Positions 1 to 50,362 of a DNA stretch of 50,362 nt are shown here, in pieces. Position 1 is the first letter of the stretch. Each line of letters starts with the position of its first letter. Under the pieces are notes generated by a model. It saw nothing but the letters and a program-made list of their open reading frames with translations, made no database searches and was not told the origin of the DNA. Source of the DNA: Hahella sp. HN01. Lineage in GTDB: Bacteria; Pseudomonadota; Gammaproteobacteria; Pseudomonadales; Oleiphilaceae. The position numbers and the translations under genes were made by a program. The stretch is taken from the NCBI RefSeq assembly GCF_018986435.1, contig NZ_JAHMIN010000017.1, positions 95,093 through 145,454 on the forward strand, read 5' to 3'.

Positions 1-377
1 CCCAGCGTGGGCGCCCCGCTGATTATCTCCGTCGCGAAGATCTTGGAGGCCAGTGGGTGGGTTTTCGCCAGCATCACCTTGGAGCGGATATAACGTCCCA
101 GGGCGTCCGCCGGACTGTCTTCCGGGCGGATGGCGTCGAAAGCGGAGTTCCAGAGTTCGACAATGTCGCTCAACACCGCCAGATAAAGGTCGTGCTTGCT
201 CTTGAAGTAATAATGAACATTGGCTTTGGGCAGCCCCGCTGTGTCGGCAATCTGCTGAACTGTCGCGCCCTTGAAACCGTGGCGGGCGAATTCAATTTCC
301 GCCGCCCGCAGGATAAGCATTTCATTCTTTTGCCTGATACGGCCCGGATTCTCCACACGGTTTGTTTTCAATACCAT
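1..377 (-). CDS. RutR-like TetR family regulator (3' end cut by window edge)
   Basis: Translating the minus strand from the ATG at 377 gives 125 residues with no stop before the window edge. Residues about 18-65 form a TetR helix-turn-helix (FARHGFKGATVQQIA, then GLPKANVHYYFKSK). The following helices (LYLAVLSDIVELW, then ASKIFATEIISGAP) resemble E. coli RutR, the pyrimidine-responsive regulator, more than a generic TetR. The gene lies last in a minus-strand series with an 8-oxoguanine deaminase and a purine-type ABC importer, so a repressor of purine or pyrimidine use is inferred. A RutR-type palindrome at 7066-7081 supports this. An in-frame ATG at 392 is an alternative start; neither start has a strong ribosome binding site. 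The ligand cannot be deduced. Confidence 0.85.
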   Translation of the reverse strand, partial: MVLKTNRVENPGRIRQKNEMLILRAAEIEFARHGFKGATVQQIADTAGLPKANVHYYFKSKHDLYLAVLSDIVELWNSAFDAIRPEDSPADALGRYIRSKVMLAKTHPLASKIFATEIISGAPTL

Positions 378-493
378 AGTCGCCCTAACCATCCCCTGCT
401 GCTTAATGGGTGAACAGTTCGCGGGCCGCCGCGACAACGGCGACGACGCCCACGGTTAACTCACTGAATTAACGTATTGTTCATGTTATCGCG

Positions 494-1855
494 TCAACTG
501 CAAGCGGCTTGGCGCAAACGCAGCGCCGCAGCGGTATGTTCCGCGCGCAATCGAGCCATATCCACATCCATAAGTTCGCTGTTTTTGACGCGCCAGTTCC
601 CGGCCACCATCACTGCATCCGCCTGATGGGCGCCACACAACACCAACGCCGCCAAGGGATCGCCTGCGCCGGAAAAGCGGTTCTCATCCAGCTTGAACAA
701 CGCCAGGTCCGCCTGCTTCCCAACGCCCAGCACGCCCAGTTCAGGACGTTTGAGCAGCTTCGCCGAGCCCTTGGTGGCCAGGTCCAGCGCCCATTGATGA
801 GTAATCTGGCCCGGCGCGTAGCGTAAGCGCTGTATTAACAGCGCCTGACGCACTTCCTGAATCATGTTGGAGCAATCATTGGAGGCGGAGCCGTCCACCG
901 CCAGCCCCACGGGTGCCCCTCGCCGTTGCAGGTCCAGCGTCTGACATACGCCGGAGCCAAGCAGCATATTGGAGCTGGGGCAATGCGCCACGCCTACGCC
1001 GCGCCGCCCGAGTTCGTCCATTTCTTCGTCGGTGAAGTGAATACCGTGAGCCAGCCAGACGCCTTCGTGCATCCAGCCCACTTCCGCCAGATACTCGACC
1101 GGCCGCACCCCATAAACCCGTATGCAGAAGTCATTTTCATCCTCGGTTTCCGCCAGATGGGTGTGCAGCAAAACGCCTTCCCGGGAGGCCAGATGATTGG
1201 TTTCCTGCATGAGTTCGCGAGTTACGGAGAATGGCGAACAAGGCGCTAGGGCGATCTGCAGCATGGAGCCGTCATTGGCGTCATGATAGGCGCGGATAAG
1301 GCGCAGGCTGTCATCCAGAATCGACTGCTCGTCCTGCACCACTGACTGGGGCGGCAGACCACCGTCTTTTTCGCCAAGACTCATGGAGCCCCGCGTCAAT
1401 ACCGCACGGATGCCCATCTTGCGCACCGCTTCCGCCTGAATATCGATGGCGTTATCGATCTGCATGGGAAAAAGATAGTGATGATCCGCCGCCGTGGTGC
1501 AACCTGACAACAGGAGTTCCATTGACGCCATCTCCGTGGCCAGACGCACCATGTCCGCATCCAGATGCGCCCATACTTTGTACAGGCTCTGCAGCCAGGG
1601 GAACAAGGGCTTGTTCAAGGCGTCGGGCAACGCCCGCGTCAAGGTCTGATAGAAATGATGATGGGTGTTGATCAAGCCCGGCAGCAATACATGCTGCGAC
1701 GCGTCGAAGGTTTCGTCATAAGGAATAGAAGGCGCGCCGCCAGCGGCCACCAGCTCAACGATTTGCGAGCCGCGCGTCACCACGCCGCCGCCAGCGTCGC
1801 AGTTCGCTTCCTGACCGTATATCGCCAGCGGATTCTTTATCCAGAGAGTCGTCAT
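494..1855 (-). CDS. 8-oxoguanine deaminase (amidohydrolase family)
   Basis: 453 residues, full length for the AtzA/TrzN-like amidohydrolases that include bacterial 8-oxoguanine deaminase, which converts 8-oxoguanine to urate and ammonia in the cytoplasm. Metal ligands are visible: the HxH pair at 65/67 in NTHHHFYQT, H233 in LHTHLAETEDE, H270 in LAHGIHF and D321 in VDGSASND. A composite N-terminal beta domain precedes the barrel. It follows the BMP-family binding protein with 87 bp between them and sits in a locus that degrades urate, so feeding urate into that pathway fits. Related deaminases act on isocytosine or s-triazines, so substrate assignment rests on context and overall similarity. 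Confidence 0.82.
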   Translation of the reverse strand: MTTLWIKNPLAIYGQEANCDAGGGVVTRGSQIVELVAAGGAPSIPYDETFDASQHVLLPGLINTHHHFYQTLTRALPDALNKPLFPWLQSLYKVWAHLDADMVRLATEMASMELLLSGCTTAADHHYLFPMQIDNAIDIQAEAVRKMGIRAVLTRGSMSLGEKDGGLPPQSVVQDEQSILDDSLRLIRAYHDANDGSMLQIALAPCSPFSVTRELMQETNHLASREGVLLHTHLAETEDENDFCIRVYGVRPVEYLAEVGWMHEGVWLAHGIHFTDEEMDELGRRGVGVAHCPSSNMLLGSGVCQTLDLQRRGAPVGLAVDGSASNDCSNMIQEVRQALLIQRLRYAPGQITHQWALDLATKGSAKLLKRPELGVLGVGKQADLALFKLDENRFSGAGDPLAALVLCGAHQADAVMVAGNWRVKNSELMDVDMARLRAEHTAAALRLRQAACS

Positions 1856-1891
1856 CAGATCACCCGTATTTTGATCGCCCTAATTACCAGA

Positions 1892-1908
1892 CGCCGGAAA
1901 TACCGGCG
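1892..1908 (-). other. intercistronic hairpin
   Basis: CGCCGG / CCGGCG arms around a 5-nt loop lie in the 87-bp gap between the BMP-protein stop and the deaminase start. There is no T-tract on the minus strand, so mRNA processing or 3'-end stabilisation of the highly expressed binding-protein message is more likely than full termination. Function is inferred. Confidence 0.3.
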
Positions 1909-1942
1909 CCGGGGCCATCATAAGTTAAAGCAGGACGGGCGC

Positions 1943-3040
1943 CTACTTGGGAAGCTCTCCTTCCACGCCTTCCACATACCAGTTCAGGGAGAGCAGATCC
2001 TCATCGCTCATCACTTCGCCGGCAGGCACTTTGACTGCGCCGCTTTGATCTTTGACCGGTCCCTGGAAGGGGTGCAGTTTACCGTCGATGATCGCCTGCT
2101 TACGCTCTTCCACCAATTTGACGACGTCTTCTGGAATCGCCGGATTCAAAGGCGCCAGCGCCGTCGCGCCGCTCGCCAGACCGCCCCAGAAGTCAGTTGA
2201 CGTCCAGGAGCCGTCCATTACAGATTTCACTTTCTCCAGATAGACCGGTCCCCAGTTATGGGTCGCCGCAGTCAGATGCGCGTCTTTGCCGTACAGAGAC
2301 ATGTCGGAGTGATAGCCAAACGCGTACACGCCTTTAGCTTGCGCCGCCTGGATAGGTCCAGGGGAATCCGTGTGCTGGTTAATGATGTCCGCGCCTTGCA
2401 GAATCAGAGTTTCCGCCGCTTCCCGTTCTTTCGCCGGATCGTACCAGGAGCTGACCCAAACCACTTTCACCACCGCTTTCGGGTTGACGCTGCGCAGGCC
2501 TTGGGTGAAAGCGTCGATGCCGCGCACCACTTCAGGAATCGGGAAGGAGCCGACATAGCCGACGATATTGGACTTGGTCATTTTGCCGGCGATAACGCCG
2601 GTCAGGTAACGGCCTTCATAAATACGGTCGAAGTAAGTCCCTACATTCTTCGCACGCTTGTAACCGCTGGCGTGTTCGAATTTCACTTTGGGAAACTGTT
2701 TGGCCACTTTCAGGGTCGGGTTCATGTAGCCGAAAGAAGTGGTGAAAATCAGATCGTTGCCGGATTTGGCCAATTGACGAATCACACGCTCTGCGTCCGC
2801 GCCTTCCGCCACGCTCTCAACATAGGTGGTTTTCACTTTATCGCCGAGCTGCTCTTCAACGTACTTGCGCGCTTTGTCGTGAGAATACGTCCAGCCCGCG
2901 TCGCCGGTGGGACCGACATAGACAAAACCGACCTTGACCGGCTCCGCCGCGGTCACCGACTGCGCCGACATGAACAACGCCAGTGCGACGCCTGCGGCTT
3001 TGGCGAAGCGCTGCGCCAACGATTTCTTTTCTTGCTTCAT
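1943..3040 (-). CDS. BMP-family ABC transporter substrate-binding protein
   Basis: 365 residues. The N terminus is a Sec signal peptide: basic MKQEKKSLAQRF, a hydrophobic stretch GVALALFMSA, and probable cleavage after VTA at residue 31. The mature part starts VKVGFVYVGPTGDAGW, typical of the BMP/PnrA/Med family of purine-nucleoside-binding periplasmic proteins. The fold continues with FTTSFGYMNP, GYVGSFPIPEVVRGIDAF and INQHTDSPG. It is the fourth gene of a minus-strand importer operon (ATPase, permease, permease, binding protein). With the neighbouring xanthine dehydrogenase and guanine/8-oxoguanine deaminases, the cargo is probably a purine base or nucleoside. No lipobox cysteine is present, so it should be a soluble periplasmic protein. 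Confidence 0.88.
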   Translation of the reverse strand: MKQEKKSLAQRFAKAAGVALALFMSAQSVTAAEPVKVGFVYVGPTGDAGWTYSHDKARKYVEEQLGDKVKTTYVESVAEGADAERVIRQLAKSGNDLIFTTSFGYMNPTLKVAKQFPKVKFEHASGYKRAKNVGTYFDRIYEGRYLTGVIAGKMTKSNIVGYVGSFPIPEVVRGIDAFTQGLRSVNPKAVVKVVWVSSWYDPAKEREAAETLILQGADIINQHTDSPGPIQAAQAKGVYAFGYHSDMSLYGKDAHLTAATHNWGPVYLEKVKSVMDGSWTSTDFWGGLASGATALAPLNPAIPEDVVKLVEERKQAIIDGKLHPFQGPVKDQSGAVKVPAGEVMSDEDLLSLNWYVEGVEGELPK

Positions 3041-3141
3041 ACAATGTAACCCCTTCAGCAGGATAGTTTTTGAGTTATCCGCAGCTCCTTGCGCATCGCC
3101 TGACCCAGGCCGTCCGGACCTGGCGCGTAATCCATCGATCG

Positions 3142-4068
3142 TTAGTCCGCCGGGTGAAACGGTTTGCCCAGCGATACCGGAGCATAGAGTTTCACCCTGG
3201 CTTTATCCGAGGACAGCATCACCAGCACGACAATAGTCGCCAGGTACGGCATGATCGCCAACAAATTCGGCGACACCGAAAAGCCCAGCCCCTGCGCTAC
3301 CAGATGCATGATGCTGAAAGCGCCAAACAAATAGGCCCCCAGCAACACCCGCTCGGCCTTCCAACTGGCGAACACCACCAGCGCCAGCGCAATCCAGCCG
3401 CGTCCGGCGGTCATGTTCTCCGCCCACAACGGGGTGTAGGCCAGCGATAAATAGGCGCCAGCCAGTCCCGCCATAGCCCCGCCGAACATCACCGCCAGAT
3501 AGCGAATTTTGAACACCGGCAGACCCGTCGCCTTGGCGGATTGCGGCGATTCGCCCACTGCTTTCAGCGCCAGTCCGGCATGGGACCGGTTCAAAAACAG
3601 GTAAACGCCGACAAACAGCCCGAATGAAAGATAGACCAGGGGATCATGACTGAACAGAATGCGACCGACGAAAGGAATGTCGGAAAGTAAAGGAATATGC
3701 CAGGGCTCGATGCCAACCAGCGGCGTGCCGACATAGTCGCTGCCGACAAAAGCGCTGAGCCCGGTTCCGAAAATGGTCAAAGCCAGACCCGTGGCGACCT
3801 GATTGGCGCTTAAGTTAAGCGCAATAAAGCCGAATAACAGAGACATCATCAGCCCCGCCGCCATGGCGAAGGTGACGCCCAGCCACAAATTGCCGGTCTC
3901 TAATGCGGCGATGAAACCGATCACCGCTCCCATCAGCATCATGCCTTCCTGACCCAGGTTGAGCACGCCGGACTTCTCACACACCAGCTCGCCCAGCGCG
4001 ACAAGTATCAGAGGCGTGCCCGTGCGCACGGTGGCGTACAGAATGTTGACTATCAGATCATAATCCAT
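3142..4068 (-). CDS. ABC transporter permease (RbsC/BmpC-type, second of pair)
   Basis: 308 residues with about eight to ten hydrophobic segments and the conserved N-terminal GELVCEKSGVLNLGQEGMMLMGA seen in the shorter permease of nucleoside-type (YufQ/NupQ-like) importers. GESPQSAKATGLPV is the cytoplasmic coupling loop that contacts the ATPase. It lies 12 bp downstream of the longer permease and is expected to form a heterodimeric inner-membrane channel with it. The family carries nucleosides and purine bases; the specific cargo is inferred from the purine-catabolic neighbours. Confidence 0.87.
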   Translation of the reverse strand: MDYDLIVNILYATVRTGTPLILVALGELVCEKSGVLNLGQEGMMLMGAVIGFIAALETGNLWLGVTFAMAAGLMMSLLFGFIALNLSANQVATGLALTIFGTGLSAFVGSDYVGTPLVGIEPWHIPLLSDIPFVGRILFSHDPLVYLSFGLFVGVYLFLNRSHAGLALKAVGESPQSAKATGLPVFKIRYLAVMFGGAMAGLAGAYLSLAYTPLWAENMTAGRGWIALALVVFASWKAERVLLGAYLFGAFSIMHLVAQGLGFSVSPNLLAIMPYLATIVVLVMLSSDKARVKLYAPVSLGKPFHPAD

Positions 4069-4080
4069 GACGACGCCCCG

Positions 4081-5217
4081 TTATTGTGAATGCGTGGAAA
4101 GGTTTGCGTCTGCGCCATTCACCAGGGCCGCGGACGATGGCTTGCGCAGGGCGCTAAAACGCGGACTGAGGCGGATGCGATAGGCGATCAGCACGTCACA
4201 GGCCAGCAGGAAAAACAGCAACATGCCCTGGAACAGGCCTGTCAGCGCCAATGGCAGGTTCAGCTCAATCTGCACCAGCTCGCCGCCGATGTAGATTAAC
4301 GCCATCAACATGCTCGACAGCAGAATGCCTACTGGATGCAAACGTCCCAGAAAGGCGACGATAATCGCCGCGTAGCCGTAGCCCGGCGAAACCTGCGGCA
4401 CCAGTTGCCCAATAGGCCCCGTCACTTCGCATACGCCAGCCAGCCCGGCCAAAGCGCCGCTCAATAACAGCGCCAGCCACACCAGACGACGCTCTTTAAA
4501 CCCGGCAAAGTGAGCCGCGCGGGTATCCAGCCCCAGCACTTTGATCTGAAATCCAACGAAGGTCTTGCTCAGCAACACCCACACCGCCACCAGAGCGAAC
4601 AACGCGAACAGGATGCCGATATGCATGCGGCTGTCTTCCAGCAACAACGGCAAAGTCACGGCTTCAGTGAAGAGGGCGGACTCAGGAAAATTGAAACCGC
4701 CAGGATCTTTGAGAGGTCCATGCACGCTAAACAGAAGCAAATTCAGGGCGATATAGTTCAGCATGATGGTGGTGAGTATTTCATTGGTGTTGAAATGGGT
4801 TTTCAACAGGGCGGGAATCGCCGCCCACGCCATGCCCGCCAGCGCGCCCGCCACCAACACCAGCGGCAGAGCGAATGCAGAGTCGCTTTCCAGAAACTGC
4901 AGCGCTACGCCGCCGCCGACCAGCGCGCCGAACAAGAGTTGTCCTTCCGCCCCGATATTCCAGACTTTACCCCGGTAACATACCGCCAAACCCAGGGCGC
5001 ACAGCATAATCGGCGCAGCTTTCACCCCCAGCTCGGTCCAGCCGTACAAGTCCGATACCGGCGCTATAAAGAAGGTATATAAAGTTTGCAGCGGGTCTTT
5101 ACCCAACGCCCAAAACAAGATGGAGCCGGTAATCAGCGTCAATGTTCCCGCCAGTATGGGAGAGAGATACGCCATCCAGCGGGAGTCGTCTACGCGACGC
5201 TCCAGTTTAAAAATCAT
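4081..5217 (-). CDS. ABC transporter permease (BmpB/YufP-type, first of pair)
   Basis: 378 residues, the longer partner of the permease pair. After a short cytoplasmic N terminus it shows hydrophobic segments such as LTLITGSILFWAL, then the family signature YRGKVWNIGAEGQLLFGALVG, further membrane helices, and the coupling-loop motif VLGLDTRAAHFAGF. It ends in a roughly 40-residue polar tail. It lies 50 bp downstream of the ATPase gene and 12 bp upstream of the second permease. It should form half of the inner-membrane pore of a nucleoside or purine importer. Confidence 0.87.
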   Translation of the reverse strand: MIFKLERRVDDSRWMAYLSPILAGTLTLITGSILFWALGKDPLQTLYTFFIAPVSDLYGWTELGVKAAPIMLCALGLAVCYRGKVWNIGAEGQLLFGALVGGGVALQFLESDSAFALPLVLVAGALAGMAWAAIPALLKTHFNTNEILTTIMLNYIALNLLLFSVHGPLKDPGGFNFPESALFTEAVTLPLLLEDSRMHIGILFALFALVAVWVLLSKTFVGFQIKVLGLDTRAAHFAGFKERRLVWLALLLSGALAGLAGVCEVTGPIGQLVPQVSPGYGYAAIIVAFLGRLHPVGILLSSMLMALIYIGGELVQIELNLPLALTGLFQGMLLFFLLACDVLIAYRIRLSPRFSALRKPSSAALVNGADANLSTHSQ

Positions 5218-5267
5218 TGCCCGGCCCCCTTCGCTAACATGTCAGCTTTGTTATGCTCTCTCATCCT

Positions 5268-6848
5268 TCAGGCTCCCACCGCTTGTTGCGGCGCGGGCTG
5301 CGACGACTCCAGAAAGTCGCCGCCCATCCAACCCCCGACTTCAGCGATGGTTGTCTCCCTGGTCTCTTTAATCGGCGAGATCTTGCCCACGTACAGAGCG
5401 CATATGCGGTCGCTGATGGCGAACAACTCGTCCAGGTCTTCCGACACCACCAGAATAGCAGCGCCACGGTCGCGCAGTTCGATCAACGCTTTGTGAATCG
5501 CCAATGCGGCGCCCACATCCACGCCCCAGGTCGGGTGCGCGGCGATCAGAAGCTTAGGATTCTGCAGGATTTCGCGGCCAATGATGAATTTTTGCAGGTT
5601 GCCCCCGGAGAGGCATTTAGCATGGGTTTCTGTGTTGGGGGCTTTAACATTGAAACGGGTGCGCACGGTTTCAGCGAATTTGCGCACCGCCGGCATGCTG
5701 ATCAGGCCGGCCTTGGTCAGTCCCTGAAAATAGCCGGTCAACAGTCCGTTCTCTTTTAGGCTCATATCCGGCACGGCGCCGCGGCCCAGCCGCTCTTCCG
5801 GCACAAAGCCCACTCCCAGTTTACGGCGCTGTCCAGACGTCATCGCCGCCACCGGTTGCGCCAGCAGGCGAATCGCTGCGGGGGAATCCAGAACCACCGT
5901 TTCCCCGCTCAGCGCCGCCAACAGCTCTTCCTGTCCGTTGCCGGCCACACCCGCCACACCGAGAATTTCACCGGCTTTCACGGTGAAGCTAAGGGACTCC
6001 AGGTTGACGCCGAAAGGATCATCCGTCTTCACCGACAGATTCTCTACAATTAGATAGTCTTCGCCGCCGGTCGTCTTCTCATGCTCCGCATGCACCGGCG
6101 TATCGTCGCCCACCATCAGGCGGGCAATGCTGTGATTGGTCTCTTCCGCCGGAACGCAATGACCGCTGACTCTGCCCGCCCGTAAAATAGTGGCGCTGTC
6201 GCACAGGGCGCGCACTTCATTCAGCTTGTGGCTTATAAATAGAATGCTGCAGCCTTCCTGGGACAGTTGCCGCAGGGTGGCGAATAACTGGTCGACTTCT
6301 TGAGGCGTTAATACTGAGGTCGGCTCATCCAGGATCAGCAGCTTGATATCCTGTAGCAGACAGCGCACGATTTCGACCCGCTGACGTTCGCCGATAGACA
6401 AGGTATGCACCAGACGATCCGGGTTCAGCGCCATGCCGTATTTGTCGGAGACCTCGCTGATGCGACGAGACAAAGCCGCGCGGTCGCGCACCTGCTCTTT
6501 GGGCAGACTGAGAGAAATGTTCTCAGCAACCGTAAGCGTTTCGAATAAAGAGAAGTGCTGGAACACCATACCGATGCCCAGTCTGCGCGCCGCGGCCGGA
6601 TCAGCGATCTCCACTGGCTCGCCTTCCCAGTAAATGACGCCGGCGTCAGGCCGGGTAACCCCGTAGATAATTTTCATTAAAGTGCTTTTGCCGGCCCCGT
6701 TCTCGCCGAGAAGGGCGTGCACTTCGCCAGGACGGATATTGAGATGTGCGCGATCATTAGCCAGGCAGCCAGGATACTGCTTGGTGATTCCCTGTAACTG
6801 CAGCCGGTAGTCCTTACTCGGCGGAGGAAGATCAATATCGATAGTCAT
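5268..6848 (-). CDS. ABC transporter ATP-binding protein, tandem nucleotide-binding domains
   Basis: 526 residues with two fused ABC ATPase domains, as in sugar and nucleoside importers (RbsA/NupO class). Domain 1 has Walker [10 protein letters not shown] (48-56), signature LSIGERQ (150-156) and Walker B LLILDEP (170-176). Domain 2 has the degenerate P-loop [11 protein letters not shown], signature LSGGNLQ and a substituted Walker B ([12 protein letters not shown]). This asymmetry is normal for the family, so one site is probably weak. It is the first gene of the minus-strand importer operon. Transcription should start in the gap at 6849-7342, where a minus-strand sigma54-like promoter and a RutR-type operator are seen. 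Confidence 0.9.
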
Positions 6849-7029
6849 GCGCTGCCAAGCCTCTTTGGAACATTTTTGCTGTTTTTATTCTGTCCGGCTC
6901 CGGGGTTTGACGCCGGCCCAGGTCAAACAGGGGCCGCATCATCAACATAAACCCCGGCAATTTCAACCGCCCGAACCCGCTATTTCAGTGGGTTCAGACC
7001 GCCTTATGCCGGTTTGCGTTCATTCCGAA

Positions 7030-7045
7030 TGCAAATTTTTGGCCA
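7030..7045 (-). promoter_or_regulatory. sigma54-like promoter for the ABC importer operon
   Basis: Read on the minus strand it is TGGCCAAAAATTTGCA. GG and GC dinucleotides are exactly 10 nt apart, as needed at -24/-12, and TTGCA matches the -12 element fully. The -24 element has TGGC followed by two mismatches. The predicted start near 7019 leaves a leader of about 170 nt before the ATPase gene. This is a match by eye only. Confidence 0.4.
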
Positions 7046-7065
7046 TCTGGTCAGTTTTTTATTTA

Positions 7066-7081
7066 TTGACCAGTTGATCAA
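7066..7081. promoter_or_regulatory. RutR-type operator palindrome
   Basis: TTGACCAGTTGATCAA differs at one base from the established RutR consensus TTGACCA-N2-TGGTCAA. An additional TGGTCA half-site lies at 7048-7053. The site is placed between the two divergent sigma54-like promoters, 3 bp before the plus-strand one, so a repressor here could control both operons. The RutR-like gene at the left window edge is the obvious candidate protein. Confidence 0.6.
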
Positions 7082-7083
7082 CT

Positions 7084-7100
7084 TTGGCAAAACATTTGCT
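7084..7100 (+). promoter_or_regulatory. sigma54-like promoter for the xdhABC operon
   Basis: TTGGCAAAACATTTGCT matches the consensus YTGGCACGrNNNTTGCW at all but two of the specified positions, with 10 nt between GG (86-87) and GC (98-99). The predicted start is near 7111, giving a leader of about 230 nt. Nitrogen control of purine breakdown through sigma54 is known in other bacteria; here it is inferred from the motif. Confidence 0.5.
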
Positions 7101-7342
7101 AACCTTACATCGACGTTAAATTCCGCCTAATGTTCGATCAGATCTGACTTGAACTATAGGTTGACCGGATTTGTATGTAAATAATAACCTGACCATATAG
7201 ACAAGTTTTTTAAAGGGCGTAAGCTATAAGGACAGGCGTGGAAAACGAGCGGCTGTCTGCGCATGAAACTAAGCGGCGACATGCGGACGTTATAACAAAA
7301 AATTTTTAGTAAGCTGTAATAAAAAGACCAAGGTACGCCACG

Positions 7343-8812
7343 GTGATTCGATTTTTACTGAACGACGACGCCTTAGAGCTCGATAATTTTGACCCGGATT
7401 TGACCATTTTAGAGTTCTTGCGCACCAATAAGGGGCTGACCGGAACCAAAGAGGGCTGCGCCTCTGGCGACTGCGGCGCCTGCACCGCGGTGATCGCCAC
7501 AGAGGAAAACGGCGCATTAGCCTACCGCTCCATTAATACCTGCATTACCTTCCTGGGCGGGTTGCACGGCAAACAGCTCATTACCGTTGAATATCTTAAC
7601 CGGCGCGGCGCCTTGCACCCGGTGCAACAGGCCATGGTGGACCAGCACGGTTCTCAGTGCGGTTTCTGCACGCCGGGCTTCGTTATGTCCCTGTACGCCT
7701 TATATCAGCATAAACAGCAGAAAGCGGATACACGCGCCTGCTCACGTCAGGAAGGAGAGGCCTATCTGGCCGGCAATCTGTGCCGCTGCACCGGCTATCG
7801 CCCTATTCTGGACGCCGCCCGTCAGGCCACCTCACCTGAGCAACTGGCGCAAATCAAAGAGGATGAAGCCGCCATCTGCGCCAGACTGGCCGCTATCAAA
7901 GCACAGGGCCCGGGTTCCGTGACTCGTGAAGACCAAGGCGTCACCAAGCACTTTCACCTGCCAACGAATCTGGATCAGCTCGCCCAGTTTTACGATGCGG
8001 CCCCAAGCGCCCGCCTGCTGGCTGGCGGCACCGACCTAGCGTTGGAGGTCACCCAGCAGTTGAAGCAACTCGACAACATTATTTATGTCGGCGCGGTCGA
8101 TGAAATGAACGCGTTGACGGTGACTGAGGACACGCTGGAGATCGGCGCGGCCGTCACCTACGAGCGCGCTATGTCTGCGCTGTCCCAGGAATACCCTGAC
8201 ATAGAGCCCTTCCTGGAGCGCCTGGGCTCAATGCAGGTGCGCAACCAGGGCACCCTCGGCGGCAATATCGGCAACGCTTCTCCTATCGGCGACATGCCTC
8301 CGGTTCTGTTGGCGTTGAACGCCGTATTGACCTTGCGTAAGGGCGAACAAAGCCGCCGCCTGCCGCTGGACCAGTTTTTCCTGGATTACAAGAAAACCGC
8401 CTTGCAGCCCGGCGAGTTCATCGCATCCATCAGCATTCCCCGCGCCCGCCCGGACGCCAGCCTGCATCTATATAAAGTCAGCAAGCGTTTGGAGGATGAC
8501 ATTTCCGCCGTGTGTCTGGCCTGTTATCTCAAGATCGAGAACGGCTCAGTGGCGGAGATCCGACTTGGCGTCGGCGGTATGGCGGCGATACCCAAACGCG
8601 CCATGCTTACCGAACAGGCTATGTTGCAACAACCCTGGACGCCAGACACTATCCAAGCGGCCCAGACGGCGATCATGCAGGAGTTTTCACCTTTGAGCGA
8701 TGTTCGCGCCAGCGCCGATTACCGGCGCAAAGTGGCTGCTAATCTGTTGCAGCGGTTGTATATTGAAAGCGCCGATGGGGCGGTGGCGACGAGGGTATTT
8801 CACTATGCGTGA
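7343..8812 (+). CDS. xdhA: xanthine dehydrogenase small subunit
   Basis: 489 residues with a GTG start preceded by AAGG 9 nt upstream. It carries the [2Fe-2S] and FAD modules of xanthine dehydrogenase. The plant-type ferredoxin cluster uses C39, C44, C47 and C67, and the second cluster uses C106, C109, C147 and C149 (CGFCTPG and NLCRCTGYRP). The FAD domain follows, with LAGGTDLALE and GTLGGNIGNASPIGD. It transfers electrons from the molybdenum subunit XdhB to NAD+ during oxidation of hypoxanthine and xanthine to urate. Its stop overlaps the xdhB start by 8 bases, consistent with translational coupling. It is the first gene of the plus-strand purine-degradation operon. Confidence 0.95.
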   Translation: MIRFLLNDDALELDNFDPDLTILEFLRTNKGLTGTKEGCASGDCGACTAVIATEENGALAYRSINTCITFLGGLHGKQLITVEYLNRRGALHPVQQAMVDQHGSQCGFCTPGFVMSLYALYQHKQQKADTRACSRQEGEAYLAGNLCRCTGYRPILDAARQATSPEQLAQIKEDEAAICARLAAIKAQGPGSVTREDQGVTKHFHLPTNLDQLAQFYDAAPSARLLAGGTDLALEVTQQLKQLDNIIYVGAVDEMNALTVTEDTLEIGAAVTYERAMSALSQEYPDIEPFLERLGSMQVRNQGTLGGNIGNASPIGDMPPVLLALNAVLTLRKGEQSRRLPLDQFFLDYKKTALQPGEFIASISIPRARPDASLHLYKVSKRLEDDISAVCLACYLKIENGSVAEIRLGVGGMAAIPKRAMLTEQAMLQQPWTPDTIQAAQTAIMQEFSPLSDVRASADYRRKVAANLLQRLYIESADGAVATRVFHYA

Positions 8813-11225
8813 CCTGTTGAACAAACTCGGCAAACCACTTGAGGTCAAGCTGGATAGCGCCGCCTTAGCGCAATCCCAGGCTCCGACGACCCAAGGCTCC
8901 CCCAAAGCCGGCCGCGACGCCAAGCATGACAGCGCCCACAAACATGTGGCCGGCGCCGCTCAATATATCGACGACCGTTTTCCTCACGCGGGACAATTGT
9001 ATGGCTGCGTAGGCAAAAGCCCACACGCTCACGCCCGCGTCATCTCCATGAATCTGGACAAAGTCCGCGCTGCGCCGGGCGTGCTGTGCGTGATTACCGC
9101 CGACGACATCCCCGGACATCTGGATATCGGTCCGGTATTCCCCGGCGATATGTTGCTGGTTAAGGATAAAGTGGAATTCGTCGGCCAACCTCTATTCGCC
9201 GTGGCGGCGGAGAGTCACGCCGCTGCGCGCCGCGCTGTGAAACTGGCGGAAGTTGAATATGAAGTATTGCCGGCGACCCTCACTATCGAAGATGCGCTGC
9301 AACAACAACTGTTTGTGCGTCCGCCTCATCAGATGCGCCTGGGCGAGCCGGAGACAGCCCTCGCCAACGCCCCCAATCGCCTGCACGGCGATATAGAAGT
9401 CGGCGGTCAGGAGCATTTCTATCTGGAAGGACAGATTTCCCTGGCGATTCCAGAAGAAGACGGCGGCATGCACATCTTCGCCTCCAGCCAGCACCCTTCG
9501 GAAGTGCAGAAGCTGGTGGCGGAAGTACTCGATGTTCCCTTCAACCGCATCACTGTCGACGTGCGTCGCATGGGCGGCGGTTTCGGCGGCAAAGAGACTC
9601 AGGCTGCGCCCTGGGCCTGTCTCGCTGCGGTGCTGGCGCGCAAGAGTGGCCGACCGGTTAAATTCCGCCTCAGCCGCAGCGACGATATGGAAATGACTGG
9701 CAAGCGTCATCACTTCCATAACCTCTTTGACGTAGGTTTTGACGACGAAGGCCGTATATTGGGCGCAGACATTACCGTCAACGGTCTGTGCGGCTATTCA
9801 CCGGACCTGTCCGACGCCATCGTCGATCGCGCCATGTTCCACTCCGACAACGCCTACTTCCTCGCTAACGCCAGCATTACCGGCAATCGCTGCAAGACCC
9901 ATACGGTTTCCAATACCGCGTTTCGCGGCTTCGGCGGTCCACAAGGCATGATGGCGGCGGAAGCCATGATAGAGGCGATCGCCCGACGCGTCGGCAAAGA
10001 TCCGGTGGAAATACGTCTGTTGAACTATTACCGGGAAGATCATGAGCGCTATGACTTCAAGCAAGGCGGCTATGACGTCACGCCTTACCATCAGAAAGTA
10101 GAGCAGAACCTCATTCCGCTGATGACTCGTAAGCTGATGGCGGATGCGGACTACCACGCCCGCAAAGCGGCTATTCGCGCGTTCAACGCGTCCAGCCCGA
10201 TCTTGAAAAAAGGCCTGGCGCTGACGCCGGTGAAATTCGGCATATCCTTCACCGTACAGCACCTTAACCAGGCTGGCGCGCTGATTCATATCTACACCGA
10301 CGGCAGCATTCACCTGAACCACGGCGGTACGGAAATGGGTCAGGGCCTGTACACCAAGGTGGCGCAGATCGTCGCCCAGGAGTTTCAGGTCGACGTGGAC
10401 AACATCGTCGTCTCCGCGGCGCGTACGGACAAAGTGCCCAATACCTCTCCAACGGCGGCGTCTTCGGGCACCGATCTGAACGGCAAGGCGGCGCAAAACG
10501 CCGCACAGACGATCAAGGGCCGACTGATCGAGTTCGCCTGTGAGCAATATCAGGTGACGCCGGAGCAGGTTTACTTCGCAGACAATAATGTCCATGTGGG
10601 TGAAAAGGCGTTTCCGTTCGCCGAGTTCATCCAGCAGGCTTACATGGGCCGTGTGTCCCTGTCCGCCACCGGTTTCTATAAAACGCCGAAAATCCATTAT
10701 GACCGCGACACCGCATCCGGCCGTCCCTTCTTTTACTTCGCCAATGGCGTCGCCGCTTCGGAAGTGGTCGTCGACACCCTGACCGGTGAGTACAAAGTGT
10801 TGCGGGCGGATATTCTGCATGACGTGGGCAAATCGCTGAATCCCGCCATCGACATTGGCCAGATCGAGGGCGGTTTTATCCAGGGCATGGGCTGGCTCAC
10901 CACCGAAGAAGTCTGCTGGGACGCCAATGGCCGCCTGCTCAGCAACAGTCCGGCGAATTACAAGATTCCCACGCTGGGCGATCTGCCGGAAGTGCTGAAT
11001 GTGGAGTTATTGCCGAACGAACCCAATCGCGAGGAAACCATCTATCATTCCAAAGCCGTGGGCGAACCGCCGTTCATGCTGGCGATCTCCGTCTGGTGCG
11101 CCTTGAAAGACGCCATTTCCAGCTTGACGGATTACCGTATTGATCCGCCGTTGCACACGCCATCCACACCTGAGAAGGTGTTGGCGGCAGTGGAAGCGAC
11201 CTTGAGCGCCGCCAAGGGAGAATAA
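8805..11225 (+). CDS. xdhB: xanthine dehydrogenase molybdopterin-binding subunit
   Basis: 806 residues from the ATG at 8805, giving MRDLLNKLGK. A longer frame opening at 8700 would overlap xdhA by more than 100 bases and is not used. Molybdopterin-binding motifs are present: RRMGGGFGGKE, FRGFGGPQGMMAAEAMIE, GTEMGQGLYTKVAQI and, near the C terminus, AVGEPPFMLA with the catalytic glutamate at about residue 754. Together with XdhA it oxidises hypoxanthine and xanthine to urate in the cytoplasm. XdhC is encoded directly downstream for cofactor sulfuration and insertion. Confidence 0.95.
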   Translation: MRDLLNKLGKPLEVKLDSAALAQSQAPTTQGSPKAGRDAKHDSAHKHVAGAAQYIDDRFPHAGQLYGCVGKSPHAHARVISMNLDKVRAAPGVLCVITADDIPGHLDIGPVFPGDMLLVKDKVEFVGQPLFAVAAESHAAARRAVKLAEVEYEVLPATLTIEDALQQQLFVRPPHQMRLGEPETALANAPNRLHGDIEVGGQEHFYLEGQISLAIPEEDGGMHIFASSQHPSEVQKLVAEVLDVPFNRITVDVRRMGGGFGGKETQAAPWACLAAVLARKSGRPVKFRLSRSDDMEMTGKRHHFHNLFDVGFDDEGRILGADITVNGLCGYSPDLSDAIVDRAMFHSDNAYFLANASITGNRCKTHTVSNTAFRGFGGPQGMMAAEAMIEAIARRVGKDPVEIRLLNYYREDHERYDFKQGGYDVTPYHQKVEQNLIPLMTRKLMADADYHARKAAIRAFNASSPILKKGLALTPVKFGISFTVQHLNQAGALIHIYTDGSIHLNHGGTEMGQGLYTKVAQIVAQEFQVDVDNIVVSAARTDKVPNTSPTAASSGTDLNGKAAQNAAQTIKGRLIEFACEQYQVTPEQVYFADNNVHVGEKAFPFAEFIQQAYMGRVSLSATGFYKTPKIHYDRDTASGRPFFYFANGVAASEVVVDTLTGEYKVLRADILHDVGKSLNPAIDIGQIEGGFIQGMGWLTTEEVCWDANGRLLSNSPANYKIPTLGDLPEVLNVELLPNEPNREETIYHSKAVGEPPFMLAISVWCALKDAISSLTDYRIDPPLHTPSTPEKVLAAVEATLSAAKGE

Positions 11226-11227
11226 GC

Positions 11228-12130
11228 ATGTATAGGGAGCAATGGTTCGAAGTCACCCAGCGGCTCAGCCGCGCAGGGCGGCCTTTCGTGCTGATCACGC
11301 TGATCGGCGCGCGTGGTTCTACACCCCGGGACAGTGGAACCAAAATGGTGGTGTCCGCCGACGCCACCTTTGACACCATTGGCGGCGGCCATCTGGAGTT
11401 CAAGGCCACCGCTATGGCGCGGGAGATGTTGGCCAGACAGGATTACAGTCAGCGCATGGAGCACTTCCCTTTGGGCGCAAGCCTGGGCCAGTGTTGCGGC
11501 GGCAGCGCCACCGTTCTGTTTGAAGCCTTTGCGCCCTGCCCCACACAGATCGCACTATTCGGCGCCGGCCATGTCGCCAAAGCGCTGGTGACCGTTCTGG
11601 CGGAACTGCCGGTGCAAGTCACCTGGATCGACTCCCGGGAAGAGCTGTTTCCTGAAGCGCTTCCCGCCAACACCCATAAACGGGTGGACGCCTATCCCTG
11701 CGATGTGATCGACGATCTGCCGGATAACCTCTATTACCTGATTCTGACCCATAATCATCAGCTGGATTACGAACTGGCTGAAAAGATCCTGCGCCAGGAC
11801 CGCTTCGCGTATCTGGGGCTGATCGGCTCAGCCACCAAGTGGGCGCGTTTCCGCCAGCGCTTTGACTATCGCGGCGTGGACTCCAGTCAGGTCGAACGCG
11901 TGAGCTGTCCGGTGGGCCTGTCCGCCGTCCCTGGCAAGCAGCCGATGGAAGTGGCGGTGTCTATCGCCGCCGAACTGATCGGTTTGTATCACACCTCCAC
12001 GCAGCCCACACAACAGGGCGTGGCCTGGAAGGACATCAAAAGCTGGGCTGCCGATCAGGCAGAGCCTCGGGACGCCAGCGACACGGACTCTTCAACGTCA
12101 ACGCAAACATCCTCAGGAGAGACTTTATGA
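11228..12130 (+). CDS. xdhC: xanthine dehydrogenase accessory protein XdhC
   Basis: 300 residues. XdhC binds molybdenum cofactor, protects it and helps its sulfuration before insertion into XdhB. The N-terminal domain shows GARGSTPRDSGTKM and TIGGGHLE, followed by LGQCCGGSATVLFE with the conserved cysteine pair. The C-terminal Rossmann-like domain contains LFGAGHVAKALV and YLGLIGSATKWARFR. The start lies 2 bp after the xdhB stop, with an AAGGGAG ribosome binding site inside the xdhB end. The last 30 or so residues are a Ser/Thr-rich, low-complexity tail. The stop overlaps the next start as ATGA. Confidence 0.93.
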   Translation: MYREQWFEVTQRLSRAGRPFVLITLIGARGSTPRDSGTKMVVSADATFDTIGGGHLEFKATAMAREMLARQDYSQRMEHFPLGASLGQCCGGSATVLFEAFAPCPTQIALFGAGHVAKALVTVLAELPVQVTWIDSREELFPEALPANTHKRVDAYPCDVIDDLPDNLYYLILTHNHQLDYELAEKILRQDRFAYLGLIGSATKWARFRQRFDYRGVDSSQVERVSCPVGLSAVPGKQPMEVAVSIAAELIGLYHTSTQPTQQGVAWKDIKSWAADQAEPRDASDTDSSTSTQTSSGETL

Positions 12131-13494
12131 GTGGCGTCGCCATTCGCAGCCGCAGAGTGATCACCGATCAGGGCATGCAGCCCGCAACGGTGCTGATCGC
12201 CGGCGGCAAAATTGTGGAAGTGCAGCCTTACGATATGTCGATAGACGCCGACTACGAGCTGGTGGATGTCGGCAATGACGTGGTGATGCCCGGTCTGGTG
12301 GACACTCACGTGCATATTAACGAACCCGGCCGCACGGAATGGGAAGGCTTCAATACCGCCACCCAGGCCGCCGCCGCTGGAGGCATCACTACCCTGGTGG
12401 ACATGCCGCTGAACTGTATCCCGGTCACCACTACCGCCGACGCCTTTCGCATCAAGCTGGAAGCAGTATCCGACAAGCTCTGGGTCGACTGTGGCTTCTG
12501 GGGCGGGGTCGTGCCGGAAAATATCGATGAGCTGCCTGCGTTGCTGGACGCAGGCGTGCTGGGCGTAAAATCATTTCTGATCGACTCTGGAATCGATGAA
12601 TTTCCGCCAGTGACGGACAGCGACGTCAAACGGGCCATGCCTATATTGGCGCGCTACGGCGTCCCCTATCTGATTCACGCAGAGCTGGATAAAGAGCACA
12701 TCCCGCCGCCGGCAATCGGCAATAGTTATCAGAGTTTCCTCGCTTCGCGCCCCAAAGCCTGGGAAAACGACGCTATCGACCTGATGATCAACGCCGCCCG
12801 CGATTTCAAGGCGCAAGGCGTGGACTGCAAAGTGCATATCGTGCACCTGTCTTCCGCCGAGGCGCTGGCCGCCATCGGCGCCGCCAAAGAGTCGGGACTG
12901 TCTTTCACCGTGGAAACCTGTCCTCACTACCTGACCCTGTTCGCCGAAGCCATCCCGGATGGCAAAACACTGTTCAAGTGCTGCCCGCCCATTCGTGAAA
13001 ACGACAACCGCGAGCACTTATGGCAAGCCCTGGAGCAGCGACTGATCGACTTCGTCGTGTCCGACCACTCTCCCTGCACGCCGCAACTGAAAGAGATCGA
13101 CAGCGGCGATATCGAAAAAGCCTGGGGCGGTATTTCCGCCCTCCAGTTCAGTCTGCCGCTGGTATGGCATGAAGCTCACCAACGGGGCTTGTCGCTGCCC
13201 TTTATTTCCCGCCTGATGAGTTGGGAAACCGCCCGCTTCGCCGGCTTGTCCCATCGCAAAGGCCGTCTGGCCCCGGGATATGACGCGGACGTCTTGGTAT
13301 TTGACGACCATCAAGCGGTCACCATCAGCAAGGACATGATCAAGCACCGCCACAAGATTACGCCTTATGAAGGCATGCAGGCCACCGGCGCCATTCGCCA
13401 GACCTGGTTACGCGGACAATGTATTTACAAGGACGACCAGTTTATCGGCGCCGCCAAAGGCCAGCCGCTGCTGAGAGAGAGCAAGACAGGCTGA
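12127..13494 (+). CDS. allB: allantoinase
   Basis: 455 residues of the cyclic amidohydrolase family. Metal-binding residues are the HxH at 61/63 (VDTHVHINEPGR), the presumably carboxylated K148 in LGVKSFLIDSG, H184 (YLIHAE), H240 (VHIVHLSS) and D313 (VVSDHSPC). INEPGRTEWEGF and the SGIDEFPP loop separate allantoinases from dihydroorotases. It hydrolyses allantoin to allantoate in the cytoplasm. It overlaps xdhC by 4 bases and has a strong AGGAGA site. Allantoicase follows after 64 bp, so the product is passed to the next enzyme in the operon. Confidence 0.93.
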   Translation: MSGVAIRSRRVITDQGMQPATVLIAGGKIVEVQPYDMSIDADYELVDVGNDVVMPGLVDTHVHINEPGRTEWEGFNTATQAAAAGGITTLVDMPLNCIPVTTTADAFRIKLEAVSDKLWVDCGFWGGVVPENIDELPALLDAGVLGVKSFLIDSGIDEFPPVTDSDVKRAMPILARYGVPYLIHAELDKEHIPPPAIGNSYQSFLASRPKAWENDAIDLMINAARDFKAQGVDCKVHIVHLSSAEALAAIGAAKESGLSFTVETCPHYLTLFAEAIPDGKTLFKCCPPIRENDNREHLWQALEQRLIDFVVSDHSPCTPQLKEIDSGDIEKAWGGISALQFSLPLVWHEAHQRGLSLPFISRLMSWETARFAGLSHRKGRLAPGYDADVLVFDDHQAVTISKDMIKHRHKITPYEGMQATGAIRQTWLRGQCIYKDDQFIGAAKGQPLLRESKTG

Positions 13495-13558
13495 GCGCGG
13501 ACGCAATGAACGACACACAACAACGATTAACCTCCACACTTATTTTGGAATTCTCTGT

Positions 13559-14563
13559 ATGAGTCACGCCATCGATTTAGAACTGCCCTATCCTGGCGCC
13601 CTTAACCTGGCGGCCGAACGCCTGGGAACCCAGGTGTTGTCTTGCAGCGACGACTTCTTCGCCTCCAAGGACAACCTGATCAAGTCCGGACGCGGCATTT
13701 TCATCGCCGATAAGTACACGGATAACGGCAAATGGATGGATGGCTGGGAATCACGGCGTCGCCGCGACGGCGGTTACGACTGGTGCACCCTGCGCCTCGG
13801 CGCGCCCGGTCGCATTGATTTTATCGACGCCGATACCAATCACTTTCGCGGCAATGCGCCGGCGTCAGTGTCTCTGGACGCCTGTTACTGTCTTGGCGAA
13901 CCAGACGCCAACACACAGTGGACGGAGATCCTGCCAAAAACCAGCGTTAACGCTCACAGCCAAAACCTGATCAAGGTGGACAGCGCCGACAACTGGACCC
14001 ACGTGCGCTTGAACATTTATCCCGACGGCGGCGTCGCGCGACTGCGAGTGTACGGCTCTCCCCAGGTGGACTGGTCACGCACCCTGCCCGGCGAGCTGGT
14101 GGATCTGGCCGCTATCGCCAATGGCGGTCGCGCGCTGTTGTGCAGCGATATGTTCTTCAGCGACATGCAAAACCTGCTGATGCCCGGACGCGGCGTCAAT
14201 ATGGGCGACGGCTGGGAAACCAAACGGCGTCGCGGCCCAGGCTACGACTGGCTGATCATGCGTCTGGCCGCACCCGGCGCCTTGCAGAAAGTGATCGTCG
14301 ACACCTGCCACTTCAAAGGCAACTATCCTGACCGTTTTTCTCTGGAAGGCGCCGTAGCGGCGGACCCGAACACAACGGACGCAGACAGCCTGAAAGCCCT
14401 GGACTGGCAAGCCATCATTCCAGAAACCAAGCTGCATGCGCATCGCGAGCATCTGTTCATGGACGAAATCCAGGACAAAGCCACCGCGTTCACCCATCTG
14501 CGTTTGAATATTTACCCTGACGGCGGCGTCAGCCGTCTGCGCGTGCTGGGGTATCCCAAATGA
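13559..14563 (+). CDS. alc: allantoicase
   Basis: 334 residues made of two homologous halves of about 160 residues, as usual for allantoicase. The first half has SDDFFASKDNLIKSGRG with WESRRRRDGGYDW. The second has SDMFFSDMQNLLMPGRG with WETKRRRGPGYDW. Each half ends with a version of LNIYPDGGVxRLRVYG. It hydrolyses allantoate to ureidoglycolate and urea. The presence of Alc rather than allantoate amidohydrolase means urea, not ammonia, is released. The stop overlaps the uraD start as ATGA. Confidence 0.94.
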   Translation: MSHAIDLELPYPGALNLAAERLGTQVLSCSDDFFASKDNLIKSGRGIFIADKYTDNGKWMDGWESRRRRDGGYDWCTLRLGAPGRIDFIDADTNHFRGNAPASVSLDACYCLGEPDANTQWTEILPKTSVNAHSQNLIKVDSADNWTHVRLNIYPDGGVARLRVYGSPQVDWSRTLPGELVDLAAIANGGRALLCSDMFFSDMQNLLMPGRGVNMGDGWETKRRRGPGYDWLIMRLAAPGALQKVIVDTCHFKGNYPDRFSLEGAVAADPNTTDADSLKALDWQAIIPETKLHAHREHLFMDEIQDKATAFTHLRLNIYPDGGVSRLRVLGYPK

Positions 14564-15069
14564 GCCAGGTCACCCTAGAACAACTCAACGCTATGCCGGA
14601 ACAGGCTGCGCAAGCGACATTCCAGACCTGTTGCAGCAGCGAAGCCTGGGCGCGGGGCATGACGGCGGCGCGTCCATTCGCCGATTCGACGTCTGTACAC
14701 GAAACCGCCGACCGCATCTGGGCGGGATTGACGGAACAGGATTACCTGGAAGCCTTCGCCGGCCATCCCAAGATCGGCGACGTGAATTCTCTGCGCGCCA
14801 AGTACGCTCACACCAAAGCCCTGGCCGCCGGAGAGCAGTCCGGCGTCAACAGCGCCGACGAGGATACCCTGCAACGTCTGGCCACAGGAAATCAGGCTTA
14901 CGAAGAAAAATTCGGCTTTATTTTCATTGTCTGCGCCACCGGTAAAAGTGCGGCGGAAATGCTGTCGCTGCTGGAGGCGAGACTCCCCAACGCGCGTAGC
15001 GAGGAAGTCATAAACGCTGCGGAAGAGCAACGCAAAATCACCCGCATCCGCTTGGAGAAACTGCTATGA
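14560..15069 (+). CDS. uraD: 2-oxo-4-hydroxy-4-carboxy-5-ureidoimidazoline (OHCU) decarboxylase
   Basis: 169 residues, the normal length for UraD. The all-helical protein shows the catalytic region FAGHPKIGDV (histidine of HPKIGD), then QAYEEKFGFIFIVCATGKSA, and ends with QRKITRIRLEKLL. It decarboxylates OHCU to give S-allantoin, so urate breakdown keeps its stereochemistry. It overlaps both neighbours by 4 bases (ATGA), pointing to strong translational coupling with alc and uraH. Confidence 0.94.
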   Translation: MSQVTLEQLNAMPEQAAQATFQTCCSSEAWARGMTAARPFADSTSVHETADRIWAGLTEQDYLEAFAGHPKIGDVNSLRAKYAHTKALAAGEQSGVNSADEDTLQRLATGNQAYEEKFGFIFIVCATGKSAAEMLSLLEARLPNARSEEVINAAEEQRKITRIRLEKLL

Positions 15070-15431
15070 GCCAAATCACCACTCATGTTCTGGACACCGC
15101 CCAGGGCAAGCCCGCCGCTGGCGTTCCGATTCGCTTCTTCGCTTTTGTCGACGACGATTGGGAGCAGATCGGCGGCGGCGAAACCAACGCCGACGGTCGT
15201 CTGCCCAATCTATTGGAAGAAAACGTGGTGCTGCCCGCGGGCCGTTATCTGATGGCCTTCGATACGGCCGCGTATTTCAAGAAACTCATGCACACGCCCG
15301 GGTATCGCGGAGCAGAGACCTGCTTCTACCCCTATGTGGACGTCGTGTTTGAAATCAGCGGCGACGGCGAGCACTACCACATTCCTCTGCTGCTCTCGCC
15401 CTATGGCTACTCCACTTACCGGGGCAGCTGA
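15066..15431 (+). CDS. uraH: 5-hydroxyisourate hydrolase (transthyretin-like)
   Basis: 121 residues. The N-terminal THVLDTAQGKPAAGVP and the C-terminal YSTYRGS are the family signatures, with a conserved histidine near each end. There is no periplasmic signal, so it should act in the cytoplasm. It hydrolyses 5-hydroxyisourate, the product of the urate oxidase PuuD, to OHCU for UraD. The downstream allA start is 1 base after its stop. Confidence 0.95.
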   Translation: MSQITTHVLDTAQGKPAAGVPIRFFAFVDDDWEQIGGGETNADGRLPNLLEENVVLPAGRYLMAFDTAAYFKKLMHTPGYRGAETCFYPYVDVVFEISGDGEHYHIPLLLSPYGYSTYRGS

Positions 15432-15432
15432 G

Positions 15433-15933
15433 ATGCCCGCGCGTCGCTTGCGTCCCCAAACGCTGACTCGTGAAGCTTTCGCGCCCTACGGCGACGTTAT
15501 CGTCGCCGACGCCGGCAGCGAGCATTTCACTATTAACTACGGGCAGACGGAGCGTTACCACCAACTGGCGATGGTAGATGTGGCTGAATCCGATGGAGCC
15601 CCCATTATCAGCCTGTTTCGCTCAACGCCCTTAGCGTTGCCGGTCGCCATCCGCATCATGGAGCGGCACCCGCTGGGAAGTCAGGCGTTCTACCCATTGA
15701 GCCCCCGCCCTTATCTGGTGTTGGTGGCGCCGCCAGGTGACTTCGACGCGGACAAAGTAGAAGCCTTCCTGGCGCAACCGGGGCAAGGCGTGAATTACCA
15801 CAAAGGCGTCTGGCATCACTATTGTCTGGCGCTGGAAGACGTCAGCGACTTTCTGGTCGTGGATCGTAAAGGACCGGGCAATAACTGCGATGAAATCGAA
15901 TTGCCCGACGCGCCTTGGACAATTGACTTATAA
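15433..15933 (+). CDS. allA: ureidoglycolate lyase
   Basis: 166 residues from the ATG at 15433; a frame opening at 15334 lies inside uraH and is not used. Family features are LTREAFAPYGDVI near the start, IRIMERHPLGSQAFYPL in the cupin core and PGQGVNYHKGVWHHY near the C terminus. It splits ureidoglycolate into glyoxylate and urea, finishing the pathway. It is the last gene of the xdhA-allA series, with 40 bp to guaD. Confidence 0.93.
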   Translation: MPARRLRPQTLTREAFAPYGDVIVADAGSEHFTINYGQTERYHQLAMVDVAESDGAPIISLFRSTPLALPVAIRIMERHPLGSQAFYPLSPRPYLVLVAPPGDFDADKVEAFLAQPGQGVNYHKGVWHHYCLALEDVSDFLVVDRKGPGNNCDEIELPDAPWTIDL

Positions 15934-15953
15934 TCCGTTGATTTTGATATAAA
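15923..15953 (+). promoter_or_regulatory. possible weak internal promoter for guaD
   Basis: TTGACT and TATAAA are separated by 19 bp, overlapping the allA stop and ending about 20 bp before guaD. The spacing is long, so this is tentative. Confidence 0.25.
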
Positions 15954-15973
15954 ATGAGGAACCCTGACACGCC

Positions 15974-17281
15974 ATGACCAGCTCCATCAGCGCCCATCGC
16001 GGCCCGCTTTTCCATATGATCGCCGATCCAGCGGAAGTGGGTGAAGAAGCCAGTTATCAGTACTGGGAAGACGGCCTGCTTGTCGTCGCAGACGGCAAAA
16101 TAACCGCCGCCGGAGCCTACAGCGACCTGCTCCCGACGCTTCCCGAAGGCGCAGTCATCGAGAACCATCCCGACAGCCTGATCGTTCCGGGATTCATCGA
16201 CACCCATATTCACTATCCGCAAACCGAGATGATCGGCGCCTTTGGCAAACAGTTGCTGGAGTGGCTGAACACTTACACCTTCCCCACCGAGCGCGACTTT
16301 CAGGACCCACAACATGCGCGCAGAGTGGCGCGGGTGTTTCTGGATGAGCTTCTGAAGAACGGCACCACCACCGCACTGGTGTTCGGCACCGTGCACCCGG
16401 AATCGGTGGATATGTTTTTCGAAGAAGCGCTGGAGCGTAACCTGCGCATGATCTGCGGCAAGGTCATGATGGACCGCAATGCGCCAGATTATCTTTGCGA
16501 TACTGCGGAAAGCAGCTATCAGGACAGTAAAGCTTTATTGGAAAAGTGGCACGGCAAAGGTCGCCTGCTCTACGCCGTGACGCCGCGCTTCGCCCCCACC
16601 AGCACGCCGGAGCAGTTGGCGGCGGCGGGTCGTTTGCGTGAGGAATATCCTGACGCCTACATGCACACACACTTGTCGGAAAACCCCGCTGAGTGCGGCT
16701 GGGTGAAAGAACTGTTCCCGCAGTGCGCCAACTATCTGGATGTTTATGACCATTACGGTCTGCTCGGCAAACGCGCCGTCCTGGCCCATGGCGTTCACTT
16801 ATGCGAAGACGAGTGGAAACGGCTGCACAGCTCGGATTCCGCAGTGGCGTTCTGTCCGACATCCAACCTGTTCCTCGGCAGCGGCCTGTTCGCATTGGAA
16901 GAAGCCGAACGTCACAAGGTCAAAGTGGGCTTGGGCACGGACGTAGGCGGCGGCACCAGCTTCTCCCTGCTGCAAACCTTGAACGAGGCTTACAAAGTCA
17001 TGCAGCTGCGCGGACATGCGCTGACGCCGTTCAAGAGTTTCTATCTTGCCACACTGGGCGGCGCCAAAGCGCTGGAGCTGGATCACCTCCTGGGCGGCTT
17101 CTCTGCCGGTAAGGAAGCGGACTTTGTGGTGCTGGATAAACGCGCCACGCCGTTGCTGCAACTGCGCATGGAAAACTGCCGCAGTCTGGCGGAGCAGCTT
17201 TTCGCCTTCAGCATCCTGGGAGACGACCGCGCCATACGCGCAACCTACGCGGCTGGACGCTGTGTGCACAAAAAGGATTAA
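15974..17281 (+). CDS. guaD: guanine deaminase
   Basis: 435 residues of the amidohydrolase family, the normal length. Metal ligands are H78 and H80 (FIDTHIHYPQ), H233 (MHTHLSENPAE), H272 (LAHGVHL) and D323 (GLGTDVGGGTS). LLEWLNTYTFPTE is characteristic of guanine deaminases and distinguishes this protein from the 8-oxoguanine deaminase at 494-1855. It converts guanine to xanthine and ammonia, feeding xanthine dehydrogenase. It sits between allA (40 bp) and puuD (201 bp). Confidence 0.94.
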   Translation: MTSSISAHRGPLFHMIADPAEVGEEASYQYWEDGLLVVADGKITAAGAYSDLLPTLPEGAVIENHPDSLIVPGFIDTHIHYPQTEMIGAFGKQLLEWLNTYTFPTERDFQDPQHARRVARVFLDELLKNGTTTALVFGTVHPESVDMFFEEALERNLRMICGKVMMDRNAPDYLCDTAESSYQDSKALLEKWHGKGRLLYAVTPRFAPTSTPEQLAAAGRLREEYPDAYMHTHLSENPAECGWVKELFPQCANYLDVYDHYGLLGKRAVLAHGVHLCEDEWKRLHSSDSAVAFCPTSNLFLGSGLFALEEAERHKVKVGLGTDVGGGTSFSLLQTLNEAYKVMQLRGHALTPFKSFYLATLGGAKALELDHLLGGFSAGKEADFVVLDKRATPLLQLRMENCRSLAEQLFAFSILGDDRAIRATYAAGRCVHKKD

Positions 17282-17338
17282 CGTGGCGATGATGCTGACA
17301 GGTTAATAACCCGGCGCGTGAGGCGACAAAACGCGGCA

Positions 17339-17367
17339 GACAAAACCTGACCTGTGCAGGTTCTGTC
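17339..17367 (+). repeat. inverted repeat / RNA hairpin 1 upstream of puuD
   Basis: 11-nt arms GACAAAACCTG and CAGGTTCTGTC with one mismatch and a 7-nt loop. It is the first of three hairpins in the 201-bp guaD-puuD gap. Confidence 0.5.
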
Positions 17368-17371
17368 GTTT

Positions 17372-17402
17372 ACAGACGCATAGCTGGACGCTATTTGTCT
17401 GT
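17372..17402 (+). repeat. inverted repeat / RNA hairpin 2 upstream of puuD
   Basis: 13-nt arms ACAGACGCATAGC and GCTATTTGTCTGT, 11 of 13 positions paired, loop TGGAC. It begins 4 nt after hairpin 1. Confidence 0.5.
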
Positions 17403-17424
17403 CGGATAAAGAACAAAAACGCAG

Positions 17425-17444
17425 GAAGCCGCGGACGCGGCTTC
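17425..17444 (+). repeat. inverted repeat / RNA hairpin 3 upstream of puuD
   Basis: Perfect 8-bp arms GAAGCCGC / GCGGCTTC with loop GGAC. No T-run follows, so it is a weak terminator at best. A TTGACCA half-site like the RutR operator starts 1 base after it (17446-17452). Confidence 0.45.
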
Positions 17445-17482
17445 GTTGACCAATAACAATTAGACTCGGCTTTGAGGTCAGA

Positions 17483-18697
17483 ATGGACCCGTATTACATC
17501 GACTGGATTAATCTTTTCATTCGCTGGTTTCACGTTATCGCAGGCGTGGCGTGGATTGGCGCTTCCTTTTACTTTGTCTGGCTGGACAACTCCCTGCAGG
17601 ACCCGCCGGACTGGAAAAAAGAAAAGGGAATCAAAGGCGATTTATGGGCCATTCATGGCGGCGGCTTTTATGAAGTCGCCAAGTACCGGCTGGCGCCGGA
17701 GAAAATGCCCGCCACGCTGCACTGGTTCAAATGGGAGGCGTACACCACCTGGTTGACCGGTTTCATGCTGTTGTCCCTGATGTACTACTTCGGGGCGGAG
17801 ACCTACCTGATCGATAAGTCCGTGATGGAGCTTAGCCAATGGCAGGCTATCGGCATCGGCGTCGGCCTGCTGGTAGCGGGCTGGGCGCTGTACGACGGCT
17901 TATGCCGCTCGCCCCTGTCTCGCAATGGCTACGTCTTCGGCGGCCTGTTATTGGGTCTCGCCATTCTGGCCAGCTGGGGCCTGACCCAGGTCTTCAGCGC
18001 CCGCGGCGCTTATATTCATGTGGGCGCCTTGATGGGAACGCTGATGGCGGGGAACGTATTGATGATCATCATTCCTTCCCAAAAAGCGCTGGTGAACGCC
18101 GTCAAGGCCGGCGCCGCCCCCGATCCCAAACTGGGTGAAAACGCCAAGCTGCGCTCCACCCATAACAACTACATGACGCTGCCGCTGATCTTCATCATGA
18201 TCAGCAACCACTATCCCATGACCTACGGCCATGAGTGGAACTGGGCTATTTTATCAGCGCTGGTCGTCATCACCGCCTTTGCGCGCCATTATTTCAACCT
18301 CAAGCACAGAGGCGTAAAACAACCTGCTATTCTGGTGATAGCGATGGTGATGTTCATCGGTTTGGCGATGATCGTCAAAAGCACGGGGGAAGCGGACAAC
18401 GCAGATACCCAGCAAACCGCAGAATCGGCGAATAAGGTCGGTTTCATGCAGGCTGCGGCGATCATTCACAACCGCTGCGCCAGCTGTCATGCGGCCAACC
18501 CAACCCAGGCCGGATTTGCGGAGGCCCCTGCCGGCGTACTTCTGGACACCACCAGTGGCGTTATGCGCCATCTCCAACAGATTCAACAGGTTGCGGTAGA
18601 TTCCAACTACATGCCTCTGGGCAACCTGACCGGAATGACGGATGAAGAGCGCCAACAACTGGGAGCCTGGATCAGACAGGGCGGCGGAACCGAATAA
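17483..18697 (+). CDS. puuD: membrane-bound, cytochrome c-linked urate oxidase PuuD
   Basis: 404 residues. The N-terminal portion (about 1-300) is a multi-helix membrane domain of the PuuD/DUF989 type, beginning WINLFIRWFHVIAGVAWIGASFYFVWLD. The C-terminal part is a cytochrome c domain with the haem motif CASCH (C332, C335, H336) and a likely Met ligand in YMPLGN. PuuD oxidises urate to 5-hydroxyisourate and passes electrons to the respiratory chain instead of making hydrogen peroxide. No soluble uricase is seen in the window, so this is the step joining XdhAB to UraH. It has its own 201-bp upstream region with three hairpins. Confidence 0.92.
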   Translation: MDPYYIDWINLFIRWFHVIAGVAWIGASFYFVWLDNSLQDPPDWKKEKGIKGDLWAIHGGGFYEVAKYRLAPEKMPATLHWFKWEAYTTWLTGFMLLSLMYYFGAETYLIDKSVMELSQWQAIGIGVGLLVAGWALYDGLCRSPLSRNGYVFGGLLLGLAILASWGLTQVFSARGAYIHVGALMGTLMAGNVLMIIIPSQKALVNAVKAGAAPDPKLGENAKLRSTHNNYMTLPLIFIMISNHYPMTYGHEWNWAILSALVVITAFARHYFNLKHRGVKQPAILVIAMVMFIGLAMIVKSTGEADNADTQQTAESANKVGFMQAAAIIHNRCASCHAANPTQAGFAEAPAGVLLDTTSGVMRHLQQIQQVAVDSNYMPLGNLTGMTDEERQQLGAWIRQGGGTE

Positions 18698-18827
18698 GTC
18701 GAGCCGCATTTTTATCCAAAGGAGAATGTTCCTGGGTAAAAAACGCGGTTAGCATATGCAACCTTTTATATGCCTCAGCGATCCCGGGCGGGGTCGCAGG
18801 CCAGCCTGAAAGTGACCTAAGCAGACT

Positions 18828-19319
18828 ATGAGCGACAGTAGATACCATCAAACCATCTTTATTTCGTGGGAAGAACTTCATCGGGACACGCGGATGTTAT
18901 GCCGCAAGCTGATCGATATGGGCCGCTGGAAAGGCATTATCGCCATCACCCGCGGAGGCTTGATCCCCGCCGGCATTATCGCTCGCGAATTGGGTATTCG
19001 CTACATCGACACCGTTTGCGCCGTCAGCTATGAAGAGCAGAAGCAGTCCGATGACGTCAACGTCATCAAAAGCTTTGACGCTTCCGTCATTGGCGACGGT
19101 GAAGGCTATCTGCTGGTGGATGATCTGGTGGATACGGGTAAAACCGCCAAAGTGGTGCGCAACCTGATTCCCAATGCATTCTTCGCCACGCTTTATGCCA
19201 AACCACTGGGTCGGCCTTTTGTGGACCTGTGCATCAAAGAAGTGTCTCAGGAAACCTGGATGCGTTTCCCCTGGGACATGGAACTGAACTACTCAACGCC
19301 GCTGGTGGACCGGCTCTAA
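18828..19319 (+). CDS. gpt: xanthine(-guanine) phosphoribosyltransferase
   Basis: 163 residues, slightly longer than E. coli Gpt (152). The PRPP-binding motif LLVDDLVDTGKTA is clear, and the N-terminal WKGIIAITRGGLIPAGIIARELGIRYIDTVC closely follows E. coli Gpt. The enzyme salvages xanthine and guanine to XMP and GMP at the inner face of the membrane. It competes with the adjacent degradation pathway for the same bases. Its stop codon lies in the loop of a CCGGCTC/GAGCCGG hairpin. The gene converges on upp. Confidence 0.92.
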   Translation: MSDSRYHQTIFISWEELHRDTRMLCRKLIDMGRWKGIIAITRGGLIPAGIIARELGIRYIDTVCAVSYEEQKQSDDVNVIKSFDASVIGDGEGYLLVDDLVDTGKTAKVVRNLIPNAFFATLYAKPLGRPFVDLCIKEVSQETWMRFPWDMELNYSTPLVDRL

Positions 19320-19326
19320 GAGCCGG
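19310..19326 (+). terminator. hairpin at gpt stop, possible terminator
   Basis: CCGGCTC-TAA-GAGCCGG, with the gpt stop as the 3-nt loop, between convergent gpt and upp. No T-run follows, so it is a weak candidate. Confidence 0.3.
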
Positions 19327-19352
19327 CCTCTCCCAGGCAGAAAGCGCGAAGG

Positions 19353-19988
19353 TTAGCTCTTCTGCTTGGTGCCGAAAATGCGGTCGCCGGCGTCGCCCAG
19401 ACCAGGCAGGATATAACCTTTCTCATTGAGCCTTTCATCAATGGCGGCGGTGTAGATGTGCACGTCAGGATGGGCTTTCTCTACTGCGGCGATGCCCTCC
19501 GGCGCCGCCACCAGCACTAATGCGCGGATTTCGGAGCAGCCTGCTTTCTTAAGCAGATCGATTGTGGAAATCATAGAGCCGCCGGTCGCCAGCATGGGGT
19601 CGATGATCAAGGCCAGACGCTGATCCAGTTCACCCACCAGCTTTTCCAGATAGGTTTTCGCTTCCAGGGTTTCTTCGTTGCGAACCTGCCCCACTACGCT
19701 GACTTTGGCTGCGGGAATCAGAGATAAAACGCCGTCCAGCATACCCAGTCCTGCGCGCAGAATCGGCACGACGGTTACTTTCTTGCCTTTCAGCTTCTCC
19801 ACTTCCACCGGCCCGGCCCAACCTTGCACAACCTCCGTGCCCAAGTTGAAATCTTTACTCGCTTCATAAGTCAGCAACGCTCCCACTTCCTGAGCGAGTT
19901 CGCGAAAGCTTTTGGTGCTGATTTCAGCCCGCCGCATCAGGCCGATTTTATGACGGACCAAGGGATGGCGGATTTCATGGGTAGGCAT
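19353..19988 (-). CDS. upp: uracil phosphoribosyltransferase
   Basis: 211 residues from the ATG at 19988 ([19 protein letters not shown]), preceded by a GGAG site. A longer frame opening at 20087 lacks homology upstream of this point. The uracil-binding C terminus ends in [16 protein letters not shown], and the PRPP loop is [11 protein letters not shown]. It converts uracil and PRPP to UMP. A 30-bp palindrome lies 66 bp upstream of the start. In many Pseudomonas-like genomes upp precedes a uracil permease gene, but none is seen here. Confidence 0.95.
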
Positions 19989-20053
19989 AGGATATCTCCG
20001 GCAAGACCCGAAAAGCAGGAGCGCTTTCCGGGCATCAGGTAATCTGAATATAA

Positions 20054-20083
20054 ACGCGCAAAATGCTAGCGTATTTTGCGCGT
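20054..20083. promoter_or_regulatory. 30-bp palindrome upstream of upp, candidate operator
   Basis: Perfect 11-nt arms ACGCGCAAAAT and ATTTTGCGCGT surround an 8-nt centre beginning GCTAGC. On the minus strand it sits directly before TTATATTC, a possible -10 region for upp. It has no T-tract on either side, so an operator fits better than a terminator. Confidence 0.5.
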
Positions 20084-20181
20084 CCACACATCCCTGCAGA
20101 CGGAAATCTTGCGTGAAAATTGCAGATATATCGGCAAGATGGCCTTTATTGTTTTTATCCGTCCCGATCTTACCGTTCCAG

Positions 20182-21489
20182 TTACTCTTCTTGCCCCACC
20201 GGTTTCTGATTTTTCATAGCGACGCCGAAGCCGATCTTACCGTTTGCAGGATCACTGGCGTCAAACACCAGCAATTCGCCATCGGCAGATGCGATTCCCA
20301 TACGGCCGCTGTATGTCAGCTCGCCGTTCGACTCCACGTTATAGGAGACGCTCAGATTACGCGTCGCAATTCCCGCCGAAGCGCGTATCTGACTGTCAAC
20401 GCCTGCCCCCGCGCCATCCAGCGTCAAACGACTGAACGTCGCCTGAGGGATGTCCTGATCTTCGATCACGACGCCCAGCCAGTACTCTCCCTGCAGAACG
20501 TTATTCGCCATATCCGTGGCGGTGCGCAGACATATCGCCGAGCTTGCCACCGGTCGCCAGCCGCCGACTTCCGCGTTGCCGGGACTGTCGTCTTCGGGTG
20601 GCGTTACAGGGACCTGCTCTTTCCAGGCCACCCGGGAAAAATGGAACACCCGACCATCAGGGGAAGCTCCTCCCAGAGTGCGTACGCTCCAGCGACAGGG
20701 GACATAGACTGGGTTACCGTCGTTATCCACTGGACAGTCCAACGTGTATCCAGCGTTCTGGACAACCTCATCAAACGCCTCGTCCAAAGCCGGATCGGAC
20801 CAGCTTAGAACCGCCTCGTCGTTAAAAGAGTAAGCAATCGACCGGCTTTCAGAGCCTGCGCCCACGCCGGTGCTGCCTATACGCTGTAAGACACCATTTC
20901 CATCTGCGTCTAAAGTAGCTTTGTGAATCTGCACGGTGAGCTTGTTATCGGCGCCGCTGGGGAAATAGGTTTCCTCAATGCAGAGATAATCGCCCTGGGC
21001 GAGGTCTGGTTTCTGATAGACGATATCGCCGTCCGGGTTCTCGGCGGTAGCAGTTTCATCGACTTTTACGCCAGCGTAGAAAGTGGTGCTGATGGCGGCG
21101 ACATCCGTCAGGAAGAACAGATCGCCTGCGGCGCTGATGCCGCCGTATCGCGAGCCGGAGGCATTCATGAAGCCCGCGTCGTCAAATTTGTATTTAGGCG
21201 TATTGATTTTGGCGTAACCGCCATTGCCGCCTTTATCCAAGAGGTCGCCCAGCCCTGCGCGGGAGTTGCCGCTGATGATTGAACGCATTACGCGCCCCTG
21301 ATCCCGCTGCAGCGAGATTTCCGACGCATATTGCAAGCCGCTGAGAACAAAGTCCGGGCTTGGTACGGTAGGATCTTTAGGTTTAGTTTCCAGCTTTTCG
21401 CAGCCCTGCAGAGTCACTGCAACCGCTACGACGATAAGCGCACTTCGGGACCAATGCACAGGCCCCTGGTTGTATTTATTGTTATTCAT
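20182..21489 (-). CDS. uncharacterised lipoprotein
   Basis: 435 residues from the ATG at 21489; a TTG three codons upstream is less likely. The N terminus is a lipoprotein signal: [16 protein letters not shown], with lipobox LQGC and acylated C30, followed by EKLETKPKD, so outer-membrane sorting is expected. The rest is predicted to be largely beta-strand with many Gly, Asp and Ser. It has several cysteines and repeated strand-turn patterns such as [27 protein letters not shown]. No family is recognised. It lies between upp and the WS/DGAT gene, on the same strand as both but probably transcribed separately, since a terminator lies at 21567-21590. Confidence 0.75.
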
Positions 21490-21566
21490 CGCAATCAAAG
21501 AGCTCAGTAGGGAGTTACCAACTGCAATCTTAGGTTACACAAAGATAAATTCATTGATGCAATTGG

Positions 21567-21590
21567 CAAAAGCGGCGCATTGCGCGCCGC
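21567..21590 (-). terminator. terminator of the WS/DGAT gene
   Basis: On the minus strand, GCGGCGC-GCAAT-GCGCCGC is followed by TTTTG. It begins 7 bp past the stop at 21597, so it is well placed for rho-independent termination. Confidence 0.6.
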
Positions 21591-21596
21591 CTGTGC

Positions 21597-23051
21597 TCAA
21601 GCTTTGCGATGGGAGCGGGCTTCCGCCGCCTGCCAGGTCATGCCGGTGAGAGAACAGTATTCTTCCAGAGAGTCGATCATCGCGCGGGTCAGTTCAGCAG
21701 GCTCCGGCAACAGCGCCCGATCCGCGTTGATGCCGATCTGCACGGACTGGTTGTAACTCAACAGGCTGACGCCGAGCCCGATATCGCCCGTCTGCGGCAC
21801 CCAGAACATTAACTCTTTTACTTTGCTGCCCGCCAGATAACGAGCGCGACGCGCGCCGGGCACATTAGAAAGCACCATCGACGTCTTATTACTGAAAAGC
21901 TCCAACAGCGGTTGTTGCACTCCTTGGGGAAACAGCCCCATTGCGGTGAGCAATGCATGAGAAAGGCTGGGTTGCATCGACTCTTTCAGCGCCGCCATAT
22001 CGTGTTTGATCTTGTACAGGCGCTCAATGGGGTTGCCGATGCCCGCCGCCAGCGGAACGAAGACCGTTCCGAACTGATTGCCCAACTCCTGTAACTGTTC
22101 CCTGCCTAATCTAGTCTCCAATGGCCGCAGGTTGACGGGCAAAGTGGCGTGCAAACGCACCCCGTCCACCTGATCCATTCGATCCTGCAACAGGCGTCTT
22201 AAGCCGCCGCTGACGCAACTGAGCAACACGTCGTTGATGCTGCAGCCAAACGCCTGGGCGACTTCTTTAAACTTATGCAGGGGAATCAATTCAGACCAGG
22301 TGCAGCATTTCATGACGCCCAGCTCACCACGCAAAGGCGTGGTATCGTCCGCCTCCAGCGCCGCCAGACGCGCAATCTCCGCAGCCCCGTTCAGCCCCTG
22401 TCTGACGCCCTCCACGGCATAACCGGGTTCGCGGAGGATACTTTTACCCTCTTCCGCAATGCGATAGCGCAGCTTGGTGCACTTTTCCACCGCCCGGGAC
22501 AGCGTCTCCATGCCCATGACAAAAGACTGCCGCGCACGCACGCCGGCGTCTCGCTGCTTGCCTGGGTCCAGAGGAAATGGATTGATGTTGGGAGACTGGT
22601 CGGACAGCGAACCAAACACCGCCACCAGCGCCAGGCCGTCCGCATAGCAATGATGCACCCGCATCACGCAGACATGATGATCGCCATAATTTTCAATGAG
22701 ATAGACCTGCCACAACGGCTTACCCGGGTCTAAAGGCGTGCTCATCAGGTCGCCAATGAATTTTTCCAGAGCGCCTTTATCCGCCGGCTGCGGCAGAGCG
22801 ACTTTGCGAACGTGGTAATCCAGAGAGAAGTAGGGATCTTCTTCCCAAAAATAGAATCCAGAATGATTAACCGGCTTTTGCCGAAAGCGGGGAAAGGCCA
22901 GAAACCGGGAGTTGATGAGTTCTTTCAGTTTGTTGAAGGGAATCGGCTCCACCACCGCCATCGCGGTGATCACCATCAGGTTTGTCGGACGATCCAACCG
23001 TAACCAGGCTGAATCAACGCCGCTTACCGGCTCAAAGTGATTATCTGACAT
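21597..23051 (-). CDS. WS/DGAT-family acyltransferase (wax ester / triacylglycerol synthesis)
   Basis: 484 residues from the ATG at 23051; a GTG five codons upstream lacks spacing to its Shine-Dalgarno. The catalytic HHxxxDG is HHCYADG (H133, H134, D138). Other family motifs are PLDPGKPLWQVYLIENY, the SINDVLL element and NVPGARRARYLAGSKV toward the end. The length fits wax ester synthase/DGAT enzymes, which esterify fatty acyl-CoA with fatty alcohol or diacylglycerol at the inner face of the membrane to form storage lipid. Several paralogues are usual in marine oil-storing bacteria, and substrate preference cannot be read here. The gene is divergent from an alpha/beta hydrolase. Confidence 0.88.
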   Translation of the reverse strand: MSDNHFEPVSGVDSAWLRLDRPTNLMVITAMAVVEPIPFNKLKELINSRFLAFPRFRQKPVNHSGFYFWEEDPYFSLDYHVRKVALPQPADKGALEKFIGDLMSTPLDPGKPLWQVYLIENYGDHHVCVMRVHHCYADGLALVAVFGSLSDQSPNINPFPLDPGKQRDAGVRARQSFVMGMETLSRAVEKCTKLRYRIAEEGKSILREPGYAVEGVRQGLNGAAEIARLAALEADDTTPLRGELGVMKCCTWSELIPLHKFKEVAQAFGCSINDVLLSCVSGGLRRLLQDRMDQVDGVRLHATLPVNLRPLETRLGREQLQELGNQFGTVFVPLAAGIGNPIERLYKIKHDMAALKESMQPSLSHALLTAMGLFPQGVQQPLLELFSNKTSMVLSNVPGARRARYLAGSKVKELMFWVPQTGDIGLGVSLLSYNQSVQIGINADRALLPEPAELTRAMIDSLEEYCSLTGMTWQAAEARSHRKA

Positions 23052-23500
23052 GAGCTTTCGCCGCACCTCCCCCTACAATTCGGTCATTAGCCATATTGGC
23101 TGAAAATCGCAAACTTCTTTACAGAGCGATTACAAATTTTAACACTGGCTCAAAAGCGGCAATCCTATAATCAAAGTGCGACAACCTGACTGCCTGGTTG
23201 GATTTTGCCGGATTTTTCGAGCAGAAACCGGCGAGTTTGCGGAATGCGCCCTGGCAGTTTAACTGATGTGTCCATGGGGAAACCATAGAGCATCAGGCGA
23301 CACTTTATATATAAGACTTAAGATTAGCCTCCAAGCTTACGAAATAGGCGCCATAATTAACCTATAGGCGCAAACAACCAAAGTGTCGTCCAGTTGCGAG
23401 TTCATACAAATATAATAAACCCGTTGTTGTTTCAGCCATAGGAGACGAGCGTCTCCAAGCGTGCGGAAAACGGGGCGGCGCGACGGTGGGAGTTACTACC
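23052..23500. other. divergent non-coding region with repeats
   Basis: 449 bp between the WS/DGAT and hydrolase genes, AT-rich in the middle, with no convincing gene. It contains CGACACTTT (23298-23306) and its inverse AAAGTGTCG (23380-23388). Between them are two direct copies of ATAGGCGC (23344-23351 and 23364-23371), whose starts are 20 bp apart. A GGAGAC-GAGC-GTCTCC hairpin (23441-23456) lies in the likely hydrolase leader. Confidence 0.5.
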
Positions 23501-24430
23501 ATGAAAGCAGTCCATGCCCGTAAGTTGTTACGACCAATTGATCCGGCCTATACCGAGATGTTTTCCGGTAAGGTCTACTCCGTGGGAAAAGGCGCGGTCT
23601 CCCTCCGCAATCATAGCGCTCCGGCGGAAAACACCGTCATCGGCGTCCACGGATTTCTGGAAAATCACTGTTACTTCACCCAGACCTATCAGGCTCCCGA
23701 CACGGAGCTGATCCTGCTCACCTGCAGCAATTACCATATTCCCGTCAGCGGACCGACCTTGGAGTCCGCGCCCTGGCAGACGCCCATCAAATATCTTGAA
23801 GCGACCATTGAGTACGACGCCGCCGTTCTTAATCAGGTGCTGCAGAATATGCCCAGCACCAATCGGGTGCGGGTGCATGGTCACTCTCGGGGCGGCGCCG
23901 TCATTCTGGAAGCCATCAAGCAGTGGCCCGAACTCTACGCCAATGTGGATGTCGTGCTGGAAGCGCCAGTATTGCCACAAGGCAAGCTGCACGCACTGGC
24001 CCGCGCATTGCTCGACCCGGTCAGTCACGGCATGTGGCCCTGGGTGATCCGTCTGGTCAACAGCGCTCCTTCCACCACTTACGGGCAAACTTTCTTCGGC
24101 AGAATGAATCCCCGCAAACGGGTATTGTTGGATCGTCTGTTTTCATCCACACGGGACCATCTCACCATTGTGCGCAATATCGAGAATATTCTGGCCTGGA
24201 TGGAAAAAGGCGACATGACGGCTTACGAGCACATGCGTCATGGCACCATCCTGATTCCCAAGATCGATCGCATTCTGGACCGGGACGCCATGCTGCAAAG
24301 CGCCGAAAACTCTCCCAACGCCATACGCATCATTGAAACCGGCGCCACCAGCCACTTTATCACTCTGGACAGCCAGGAATGGGTGCCGCCGCTATCGCTA
24401 CTCCCCAATGCGGCCGTCGCCGGCGCCTGA
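23501..24430 (+). CDS. alpha/beta hydrolase, possible lipase or esterase
   Basis: 309 residues from the ATG at 23501, which has GGGAG about 9 nt upstream. The oxyanion-region GVHGFLEN and the nucleophile elbow GHSRGG (S129) mark an alpha/beta hydrolase. The acid is probably D in PKIDRILDR, and the histidine is in TSHFITLD near the end. There is no signal peptide, so it should be cytoplasmic. It is divergent from the WS/DGAT gene, so turnover of storage lipid or acyl esters is a reasonable guess but not shown. No closer family is recognised. Confidence 0.8.
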   Translation: MKAVHARKLLRPIDPAYTEMFSGKVYSVGKGAVSLRNHSAPAENTVIGVHGFLENHCYFTQTYQAPDTELILLTCSNYHIPVSGPTLESAPWQTPIKYLEATIEYDAAVLNQVLQNMPSTNRVRVHGHSRGGAVILEAIKQWPELYANVDVVLEAPVLPQGKLHALARALLDPVSHGMWPWVIRLVNSAPSTTYGQTFFGRMNPRKRVLLDRLFSSTRDHLTIVRNIENILAWMEKGDMTAYEHMRHGTILIPKIDRILDRDAMLQSAENSPNAIRIIETGATSHFITLDSQEWVPPLSLLPNAAVAGA

Positions 24431-24655
24431 CACTCTGCTGACAGCTCACTTCCGGCCAGGGACGCGCCGGTTTGATCTCCTCCAAGCCCTCACAACTGAG
24501 TAACCAATCACAAACTACGGGAACGCGACAAAAAGTTAGGTAGGCTTTTCTAATCTATCTTTAGTAAACTTGCCGCCAATCATTCATAAGTTGCGATGAG
24601 CCATCGCATTTACGCCGAAAGACTGTTTTCTGAAGCCAAATGGCGGGGATCACTC

Positions 24656-25411
24656 ATGTCCAAAGAGAAACTGTTAAGCGTCAACGCAAGAACCGCCAAC
24701 GCCCGACGCCTGCAACAGTTACTGCTGGACTACCACAACTATCGCCTGCAGAGAGACGAGCATCCCCTGGCGCAGGACATTGATCGGCTATGCGACTGGC
24801 AGGCGGATCGCCTCAAAAGAACCCATAATGACCTGTACAGCAATCAGCGCTACCACGAAGCGTTAGACTTCCTGCTGAAAGATCTTTATTCCCCCAAGGA
24901 ATTCACTCGCCGCGACGCCGATCTGGAAAGGGTGTTTCCGGTGATAGTGAAACTGCTTCCCGATTCCGCGCTGCATACAATCGCCGACCTGGTTGAGTTG
25001 AACCTGCTCACGCAACAATTGGATGAGCATATCGCCACCGTATTGCGGGAAATGCGCGTCGAACGTATCACCGAGGACAACTATGCGGAGGCCTTCCGGC
25101 GTTGCGATAATTTCGCCTCCCGGCGTCGCCAGATCACGCTCATCGACAAAACCGGTCATGAGCTGGAAAAGTATGTGAAAAGCCGCTTCGTGAGCTTCAG
25201 CCTCAAAATTACCGAAGGTCCAGCGGAAATAGCGGGCCTGGGACAGTTGCACAACTTCCTGTCCAGAGGCTTCAAGGCGTTTAAGGAAATGGGCGGGGTC
25301 AGTCAGTTATTGCGCGTGATCATGCAGAGGGAAAGCCACATCCTGGAACAAATCCAGGTTAACGCGGACTCTCCCTTCACCCTGCCGGATAATCTGCGCG
25401 CTTACGCCTGA
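24656..25411 (+). CDS. FFLEELY-motif protein, function unknown
   Basis: 251 residues from the ATG at 24656, with a GGCGGGG site 7 nt upstream; the earlier ATG at 24596 has no such site. The central FLLKDLYSPKEFTRRDADLERVFPVIVKLLP corresponds to the FFLEELY motif of an uncharacterised proteobacterial family. The protein is almost wholly helical and charged, without a signal or membrane segment. It converges on a PHA-system protein gene 26 bp away. No activity is known for the family, and I do not infer one. Confidence 0.75.
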   Translation: MSKEKLLSVNARTANARRLQQLLLDYHNYRLQRDEHPLAQDIDRLCDWQADRLKRTHNDLYSNQRYHEALDFLLKDLYSPKEFTRRDADLERVFPVIVKLLPDSALHTIADLVELNLLTQQLDEHIATVLREMRVERITEDNYAEAFRRCDNFASRRRQITLIDKTGHELEKYVKSRFVSFSLKITEGPAEIAGLGQLHNFLSRGFKAFKEMGGVSQLLRVIMQRESHILEQIQVNADSPFTLPDNLRAYA

Positions 25412-25437
25412 CTATAACGAGACGTATGCCGGAATGA

Positions 25438-25719
25438 TCAGGCTTTCTTCAGCAGCCCGTCCAAGTGGCTGTGAATTTCCTGCTCAATGCGGTCTTTGAA
25501 GGGACGGAATAAGAAGCCCAATTCCATGTGCAGATGAATCTGGCTCTCCGCTACTTCCAGCTGCCCCTTAACTCCGCTGCGATGAAAGCGCAGAACTTTA
25601 TCCTCCCACTCATAGTCGACGCTGAACCGCTCGGACAGGCTCTGCGCCAGTTCGTCCGCCGCCTGCACGGCATGATCCATATCAAGATTATGTTCACGGG
25701 TGAGTTCGATCACTGACAT
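25438..25719 (-). CDS. polyhydroxyalkanoic acid system family protein
   Basis: 93 residues matching the PHA_gran_rgn family (PF09650) by pattern: an N-terminal helix with the AADELAQSLSERF stretch, YEWEDKVLRFHRSGVKGQLEV, and a C-terminal IEQEIHSHLDGLL. Such genes often lie in or near polyhydroxyalkanoate clusters, and in Pseudomonas the pha cluster is close to ubiE. Here it is divergent from ubiE with 157 bp between them. The molecular role is not established. Confidence 0.8.
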   Translation of the reverse strand: MSVIELTREHNLDMDHAVQAADELAQSLSERFSVDYEWEDKVLRFHRSGVKGQLEVAESQIHLHMELGFLFRPFKDRIEQEIHSHLDGLLKKA

Positions 25720-25876
25720 CTATAAAACTCTTTGGTTAATTGCGGAGGCTATTGTTTATGGGTTTTCGTCATGTAAATCAAGCAAAAAAATCCCACCTTG
25801 GGCTGCGAATCGCGGGTAGGACTTTCCCCGGGACACAGGTAGAATACCGCACAATTATTTTTACGGGAGCAACCTA

Positions 25877-26626
25877 ATGACAGAGCGGGACACCACCCAC
25901 TTCGGTTACAAACAGGTGCCGGTCACAGATAAAGAAAGCCATGTGGCCAAAGTGTTCGACTCGGTCGCCGCCAAGTACGACTTGATGAACGACCTCATGT
26001 CGATGGGCATTCACCGCCTCTGGAAACGCTTCACTATCGATAAAAGCGGCGTCCGCGCCGGCGCATCGGTTCTGGACATCGCGGGCGGCACCGGAGACCT
26101 GACTAAAAAGTTCTCACGTCTGGTCGGCCCGTCCGGCAAAGTGGTTCTCGCAGACATTAACGCTTCCATGCTGCAGGTTGGCCGCAACCAGCTGCTGGAT
26201 CACGGCTACGGCGACAACATCGAATTTGTACAGGCCAACGCCGAGGCGCTGCCCTTCCCTGACAATAGTTTTGATTGCGTCAGCATCGCCTTCGGTCTGC
26301 GCAATGTGACGGACAAAGATCAAGCGCTGCGGGAAATGCAGCGGGTGCTGCGTCCTGGCGGGCGCCTGCTGGTGCTGGAGTTCTCCAAGCCCACCAACCC
26401 CATTGTCTCCAAAGCTTACGACGCTTACTCCTTCTCCGCGTTGCCACTGATGGGCAGTCTTGTCGCGCAGGACAGCGAAAGCTATCGCTACCTCGCCGAG
26501 TCCATCCGCATGCACCCGGACCAGGAAACTCTCAAGTCGATGATGGAGCAGGCCGGACTCTGCTTGTGCAAGTACTACAACCTCACCAGCGGCGTAGTCG
26601 CGCTGCATACCGGCGTCAAAGCCTGA
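25877..26626 (+). CDS. ubiE: ubiquinone/menaquinone C-methyltransferase
   Basis: 249 residues. [34 protein letters not shown] at the N terminus is specific to UbiE, and [16 protein letters not shown] is the SAM-binding motif I. The protein methylates the quinone ring at C2 (DDMQH2 to DMQH2) in ubiquinone synthesis. A GGGAG site lies 9 nt before the start. It heads the ubiE-ubiJ-ubiB operon, with ubiJ beginning one base after its stop. Confidence 0.96.
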
Positions 26627-26627
26627 T

Positions 26628-27260
26628 ATGAGCGCCTTCGACCCGCTTCTCCTCACCGCCCTCAATGCGACGGCGGAACGCATCGCGGCGGAGATACTTC
26701 GCTACGACGCCGGTTCCGCAGCACGCTTGGCGGAGCTGGACGGCAAGTGGGCCCAGTTATCGTTAACGCCCTTCAACCTGTCTCTGTACGTCAGGTTGGG
26801 CGAACGCCCCCGTTTTGCAGATGAAGCCTGCGGCGACGTCGATCTCATCATTCAGGGCTCCCCTGGCGACTTCCTGAGTTATTTACAGAACAAAGGAGGC
26901 GCGCAAAACATCCACATCCAGGGCGATATGGGCCTGGCGCAGCGCCTCGCCGCCATCGCCAACAATCTGGAAGTGGACTGGGAAGCCAAACTGGCCGAGC
27001 ATCTTGGCGATATGCCCGCCCACTTTCTGGGTACGCGATTGCGAGGCTTCGGTCGCTGGGTGAAACATGTGGGCGACAGCTTCCGCCGTGACGCGGAAGA
27101 GTATGTACACCATGAAGCCCGCACCGCGCCAAGCAAAGATGAAATGAACTACTGGGCGGATGAGGTCGACCGCGTCCGAATGGATTACGATCGTCTGGAA
27201 GCCCGTCTGCAACGCCTGCAACAAGCCCTTAATCCCGCAGTAAAAGACACTGATAAGTGA
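26628..27260 (+). CDS. ubiJ: ubiquinone biosynthesis accessory protein UbiJ (SCP2 domain)
   Basis: 210 residues. The N-terminal SCP2 lipid-binding domain (about 15-115) contains [19 protein letters not shown] and [16 protein letters not shown]. The C-terminal half is helical, ending in a coiled coil [15 protein letters not shown]. UbiJ binds ubiquinone intermediates and holds the soluble Ubi complex together. The position between ubiE and ubiB is the conserved arrangement, and the stop overlaps the ubiB start. Confidence 0.93.
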
Positions 27261-28897
27261 GAAGAATTAACCGCCTTATTCAAATCGTCTGGGTGATCTG
27301 CCGCTATCGGCTTGATGAGTTCGCCCCCTTGACCTTATTGCCGCTGCCATTGCGCCTGTTGTTTTTGCTGGCGCCCTGGCGTCTGTTTCCCAAGCCGCAA
27401 ATACCCCGCGGCGAGCGCCTGAGACGCGCGCTGGAGGAATTGGGGCCCATATTCGTCAAATTCGGCCAGATACTCTCCACCCGTAAAGACTTGCTGCCGG
27501 AAGATCTGGCGGATGAGCTCAAGCGTCTGCAGGACAAAGTCCCCCCCTTCGCCAGCGACTCGGCCGTACGGATCATCGAGGAGTCGCTGAAGTCCCCGAT
27601 TTCAGAGCTCTTCGCCGACTTCCAGACTTACCCGATGGCGTCCGCCTCCATCGCGCAAGTGCACGCCGCCACTTTGAAAAACGGCAAGGAAGTGGTGGTG
27701 AAAGTTATCCGCCCCAACATAGAAAAGACCATTCGCCTGGATATCGCACTGATGTTACTGGTCGCGCGACTGGTCGAAAACTACTGGGAAGACGGTAAGC
27801 GCCTACACCCAATCGAGGTCGTGCGCGATTACGAGCACACGATTCTGGACGAGCTGGACCTGCAGCGGGAGGCCGCCAATACGTCCCAGCTCAAGCGCAA
27901 TTTCGCCGGCTCCGAGCTGATCTATATCCCCGAAGTCTACTGGGAGATGACTCACTCCCGCGTCCTGGTCATGGAGCGTATCTATGGCGTTCCCATCGCG
28001 GACGTGGAGCAGTTGCGCAAAGCCAACGTTAATATGAAGCTGTTAGCGGAGCGTGGGGTGGAAATTTTCTTCACCCAGGTGTTCCGAGACAGTTTCTTCC
28101 ACGCCGACATGCATCCCGGCAATATTTTTGTGGATGTCAGTAATCCCGCCAATCCGCGCTATATCGCAATCGACTGCGGCATCGTCGGCACACTGACGCC
28201 GGAAGACCAATCTTATTTAGCCAGAAACCTGCTGGCCTTTTTCCGCCGCGATTATCGTCAGGTGGCGGTGCTGCATATATCCTCAGGCTGGGTTCCGGGA
28301 CATACTCGCGTCAATGAATTCGAAGCCGCTATTCGCACGGTCTGCGAGCCCATCTTCGAGCGTCCGCTGAAAGACATTTCTTTCGGACAGTTCCTGGTGC
28401 GGTTATTTCAAACAGCGCGCCGTTTCGATATGGAAGTGCAGCCGCAATTGGTGTTGTTGCAGAAGACCTTATTAAATATTGAAGGGCTGGGACGCCAGCT
28501 TTATCCAGATCTGGACCTGTGGTCCACTGCGCAGCCTTTCCTGGAAAACTGGATGAAACAGCGCATCGCGCCGCCAGGGCTTCTAAAGGCTATTAAGCAG
28601 CATGCGCCAGACTGGATTGAGCAGACGCCTGAGTTGCCGCAGATTCTGTACGAAGCCTTTGATCAGCTGCGTCATCTGGACCGCTACAACCAAGCTAACC
28701 AGGATAGTCTGGCGAGTTTGAGTCGCGCGTTTGAAAAGGACAAGCAGCAACGGCGCGACTTCTGGCTCGCGGGTTTGGTGCTGGCGTCCGCTGCGGCGAT
28801 GGCGATTGGCGATCAACCCTTGCGCCTGACGGAGCTGCCATGGCCCTCCGTGACACTCGCCGTCGCCGGTCTTTACTTGCTTATGCGCCCCAAATAG
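27257..28897 (+). CDS. ubiB: ubiquinone biosynthesis regulatory ATPase/kinase-like protein
   Basis: 546 residues with a GTG start overlapping the ubiJ stop (GTGA). It is an ABC1/ADCK atypical kinase: the KxGQ motif in [19 protein letters not shown], the Ala-rich loop [11 protein letters not shown], the lysine in VVVKVIRP, and DMHPGNIF with the metal-binding region. The C terminus carries two hydrophobic segments ([16 protein letters not shown] and [13 protein letters not shown]) that anchor it in the inner membrane. It is needed for ubiquinone synthesis, probably by moving or exposing lipid intermediates to the Ubi complex. Confidence 0.96.
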
Positions 28898-28963
28898 CGC
28901 GATAGTAAGGGTGCAGTTTACAAATTTGTGACAACCTCCGACTTAAGAAATAAAACGGTAACA

Positions 28964-29353
28964 ATGACAGAGCAAAATTGGCGCCTCGCGATAAAGTGGA
29001 ATAACGACGGCCTTATCCCCGTCATCGCCCAGGACAACGATACTGGAACCGTGCTGATGATGGCGTGGATGAACGAAGACGCGTTGTCTGCAACGATAGC
29101 CAAGCAGGAAGCGGTGTATTGGTCCCGTTCCCGGGAAAAACTCTGGCATAAAGGCGAGACCTCCGGGCACGTGCAGAAAGTAAAAGATATTCTACTGGAC
29201 TGTGACGGCGACACATTGCTGCTGAAAGTTGAACAAATTGGTGGAATTGCTTGTCATACCGGGCGTGAGAACTGTTTTTTCCGTTCTCTTGACGCACAAG
29301 AGTGGAAGGTCAACGCGCCGGTTAAGAAAGATCCGAAAGATATCTACGGATAA
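28964..29353 (+). CDS. hisI: phosphoribosyl-AMP cyclohydrolase
   Basis: 129 residues from the ATG at 28964 ([12 protein letters not shown]); a GTG at 28928 is an unlikely longer start. Metal-binding and catalytic features include [26 protein letters not shown] and the cysteines in [13 protein letters not shown]. It opens the adenine ring of phosphoribosyl-AMP at the third step of histidine synthesis. HisE is encoded 109 bp downstream as a separate protein, so the fused HisIE found in enterics is split here, as in Pseudomonas. Confidence 0.95.
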
Positions 29354-29462
29354 GCGCCCGCCCTCTGCGCCCCTCACTCTCTCATTGATTGGTGAAGTAG
29401 CGGCTCGGCAGGCGATATAAAGATTTAGACAATTTGTTTTCAGAGGCTTGGAAAAGCGCAAC

Positions 29463-29795
29463 ATGAACGACATATTGACCCAGCTCGGCAAAGTGCTCGA
29501 AGAGCGCAAGCTGGCCGATCCGGATTCATCCTACGTCGCCAGTCTGCACGCGAAAGGATTGAATAAAATTCTGGAGAAAGTCGGCGAAGAATGCACCGAG
29601 ACCATCCTCGCCGCCAAAGATGCGGAACTGGACGGTTCAACGCATAATGTAATTTATGAAACGGCGGACCTGTGGTTTCACAGTCTGGTGATGTTGAGTC
29701 ACCTGAACATCGGTCCACAGGAAATCATGCAGGAGCTGGCCCGGCGCTTTGACATTTCGGGTCTTGAGGAAAAAGCCTCGCGAGGCAAGAAATAA
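29463..29795 (+). CDS. hisE: phosphoribosyl-ATP pyrophosphatase
   Basis: 110 residues from the ATG at 29463; a TTG at 29448 is a weaker start. The MazG-like helical fold shows [18 protein letters not shown] and [16 protein letters not shown], the metal-binding helices. It removes pyrophosphate from phosphoribosyl-ATP, the second step of histidine synthesis. It lies between hisI and tatA, the order also seen in Pseudomonas. Confidence 0.95.
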
Positions 29796-29876
29796 CCGCG
29801 GACAGTCCGCACCGGCGCTAACGCTGGACTTGTAGGATTTGGTAATCAGGCAGTAATACTTCAAAGGAGCACAATC

Positions 29877-30119
29877 ATGGGCATATCCATGTGGCAACTA
29901 CTCATCGTTCTGGTAATCATCGTGCTGCTATTCGGTACGAAAAAGCTGAAGAACATTGGCGGCGATCTGGGCGGAGCGGTGAAAGGCTTTAAAAAAGCCA
30001 TGAGCGATGGCGAGTCCGAGGAAGACAAAGAGCCCAAGAAGCTGTCGCAAAATGAGAGCCGCACCATCGAAGGCTCCGTAGAGCGCAACGACGCGAAGAC
30101 TGAATCCAAACACAGCTGA
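29877..30119 (+). CDS. tatA: Sec-independent translocase subunit TatA
   Basis: 80 residues with the TatA layout: a short N-terminal membrane helix ([14 protein letters not shown]), then [23 protein letters not shown], an amphipathic helix, and a charged tail. AAAGGAG lies 8 nt before the start. TatA oligomerises to form the passage for folded twin-arginine proteins across the inner membrane. tatB follows after 24 bp. Confidence 0.95.
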
Positions 30120-30143
30120 TCCACATCGGACGACCCATAGCTT

Positions 30144-30554
30144 ATGTTCGATATCGGATTCCCAGAGCTCGTGCTGGTTGCGGTAATTGGCCTGCTGGTG
30201 CTGGGCCCGGAGCGCCTCCCTTACGCCGCGCGCAAAACCGGCTTGTGGGTAGGTCGCATCCGCCGTATGGTCAGTCAGATGTCCTCTGAGATAGACCGGC
30301 AATTAAAGGCCGAGGAAATGCGGGAACGACTGCGCAAAGAAGGCGATACGCTTGGCCTGGAGAAAATCCAGCAAACCGTCAACGATGCGCTGGCGGAAGC
30401 GAAGAAATACGAGGACATGGTTGAGAAGAACCCGGCTACGCCGATGTCCTCCAAAGCCAGCCCGCCCCAAAAGCCGTCTTCCGGGCATGACTCACAACCG
30501 GTAGAATCCCACTCCCATTCCGACGACGCCCCCAAGCAGCATGACCGCTCCTGA
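30144..30554 (+). CDS. tatB: Sec-independent translocase subunit TatB
   Basis: 136 residues. MFDIGFPELVLVAVIGLLVLGPERLP is the conserved TatB membrane helix and hinge. It is followed by an amphipathic helix (IRRMVSQMSSEIDRQLKAEEMRERL) and a Pro/Ser/His-rich tail. TatB works with TatC to recognise twin-arginine signal peptides. The stop region overlaps the tatC start by 14 bases. Confidence 0.95.
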   Translation: MFDIGFPELVLVAVIGLLVLGPERLPYAARKTGLWVGRIRRMVSQMSSEIDRQLKAEEMRERLRKEGDTLGLEKIQQTVNDALAEAKKYEDMVEKNPATPMSSKASPPQKPSSGHDSQPVESHSHSDDAPKQHDRS

Positions 30555-31320
30555 AATGACTCCGCGCGACGACAACGTAGATAAAGAACTGCCGTTATTT
30601 GATCACCTGGTTGAACTGCGCAACCGCTTGCTGCATTCCGTTTTGGCGGTGCTGGTGGCGTTCTTACCCTTATACGCGTTTCGCAATGAAATCTACGCCT
30701 ATATGGCCAAACCGCTGCGCGCGGCGATGCCGGAAGGGGCCACCATGATCGCAACCGAAGTGGCGTCGCCGTTTCTGGCGCCCTTCAAGCTGACCATGGT
30801 GTTGGCGATCTTTCTCATGATTCCGTTCATTCTCTATCAGATCTGGTCGTTCATCGCTCCCGCGCTGTATAAGCACGAGAAAAAGCTGGCGATCCCGCTT
30901 CTGGTAAGCAGCGTGCTCCTGTTTTATCTGGGCGTCGCCTTCGCCTACTACGTGGTGTTTCCGCTGGCGTTCAACTTTTTCGCCAGCGCCAGCCCTGAAG
31001 GCGTAACGGTGATGACGGACATCAACAAATATTTGGACTTCATCCTCAAGCTGTTTTTCGCGTTCGGTTTCGCCTTCGAAATCCCTATCGCCACCGTGTT
31101 GATGGTCAAGGTCGGCATTACCAACGTGGCCAGCCTGCGGGAGAAACGCCCTTACATTGTGGTTATCTGCTTTATCATCGGCATGTTGTTGACGCCCCCC
31201 GACGTTATTTCGCAGACCTTACTGGCGGTGCCAATGTGGCTGCTGTTTGAAGTCGGCGTCTTATGTAGCCGCTGGGTGGAGCCAACTGCGGATTCCAACT
31301 CAGAATCCATCAATACCTGA
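30541..31320 (+). CDS. tatC: Sec-independent translocase subunit TatC
   Basis: 259 residues with six membrane segments. LFDHLVELRNRLLHSVLAVLV and the proline-rich PFILYQIWSFIAPALYKHEKK are TatC signatures; the conserved FAFGFAFEIPI and MLTPPDVISQ loops follow. It is the main receptor of the twin-arginine export machine. The ATG at 30541 overlaps tatB, consistent with coupled translation of tatABC. Confidence 0.96.
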   Translation: MTAPEMTPRDDNVDKELPLFDHLVELRNRLLHSVLAVLVAFLPLYAFRNEIYAYMAKPLRAAMPEGATMIATEVASPFLAPFKLTMVLAIFLMIPFILYQIWSFIAPALYKHEKKLAIPLLVSSVLLFYLGVAFAYYVVFPLAFNFFASASPEGVTVMTDINKYLDFILKLFFAFGFAFEIPIATVLMVKVGITNVASLREKRPYIVVICFIIGMLLTPPDVISQTLLAVPMWLLFEVGVLCSRWVEPTADSNSESINT

Positions 31321-31342
31321 TTCCCGACTTAGTTCTGACTTT

Positions 31343-32050
31343 ATGAATATCCTGTTGTTCTCCGCAGAAGAGCTTTCCGCGTCCGGTCAGCTCTCGCTCA
31401 CCGACAGACGCGCAGAGCATTTGCGCAAAGTATTGAAAGCCCAGGCCGGTGACGATATCCGCGTCGGCCAGATCAATGGAGAGATGGGAACCGCTCGCTT
31501 ACTTGATATCAACGAGGAGCGCGCGCGCCTGGAAGTGACTCTAAACGCCGAAGCGCCGCCGCCATTGGACCTGACCCTGATCCTGGCGTTACCCCGCCCC
31601 AAGATGATGCGCAGAGTGATTCAGAGCACGGTATCACTGGGAGTGAAACGCATCTACTTGATCAACTCCTACAAGGTGGAAAAAAGCTACTGGCAAACCC
31701 CTTGGCTGGAGGCCGCCTCACTGAGAGAAAACAGCCTCTTGGGTCTGGAGCAGGGAGTGGACACGGTGCTTCCCGAAATCCATATGCGCAAACTGTTCAA
31801 ACCCTTTGTGGAAGACGAGCTGCCGCAAATCATCGCTGGAAGCGACGCCTGGGTGGCGCACCCCACCTCCGAGGCGCAGTCGCCACACGTCAACGGGCCG
31901 CTGACATTGGCGGTAGGACCCGAGGGCGGTTTTACGCCTTATGAAGTGAAAAAGCTGGAGGAAATCGGCTTTATGGGCTTCACCCTGGGTAAGCGCATAC
32001 TTCGCGTAGAAACGGTTATTCCCGCGCTAATCGGCAAGCTATATCTGTAA
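31343..32050 (+). CDS. rsmE: 16S rRNA m3U1498 methyltransferase
   Basis: 235 residues from the ATG at 31343 (MNILLFSAEEL); the frame opening at 31247 lies inside tatC. The N-terminal PUA-like domain carries RRAEHLRKVLKAQAGD. The C-terminal SPOUT knot has LAVGPEGGFTPYEV and LGKRILRVETVIPALI. It methylates N3 of U1498 in 16S rRNA within assembled 30S subunits. It lies 22 bp after tatC, the order also seen in Pseudomonas. Confidence 0.94.
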   Translation: MNILLFSAEELSASGQLSLTDRRAEHLRKVLKAQAGDDIRVGQINGEMGTARLLDINEERARLEVTLNAEAPPPLDLTLILALPRPKMMRRVIQSTVSLGVKRIYLINSYKVEKSYWQTPWLEAASLRENSLLGLEQGVDTVLPEIHMRKLFKPFVEDELPQIIAGSDAWVAHPTSEAQSPHVNGPLTLAVGPEGGFTPYEVKKLEEIGFMGFTLGKRILRVETVIPALIGKLYL

Positions 32051-32057
32051 ATCGCAC

Positions 32058-32090
32058 GGCGGCGAGCGCTATCAGAAAGCCGTCGCCGCC
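32058..32090. terminator. hairpin between convergent rsmE and ubiI
   Basis: Perfect 8-bp arms GGCGGCGA and TCGCCGCC around a 17-nt loop, in the 64-bp convergent gap. There is no clear T-run, so termination in either direction is uncertain. Confidence 0.35.
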
Positions 32091-32114
32091 ACAGACTCGT
32101 CACCGTCTCTAACG

Positions 32115-33317
32115 TTAGACACCCATCGCCTGACGAATCAGTTCTTTTTTGATGAGCGGCGTTTTATTCACCAGCGTCAATCCAGCGTTCCGTACTCCGG
32201 CAATCATGGGAGAGGGATGTCCGAAGCCGCGCTTGAAGGCTTCCATCAACGTCATCATGGAGAGATTCCCAGCCTGCCGCCGCCGCTGGTAGCGTCGCAA
32301 CATTTCCTCGTGTCCCAGAGGAATGCCCCGCCCCAAGGCGCGCCGCGCCTCATCAAGCAAGGCGGCGACATCTTCAAATCCTAGATTGACGCCTTGCCCC
32401 GCCAAGGGGTGAATAGTATGCGCCGCATCGCCGATAAGCACCGCGCCACCATCAAAGTAACGCTTAGCGTGTCTCTGCCTGAGCGGGAAAGCAAAGCGTC
32501 GACTGATATCGACCACTTCCCCCAACGCCTGCTCGGAGGCATCGAATAGAGCCGCTTTGAAGCTGGCGTCGTCCAGCTCCATTAATCTGTCCGCTTCCAC
32601 AGAATCCGCCGACCAGACAATAGACGAACAACGGTAGTTTTGATTCTGATCCAGTAAAGGCAGCAAAGCCAACGGGCCTGTAGGCAGAAAACGCTGCCGG
32701 GCTGTGAACTGATGAGGGCGGGCGGTTGTTATCGTCGCAACAATCGCCTGCTGACCGTAATCCCATTCCCGGGTCGGGATGCTCAACCACTGACGAATAC
32801 GTGACAGAGCGCCATCCGCGCCAACCAGCATTCGGCAAGAAACCGTCTCGCCACTCCCGGTGTCGAGGGAGTAACCTGAAGCATCCGACTTCAACGCCCG
32901 CACCTGATCTTTAATGACGTGGATGTTAGAGCGTTCAGCAATACGTCGATGCAAAGCGGAGGTCACCACACGGTTTTCGACGATCAACCCCAAGCTGCTT
33001 TCGTACACTTCAGCCGAGGAAAACACTATTCGACCGCTCCCTCCGCTATCCCAAACGTCCATATCGGTGTAGCGCAGGCTATATGGCTCTACCTCAGCCC
33101 AGACATTCAGCTCGCGCAACAGTTTCTCACTTGCCAGCGTCAGAGCGCTGACACGTGGGTCGAAGCTATGCGCGTCATTGCACTTAGGAGGCGTCGCCGT
33201 GTTCAACCCACCCGGATCGATCAGGGCCACTTCTATATCCAGCGCAGACAACCCCAGTGCGATCGCCGCGCCAACCATGCCGCCGCCAACGACGGCGACA
33301 GGAAATTGTGTCTTCAC
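32115..33317 (-). CDS. ubiI: UbiH/UbiF/VisC-family FAD monooxygenase, probable UbiI
   Basis: 400 residues. The N-terminal dinucleotide fold VVGGGMVGAAIALGLSALD, the middle DG motif MLVGADGALSRIRQWL, and the C-terminal FAD motif LIGDAAHTIHPLAGQGVNLGFEDV mark a flavin-dependent ubiquinone hydroxylase. UbiI adds the C5 hydroxyl in ubiquinone synthesis. The place after ubiH in a pepP-ubiH-visC order supports UbiI rather than UbiF. The enzyme belongs to the soluble Ubi complex with UbiE, UbiJ and UbiH, also in this window. Confidence 0.88.
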   Translation of the reverse strand: MKTQFPVAVVGGGMVGAAIALGLSALDIEVALIDPGGLNTATPPKCNDAHSFDPRVSALTLASEKLLRELNVWAEVEPYSLRYTDMDVWDSGGSGRIVFSSAEVYESSLGLIVENRVVTSALHRRIAERSNIHVIKDQVRALKSDASGYSLDTGSGETVSCRMLVGADGALSRIRQWLSIPTREWDYGQQAIVATITTARPHQFTARQRFLPTGPLALLPLLDQNQNYRCSSIVWSADSVEADRLMELDDASFKAALFDASEQALGEVVDISRRFAFPLRQRHAKRYFDGGAVLIGDAAHTIHPLAGQGVNLGFEDVAALLDEARRALGRGIPLGHEEMLRRYQRRRQAGNLSMMTLMEAFKRGFGHPSPMIAGVRNAGLTLVNKTPLIKKELIRQAMGV

Positions 33318-33358
33318 AATAGGCAGCCTCTACTTTGCCGACTCCGAATAATCAATAT

Positions 33359-34594
33359 TCAACGCCATTGCGGCGCGCGCTCGGCGACGCCCATGGCGTA
33401 CTCAGCGAACTTACGTTTCGCCGCAGGCGCCAGATTCAGACTAATCAAGCCAAACTGCCTGACGCTTTCCAGCCAGGCGGACTTTTCGCCAAATAATTTG
33501 ATCAGCCCATCACTGGCCGTCACAGTGCGTTTCTGGTCCGCCTGCTGGCGCGCCAGGTACTTGTTGAGTATCGGCAGCCCACCCAATTCTTCACTGGTGA
33601 CCGCCTCATTCAGCACTTCCGCCAAATGCAGCGCATCCCTCAAAGACAGGTTATATCCCTGCCCCGCCACAGGGTGCAGCGTATGCGCCGAATTCCCCAG
33701 CAGCACCAGTCCTTCTCGAACCTGCTCCTGAGCGGTTTGCAGCGTAAGCGGGTAATGATTGATATCGCCGACCTGGACAATACGTCCTATGCGGTAGCCG
33801 ATCTGAGACTGCAGCGCCTCAGCAAAGCTGGCCTTGTCCAGAGATAGCAGCCCCTGCAAGCGATTACTCGGCACAGTCCAGACCACCGCCATGCGATCAT
33901 TACGCGCAGACGCCAGCGGCAAAAAGGCGACGGCGCCGCCATCAATGAAGCGTTCATACGCGATATTGTCATGTGAACGGGAAAGGCCCACGTTGACCAC
34001 CAGCGCATGTTGGCCATAGTCCACGCGATGGCTGGCGACGCCAAAGCCCTCCGCCAGACTGGAGCGTCCTCCGTCAGCAAGCACAAGCAATCTTCCGACG
34101 ATATCCCTCTCATGCTCCCCTTCCCGCAGACGCACCGTCATTCCCTCAGGACAGCTCTGCGCAGACACCGCCTCTGCGGGCGCCAATACGGTTAAGTCCG
34201 CCCATCCCTCTAACGAGGCAACAAGACTGCGTCCGATGGCCGCATTGGGAACCACATAGCCAAAAGCATCGAGACCCTGTTCCTTAGCCTGCAGACGGGT
34301 CGCGCCCCATTTGCCCTGTTCGGAAACATGGATAGTGCTGATGCCTCCGGCGTAGGGAGCCATGGCGGGCCATACCCCCATACGCTCATAAAGGAGGCGA
34401 GAGCCGTGAGACAGCGCCGTGGAGCGCACATCGAAACTGGGTGTAAAGGGCCCCTCAGACGAGGTCTGCAAGGAGAGCGCCTCTACCAGCGCCACTTGAA
34501 AGCGACGCCGGGAAGACTGCTGCAAGGCCAAAGCCAGGGTTGCGCCGACCAGACCTCCGCCGACGATAACGATATCGTAGTGACGGGTCATCAT
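33359..34594 (-). CDS. ubiH: 2-octaprenyl-6-methoxyphenol hydroxylase
   Basis: 411 residues of the same flavin monooxygenase family as the next gene, with IVGGGLVGATLALALQQ, LVLADGGRSSLAEGFGV and LLGNSAHTLHPVAGQGYNLSLRD. The asparagine in GNSAH and the YNLSLRD ending are typical of UbiH (C1 hydroxylation). The start overlaps the pepP stop by 4 bases, and ubiI follows after 41 bp. Two adjacent paralogous hydroxylases on one message is the conserved arrangement in gammaproteobacteria. Confidence 0.92.
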   Translation of the reverse strand: MMTRHYDIVIVGGGLVGATLALALQQSSRRRFQVALVEALSLQTSSEGPFTPSFDVRSTALSHGSRLLYERMGVWPAMAPYAGGISTIHVSEQGKWGATRLQAKEQGLDAFGYVVPNAAIGRSLVASLEGWADLTVLAPAEAVSAQSCPEGMTVRLREGEHERDIVGRLLVLADGGRSSLAEGFGVASHRVDYGQHALVVNVGLSRSHDNIAYERFIDGGAVAFLPLASARNDRMAVVWTVPSNRLQGLLSLDKASFAEALQSQIGYRIGRIVQVGDINHYPLTLQTAQEQVREGLVLLGNSAHTLHPVAGQGYNLSLRDALHLAEVLNEAVTSEELGGLPILNKYLARQQADQKRTVTASDGLIKLFGEKSAWLESVRQFGLISLNLAPAAKRKFAEYAMGVAERAPQWR

Positions 34595-35910
34595 TTACCC
34601 CGCATCAAGGCCTCAATTTCATCGACTTTCTTCGGCGTACCCGAGGTGATGACCTCACCGCCCTGCTTGGTCACGATCACATCGTCTTCGATACGAACGC
34701 CAATGCCTTTCCAGCGTGGATCGACATCTTCCAGTTCCGGCGCGATATAAATACCTGGCTCGACCGTCAACGCCATACCGGGCTCCAACACCCGCCATTC
34801 GCCGCCGACTTTGTAGTCGCCGACATCATGGACATCCAGGCCCAGCCAATGGCCCGTGCGGTGCATAAAGAATTTCTTGTAGGCCTCGGTTTCAATCAGT
34901 TCATTCAGCTCGCCTTTGAGCAGACCGATCTCACGCAGCCCCTCGGTAATCACTTTCAAAGCCGCTTCGTGCGGCTGGTTCCAATGACGACCGGGACGAA
35001 CTTCTTTGATGGCCGCCTCCTGGGACGCGAGCACGATTTCATAAATAGTACGTTGCTCAGCGCTGAATTGTCCGGAGACCGGGAAGGTCCGCGTGATGTC
35101 GGACGCATAGCAATCCAGCTCACAGCCTGCGTCGATCAATACCAGATCGCCGCTCTTGAGTTTGTCGTTATTGGTGACGTAATGAAGAATGCAAGCGTTC
35201 TCGCCACCGCCGACAATACAGTTGTACGCCTGCGCTCGCGAGCCTTCCCGCAGGAATACGTGCTGAATGGCCGCTTCAAGCTGATACTCATACATCCCGG
35301 GCTTACAAATGCGCATGGCTTCGTTATGCGCCTCGGCGCTGATGCGCGCCGCCTGCTTCATGATTTTGACTTCAGCGGAAGACTTGAACAGGCGCATATC
35401 GTGCAACGTATGCTCCAACGCCACGAACTCTCCGGGGGGGTGCGCGCCATTCTTGATCTTGCTGCGAATGACATTGATCCATTCCATGACCCTGCGATCA
35501 AACTTTTCATCCAGTCCCATGGAGTAGTAAACCCTCTGCTTACCTTCCAGCAAGCCCGGTAGAATTTCATCAACATCGTCGATGGGGAAGGCGTCATCAA
35601 AGAGATAGTGTTCGATCGCCCCTTCCTGTCCCGCCAACTTGCCATTCCAGCGCTCGTAGTCCGGATTCTTTTCCTTGCAGAACAAAATGGATTCGCCGTG
35701 CTCGCGCTCAGGGATCAACACCATCACTGCGTCCGGTTCCGCAAACCCGCTGAGGTAATGAAAATCGCTGCTCTGACGGTAGGGATATTCCGAGTCACGA
35801 TTGCGTATGCGAATTGGCGCAGCGGGCAGAATGGCGATGCTGTTGGGCGTCATCACATCAAGCAGGTGGCGCCGACGTTTCTGATATTCACGAATCGATA
35901 ATGCTTGCAC
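34591..35910 (-). CDS. pepP: Xaa-Pro aminopeptidase
   Basis: 439 residues from the GTG at 35910 (QALSIREYQKRRRHLLDVM follows), preceded by AGAGAG; this matches the E. coli PepP length of 441. An upstream ATG at 35955 would add 15 residues without family similarity. Creatinase-fold motifs are YRQSSDFHYLSGF, the metal ligands in LIDAGCELDCYASDITRTFPVSG, HRTGHWLGLDVHDVG, VEPGIYI and GVRIEDDVIVT. It releases the N-terminal residue before proline, using manganese. It lies between ygfB and ubiH in the usual order. Confidence 0.95.
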   Translation of the reverse strand: MQALSIREYQKRRRHLLDVMTPNSIAILPAAPIRIRNRDSEYPYRQSSDFHYLSGFAEPDAVMVLIPEREHGESILFCKEKNPDYERWNGKLAGQEGAIEHYLFDDAFPIDDVDEILPGLLEGKQRVYYSMGLDEKFDRRVMEWINVIRSKIKNGAHPPGEFVALEHTLHDMRLFKSSAEVKIMKQAARISAEAHNEAMRICKPGMYEYQLEAAIQHVFLREGSRAQAYNCIVGGGENACILHYVTNNDKLKSGDLVLIDAGCELDCYASDITRTFPVSGQFSAEQRTIYEIVLASQEAAIKEVRPGRHWNQPHEAALKVITEGLREIGLLKGELNELIETEAYKKFFMHRTGHWLGLDVHDVGDYKVGGEWRVLEPGMALTVEPGIYIAPELEDVDPRWKGIGVRIEDDVIVTKQGGEVITSGTPKKVDEIEALMRGK

Positions 35911-35991
35911 GTCTATCTCTCTTAAACTTTTAGTTATCCGTAATATGGCGCACATCCGTACAAACTGCCGGCGGGCCTTGTCCTTGGACCG

Positions 35992-36555
35992 TTAATGTAG
36001 CGTTTTCTTTTCCGGGGCGGCGTTCTTTTTAGCAGCGGTAAGTTCCTGCAGCACATTCAACGCAGCTACTTTCACAAACTCAGTCAGCTCCAGCAGTTCT
36101 CTTTCATCCTGCTCGTCGCCATCTACTTCCGGGTCCACCTCGCCGATATCCACCAGATCCTGAAGAACTTCCTGCACATCCGCCGAGCAGGAGGATAATC
36201 CACTGCCCAAGACAGATGTCAGCCCCTCGACGAACCCTCTGCACCAGTCCGCCAGTGCCGCCACACGCAGCGAACATTCCACGGCGTCTTCCGGCAACCA
36301 GGGCTGAAAGCTCATATTATCCTGCATCAGCGCCGCTTCCGCGTAGCCGTATACGGCTTTGAAAGCCGCTTGCAGGTTTTCTTCAATCGCATTGACGCTG
36401 CCGGCGAAACGCTGCGTATAGCTCCACCAGTCGTTATCCTGCGCCCGATCTCCCGCCGCCATTCTTCCGCACCAGAGACCGTGAACGCCTGCTGGAGTGG
36501 CGTCTGCGTCGATGCGGTTTAGTAGTTGTTGCAGGGCATGGTAGGGTTGGGACAT
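35992..36555 (-). CDS. ygfB: UPF0149 / YecA-YgfB family protein
   Basis: 187 residues, first gene of the minus-strand ygfB-pepP-ubiH-ubiI operon. VHGLWCGRMAAGD, WCRGFVEGLTSVLG and LQDLVDIGEVDP are family features of this small helical protein. In Pseudomonas aeruginosa YgfB affects beta-lactamase and cell-wall recycling regulation; whether this applies here is unknown. The upstream region on the minus strand contains two hairpins (36573-36589 and 36666-36698). Confidence 0.9.
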   Translation of the reverse strand: MSQPYHALQQLLNRIDADATPAGVHGLWCGRMAAGDRAQDNDWWSYTQRFAGSVNAIEENLQAAFKAVYGYAEAALMQDNMSFQPWLPEDAVECSLRVAALADWCRGFVEGLTSVLGSGLSSCSADVQEVLQDLVDIGEVDPEVDGDEQDERELLELTEFVKVAALNVLQELTAAKKNAAPEKKTLH

Positions 36556-37002
36556 TCGTTTAACTCTCCAATCGGGCGAAAACCGCCCGCTTCCAAAGGT
36601 CTCACCAATGTCGCTTGCAACGGCGAGTGGTGTAACCTTATTAAATAGAATTCATTTGGCAAAAACGCCCGCTCTGCTTTAATAAAGCGCATCGGGCGCA
36701 ATTGAATATATATGCGACGGCTCAAGCTTTCGCCATCATGTTTTTTACGGTTCTGACGTCAACTTTATCAGGATCGACTCACGCCAGAATAATGCTGTGT
36801 ATGCTAACATGACGCCCACTTATATCGCCACGTGGGTGCGCACGTTGACCCCCTTACATCGGCGACTTATATTTAATTGGACGCCCATGCGCCTACAGTT
36901 TGGTTTTCTAACATTTTTCCGCTTTGATTTGCGTCCGTCATAAGTCGAGGCATGTTAGAAAACTCTTCCTGAAGAACCCTAGCAATACCACTGGAAAAAC
37001 TT
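36556..37002. other. divergent non-coding region between ygfB and the TIGR02449 gene
   Basis: 447 bp. The ygfB side has CGGGCG-AAAAC-CGCCCG (36573-36589) and a nested hairpin CGCCCG..GCTTT-AAT-AAAGC..CGGGCG (36666-36698). The zapA side has a perfect 12-bp inverted repeat GTTTTCTAACAT / ATGTTAGAAAAC (36903-36914 and 36952-36963). It is interleaved with GGACGC / GCGTCC (36879-36884 and 36931-36936). I see no supported gene in it. Confidence 0.6.
36903..36963. repeat. perfect 12-bp inverted repeat with 37-nt spacer
   Basis: The arms GTTTTCTAACAT and ATGTTAGAAAAC pair perfectly and end 39 bp before the TIGR02449 start. They could form a long hairpin in the leader or a two-half-site operator. Confidence 0.6.
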
Positions 37003-37209
37003 ATGGATGTTTCTCAGTTGCAGCAGTTAAGCGATAAAATTGACCGCCTGATACAGAAGTGCAAACAGCTCGAAGCAGATAATCAGGCGCTACGCCAGCT
37101 GCAGGAAGACTGGCAAAAGGAACGCATGCAACTATTACAGAAGAACGATCTGGCCCGCTCCAAAATCGAGGCCATGATCAGTCGTTTGAAAGCTTTGGAG
37201 CAACGTTAA
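37003..37209 (+). CDS. TIGR02449-family coiled-coil protein (ZapB-like)
   Basis: 68 residues, almost entirely one coiled coil (LQQLSDKIDRLIQKCKQLEADNQALR and onward). It matches the small TIGR02449 family located immediately before zapA in Pseudomonas-like genomes. It overlaps the zapA start by one base (TAATG). A role in division-ring assembly with ZapA is suggested by its size, coiled coil and position but is not shown. Confidence 0.88.
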   Translation: MDVSQLQQLSDKIDRLIQKCKQLEADNQALRQLQEDWQKERMQLLQKNDLARSKIEAMISRLKALEQR

Positions 37210-37496
37210 TGAGTCGCACCAACAATACCGCCACCGTCACTATTCTGGACAAGGAGTACTTGGTCGCTTGTCCTCCGGAAGCGCAACGTCAATTGGAAGA
37301 CGCTGCGCGGGCGCTGGATCAGAAAATGAAAGAAATCCGTGCGTCGGGAAAAGTCTACGGCACCGAGAGAATTGCGGTCATGGCCGCCCTGAACCTGACG
37401 TATGATCTAATGCAGCAAGGACAGAAGACCGAGCAGGTCTCTACCACCCTGAGCACGCTTCATGAAAAGCTGGATGCAGCATTGAGAAATAAATAA
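37209..37496 (+). CDS. zapA: cell division protein ZapA
   Basis: 95 residues. The N-terminal VTILDKEYLVACPPEAQRQLEDAARALDQKM is the ZapA head domain, followed by ERIAVMAALNLTYDLM and a C-terminal coiled coil. ZapA bundles FtsZ filaments in the division ring. The order TIGR02449-zapA-6S RNA-cyclo-ligase is conserved in gammaproteobacteria. Confidence 0.93.
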   Translation: MSRTNNTATVTILDKEYLVACPPEAQRQLEDAARALDQKMKEIRASGKVYGTERIAVMAALNLTYDLMQQGQKTEQVSTTLSTLHEKLDAALRNK

Positions 37497-37584
37497 CTTT
37501 ACAAAACATACAATTACGTAATCAAAAAAGAAAAAAATATTGAATATTCCTGGTTCACCCCACTGCTTTTTTTACATTTTTCGT

Positions 37585-37590
37585 TATAAT
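37585..37590 (+). promoter_or_regulatory. -10 element of the 6S RNA promoter
   Basis: A perfect TATAAT lies 8 nt before the predicted 6S RNA 5' end. No good -35 element is seen 16-18 bp upstream. Confidence 0.6.
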
Positions 37591-37597
37591 AGGACCC

Positions 37598-37782
37598 AAG
37601 CTCCCTGAACTGCTCGCCAGTCAGATACGTCCTCGAGCCGATGAATTTTATTATTGGTTACCTCCTGCGAGTGATGTGTGCAAGTCCCTCTTGAAGGGAA
37701 AGCCTAATTCATTCCAGCGGTTACCTCCTTGAACCAAAGGGTTCAAGGGCCACGTCAGACAGCGGCTGTCTCGGGGAGTTTA
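37598..37782 (+). ncRNA. ssrS: 6S RNA
   Basis: The 297-bp gap between zapA and the cyclo-ligase gene is the known place of ssrS. The closing stem pairs CTCCC near 37601 with GGGAG at 37774-37778. The conserved block CTTGAACC-AAAGGGTTCAAGGG (about 37729-37750) matches the E. coli 6S element in the 3' half. An internal purine-rich region gives the open-promoter mimic. 6S RNA binds sigma70 RNA polymerase in stationary phase. The ends are estimated to within about 5 nt. Confidence 0.93.
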
Positions 37783-37793
37783 CTTTTTCTGCT

Positions 37794-38393
37794 ATGAATA
37801 AAGCGTCTATTCGTCGCGCCATGCGCAAAAAACGCAGAGCGCTGACACCCGCCCAACAACGCACCGCCGCCTCCGGCTTGCGAAAATCACTCAACTCAGC
37901 CATCCATCTCAGTCGCAGCGCCCGTTGGGGTCTATATCTCGCCAACGACGGGGAAATTAATCCGCTTCCAACGATTCAGCGCCTGTGGCGCAGAAAGAAA
38001 GCCTGTTACCTTCCCGTGTTACACCCGCTTTACCACAACCGGTTATGGTTCGTTCGGTATCAGCCCGGCGCCAGGCTCAAGCCCAATAAGTACGGCATTC
38101 CTGAACCTGTGCTGCGGGGAGCGAAAAGAGTTCCACCCTGGTCATTGGATGTGGTGTGCTTTCCATTAGTCGCTTTTGATAAGCAGGGGAACCGATTGGG
38201 AATGGGCGGGGGTTATTACGATCGCACCTTTGCTGACCGCCGAGTCGTTATCAAGAGACCGAAATTGATTGGGTTCGCTCATCACTTCCAGCAACTTCCA
38301 GAACTACCCCACGAGCCCTGGGATATTCCACTGTCCGCCGTCGCTACGGATCAGCAGTTGCACCGCTTCAGAAACAAAAAAGCCCTGCGTTAA
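37794..38393 (+). CDS. ygfA: 5-formyltetrahydrofolate cyclo-ligase
   Basis: 199 residues. RRAMRKKRRALTPAQQ at the N terminus, YKPVLHP-like YLPVLHPLYHNRLWFVRY in the core, and the substrate loop DKQGNRLGMGGGYYDRTF identify the MTHFS family. It converts 5-formyl-THF to 5,10-methenyl-THF using ATP. It begins 12 bp after the 6S RNA and is probably made from the same primary transcript, as in E. coli. The stop lies in a bidirectional terminator. Confidence 0.94.
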   Translation: MNKASIRRAMRKKRRALTPAQQRTAASGLRKSLNSAIHLSRSARWGLYLANDGEINPLPTIQRLWRRKKACYLPVLHPLYHNRLWFVRYQPGARLKPNKYGIPEPVLRGAKRVPPWSLDVVCFPLVAFDKQGNRLGMGGGYYDRTFADRRVVIKRPKLIGFAHHFQQLPELPHEPWDIPLSAVATDQQLHRFRNKKALR

Positions 38394-38405
38394 CAGGGCT
38401 TTTTT
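38376..38405. terminator. bidirectional terminator
   Basis: AAAAAAGCCCTG-CGTTAA-CAGGGCTTTTTT is a perfect stem with T-runs in both orientations. It can end the plus-strand cyclo-ligase message, whose stop is in the loop, and the minus-strand small gene at 38428-38571. Confidence 0.85.
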
Positions 38406-38427
38406 CGAATCGTCAGGAAGACAGGGA

Positions 38428-38571
38428 CTAATTAACGTCCTCGCCAGCGACAGAAACATATGTGGGCGACGTACGTGCTTCCTTGTGGCCAAAGGTTGTG
38501 AAGCCGCTGACGACCAACCCAAGGCAAAATACGATCACAAGCGTAAGCATGACGTCAGGCTTGCGCTTCAT
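38428..38571 (-). CDS. small single-pass membrane protein (47 aa), uncharacterised
   Basis: 47 codons, too short for most automated calls. The start is ATG at 38571 with a GGGGG site just upstream (38576-38580). The protein starts with basic MKRKPD, then one hydrophobic helix (about residues 8-24, VMLTLVIVFCLGLVVSG), then a polar tail ending VAGEDVN, probably outside the cytoplasm. It has a plausible promoter with TATAAT (38645-38650), an FNR-type box (38672-38685) and a shared terminator downstream. I do not recognise a family. The full set of expression signals makes a real gene likely. Confidence 0.7.
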   Translation of the reverse strand: MKRKPDVMLTLVIVFCLGLVVSGFTTFGHKEARTSPTYVSVAGEDVN

Positions 38572-38644
38572 GCATCCCCCTAATTTTCATTGGCGTTTTT
38601 TTAATTTTATAAATCAGACAAATAGGTAATTGTCTTAACTTGAA

Positions 38645-38650
38645 ATTATA
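38645..38650 (-). promoter_or_regulatory. -10 element for the small membrane protein
   Basis: TATAAT on the minus strand. The predicted start is near 38638, giving a leader of about 67 nt. The -35 region is poor, as is common for activator-dependent promoters. Confidence 0.55.
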
Positions 38651-38671
38651 GAAAAGTATTGTAACTCCTGC

Positions 38672-38685
38672 CTGATTTAAATCAA
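38672..38685 (-). promoter_or_regulatory. FNR/Anr box
   Basis: TTGATTTAAATCAG on the minus strand matches the consensus TTGAT-N4-ATCAA at 9 of 10 positions. Its centre is about 41 bp upstream of the start predicted from the TATAAT, which is the standard class II FNR activation position. Confidence 0.6.
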
Positions 38686-38742
38686 AGCTTTAAAACGCAA
38701 TAGTGTGACCGTTTCTGCCTTTATATTAAAACCTCTTAATTA

Positions 38743-40260
38743 TCAGGCACCTAGAAACAGTTTATAGGCAGGATTATTGGTCTCCTCCCAATACCGGAAA
38801 CCAACGGTATCCAGCATTTTCCGGAACTCCGCCATTTCGTCATCGTTCACCTGCGCGCCCATTAAAACACGACTATAAGCGGCGCCATGATTACGATAAT
38901 GAAACATGGTGATATTCCAGCGAGCGCCAAAAGCCATGAGGAACTTCATCAACGCCCCGGGACGCTCCGGAAATTCAAAACGGAAAACCTTCTCGTTGGT
39001 TAACGCTGGCGAATGCCCTCCCACCATGTGGCGGATGTGCATTTTGGCGACTTCGTTATCAGTGAGATCAAGCACCGAGTAACCTTTTTCCTCCAGTGCG
39101 CCAACCAACTCTTTGCGCTCTTCCAGACCAGAGCTGATCTGAACGCCAACAAAGATCTGCGCTTCCGTCGCATCACAATAACGGTAGTTAAACTCGGTGA
39201 TATTACGGCGACTTAACGCCTGGATGAAACGCTTGTAACTACCTGGGCGCTCTGGAATTCTCACCGCAAGAATCGCCTCGCGCTCCTCACCGACTTCAGT
39301 GCGCTCAGTGATATAACCCAGGCGGTCGAAGTTCATGTTCGCGCCGCTTACAATGGCTATCAGGTTTTCGTCCTGAATTTTTTCTCTCGCCACGTACTTC
39401 TTCAGACCGGCAATCGCCAATGCGCCAGCTGGCTCAGCGATAGAGCGGGTATCCTCAAAGACATCTTTAATGCCTGCGCAGATTTCGTCTGTGGAGACCA
39501 GAACGACTTCATCCACATACTGACGACACACTTCCCATGGAGCCTTACCGATCTGTTTGACGGCGACGCCATCGGCGAAGATGCCGACTTCCGGCAAGGT
39601 CACCCGTTTGCCTGCCTTCAATGCAGCATGGAGGCAGTTGGAGTCTTCCGGTTCTACGCCTATGACTTTGACATCCGGACGCAAGTACTTGATGTAGGCA
39701 GCGACGCCCGCGATCAAACCCCCGCCGCCAACGGGAACGAACACAGCATGAATAGGAGACGTGTGTTGCCACATAATCTCCATGCCCACCGTGCCCTGAC
39801 CCGCAATCACCTCTTCGTCGTCGTAAGGAGGTATATAGATGTAGCCTTTTTCTTTGACCAGCGTTTGCGCATGCGCCGCCGCTTCGTCAAAGGCGTCCCC
39901 TTTCAGCACCACTTTCGCGCCCTTCGCCCGCACGGAATTCACTTTGATTTCCGGCGTGGTTTGCGGCATCACGATAGTTGCTTTGACGCCCAACTTTTGC
40001 GCCGCCAGCGCCAGCCCTTGGGCGTGGTTGCCCGCAGACGCAGCAATCACGCCTTTTTCTTTAGCAATCGCGGAAAGTTGCGCCAGCTTGTTATAAGCGC
40101 CGCGTAACTTGAAAGAGAAAACAGGCTGCAGGTCCTCACGCTTCAATAGAATATGATTATTGAACCTGTGGCTCAGCAGGTGGGCCGACTCCAAAGGAGA
40201 CTCTATCGCAACATCATAGACTTTGGCGTCCAGGATCTTTTTTATATATCGGTGGGGCAT
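38743..40260 (-). CDS. ilvA: threonine ammonia-lyase, biosynthetic
   Basis: 505 residues. The PLP lysine is K51 in FSFKLRGAYNKL, the glycine-rich PLP phosphate loop is PVGGGGLIAG, and ASAGNHAQGLA is conserved. The C-terminal third contains two ACT-like regulatory domains (around EREAILAVRIPERPGSYKRF and TNEKVFRFEFPERPGALMKF), so isoleucine feedback inhibition is expected. It makes 2-oxobutanoate from threonine at the start of isoleucine synthesis. It is divergent from rpiA, the same pairing as in Pseudomonas. Confidence 0.96.
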   Translation of the reverse strand: MPHRYIKKILDAKVYDVAIESPLESAHLLSHRFNNHILLKREDLQPVFSFKLRGAYNKLAQLSAIAKEKGVIAASAGNHAQGLALAAQKLGVKATIVMPQTTPEIKVNSVRAKGAKVVLKGDAFDEAAAHAQTLVKEKGYIYIPPYDDEEVIAGQGTVGMEIMWQHTSPIHAVFVPVGGGGLIAGVAAYIKYLRPDVKVIGVEPEDSNCLHAALKAGKRVTLPEVGIFADGVAVKQIGKAPWEVCRQYVDEVVLVSTDEICAGIKDVFEDTRSIAEPAGALAIAGLKKYVAREKIQDENLIAIVSGANMNFDRLGYITERTEVGEEREAILAVRIPERPGSYKRFIQALSRRNITEFNYRYCDATEAQIFVGVQISSGLEERKELVGALEEKGYSVLDLTDNEVAKMHIRHMVGGHSPALTNEKVFRFEFPERPGALMKFLMAFGARWNITMFHYRNHGAAYSRVLMGAQVNDDEMAEFRKMLDTVGFRYWEETNNPAYKLFLGA

Positions 40261-40351
40261 GATGGGAATTTACTAAATCGCTAGCGGAATTAAGCGCCAA
40301 ATAATATCGGCATTACGGACCCAACGTCTACTATTGATGGGATGCGAGGTC

Positions 40352-40357
40352 TATAAT
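40352..40357 (+). promoter_or_regulatory. -10 element for rpiA
   Basis: A perfect TATAAT lies 24 bp before the rpiA start. A TTGATG occurs only 12 bp upstream, so the -35 element is unclear. Confidence 0.4.
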
Positions 40358-40381
40358 TCCCAAATTTTTGAGGGCGGGCTT

Positions 40382-41059
40382 ATGAACCAGGACGAATTAA
40401 AGCAGGCAGTCGCAAAAGCGGCGCTGGAATACATCAAACCCCATTTGCAGACAGATACCATTCTTGGTATCGGGACAGGCTCCACGGCCAACTATTTTAT
40501 CGACGCCTTGGCGGAAGTAAGAACTCAGTTCGAGGGAGCGGTCGCCAGCTCAGAGGCTTCCGCCGAACGTTTGAAGAAACACAATATTCCCGTCTATGAG
40601 CTTAACGCCGTTTCCGGCTTGGAGTTCTACATTGACGGCGCTGACGAAACCAACCCACGCCTGGAGCTGATCAAGGGCGGCGGAGCGGCATTGACTCGCG
40701 AGAAAATCGTCGCTGCTAACGCCAAAACCTTTATCTGTATCGCCGACGAATCCAAATGGGTCGGCGTGCTCGGCGACTTCCCACTGCCGATCGAAGTCAT
40801 CCCCATGGCGCGCAGCTATGTGGCCAGGGAGCTGGTGAAGCTGGGCGGCGACCCGGTCTATCGAGAAGGCTGTGTGACGGACAATGGCAATATTATCCTC
40901 GACGTGTTCAATCTGCGCATTCTGGAGCCAGTAAAACTGGAGCAGCAGATCAATCAAATCACTGGCGTGGTCACCAACGGCCTGTTCGCCATGCGCCCAG
41001 CTGACGTACTCCTGCTGGGGTCGCAGGAAGGCGTAAAGACAATCAAAGCCAACGACTGA
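40382..41059 (+). CDS. rpiA: ribose-5-phosphate isomerase A
   Basis: 225 residues from the ATG at 40382, with a GAGGGCGGG site; the frame opening at 40334 lacks similarity upstream. [15 protein letters not shown] is the phosphate-binding loop, YIDGADETN holds the catalytic aspartates, and [12 protein letters not shown] holds the catalytic lysine/glutamate region. It interconverts ribose-5-phosphate and ribulose-5-phosphate in the pentose phosphate pathway. A terminator follows at 41069-41098. Confidence 0.96.
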
Positions 41060-41068
41060 TTGAGAATC

Positions 41069-41098
41069 TGGCGCGCTCCCAGGATCGCGCCATTTATC
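41069..41098 (+). terminator. terminator of rpiA
   Basis: TGGCGCG and CGCGCCA arms around a 10-nt loop are followed by TTTATCT, 10 bp past the rpiA stop. Confidence 0.6.
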
Positions 41099-41195
41099 TC
41101 TCCCGCCTCCAGTCGACCAAAGCGTCTTTCAAAATCCTCTCAGGATTCGGTATTTACCCATTTTTCAGAATCCCTCTATTCTCTCCTCTCTCCCT

Positions 41196-41231
41196 CAATC
41201 AAAAAACAAGCGCTTGCTTGGTTTTTGATTG
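41196..41231. promoter_or_regulatory. nested palindrome upstream of the acyl-CoA dehydrogenase
   Basis: Perfect outer arms CAATCAAAAA (41196-41205) and TTTTTGATTG (41222-41231) enclose a 10-bp palindrome CAAGCGCTTG (41207-41216). The inner part fits the layout of TetR operators at fatty acid or steroid degradation genes (CAAG-N2-CTTG type). The site ends 45 bp before the gene. Confidence 0.5.
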
Positions 41232-41276
41232 ATCGATAATCTGAGCCCTGATAACAACTAGATAAGGGATTTGCGC

Positions 41277-42407
41277 ATGTTCAACGAGACTCATCAAATG
41301 GCGCGGCGCACAACCGCCGCATTCATCAAACAACATGTCGCGCCTTATATTCAGGAATGGGAGGAAGCAGGCTCGTTTCCTCGGGAAATCTATCGTCTTG
41401 CGGGAGAGGCCGGCGTACTGGGCGTTGGCTTCAATGAAAAGTGGGGGGGCTCTGGCGAAAGCGATATATTGATGAAGGTCGCTGTCAGCGAAGAGCTCAT
41501 GCGCAGCACTTCTGGCGGCTTTGTCGCCAGCCTGGGGTCATTGGATATTGCCTTGCCGCCCATTGCCCGGTGGGGCAGTTCTATACTGCAGGATAAAGTG
41601 ATTCCACCTGTGCTCCAGGGCGAAAAAATCGCCGCGCTCGCCATTACAGAACCAGGTGGGGGTTCCGATGTCGCCAATCTGCAAACTCGCGCCGTACTAG
41701 AGGGTGACGCTTATCGTATCAATGGCTCCAAAACATTCATCACCAGCGGCCATCGGGCAGACTTCTACACGGTGGCCGTACGCACCGGCGGAGAAGGCCA
41801 CGCGGGCATCAGCCTGATTTTGGTGGAGCGGGAGCGAGAGGGATTTAGCACGGGCCAACCCCTGAAAAAGATGGGCTGGTGGGCGAGCGATACAGCAGAG
41901 CTGTTTTTTAATGACTGCCTTGTTCCGGCTGAAAATCTCATCGGTCCCGAAAACAGTGGTTTTATCGCCATTATGAGCAACTTCTTGATGGAGCGCCTCG
42001 CGCTTTCCATCATGGGCTATATGACCGCGCAAATCGCTTATGAACAGGCATTGAGCTACGCCCGTCAGCGCGACGCGTTTGGTAGAAAAATCGCCAAGTT
42101 TCAGGTTATCAAGCATCGCCTGGTCGAAATGGCGACAAAGGTCGAGATTGCTCGCAACTACACATTGAATATTGCTCAACGCATACAAAACGGCGACAAC
42201 CCGATCAAAGAAGTCGCCATGGCGAAGAACTTTTGTTCTCAGGCCGCCCAAGAGGTAACGGACGCCGCCGTACAGATTCATGGCGGCATGGGCTACATGC
42301 GCGAGTCCGTAGTGGAGCGGCTATACAGGGACGCCCGCATACTCAGCATTGGCGGCGGCTCCACCGAAATCATGAACGAGATTATCGCCAAGCAACTCGG
42401 TCTCTAA
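41277..42407 (+). CDS. acyl-CoA dehydrogenase, long-chain/isovaleryl type
   Basis: 376 residues from the ATG at 41277 with an AAGGG site 8 nt upstream. FAD-binding motifs ALAITEPGGGSDVANLQT and GSKTFITSGHRADFY are clear. The usual catalytic Glu in the C-terminal YEGT motif is replaced (SIGGGSTEIM). A glutamate at 256 (QIAYEQALSYARQRDAFG) takes the place used by long-chain and isovaleryl-CoA dehydrogenases. It oxidises an acyl-CoA to the enoyl-CoA and needs an electron-transfer flavoprotein. It stands alone between rpiA and ppa under its own promoter region, with no other beta-oxidation genes near, so chain length is not settled. Confidence 0.88.
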   Translation: MFNETHQMARRTTAAFIKQHVAPYIQEWEEAGSFPREIYRLAGEAGVLGVGFNEKWGGSGESDILMKVAVSEELMRSTSGGFVASLGSLDIALPPIARWGSSILQDKVIPPVLQGEKIAALAITEPGGGSDVANLQTRAVLEGDAYRINGSKTFITSGHRADFYTVAVRTGGEGHAGISLILVEREREGFSTGQPLKKMGWWASDTAELFFNDCLVPAENLIGPENSGFIAIMSNFLMERLALSIMGYMTAQIAYEQALSYARQRDAFGRKIAKFQVIKHRLVEMATKVEIARNYTLNIAQRIQNGDNPIKEVAMAKNFCSQAAQEVTDAAVQIHGGMGYMRESVVERLYRDARILSIGGGSTEIMNEIIAKQLGL

Positions 42408-42425
42408 GCTCGGACAGACGCCTTA

Positions 42426-42455
42426 TTGGTTTTAGCGGGGCAAAGCTCCTATAAT
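42426..42455 (+). promoter_or_regulatory. sigma70 promoter of ppa
   Basis: TTGGTT (42426-42431) and TATAAT (42450-42455) with an 18-bp spacer, ending 39 bp before the start codon. Confidence 0.6.
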
Positions 42456-42494
42456 TTGCTGCCCAGCTTTTTAATAGAATGGAAAGTACAGATT

Positions 42495-43022
42495 ATGAAC
42501 TTTGACAATATTTCCGCAGGTAAAGAACTGCCAGACGATATTAACGTCGTAATTGAAATTCCTGCGCAAAGCAGCCCGATTAAATACGAAATCGACAAAG
42601 ACTCCGGTGCGGTAGTTGTCGACCGTTTCATGGCCACGCCCATGTTCTATCCCTGCAACTACGGCTTTATTCCTCACACGCTGTCTGACGACGGCGACCC
42701 GCTGGATGTGTTGGTTGTTGCGCCCTACCCAATCCAGCCAGGCGCAGTGATCCGTTGCCGTCCAATCGGTGTGTTGAACATGACTGACGAAGCTGGTGAA
42801 GACGCCAAGCTGCTGGCGGTTCCTCACTCCAAGCTGACTCCGCTGTACAAAAACGTCAACGAGCCGACTGACCTGCCTGAACTGCTGATCAAGCAGATCG
42901 AGCATTTCTTTGAGAACTACAAGGATCTTGAAGAAGGCAAGTGGGTGAAAATCGCTGGATGGGCGGACCGCGAAGCAGCCCGTAAGGCGATTCAAGACGC
43001 AGCGGCGGCCTACAAAGGTTAA
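42495..43022 (+). CDS. ppa: inorganic pyrophosphatase
   Basis: 175 residues from the ATG at 42495, the family's usual length; the frame opening at 42426 includes the promoter. The signature [10 protein letters not shown] binds the catalytic metals, with [12 protein letters not shown] before it and [20 protein letters not shown] after. It hydrolyses pyrophosphate to phosphate in the cytoplasm and so drives biosynthetic reactions. A strong hairpin terminator follows. Confidence 0.96.
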
Positions 43023-43030
43023 CTGATGCG

Positions 43031-43058
43031 GACTGGCGACGCTTCTGCGTCGCCAGTC
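43031..43058. terminator. terminator between ppa and hldE
   Basis: A perfect 12-bp stem GACTGGCGACGC-TTCT-GCGTCGCCAGTC starts 8 bp after the ppa stop. It is followed by a pyrimidine-rich run rather than a pure T-run, and lies in the convergent gap so it may serve both genes. Confidence 0.7.
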
Positions 43059-43098
43059 ATTCCCCTTCCTTAAAGCAGGCCATCACAATGCGTAGCGA

Positions 43099-44532
43099 CT
43101 ACTTGTCCTGATCCTTGCGAATCTTTTCAACGATGGCGGTGGTTGAACAGTTATCCAAAAAGTCCAACGCCCGAACCTCTCCACCATAACCTTCGACGAT
43201 CTCCCAACCGACGACTTGTTCTTTGCTGTAGTCGCCGCCTTTCACCAGGATATCCGGCTTCAGAATCTCCAATAAACGCTCTGGCGTGTCATCTTCATAC
43301 CAGGTAACCCAGTCCACTGCTTCCAGCCCAGCGAGCACGGCCATCCTGCGTTCGAGAGGGTTAATCGGGCGCGCGGGTCCTTTCAAACGGCTCACAGAGG
43401 CGTCGCTGTTAATGGCAACGACCAATCGGTCCCCCAGCTTTCGCGCCTGATCCAGATATCCCACATGGCCAGCGTGAATAATATCGAAACACCCGTTCGT
43501 GAAGACAATTTTCTCACCATGGGCGCGTGCGTCGTCCAACGCCACCTTTAATTGCTCAACCGTCATCGCGCCACGCCCAGCGCCTTGCTCCTGCTGCACT
43601 GCGCGACGCAATTCCGGCGCACTAACTGAAGCCGTACCCAGTTTGCCCACAACAATGCCGGCGGCAATATTGGCAAGCGCCACCGCTTGCCCCATTTCAC
43701 TACCTGCCGCCAATGCGGCCGCAAGCACGGAGATAACCGTATCGCCTGCGCCAGTAACATCGAAGACTTCTTTCGCCTGGGCAGGCAAATGCAGCTCGGG
43801 TCGTCCCGCTCTCAACAGGGTCATCCCCTGTTCACTGCGCGTCACCAGCAGCGCTTCAAGCTCCAGCTCTTCAACCAGCTTTAAGCCTCGCTGAACCAGT
43901 TCCGCCTCGCTTGCACAATGCCCTACCACTGCTTCAAATTCAGATAAGTTAGGGGTGATCAAAGTTGCGCCGCGATACTTCTCAAAGTCACTGCCCTTAG
44001 GGTCGACCAACACGGGGATTTGTTTGCTTCGCGCCAATTGAATAAAAGCTTGCGGATCGCGTAAGGCGCCCTTGCCGTAATCGGACAATATCAAAGCCCC
44101 TGCGCCGGCTAACTGGCCTGCGACTTTCTTTTCCAGCGGCTCCTGCGGAACGCCAGCGAAGCTCTCTTCGAAATCCATGCGAATCAACTGCTGATGACGA
44201 CTGACCACCCGCAGCTTGGTGATGGTCGGTAGAGTCTCGTGCTCCTGAAAATCCGCCAATATGCCAGCTGACTCCATTCGCGCCGCCAGTGACTGCGCAG
44301 CTTCATCTTTACCCGTTACCCCCAAAATCACCGCCGCACTGCCTAGCGCAGCGATGTTCAAGGCCACGTTAGCTGCGCCACCGGGCCGGTCTTCCAACTG
44401 CTCCACTTTGACGACGGGCACCGGCGCTTCAGGAGAAATCCTTGATGTCGCACCGTACCAGTAGCGGTCCAGCATAACGTCGCCAACCACTACGACCCGT
44501 GAATTCTGAAACATTGGAAGCTGTATCTGCAT
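43099..44532 (-). CDS. hldE: bifunctional heptose-7-phosphate kinase / heptose-1-phosphate adenylyltransferase
   Basis: 477 residues from the ATG at 44532 ([11 protein letters not shown]), which aligns with the E. coli start; the ATG at 44559 is less likely. The N-terminal ribokinase-like domain has [22 protein letters not shown] and DVTGAGDTV. The C-terminal nucleotidyltransferase domain has [17 protein letters not shown]. It makes ADP-heptose precursor for the lipopolysaccharide inner core. The neighbouring heptosyltransferase and lipid A acyltransferase genes form the same pathway on the opposite strand. Confidence 0.95.
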
Positions 44533-44710
44533 GCCCGTCCTCAAAATTGAAGCCTTCATTTATCTGTTTGCGATGGAAGGATCGCGCCGCAATATTAGCA
44601 CGCCTCTCCCCCTCACAGCACCTTACCGCTCCGTCAACTGGCTAGACAAACTGGAGAGCCGGGCGGGATCGGGCTAAAATGCGCTTCTTTTGTTTTGGGA
44701 ACGCCGTTAA

Positions 44711-45643
44711 GTGTCCGAAGAGAAACGCGATCTGACCTATTCAGACTTTATTCACCCCCGTTATTGGCCAACCTGGCTTGGGATCGTTTTACTATGGCTG
44801 ATCGCCCATACGCCGTTGGCCCTGCAACGCGCCCTGGGGATTCTGATGGGCCGCGCCGCCTACTATTTTTTGCCCAAGCGACGCAAAATCGCTGAGGTTA
44901 ATATTAATCTTTGCTTTCCAGAACTTGCCTCCTCGCAGAGACAAGCTTTGGTAAAGTCCGCCTTTGACAACAACGCCATCGGCTATTTCGAGGCCGCCTC
45001 CGCCTGGTTTACTGGAAAAGAACGCTTTCGCGCCATTACCAAGGCGCACGGTCTGGAAAACCTGAAAGCGGCGCAGGCGAAAGGCAAAGGCGTTATTCTA
45101 TTAGGCGGCCACTTCACGACGCTGGATCTTGGCGGCGCATTATTTGATATTTATTCCAGCGCAGCCAGCATGCAACGGGACCACGATAATCCCCTGTTCA
45201 ACATGGTGATGACCCGCGCCCGTAGAAAATTTTGCCATCCCGTATTGAGCAAAGACGACTTGCGCGGCCTTATCCGCCATCTAAGGTCAGGTGGAACAAT
45301 CTGGTATGCCACAGATCAGGATTATGGTCGTCGCAGCAGCGTATTCGCGCCATTTTTTAATGTGCCGGCGGCAACGATCACCACAACATCACGCATCGCA
45401 CAAAAAACCGGTGCGCCCGTCGTCCCCTTTAGTCACTTCCGTAACGAAAACGGCGGCTACGACGTCTACTTCGAGCCCGCGCTTTCTGACTACCCATCCG
45501 GCGACGACCTTGCAGACGCCACCGCCACGAATCTGGCGATAGAAAACGCCATCCGCCGCTATCCCGCCCAATACCTGTGGATGCATCGGCGGTTTAAGAC
45601 TGAGGAGAACAGGGAGAATCATTCGCATTATGGCGGCAAGTAA
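44711..45643 (+). CDS. LpxL/LpxM-family lipid A acyltransferase
   Basis: 310 residues with a GTG start. After a membrane anchor (WLGIVLLWLIAHTPLALQRAL) it carries the acyltransferase HX4D motif in GGHFTTLD (H134, D139), YATDQDYGRRSSVFAPFF and RYPAQYLWMHRRFK. These enzymes add secondary acyl chains to Kdo2-lipid IVA at the inner membrane. Whether it is the lauroyl (LpxL) or myristoyl (LpxM) type is not clear. It overlaps the next gene by 14 bases, so they are coupled. Confidence 0.9.
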   Translation: MSEEKRDLTYSDFIHPRYWPTWLGIVLLWLIAHTPLALQRALGILMGRAAYYFLPKRRKIAEVNINLCFPELASSQRQALVKSAFDNNAIGYFEAASAWFTGKERFRAITKAHGLENLKAAQAKGKGVILLGGHFTTLDLGGALFDIYSSAASMQRDHDNPLFNMVMTRARRKFCHPVLSKDDLRGLIRHLRSGGTIWYATDQDYGRRSSVFAPFFNVPAATITTTSRIAQKTGAPVVPFSHFRNENGGYDVYFEPALSDYPSGDDLADATATNLAIENAIRRYPAQYLWMHRRFKTEENRENHSHYGGK

Positions 45644-46736
45644 TATCATTCCAAGCCTCCTACTGAAGGATGCGGTGGACTTTTCCGAAATCAAGCGAGT
45701 TCTTGTCATTAAACTTCGCCACCACGGTGACGTCCTGCTGAGCTCTCCTGTTTTTACCGCGTTAAAAGCACAATATCCTCATCTTGAGGTGGACGGTCTG
45801 GTATACAAAGATACTCAGGACATGTTGAGTCTTCACCCAGCAATATCGCAACTGCACTTGATTGATAGGGGATGGAAAAAGCTGGGCGTTCGACGCCAAC
45901 TTGAAGCGGAGTGGGGACTGATTAGTCAGCTCAAGCAACGTCAGTACGATTTGGTCATTCACCTAACTGAACATTGGCGCGGCATGTTGTTGACTCGACT
46001 GCTTAAGCCCAGGTTGTCCGTCTGTCAGATCTACGCCCGACGTCCAGGAAAACTTTGGAAAAAGACATTCACTCATCACTATCCTGTAAACGCAAAACAT
46101 CGCCATACCGTTGAGAAACACCTCGACGCGCTACGCAGAATAGGCCTGTATCCAAGTGATGAAGAACGACGCCTGACCGCTGTAGCAGGCGATTCAGCAG
46201 AACTCGCAGTCCTTGATCGCTTGGCTGAGCAGGGTGCGTCAGCAGGGGAATACATCCACATACACCCTACCTCCCGCTGGCTTTTTAAAAGTTGGGATGT
46301 AGATAAAATGGCTTCCCTAATTAACCGTTTACAGGAAAAGGGACATACCATTGTTCTTAGCGCAGCCCCGAGCGGGGATGAAATGCGTATGATGGAGGAT
46401 ATTCTGGAGCGCCTGGTTCATCCCGTCATCAACTTCAGCGGGTCTCTGACGCTCAAAGAGTTGATCGCCCTGATACAGCATGCAAAGTTGTTCATCGGCG
46501 TAGACTCCGTTCCGATGCACATCGCTTCAGCAACTCAAACTCCGTGTGTAGCTCTATTTGGTCCCAGCAACGAGCGAGAGTGGTCTCCCTGGCTAAACAA
46601 ACACGTAATTCTATCGTCAAATCATCCTTGCCGCCCATGCGACCTTGCCGGATGCGGCGATGGCTGGCGAAGTGAATGTCTGTCACAGATACAGGTTGAG
46701 CAAGCTCTGAATGCCGTGGAGCGCCTGACGTCATGA
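45630..46736 (+). CDS. waaQ: lipopolysaccharide heptosyltransferase III-like (GT9)
   Basis: 368 residues of glycosyltransferase family 9. RVLVIKLRHHGDVLLSSPVFTAL and YKDTQDMLSLHPAISQLHLIDRGWKK closely follow E. coli WaaQ. The C-terminal nucleotide-sugar site shows HPTSRWLFKSW and FIGVDSVPMHIASAT, then LFGPSNEREWSPW. WaaQ adds the branching third heptose of the inner core from ADP-heptose. The start overlaps the acyltransferase end, and the stop overlaps the next gene (ATGA). Confidence 0.87.
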   Translation: MAASNIIPSLLLKDAVDFSEIKRVLVIKLRHHGDVLLSSPVFTALKAQYPHLEVDGLVYKDTQDMLSLHPAISQLHLIDRGWKKLGVRRQLEAEWGLISQLKQRQYDLVIHLTEHWRGMLLTRLLKPRLSVCQIYARRPGKLWKKTFTHHYPVNAKHRHTVEKHLDALRRIGLYPSDEERRLTAVAGDSAELAVLDRLAEQGASAGEYIHIHPTSRWLFKSWDVDKMASLINRLQEKGHTIVLSAAPSGDEMRMMEDILERLVHPVINFSGSLTLKELIALIQHAKLFIGVDSVPMHIASATQTPCVALFGPSNEREWSPWLNKHVILSSNHPCRPCDLAGCGDGWRSECLSQIQVEQALNAVERLTS

Positions 46737-47881
46737 CGATCAAATTGGCGATAATCAGACAGAAATACCGGCCTGACGGCGGAGCTGAAAGATTCATAAG
46801 CCGGGCGCTGGATGCTCTCGGCGCACAAAACCTGGAGCTGACCGTACTTACCCGAAAATGGGAAGGACAAGCCAGCAACGTAAAAGTCATCACCTGCAAC
46901 CCTCCGAAGTGGGGACGCATATCCCGAGAAAGACGCTTTGCTAATGCTGTCTGCGCCCAAATTGCAGAGCACGACTTTGACCTTGTACAGTCCCACGAGC
47001 GCATGCCCTGCTGTGACATCTACCGCGCAGGCGACGGCGTACACCGATCCTGGTTGGAGCAACGCAAACGGATACTGCCGAAGGTTAAGCAAAGGTGGTT
47101 AGAGCTTAGCCCTTACCATCGCTATGTATTGGAAAGTGAAAAGTGCCTGTTCGCATCATCCCGGTTACGCGCGGTTATTTGTAATTCTCATATGGTGAAA
47201 GAGGAAATCATCCGTTATTTCAACTTTCCAGAAGCCAACATTCATGTTATCTACAACGGCGTCAACGCAGAACAGTTCTCGCCCCAAGCTTGTTCGCCAC
47301 ACCGCGCCAAAATTCGTCACGAGTTGGGTATTCCAACAGAGGCTACAGCCTTAATATTCGTTGGATCAGGGTTTGAAAGGAAAGGCTTAGCCACCGCTAT
47401 CACCGCTCTTGCTCAAACATCATCTCAAACACACTTGATCATAGTCGGCGGAGATAAACACGAGAGGGCATATCGATCACAAGCAAACAAACTGGGCCTG
47501 GATGAGCGAGTACATTTCGTAGGGGTAAAAAAAGAGGTCATTCCCTATTACGCCGCCGCCGACGCCCTTATTTTACCTGCCCTATACGACCCCTTTCCTA
47601 ACGTCATATTTGAAGCAATGGCTTGCGCCTTACCCGTGATCACATCCAAGCAGTGCGGTGGCGCAGAGCTGGTTAAACAAGGTGAGAGTGGCTACGTTGT
47701 CGACGCATTGGACTCTGACGGCTGTGCGAGCGCAATCATCAAACTTCTCGACCAGCCTCACAGGCTTAATCTTGGCGCCGCGGCACGCAATGCTATTGAA
47801 CCATATAGCCCGGAGCGTATGGGCCAACAATTAACAGACTTATACAAACGTTTACTCCCGGTAAACGGCAGCATGGAATAA
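46733..47881 (+). CDS. glycosyltransferase family 4, WaaG-like
   Basis: 382 residues. The N-terminal acceptor domain starts IRQKYRPDGGAERFISRAL, as in WaaG-type enzymes, with LTRKWEG and SHERMPCCDIYRAGDGVH. The C-terminal donor domain has VIYNGVN, FVGSGFERKGLATAI, HFVGVKKEVIPYYAAADALILPALYDPFPNVIFEAMACALPVI with the conserved EX7E. It probably adds the first outer-core hexose to heptose II in the cytoplasm. Sugar identity is not determined. Confidence 0.87.
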   Translation: MTIKLAIIRQKYRPDGGAERFISRALDALGAQNLELTVLTRKWEGQASNVKVITCNPPKWGRISRERRFANAVCAQIAEHDFDLVQSHERMPCCDIYRAGDGVHRSWLEQRKRILPKVKQRWLELSPYHRYVLESEKCLFASSRLRAVICNSHMVKEEIIRYFNFPEANIHVIYNGVNAEQFSPQACSPHRAKIRHELGIPTEATALIFVGSGFERKGLATAITALAQTSSQTHLIIVGGDKHERAYRSQANKLGLDERVHFVGVKKEVIPYYAAADALILPALYDPFPNVIFEAMACALPVITSKQCGGAELVKQGESGYVVDALDSDGCASAIIKLLDQPHRLNLGAAARNAIEPYSPERMGQQLTDLYKRLLPVNGSME

Positions 47882-47885
47882 TAGA

Positions 47886-48860
47886 ATGCAATCAGCCGAG
47901 ACTAAACCCGCCTTTTTGATAACTATTGACACAGAGGGCGATAATATCTGGTCCAGCCCCCGCCAGATTGAAACAAAAAACGCAGGTTTCCTCCCAAGAT
48001 TTCAGGAGTTGTGCGAACGTTTTGGCCTCAAGCCAACTTATCTAACCAACTATGAAATGGCGATATCCGACCAATATATTGAGTTCGCAAAAGACTGCCT
48101 TGAACGAGATACGGCTGAGATCGGCATGCATCTTCATGCCTGGAATAGCCCGCCAGAGGAAAGTCTGACAGAGGACGACTACCGCTACCTGCCTTATTTA
48201 ATTGAATACCCAGAAGCGCTCATAGAACAGAAAATTGACTATCTGACTAAGCTACTGGAAGACACTTTCTCTAGCAAAATGACCAGTCATCGCGCAGGAA
48301 GATGGGCATTTAACGAGTTCTATGCGCAGACACTGGTTAAGCATGGCTACTTGGTGGACTGCTCTGTGACCCCCGGCGTCAGTTGGCGCAAGAATCTAGG
48401 AGACCCCAAGCAACAAGGGGGAACAGACTATCGCGGATTTCCAGATGCGCCTTACTATCTCGATCTAAGCGATATCCGCAAAAAAGGAGATTCCGCCCTA
48501 CTGGAGTTGCCTGTAAGCATCCTGCCAAAATACTCAAAGTTCATCAGTCAGTGCCGCAAAGCGATTAACAAACTCAAAGGCCGCGAGAAAGAGGATGCGA
48601 CAATCTGGTTGAGACCAACAGGAAACAACCTTAAAAATATGTTGCGAGTACTAGACGAAGCACAGCAAAACCAACGTCCATATGTCGAGTTCATACTGCA
48701 CTCATCTGAGTTCATGCCTGGGGGCAGCCCGACTTTTAAAACGAAAGAGTCTATCGAAGCTTTATATCGCGATCTTACAGAATTATTTAAAGCCGCCAAT
48801 GGGCGTTATCGCGGAGCCACATTGACGGAGTACGCCAAACAGTTCGGCGCAAACAACTAA
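47886..48860 (+). CDS. polysaccharide deacetylase-family protein
   Basis: 324 residues. The metal/catalytic motif ITIDTEGD (D15, D19), the histidines in IGMHLHAW (H82, H84) and HRAGRW (H135, R136) fit an NodB-like deacetylase of the WalW/WbmS type found in sugar-assembly loci. There is no signal peptide, so a cytoplasmic or membrane-associated action on a nucleotide- or lipid-linked sugar is likely. It follows the GT4 gene by 4 bp, and its stop overlaps the stop of the convergent gene by 3 bases. Base composition is more AT-rich than in the first 45 kb. Confidence 0.82.
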   Translation: MQSAETKPAFLITIDTEGDNIWSSPRQIETKNAGFLPRFQELCERFGLKPTYLTNYEMAISDQYIEFAKDCLERDTAEIGMHLHAWNSPPEESLTEDDYRYLPYLIEYPEALIEQKIDYLTKLLEDTFSSKMTSHRAGRWAFNEFYAQTLVKHGYLVDCSVTPGVSWRKNLGDPKQQGGTDYRGFPDAPYYLDLSDIRKKGDSALLELPVSILPKYSKFISQCRKAINKLKGREKEDATIWLRPTGNNLKNMLRVLDEAQQNQRPYVEFILHSSEFMPGGSPTFKTKESIEALYRDLTELFKAANGRYRGATLTEYAKQFGANN

Positions 48861-50050
48861 GAACAATAAGAACGTAGCGCCGACATCATCTCGGACATAT
48901 ATCGCTCAAATTGGAATTGGCTTCGAGTCCATTTTTGAGCCTCAGCGCTCATTTGTTGATAGAGCTCATTAGATTGAGCCAGCTTCTGAACAGCTTCGGC
49001 GATTTCCGCCGGAGCTAATAGCTTAGGCGGAACGATCTTATCCGCATCCACATCATATATTTGCGGCGGTAGATGAGGACTTGACGCATCCATTTTCAAA
49101 TACTCTTCCTTACAAAGGGAGGGAGGCAAACAGAAGCCTGTTACTCCGTCCTTCACAACCTCAGGCAGCCCATCAACTTTACCAACGATTGCTGGACAGC
49201 CCGCAGCCATTGCTTCCGCGCTAACCAAGCTAAATGTTTCATGAATGGAGGTCGACAACAGGCAATCTATGCCCCTGTAGAAGTTGTCCATATCATCCAC
49301 CAAACCCAGGAACGACACAGACTCCTTCACGCCCAGCTTCACTGCTAGCGCCTCTAACTTTTCTCGCATAGGCCCAGCTCCGGCAATCCTTAATTCGCAC
49401 GGAACTCCTCTATCGAGTATTTCCTTCAGCGCGTATATGCCTATATTGACCGCCTTTAACGCAACCAATCGACATGCAACGCCAATAACAAAAGGCCTGC
49501 CTTTATCGTCTAGTTTCTTTTTTTGTGGGTATTCCAGACATGCATTACGGATAGGATTCAAGCAAACGTCAATTCTCTCACTAACGCTATATTTAAGTTC
49601 CAGCATTCTCTTTGCAGCGTAAGAGGCTGCTATATACCCGTCCACTTGTGGAAAGAAGTTTTTCTCTTTCAAGGGACTATGGGAGTACCAAGCCATCCCG
49701 TGCTCGTAGTACACCACAGGCACGCCCTGCGGGATGTCGCCTTGCTGGATATCTGAAAGTTGATTCCAGATAAGCACCAGATCCGGCTTAGACTCATGAA
49801 TACACCGACGACGATGCTTCAATCTAAGACTCACTGGCTTCTTAGGGATTTTCAGTTTCCCCCAATGTTTATAAAAAGATATTTGCTTGGAAAAGCGCTT
49901 AACAGCTGGCTTCAATAAAGGCGCAATGTTTTTACTATCCGCTAAAACCAAGTTTGTTACGCCAGTTGGGTTCGTGTGGCTTATAAACTCACAGAATAAC
50001 CTTTCAACGCCACCAACATTATCAAGGTTTATTAGGTGTAGTATTCTCAT
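48857..50050 (-). CDS. glycosyltransferase family 4
   Basis: 397 residues. The start ILHLINLDNVGGVERLFCEFI is the GT4 acceptor fold. The donor domain shows VIGVACRLVALKAVNIGIYAL, RIAGAGPMREKL, FLGLVDDMDNFYRGIDCLLSTSIHETFSLVSAEAMAAGCPAIVG (the EX7E element) and GLPEVVKDGVTGFCLPP. It likely transfers a sugar to lipopolysaccharide or another envelope glycan; donor and acceptor are unknown. It converges on the deacetylase gene and has a visibly lower GC content than the housekeeping part. Confidence 0.87.
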   Translation of the reverse strand: MRILHLINLDNVGGVERLFCEFISHTNPTGVTNLVLADSKNIAPLLKPAVKRFSKQISFYKHWGKLKIPKKPVSLRLKHRRRCIHESKPDLVLIWNQLSDIQQGDIPQGVPVVYYEHGMAWYSHSPLKEKNFFPQVDGYIAASYAAKRMLELKYSVSERIDVCLNPIRNACLEYPQKKKLDDKGRPFVIGVACRLVALKAVNIGIYALKEILDRGVPCELRIAGAGPMREKLEALAVKLGVKESVSFLGLVDDMDNFYRGIDCLLSTSIHETFSLVSAEAMAAGCPAIVGKVDGLPEVVKDGVTGFCLPPSLCKEEYLKMDASSPHLPPQIYDVDADKIVPPKLLAPAEIAEAVQKLAQSNELYQQMSAEAQKWTRSQFQFERYMSEMMSALRSYCS

Positions 50051-50321
50051 TAAGAAGTGGGCCTTTCCAAATAGCCAATTAAAAACACAACGCCCTACTA
50101 GATATAACAGGGCTCGGCATTATACATACCAAAGCATTCATTGTTTATTAACAAAAACCACTTGGCCAGACTAACGTTGTCACTAATTGTAGAGAATTAG
50201 CATAAAAGGTACAGAAAGGTCTGACGCCACAGCCGGAAGGCCTGGAGTCGCCCTCGCGCGACTTTCACTGAACTTGGGAGGGGCTAAGTTGTGGCGCAGG
50301 GCCCGACGTTAAATTTCAGGC
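50051..50321. other. non-coding region at the right end, possible structured RNA
   Basis: No supported reading frame. It has a possible promoter (TTGTCA at 50177-50182, CATAAA 18 bp later) followed by a structured stretch. There CTGaCGCCACA (50221-50231) pairs with TGTGGCGCAG (50290-50299), enclosing AGCC/GGCT and an AGTCGC/GCGACT hairpin (50246-50263). Confidence 0.35.
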
Positions 50322-50348
50322 AAAAAAAACCCGTCACGAGGACGGGTT
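50322..50348 (-). terminator. terminator of a minus-strand gene beyond the window
   Basis: On the minus strand, AACCCGTC-CTCGT-GACGGGTT is followed by further T residues (eight in all at the stem end), a classic intrinsic terminator. The gene it serves lies past the right edge. Confidence 0.75.
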
Positions 50349-50362
50349 CTTCGTATTAAGAG

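What the first reader, a model, noticed from the sequence alone, without database searches (positions are those of the whole stretch)
38428..38685. Overlooked 47-aa membrane protein under an FNR/Anr-type promoter
The gap between the cyclo-ligase gene and ilvA encodes a basic-helix-tail small protein with ribosome binding site, TATAAT, a 9/10 FNR box centred near -41 and a shared bidirectional terminator. All signals line up in the same direction and at proper distances. Small single-pass proteins switched on at low oxygen often tune respiratory oxidases or transporters, so this is a good candidate for a new regulator of that kind.
Basis: partly seen in the sequence, partly recalled or inferred. 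Interest (0 to 1): 0.7.

Follow-up and report, generated by a model that had tools for sequence, protein, structure and literature searches.

The report
Conserved tiny membrane protein beside fau
The window holds a real 47-residue membrane protein with relatives across many Pseudomonas-like bacteria and no function that I could find, and the low-oxygen switch in front of it looks like a local addition in a few Hahella genomes rather than a clue to what the protein does.

Summary
In detail: a 47-codon minus-strand ORF (38571-38428) with AGGGGG, a perfect TATAAT, a 9/10 FNR/Anr box centred at about -40.5 of the assumed start, and a terminator shared with fau. It is a genuine gene: intact in 7 of 7 genomes of the genus, matched in 110 of 293 genomes of the order, and convergent with fau (5-formyltetrahydrofolate cyclo-ligase) in 49 of 52 distinct unnamed loci and 80 of 80 named loci, P. 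aeruginosa PA7 included. The shared core is M-[K/N]-R-K-P-D, then one helix with F15, G18, [S/T]22, G23; the tail is variable. Nothing in Pfam, NCBIfam or the PDB reached a cut-off.

A 9/10 box occurs in 4 of 52 distinct upstream regions, all from close Hahella genomes, in 0 of 80 named loci and in 2 of 21 more distant ones. So oxygen control is at best local, and nothing ties the family to oxidases or transporters. In the four close genomes the leader and even the ORF's silent sites are nearly frozen.

Most likely a small bitopic inner-membrane protein that docks on an unknown membrane partner. Interest moderate.

The parts
38428..38571 (-). 47-aa small membrane protein ORF (stop codon included)
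   Evidence: homologues without inner stops in 7 of 7 genomes of the genus
38576..38581 (-). AGGGGG ribosome-binding-site-like stretch
   Evidence: a G-rich stretch is seen upstream of many homologues (not counted)
38645..38650 (-). -10 element TATAAT (start assumed near 38638)
38672..38685 (-). FNR/Anr-type box TTGATTTAAATCAG (9/10), centre about -40.5
   Evidence: among 52 distinct upstream regions only in 4 close Hahella genomes
38572..38685 (-). 114-nt promoter and leader, nearly invariant among four close Hahella genomes (1 variable column, an indel)
38376..38405 (.). terminator-like hairpin between convergent fau and the small ORF; overlaps the fau stop codon
   Evidence: not listed by the scan
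37794..38393 (+). fau, 5-formyltetrahydrofolate cyclo-ligase, the usual convergent neighbour
   Evidence: TIGR02727 over cut-off
38743..40260 (-). ilvA, threonine ammonia-lyase, tandem upstream neighbour
   Evidence: TIGR01124 over cut-off; tandem in 35 of 52 distinct loci, found near only 3 of 80 named loci

Best explanation
The ORF encodes a member of an old, uncharacterised family of very small single-pass membrane proteins. Shown: conserved frame, conserved RKPD cap and helix, variable tail, usual place next to fau. Inferred: the basic end stays in the cytoplasm, the helix (about residues 5-29) crosses the inner membrane, and the 18-residue tail lies in the periplasm. Inferred: the protein works by docking its helix, through the F15-G18-[S/T]22/G23 face, on a larger inner-membrane protein that it stabilises or tunes; the partner is unknown. 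In most lineages no FNR box is seen, so expression there is probably not under Anr; in the Hahella clade of the window an Anr-dependent class II promoter has probably been added. fau is a positional neighbour transcribed towards it, not an operon partner.
For: Homologues in 36 of 58 genomes, the window's own included, 110 of 293 genomes of the order and 31 of 369 of the class sample with a wider profile, 27 of them outside the order; at least 7 of those 27 are longer proteins sharing only the start. P5, D6, F15, G18 invariant among 23 members gathered without a pattern. Residues 1-26 much better conserved than the tail in 112 distinct members (partly selected by pattern). Coding selection: in the four close genomes 0 of 96 first/second positions vary and the three changes are silent; in most wider pairs amino-acid change is below 4-fold change, e.g. 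6 of 47 against 11 of 19 for L013/L016. Convergent fau in 49 of 52 and 80 of 80 loci. AlphaFold2, single sequence: one helix 5-29, residues 11-20 at mean pLDDT 91, whole chain 68. Median net charge +2 in residues 1-6 and 0 after residue 28, which by the positive-inside rule (recalled) gives N-in/C-out.
Against: No partner, phenotype or expression data. The docking face is inferred from conservation only, and F15 is often replaced beyond the order. In two Hahella pairs (L003/L007, L003/L008) amino-acid change is not below 4-fold change, on 16 and 11 sites. Two of 112 short members have a strict A-x-A after the helix, and longer proteins elsewhere carry a similar start that ends like a signal peptide. 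Nearly frozen silent sites in four Hahella genomes are not explained by protein selection alone.
Confidence: 0.55

Rival explanations
1. One reading: an Anr-switched single-pass protein that adjusts a terminal oxidase or transporter at low oxygen, in the manner of CydX or CcoM.
For: 9/10 box at about -40.5, perfect TATAAT, poor -35, unchanged in four genomes; Fnr/Anr gene present. Two distant members outside the order also have a 9/10 box, at -147 and -155 of the match start.
Against: Box in 4 of 52 distinct upstream regions, 0 of 80 named loci and 2 of 21 further loci, neither of the two near fau; tested neighbours are not respiratory; the family profile matches no solved oxidase subunit at E up to 10. 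The whole leader is invariant, so conservation cannot be credited to the box.
Confidence: 0.15
2. The hydrophobic stretch is a cleavable signal peptide and the tail is a short secreted peptide.
For: Some members outside the order show QA or A-x-A-like ends, and longer proteins with a similar start exist.
Against: The tail is the least conserved part and the cap and helix the most, the reverse of what I expect of a secreted effector; strict A-x-A in 2 of 112 members; an invariant Asp in the n-region is unusual (recalled).
Confidence: 0.12
3. In the Hahella clade the transcript itself also acts as an RNA (dual-function small RNA), which would account for frozen silent sites and leader.
For: Leader 1 of 114 columns variable; ORF 4-fold 2 of 28 variable against 114 of 218 (ilvA) and 42 of 102 (fau); the stretch that holds 6S RNA is similarly low, 6 of 296. 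Fold z -2.55. In 5 of 22 other informative pairs that I picked, silent change in the ORF is also under half that of its neighbours.
Against: The fold includes the terminator; the only Rfam match over the ORF strand is a sub-threshold one on the terminator; in 4 of the 22 pairs silent change in the ORF exceeds that of both neighbours, and the rest lie between; the small TIGR02449 gene is about as frozen (2 of 20), so strong expression or codon choice could be the cause.
Confidence: 0.12

Closest known systems
MgtR (Salmonella peptide that promotes MgtC degradation by FtsH; PMC6813294, passages)
   Same: Tiny single-pass protein starting MNR-x-PD (alignment); weak matches: NCBIfam best E 0.036, 3 of 23 members; PDB 2mc7, E 1
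   Different: Far below any cut-off; not in an mgtC operon; of the Ala-coil positions A10, S17, A24 position 17 is Leu in 88 of 112 members and position 24 mostly Tyr or Phe; has an extra tail
CydX / CcoM small oxidase subunits (recalled; CcoM as a 36-aa subunit in the abstract start of PMC10433244)
   Same: Size class and single helix; oxygen-type promoter in this clade
   Different: No match in the PDB profile search, no oxidase among the tested neighbours, no box in most relatives
MgrB-like small regulators of membrane sensor kinases (47 aa, from the abstract start of PMC8404706 in the listing)
   Same: Small bitopic protein of the same length
   Different: No MgrB family among the hits in Pfam or NCBIfam at E up to 1

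Membership tests
RKPD small membrane protein family next to fau (my label, unnamed) | M-x-R-K-P-D cap followed by one helix with F15, G18, G23 | tested here: met
   (F15 holds inside the order, often replaced outside)
RKPD small membrane protein family next to fau (my label, unnamed) | Convergent with fau | tested here: met
   window coordinates; 49 of 52, 80 of 80; fau within the stretch in 11 of 20 loci outside the order
FNR/Anr regulon | Box close to TTGAT-N4-ATCAA at about -41.5 of a promoter with a good -10 | tested here: met
   (start assumed from the -10)
FNR/Anr regulon | Fnr/Anr regulator encoded in the genome | tested here: met
   NF008365 260.5 bits, cut-off 228
FNR/Anr regulon | Site kept in orthologues beyond the nearest species | tested here: not met
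   4 of 52, 0 of 80, 2 of 21 distant loci at other distances
FNR/Anr regulon | Anr-dependent transcription at low oxygen | not testable with these tools
   needs expression data
MgtR | Family model score over cut-off | tested here: not met
   best E 0.036
MgtR | Ala-coil small residues at 10, 17, 24 | tested here: not met
   position 17 Leu in 88 of 112, position 24 Tyr 80 and Phe 18 of 112
CydX/CcoM-type oxidase subunit | Sequence match to a solved oxidase small subunit | tested here: not met
   two weak hits only, PsbI and MgtR
CydX/CcoM-type oxidase subunit | Physical association with an oxidase | not testable with these tools
   needs pull-down
Signal peptide / secreted peptide | A-x-A cleavage motif after the hydrophobic stretch | tested here: not met
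   strict motif in 2 of 112 members, not in the window protein; rough motif test, no trained predictor available

The most novel reading that the evidence does not exclude
A general small subunit or regulator of a conserved gammaproteobacterial inner-membrane machine, absent from the named family collections searched, whose RKPD-plus-helix module is also reused as the start of longer proteins in other gammaproteobacteria.
Probability: 0.25. Interest if true: 0.65.

Novelty: new member of a known kind. Interest (0 to 1): 0.42.

Why it matters
A protein of about 40-60 residues kept beside fau in Pseudomonas, Azotobacter, Stutzerimonas and Hahella very probably does something useful, yet my scans gave it no family name in Pfam or NCBIfam. 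Its fixed place makes it easy to find and delete in harmless laboratory species.

Tried and rejected
Tried without result: Pfam and NCBIfam scans of the window protein, of 23 members and of seven wider members: nothing over a cut-off; the nearest was DUF3693 for one of the seven (E 0.0021, 18 bits, 21 needed). PDB profile search: only PsbI (E 0.029) and MgtR (E 1), taken as composition matches. Plasmid and phage collections: no match to one Pseudomonas member. Papers: the string MKRKPD (0 papers); cyclo-ligase + Pseudomonas + small membrane protein (0 papers); PA5229 (2 papers, passages of both read); PA5228 (6 papers, passages of 2 read): no small ORF mentioned in those passages. That PA5229 is the next gene after fau in PAO1 is recalled. 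Listings only: apart from the papers named here and PMC6813294. PMC6588701 on the Anr regulon (passages) has no word starting PA522 in its main text; its supplements were not seen.

Rejected: that the ORF is a chance frame; that the sub-threshold CRISPR-repeat hit at 38371-38406 is real (it lies on the terminator hairpin); that recent recombination explains the frozen stretch (it would have to homogenise all four genomes at one spot; inference, not modelled).

Caveats: alignment A1 used 23 of the 30 loci (left out: three identical to the window protein, two near-duplicates, L014 with unclear start, and L029, whose strand I misread and corrected). The 80 loci were found by peptide patterns and are the best 80 of 429; the 112-member set was partly gathered by a regular expression; invariance there is partly built in. 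Five matches contain a stop inside the matched stretch; I looked at one (L046), where it is the gene's own end. One ORF (45630-46736) was dropped from the 4-fold comparison because only one sister stretch held it.

Full report
What is there. The minus strand between fau and ilvA carries a 47-codon ORF, 38571 to 38428. Upstream lie AGGGGG (38576-38581), TATAAT (38645-38650) and TTGATTTAAATCAG (38672-38685), a 9/10 match to the FNR/Anr box. If transcription starts near 38638 the box centre is at -40.5; the best -35 hexamer at 15-19 nt spacing matches TTGACA in 3 of 6. This is the layout of a class II activator-dependent promoter (recalled). Shuffles of the gap give a 9/10 box in 1.3% of cases and box plus a 5/6 -10 at the right distance in 0.085%. 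Against that, boxes are frequent in this genome (373 against 74 for the reversed control; 6 against 1.5 expected in the window), and the plain scan lists another promoter that overlaps the box, at chance level. A hairpin at 38376-38405 separates the gene from convergent fau. The genus is Hahella: G006 and G004, which the tool places in the window's genus, have contigs of the same lengths as Hahella ganghwensis and Hahella sp. CCB-MM4 in the named collection.

Is it a gene. Yes. A protein search finds it in 36 of 58 genomes: 7 of 7 of the genus, 25 of 30 others of the family and 4 of 21 others of the order. A profile finds it in 110 of 293 genomes of the order. In the class sample one profile finds 24 of 369, 20 of them outside the order, and a wider one 31 of 369, 27 outside; at least 7 of these 27 are longer proteins that share only the start. 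In a phylum sample the wider profile finds 15 of 200, all 15 inside the order. The profiles differ in reach, so a miss is not proof of absence. Members share M-[K/N]-R-K-P-D, a helix with F15, G18, [S/T]22 and G23, and a tail of no fixed sequence. In a 19-member alignment that reaches beyond the order P5 and D6 are invariant and G18 nearly so, while F15 is often replaced.

Where it sits. In 80 of 80 named loci, mostly Pseudomonas and relatives and including P. aeruginosa PA7, fau is convergent and adjacent. Outside the order fau is within the stretch in 11 of 20 loci. The other neighbour changes: ilvA in tandem in 35 of 52 and a divergent EVE-domain gene in 12 of 52, EVE in 74 of 80 and ilvA in 3 of 80 named loci (EVE by Pfam). 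So the lasting link is to the side of fau. Convergent genes are not an operon, so I infer no folate role.

The oxygen claim. A box of 9/10 or better within 250 nt upstream exists in 4 of 52 distinct upstream regions, the window's genome and its three nearest relatives, and in 0 of 80 named loci, two of which repeat genomes already counted. The other three genomes of the genus lack it. Among 21 further loci, 20 of them outside the order, two have a 9/10 box within 270 nt, at -147 (L068) and -155 (L085) of the match start; neither has fau nearby. Scattered hits of that kind are what a frequent motif would give, but I cannot exclude separate gains of control. The regulator gene is present, so local Anr control in the window's clade is plausible; I put it at about one in two.

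An unexpected point. Across the four close Hahella genomes, which differ pairwise at 5-8% of columns over this 3.1-kb stretch, the 114-nt leader has one variable column, an indel, and the ORF has three variable sites, all silent. Its 4-fold sites vary at 2 of 28; among 19 genes scored over the 20-kb neighbourhood only the small TIGR02449 gene is as low (2 of 20), the other 17 lying between 24% and 57% (most gene labels in that script are recalled, those tested are, where the ZapA match is below its cut-off). The stretch that holds 6S RNA varies at 6 of 296 columns. In other clades the picture is mixed: of 22 further informative pairs that I picked, silent change in the small gene is under half that of its neighbours in 5, above both in 4 and in between in 13. 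A functional RNA, strong codon choice, or both could explain the frozen stretch; I cannot tell them apart.

How it probably works. The positive start, the helix (AlphaFold2 residues 5-29, residues 11-20 at mean pLDDT 91, whole chain 68, single sequence) and the neutral tail suggest an N-in/C-out bitopic protein. A conserved helix with a divergent tail is what I expect of a protein that acts by helix packing in the membrane. The partner is unknown. MgtR offers the nearest model of action, but the test for membership fails on score and on the Ala-coil positions (PMC6813294, passages). An oxidase-subunit reading has no support beyond the promoter.

Known or new. I found no family name for it in Pfam or NCBIfam, no solved relative, and no account in the paper searches named in Tried and rejected, which cover open-licence full texts only and were read in passages. 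Individual copies may well be annotated as hypothetical proteins. I class it as a new, widely conserved member of the known kind 'small bitopic membrane protein'.

Noticed in passing
window 37003-37209: The TIGR02449 small gene before the zapA-like gene is about as frozen at silent sites (2 of 20) as the small membrane protein gene (2 of 28) among four Hahella genomes.
   Followed up: partly
window 37599-37781: 6S RNA between the zapA-like gene and fau (Rfam RF00013, 107 bits).
   Followed up: yes
L080 (near 292), L205, L208, L210, L214, L215 (around 1500, as oriented): Proteins of 114-157 aa in other gammaproteobacteria share the RKPD-plus-helix start, often with a signal-peptide-like end, and all six finish in Trp; no Pfam or NCBIfam hit at E up to 0.1. 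Three genomes gave both a short and a second match in a longer frame.
   Followed up: partly
window 38371-38406: A sub-threshold CRISPR-repeat match on the minus strand lies on the terminator hairpin.
   Followed up: yes
G000 contig C65, 39697-39710: A perfect FNR box lies about 1.4 kb before the Fnr/Anr gene match at 41067.
   Followed up: no
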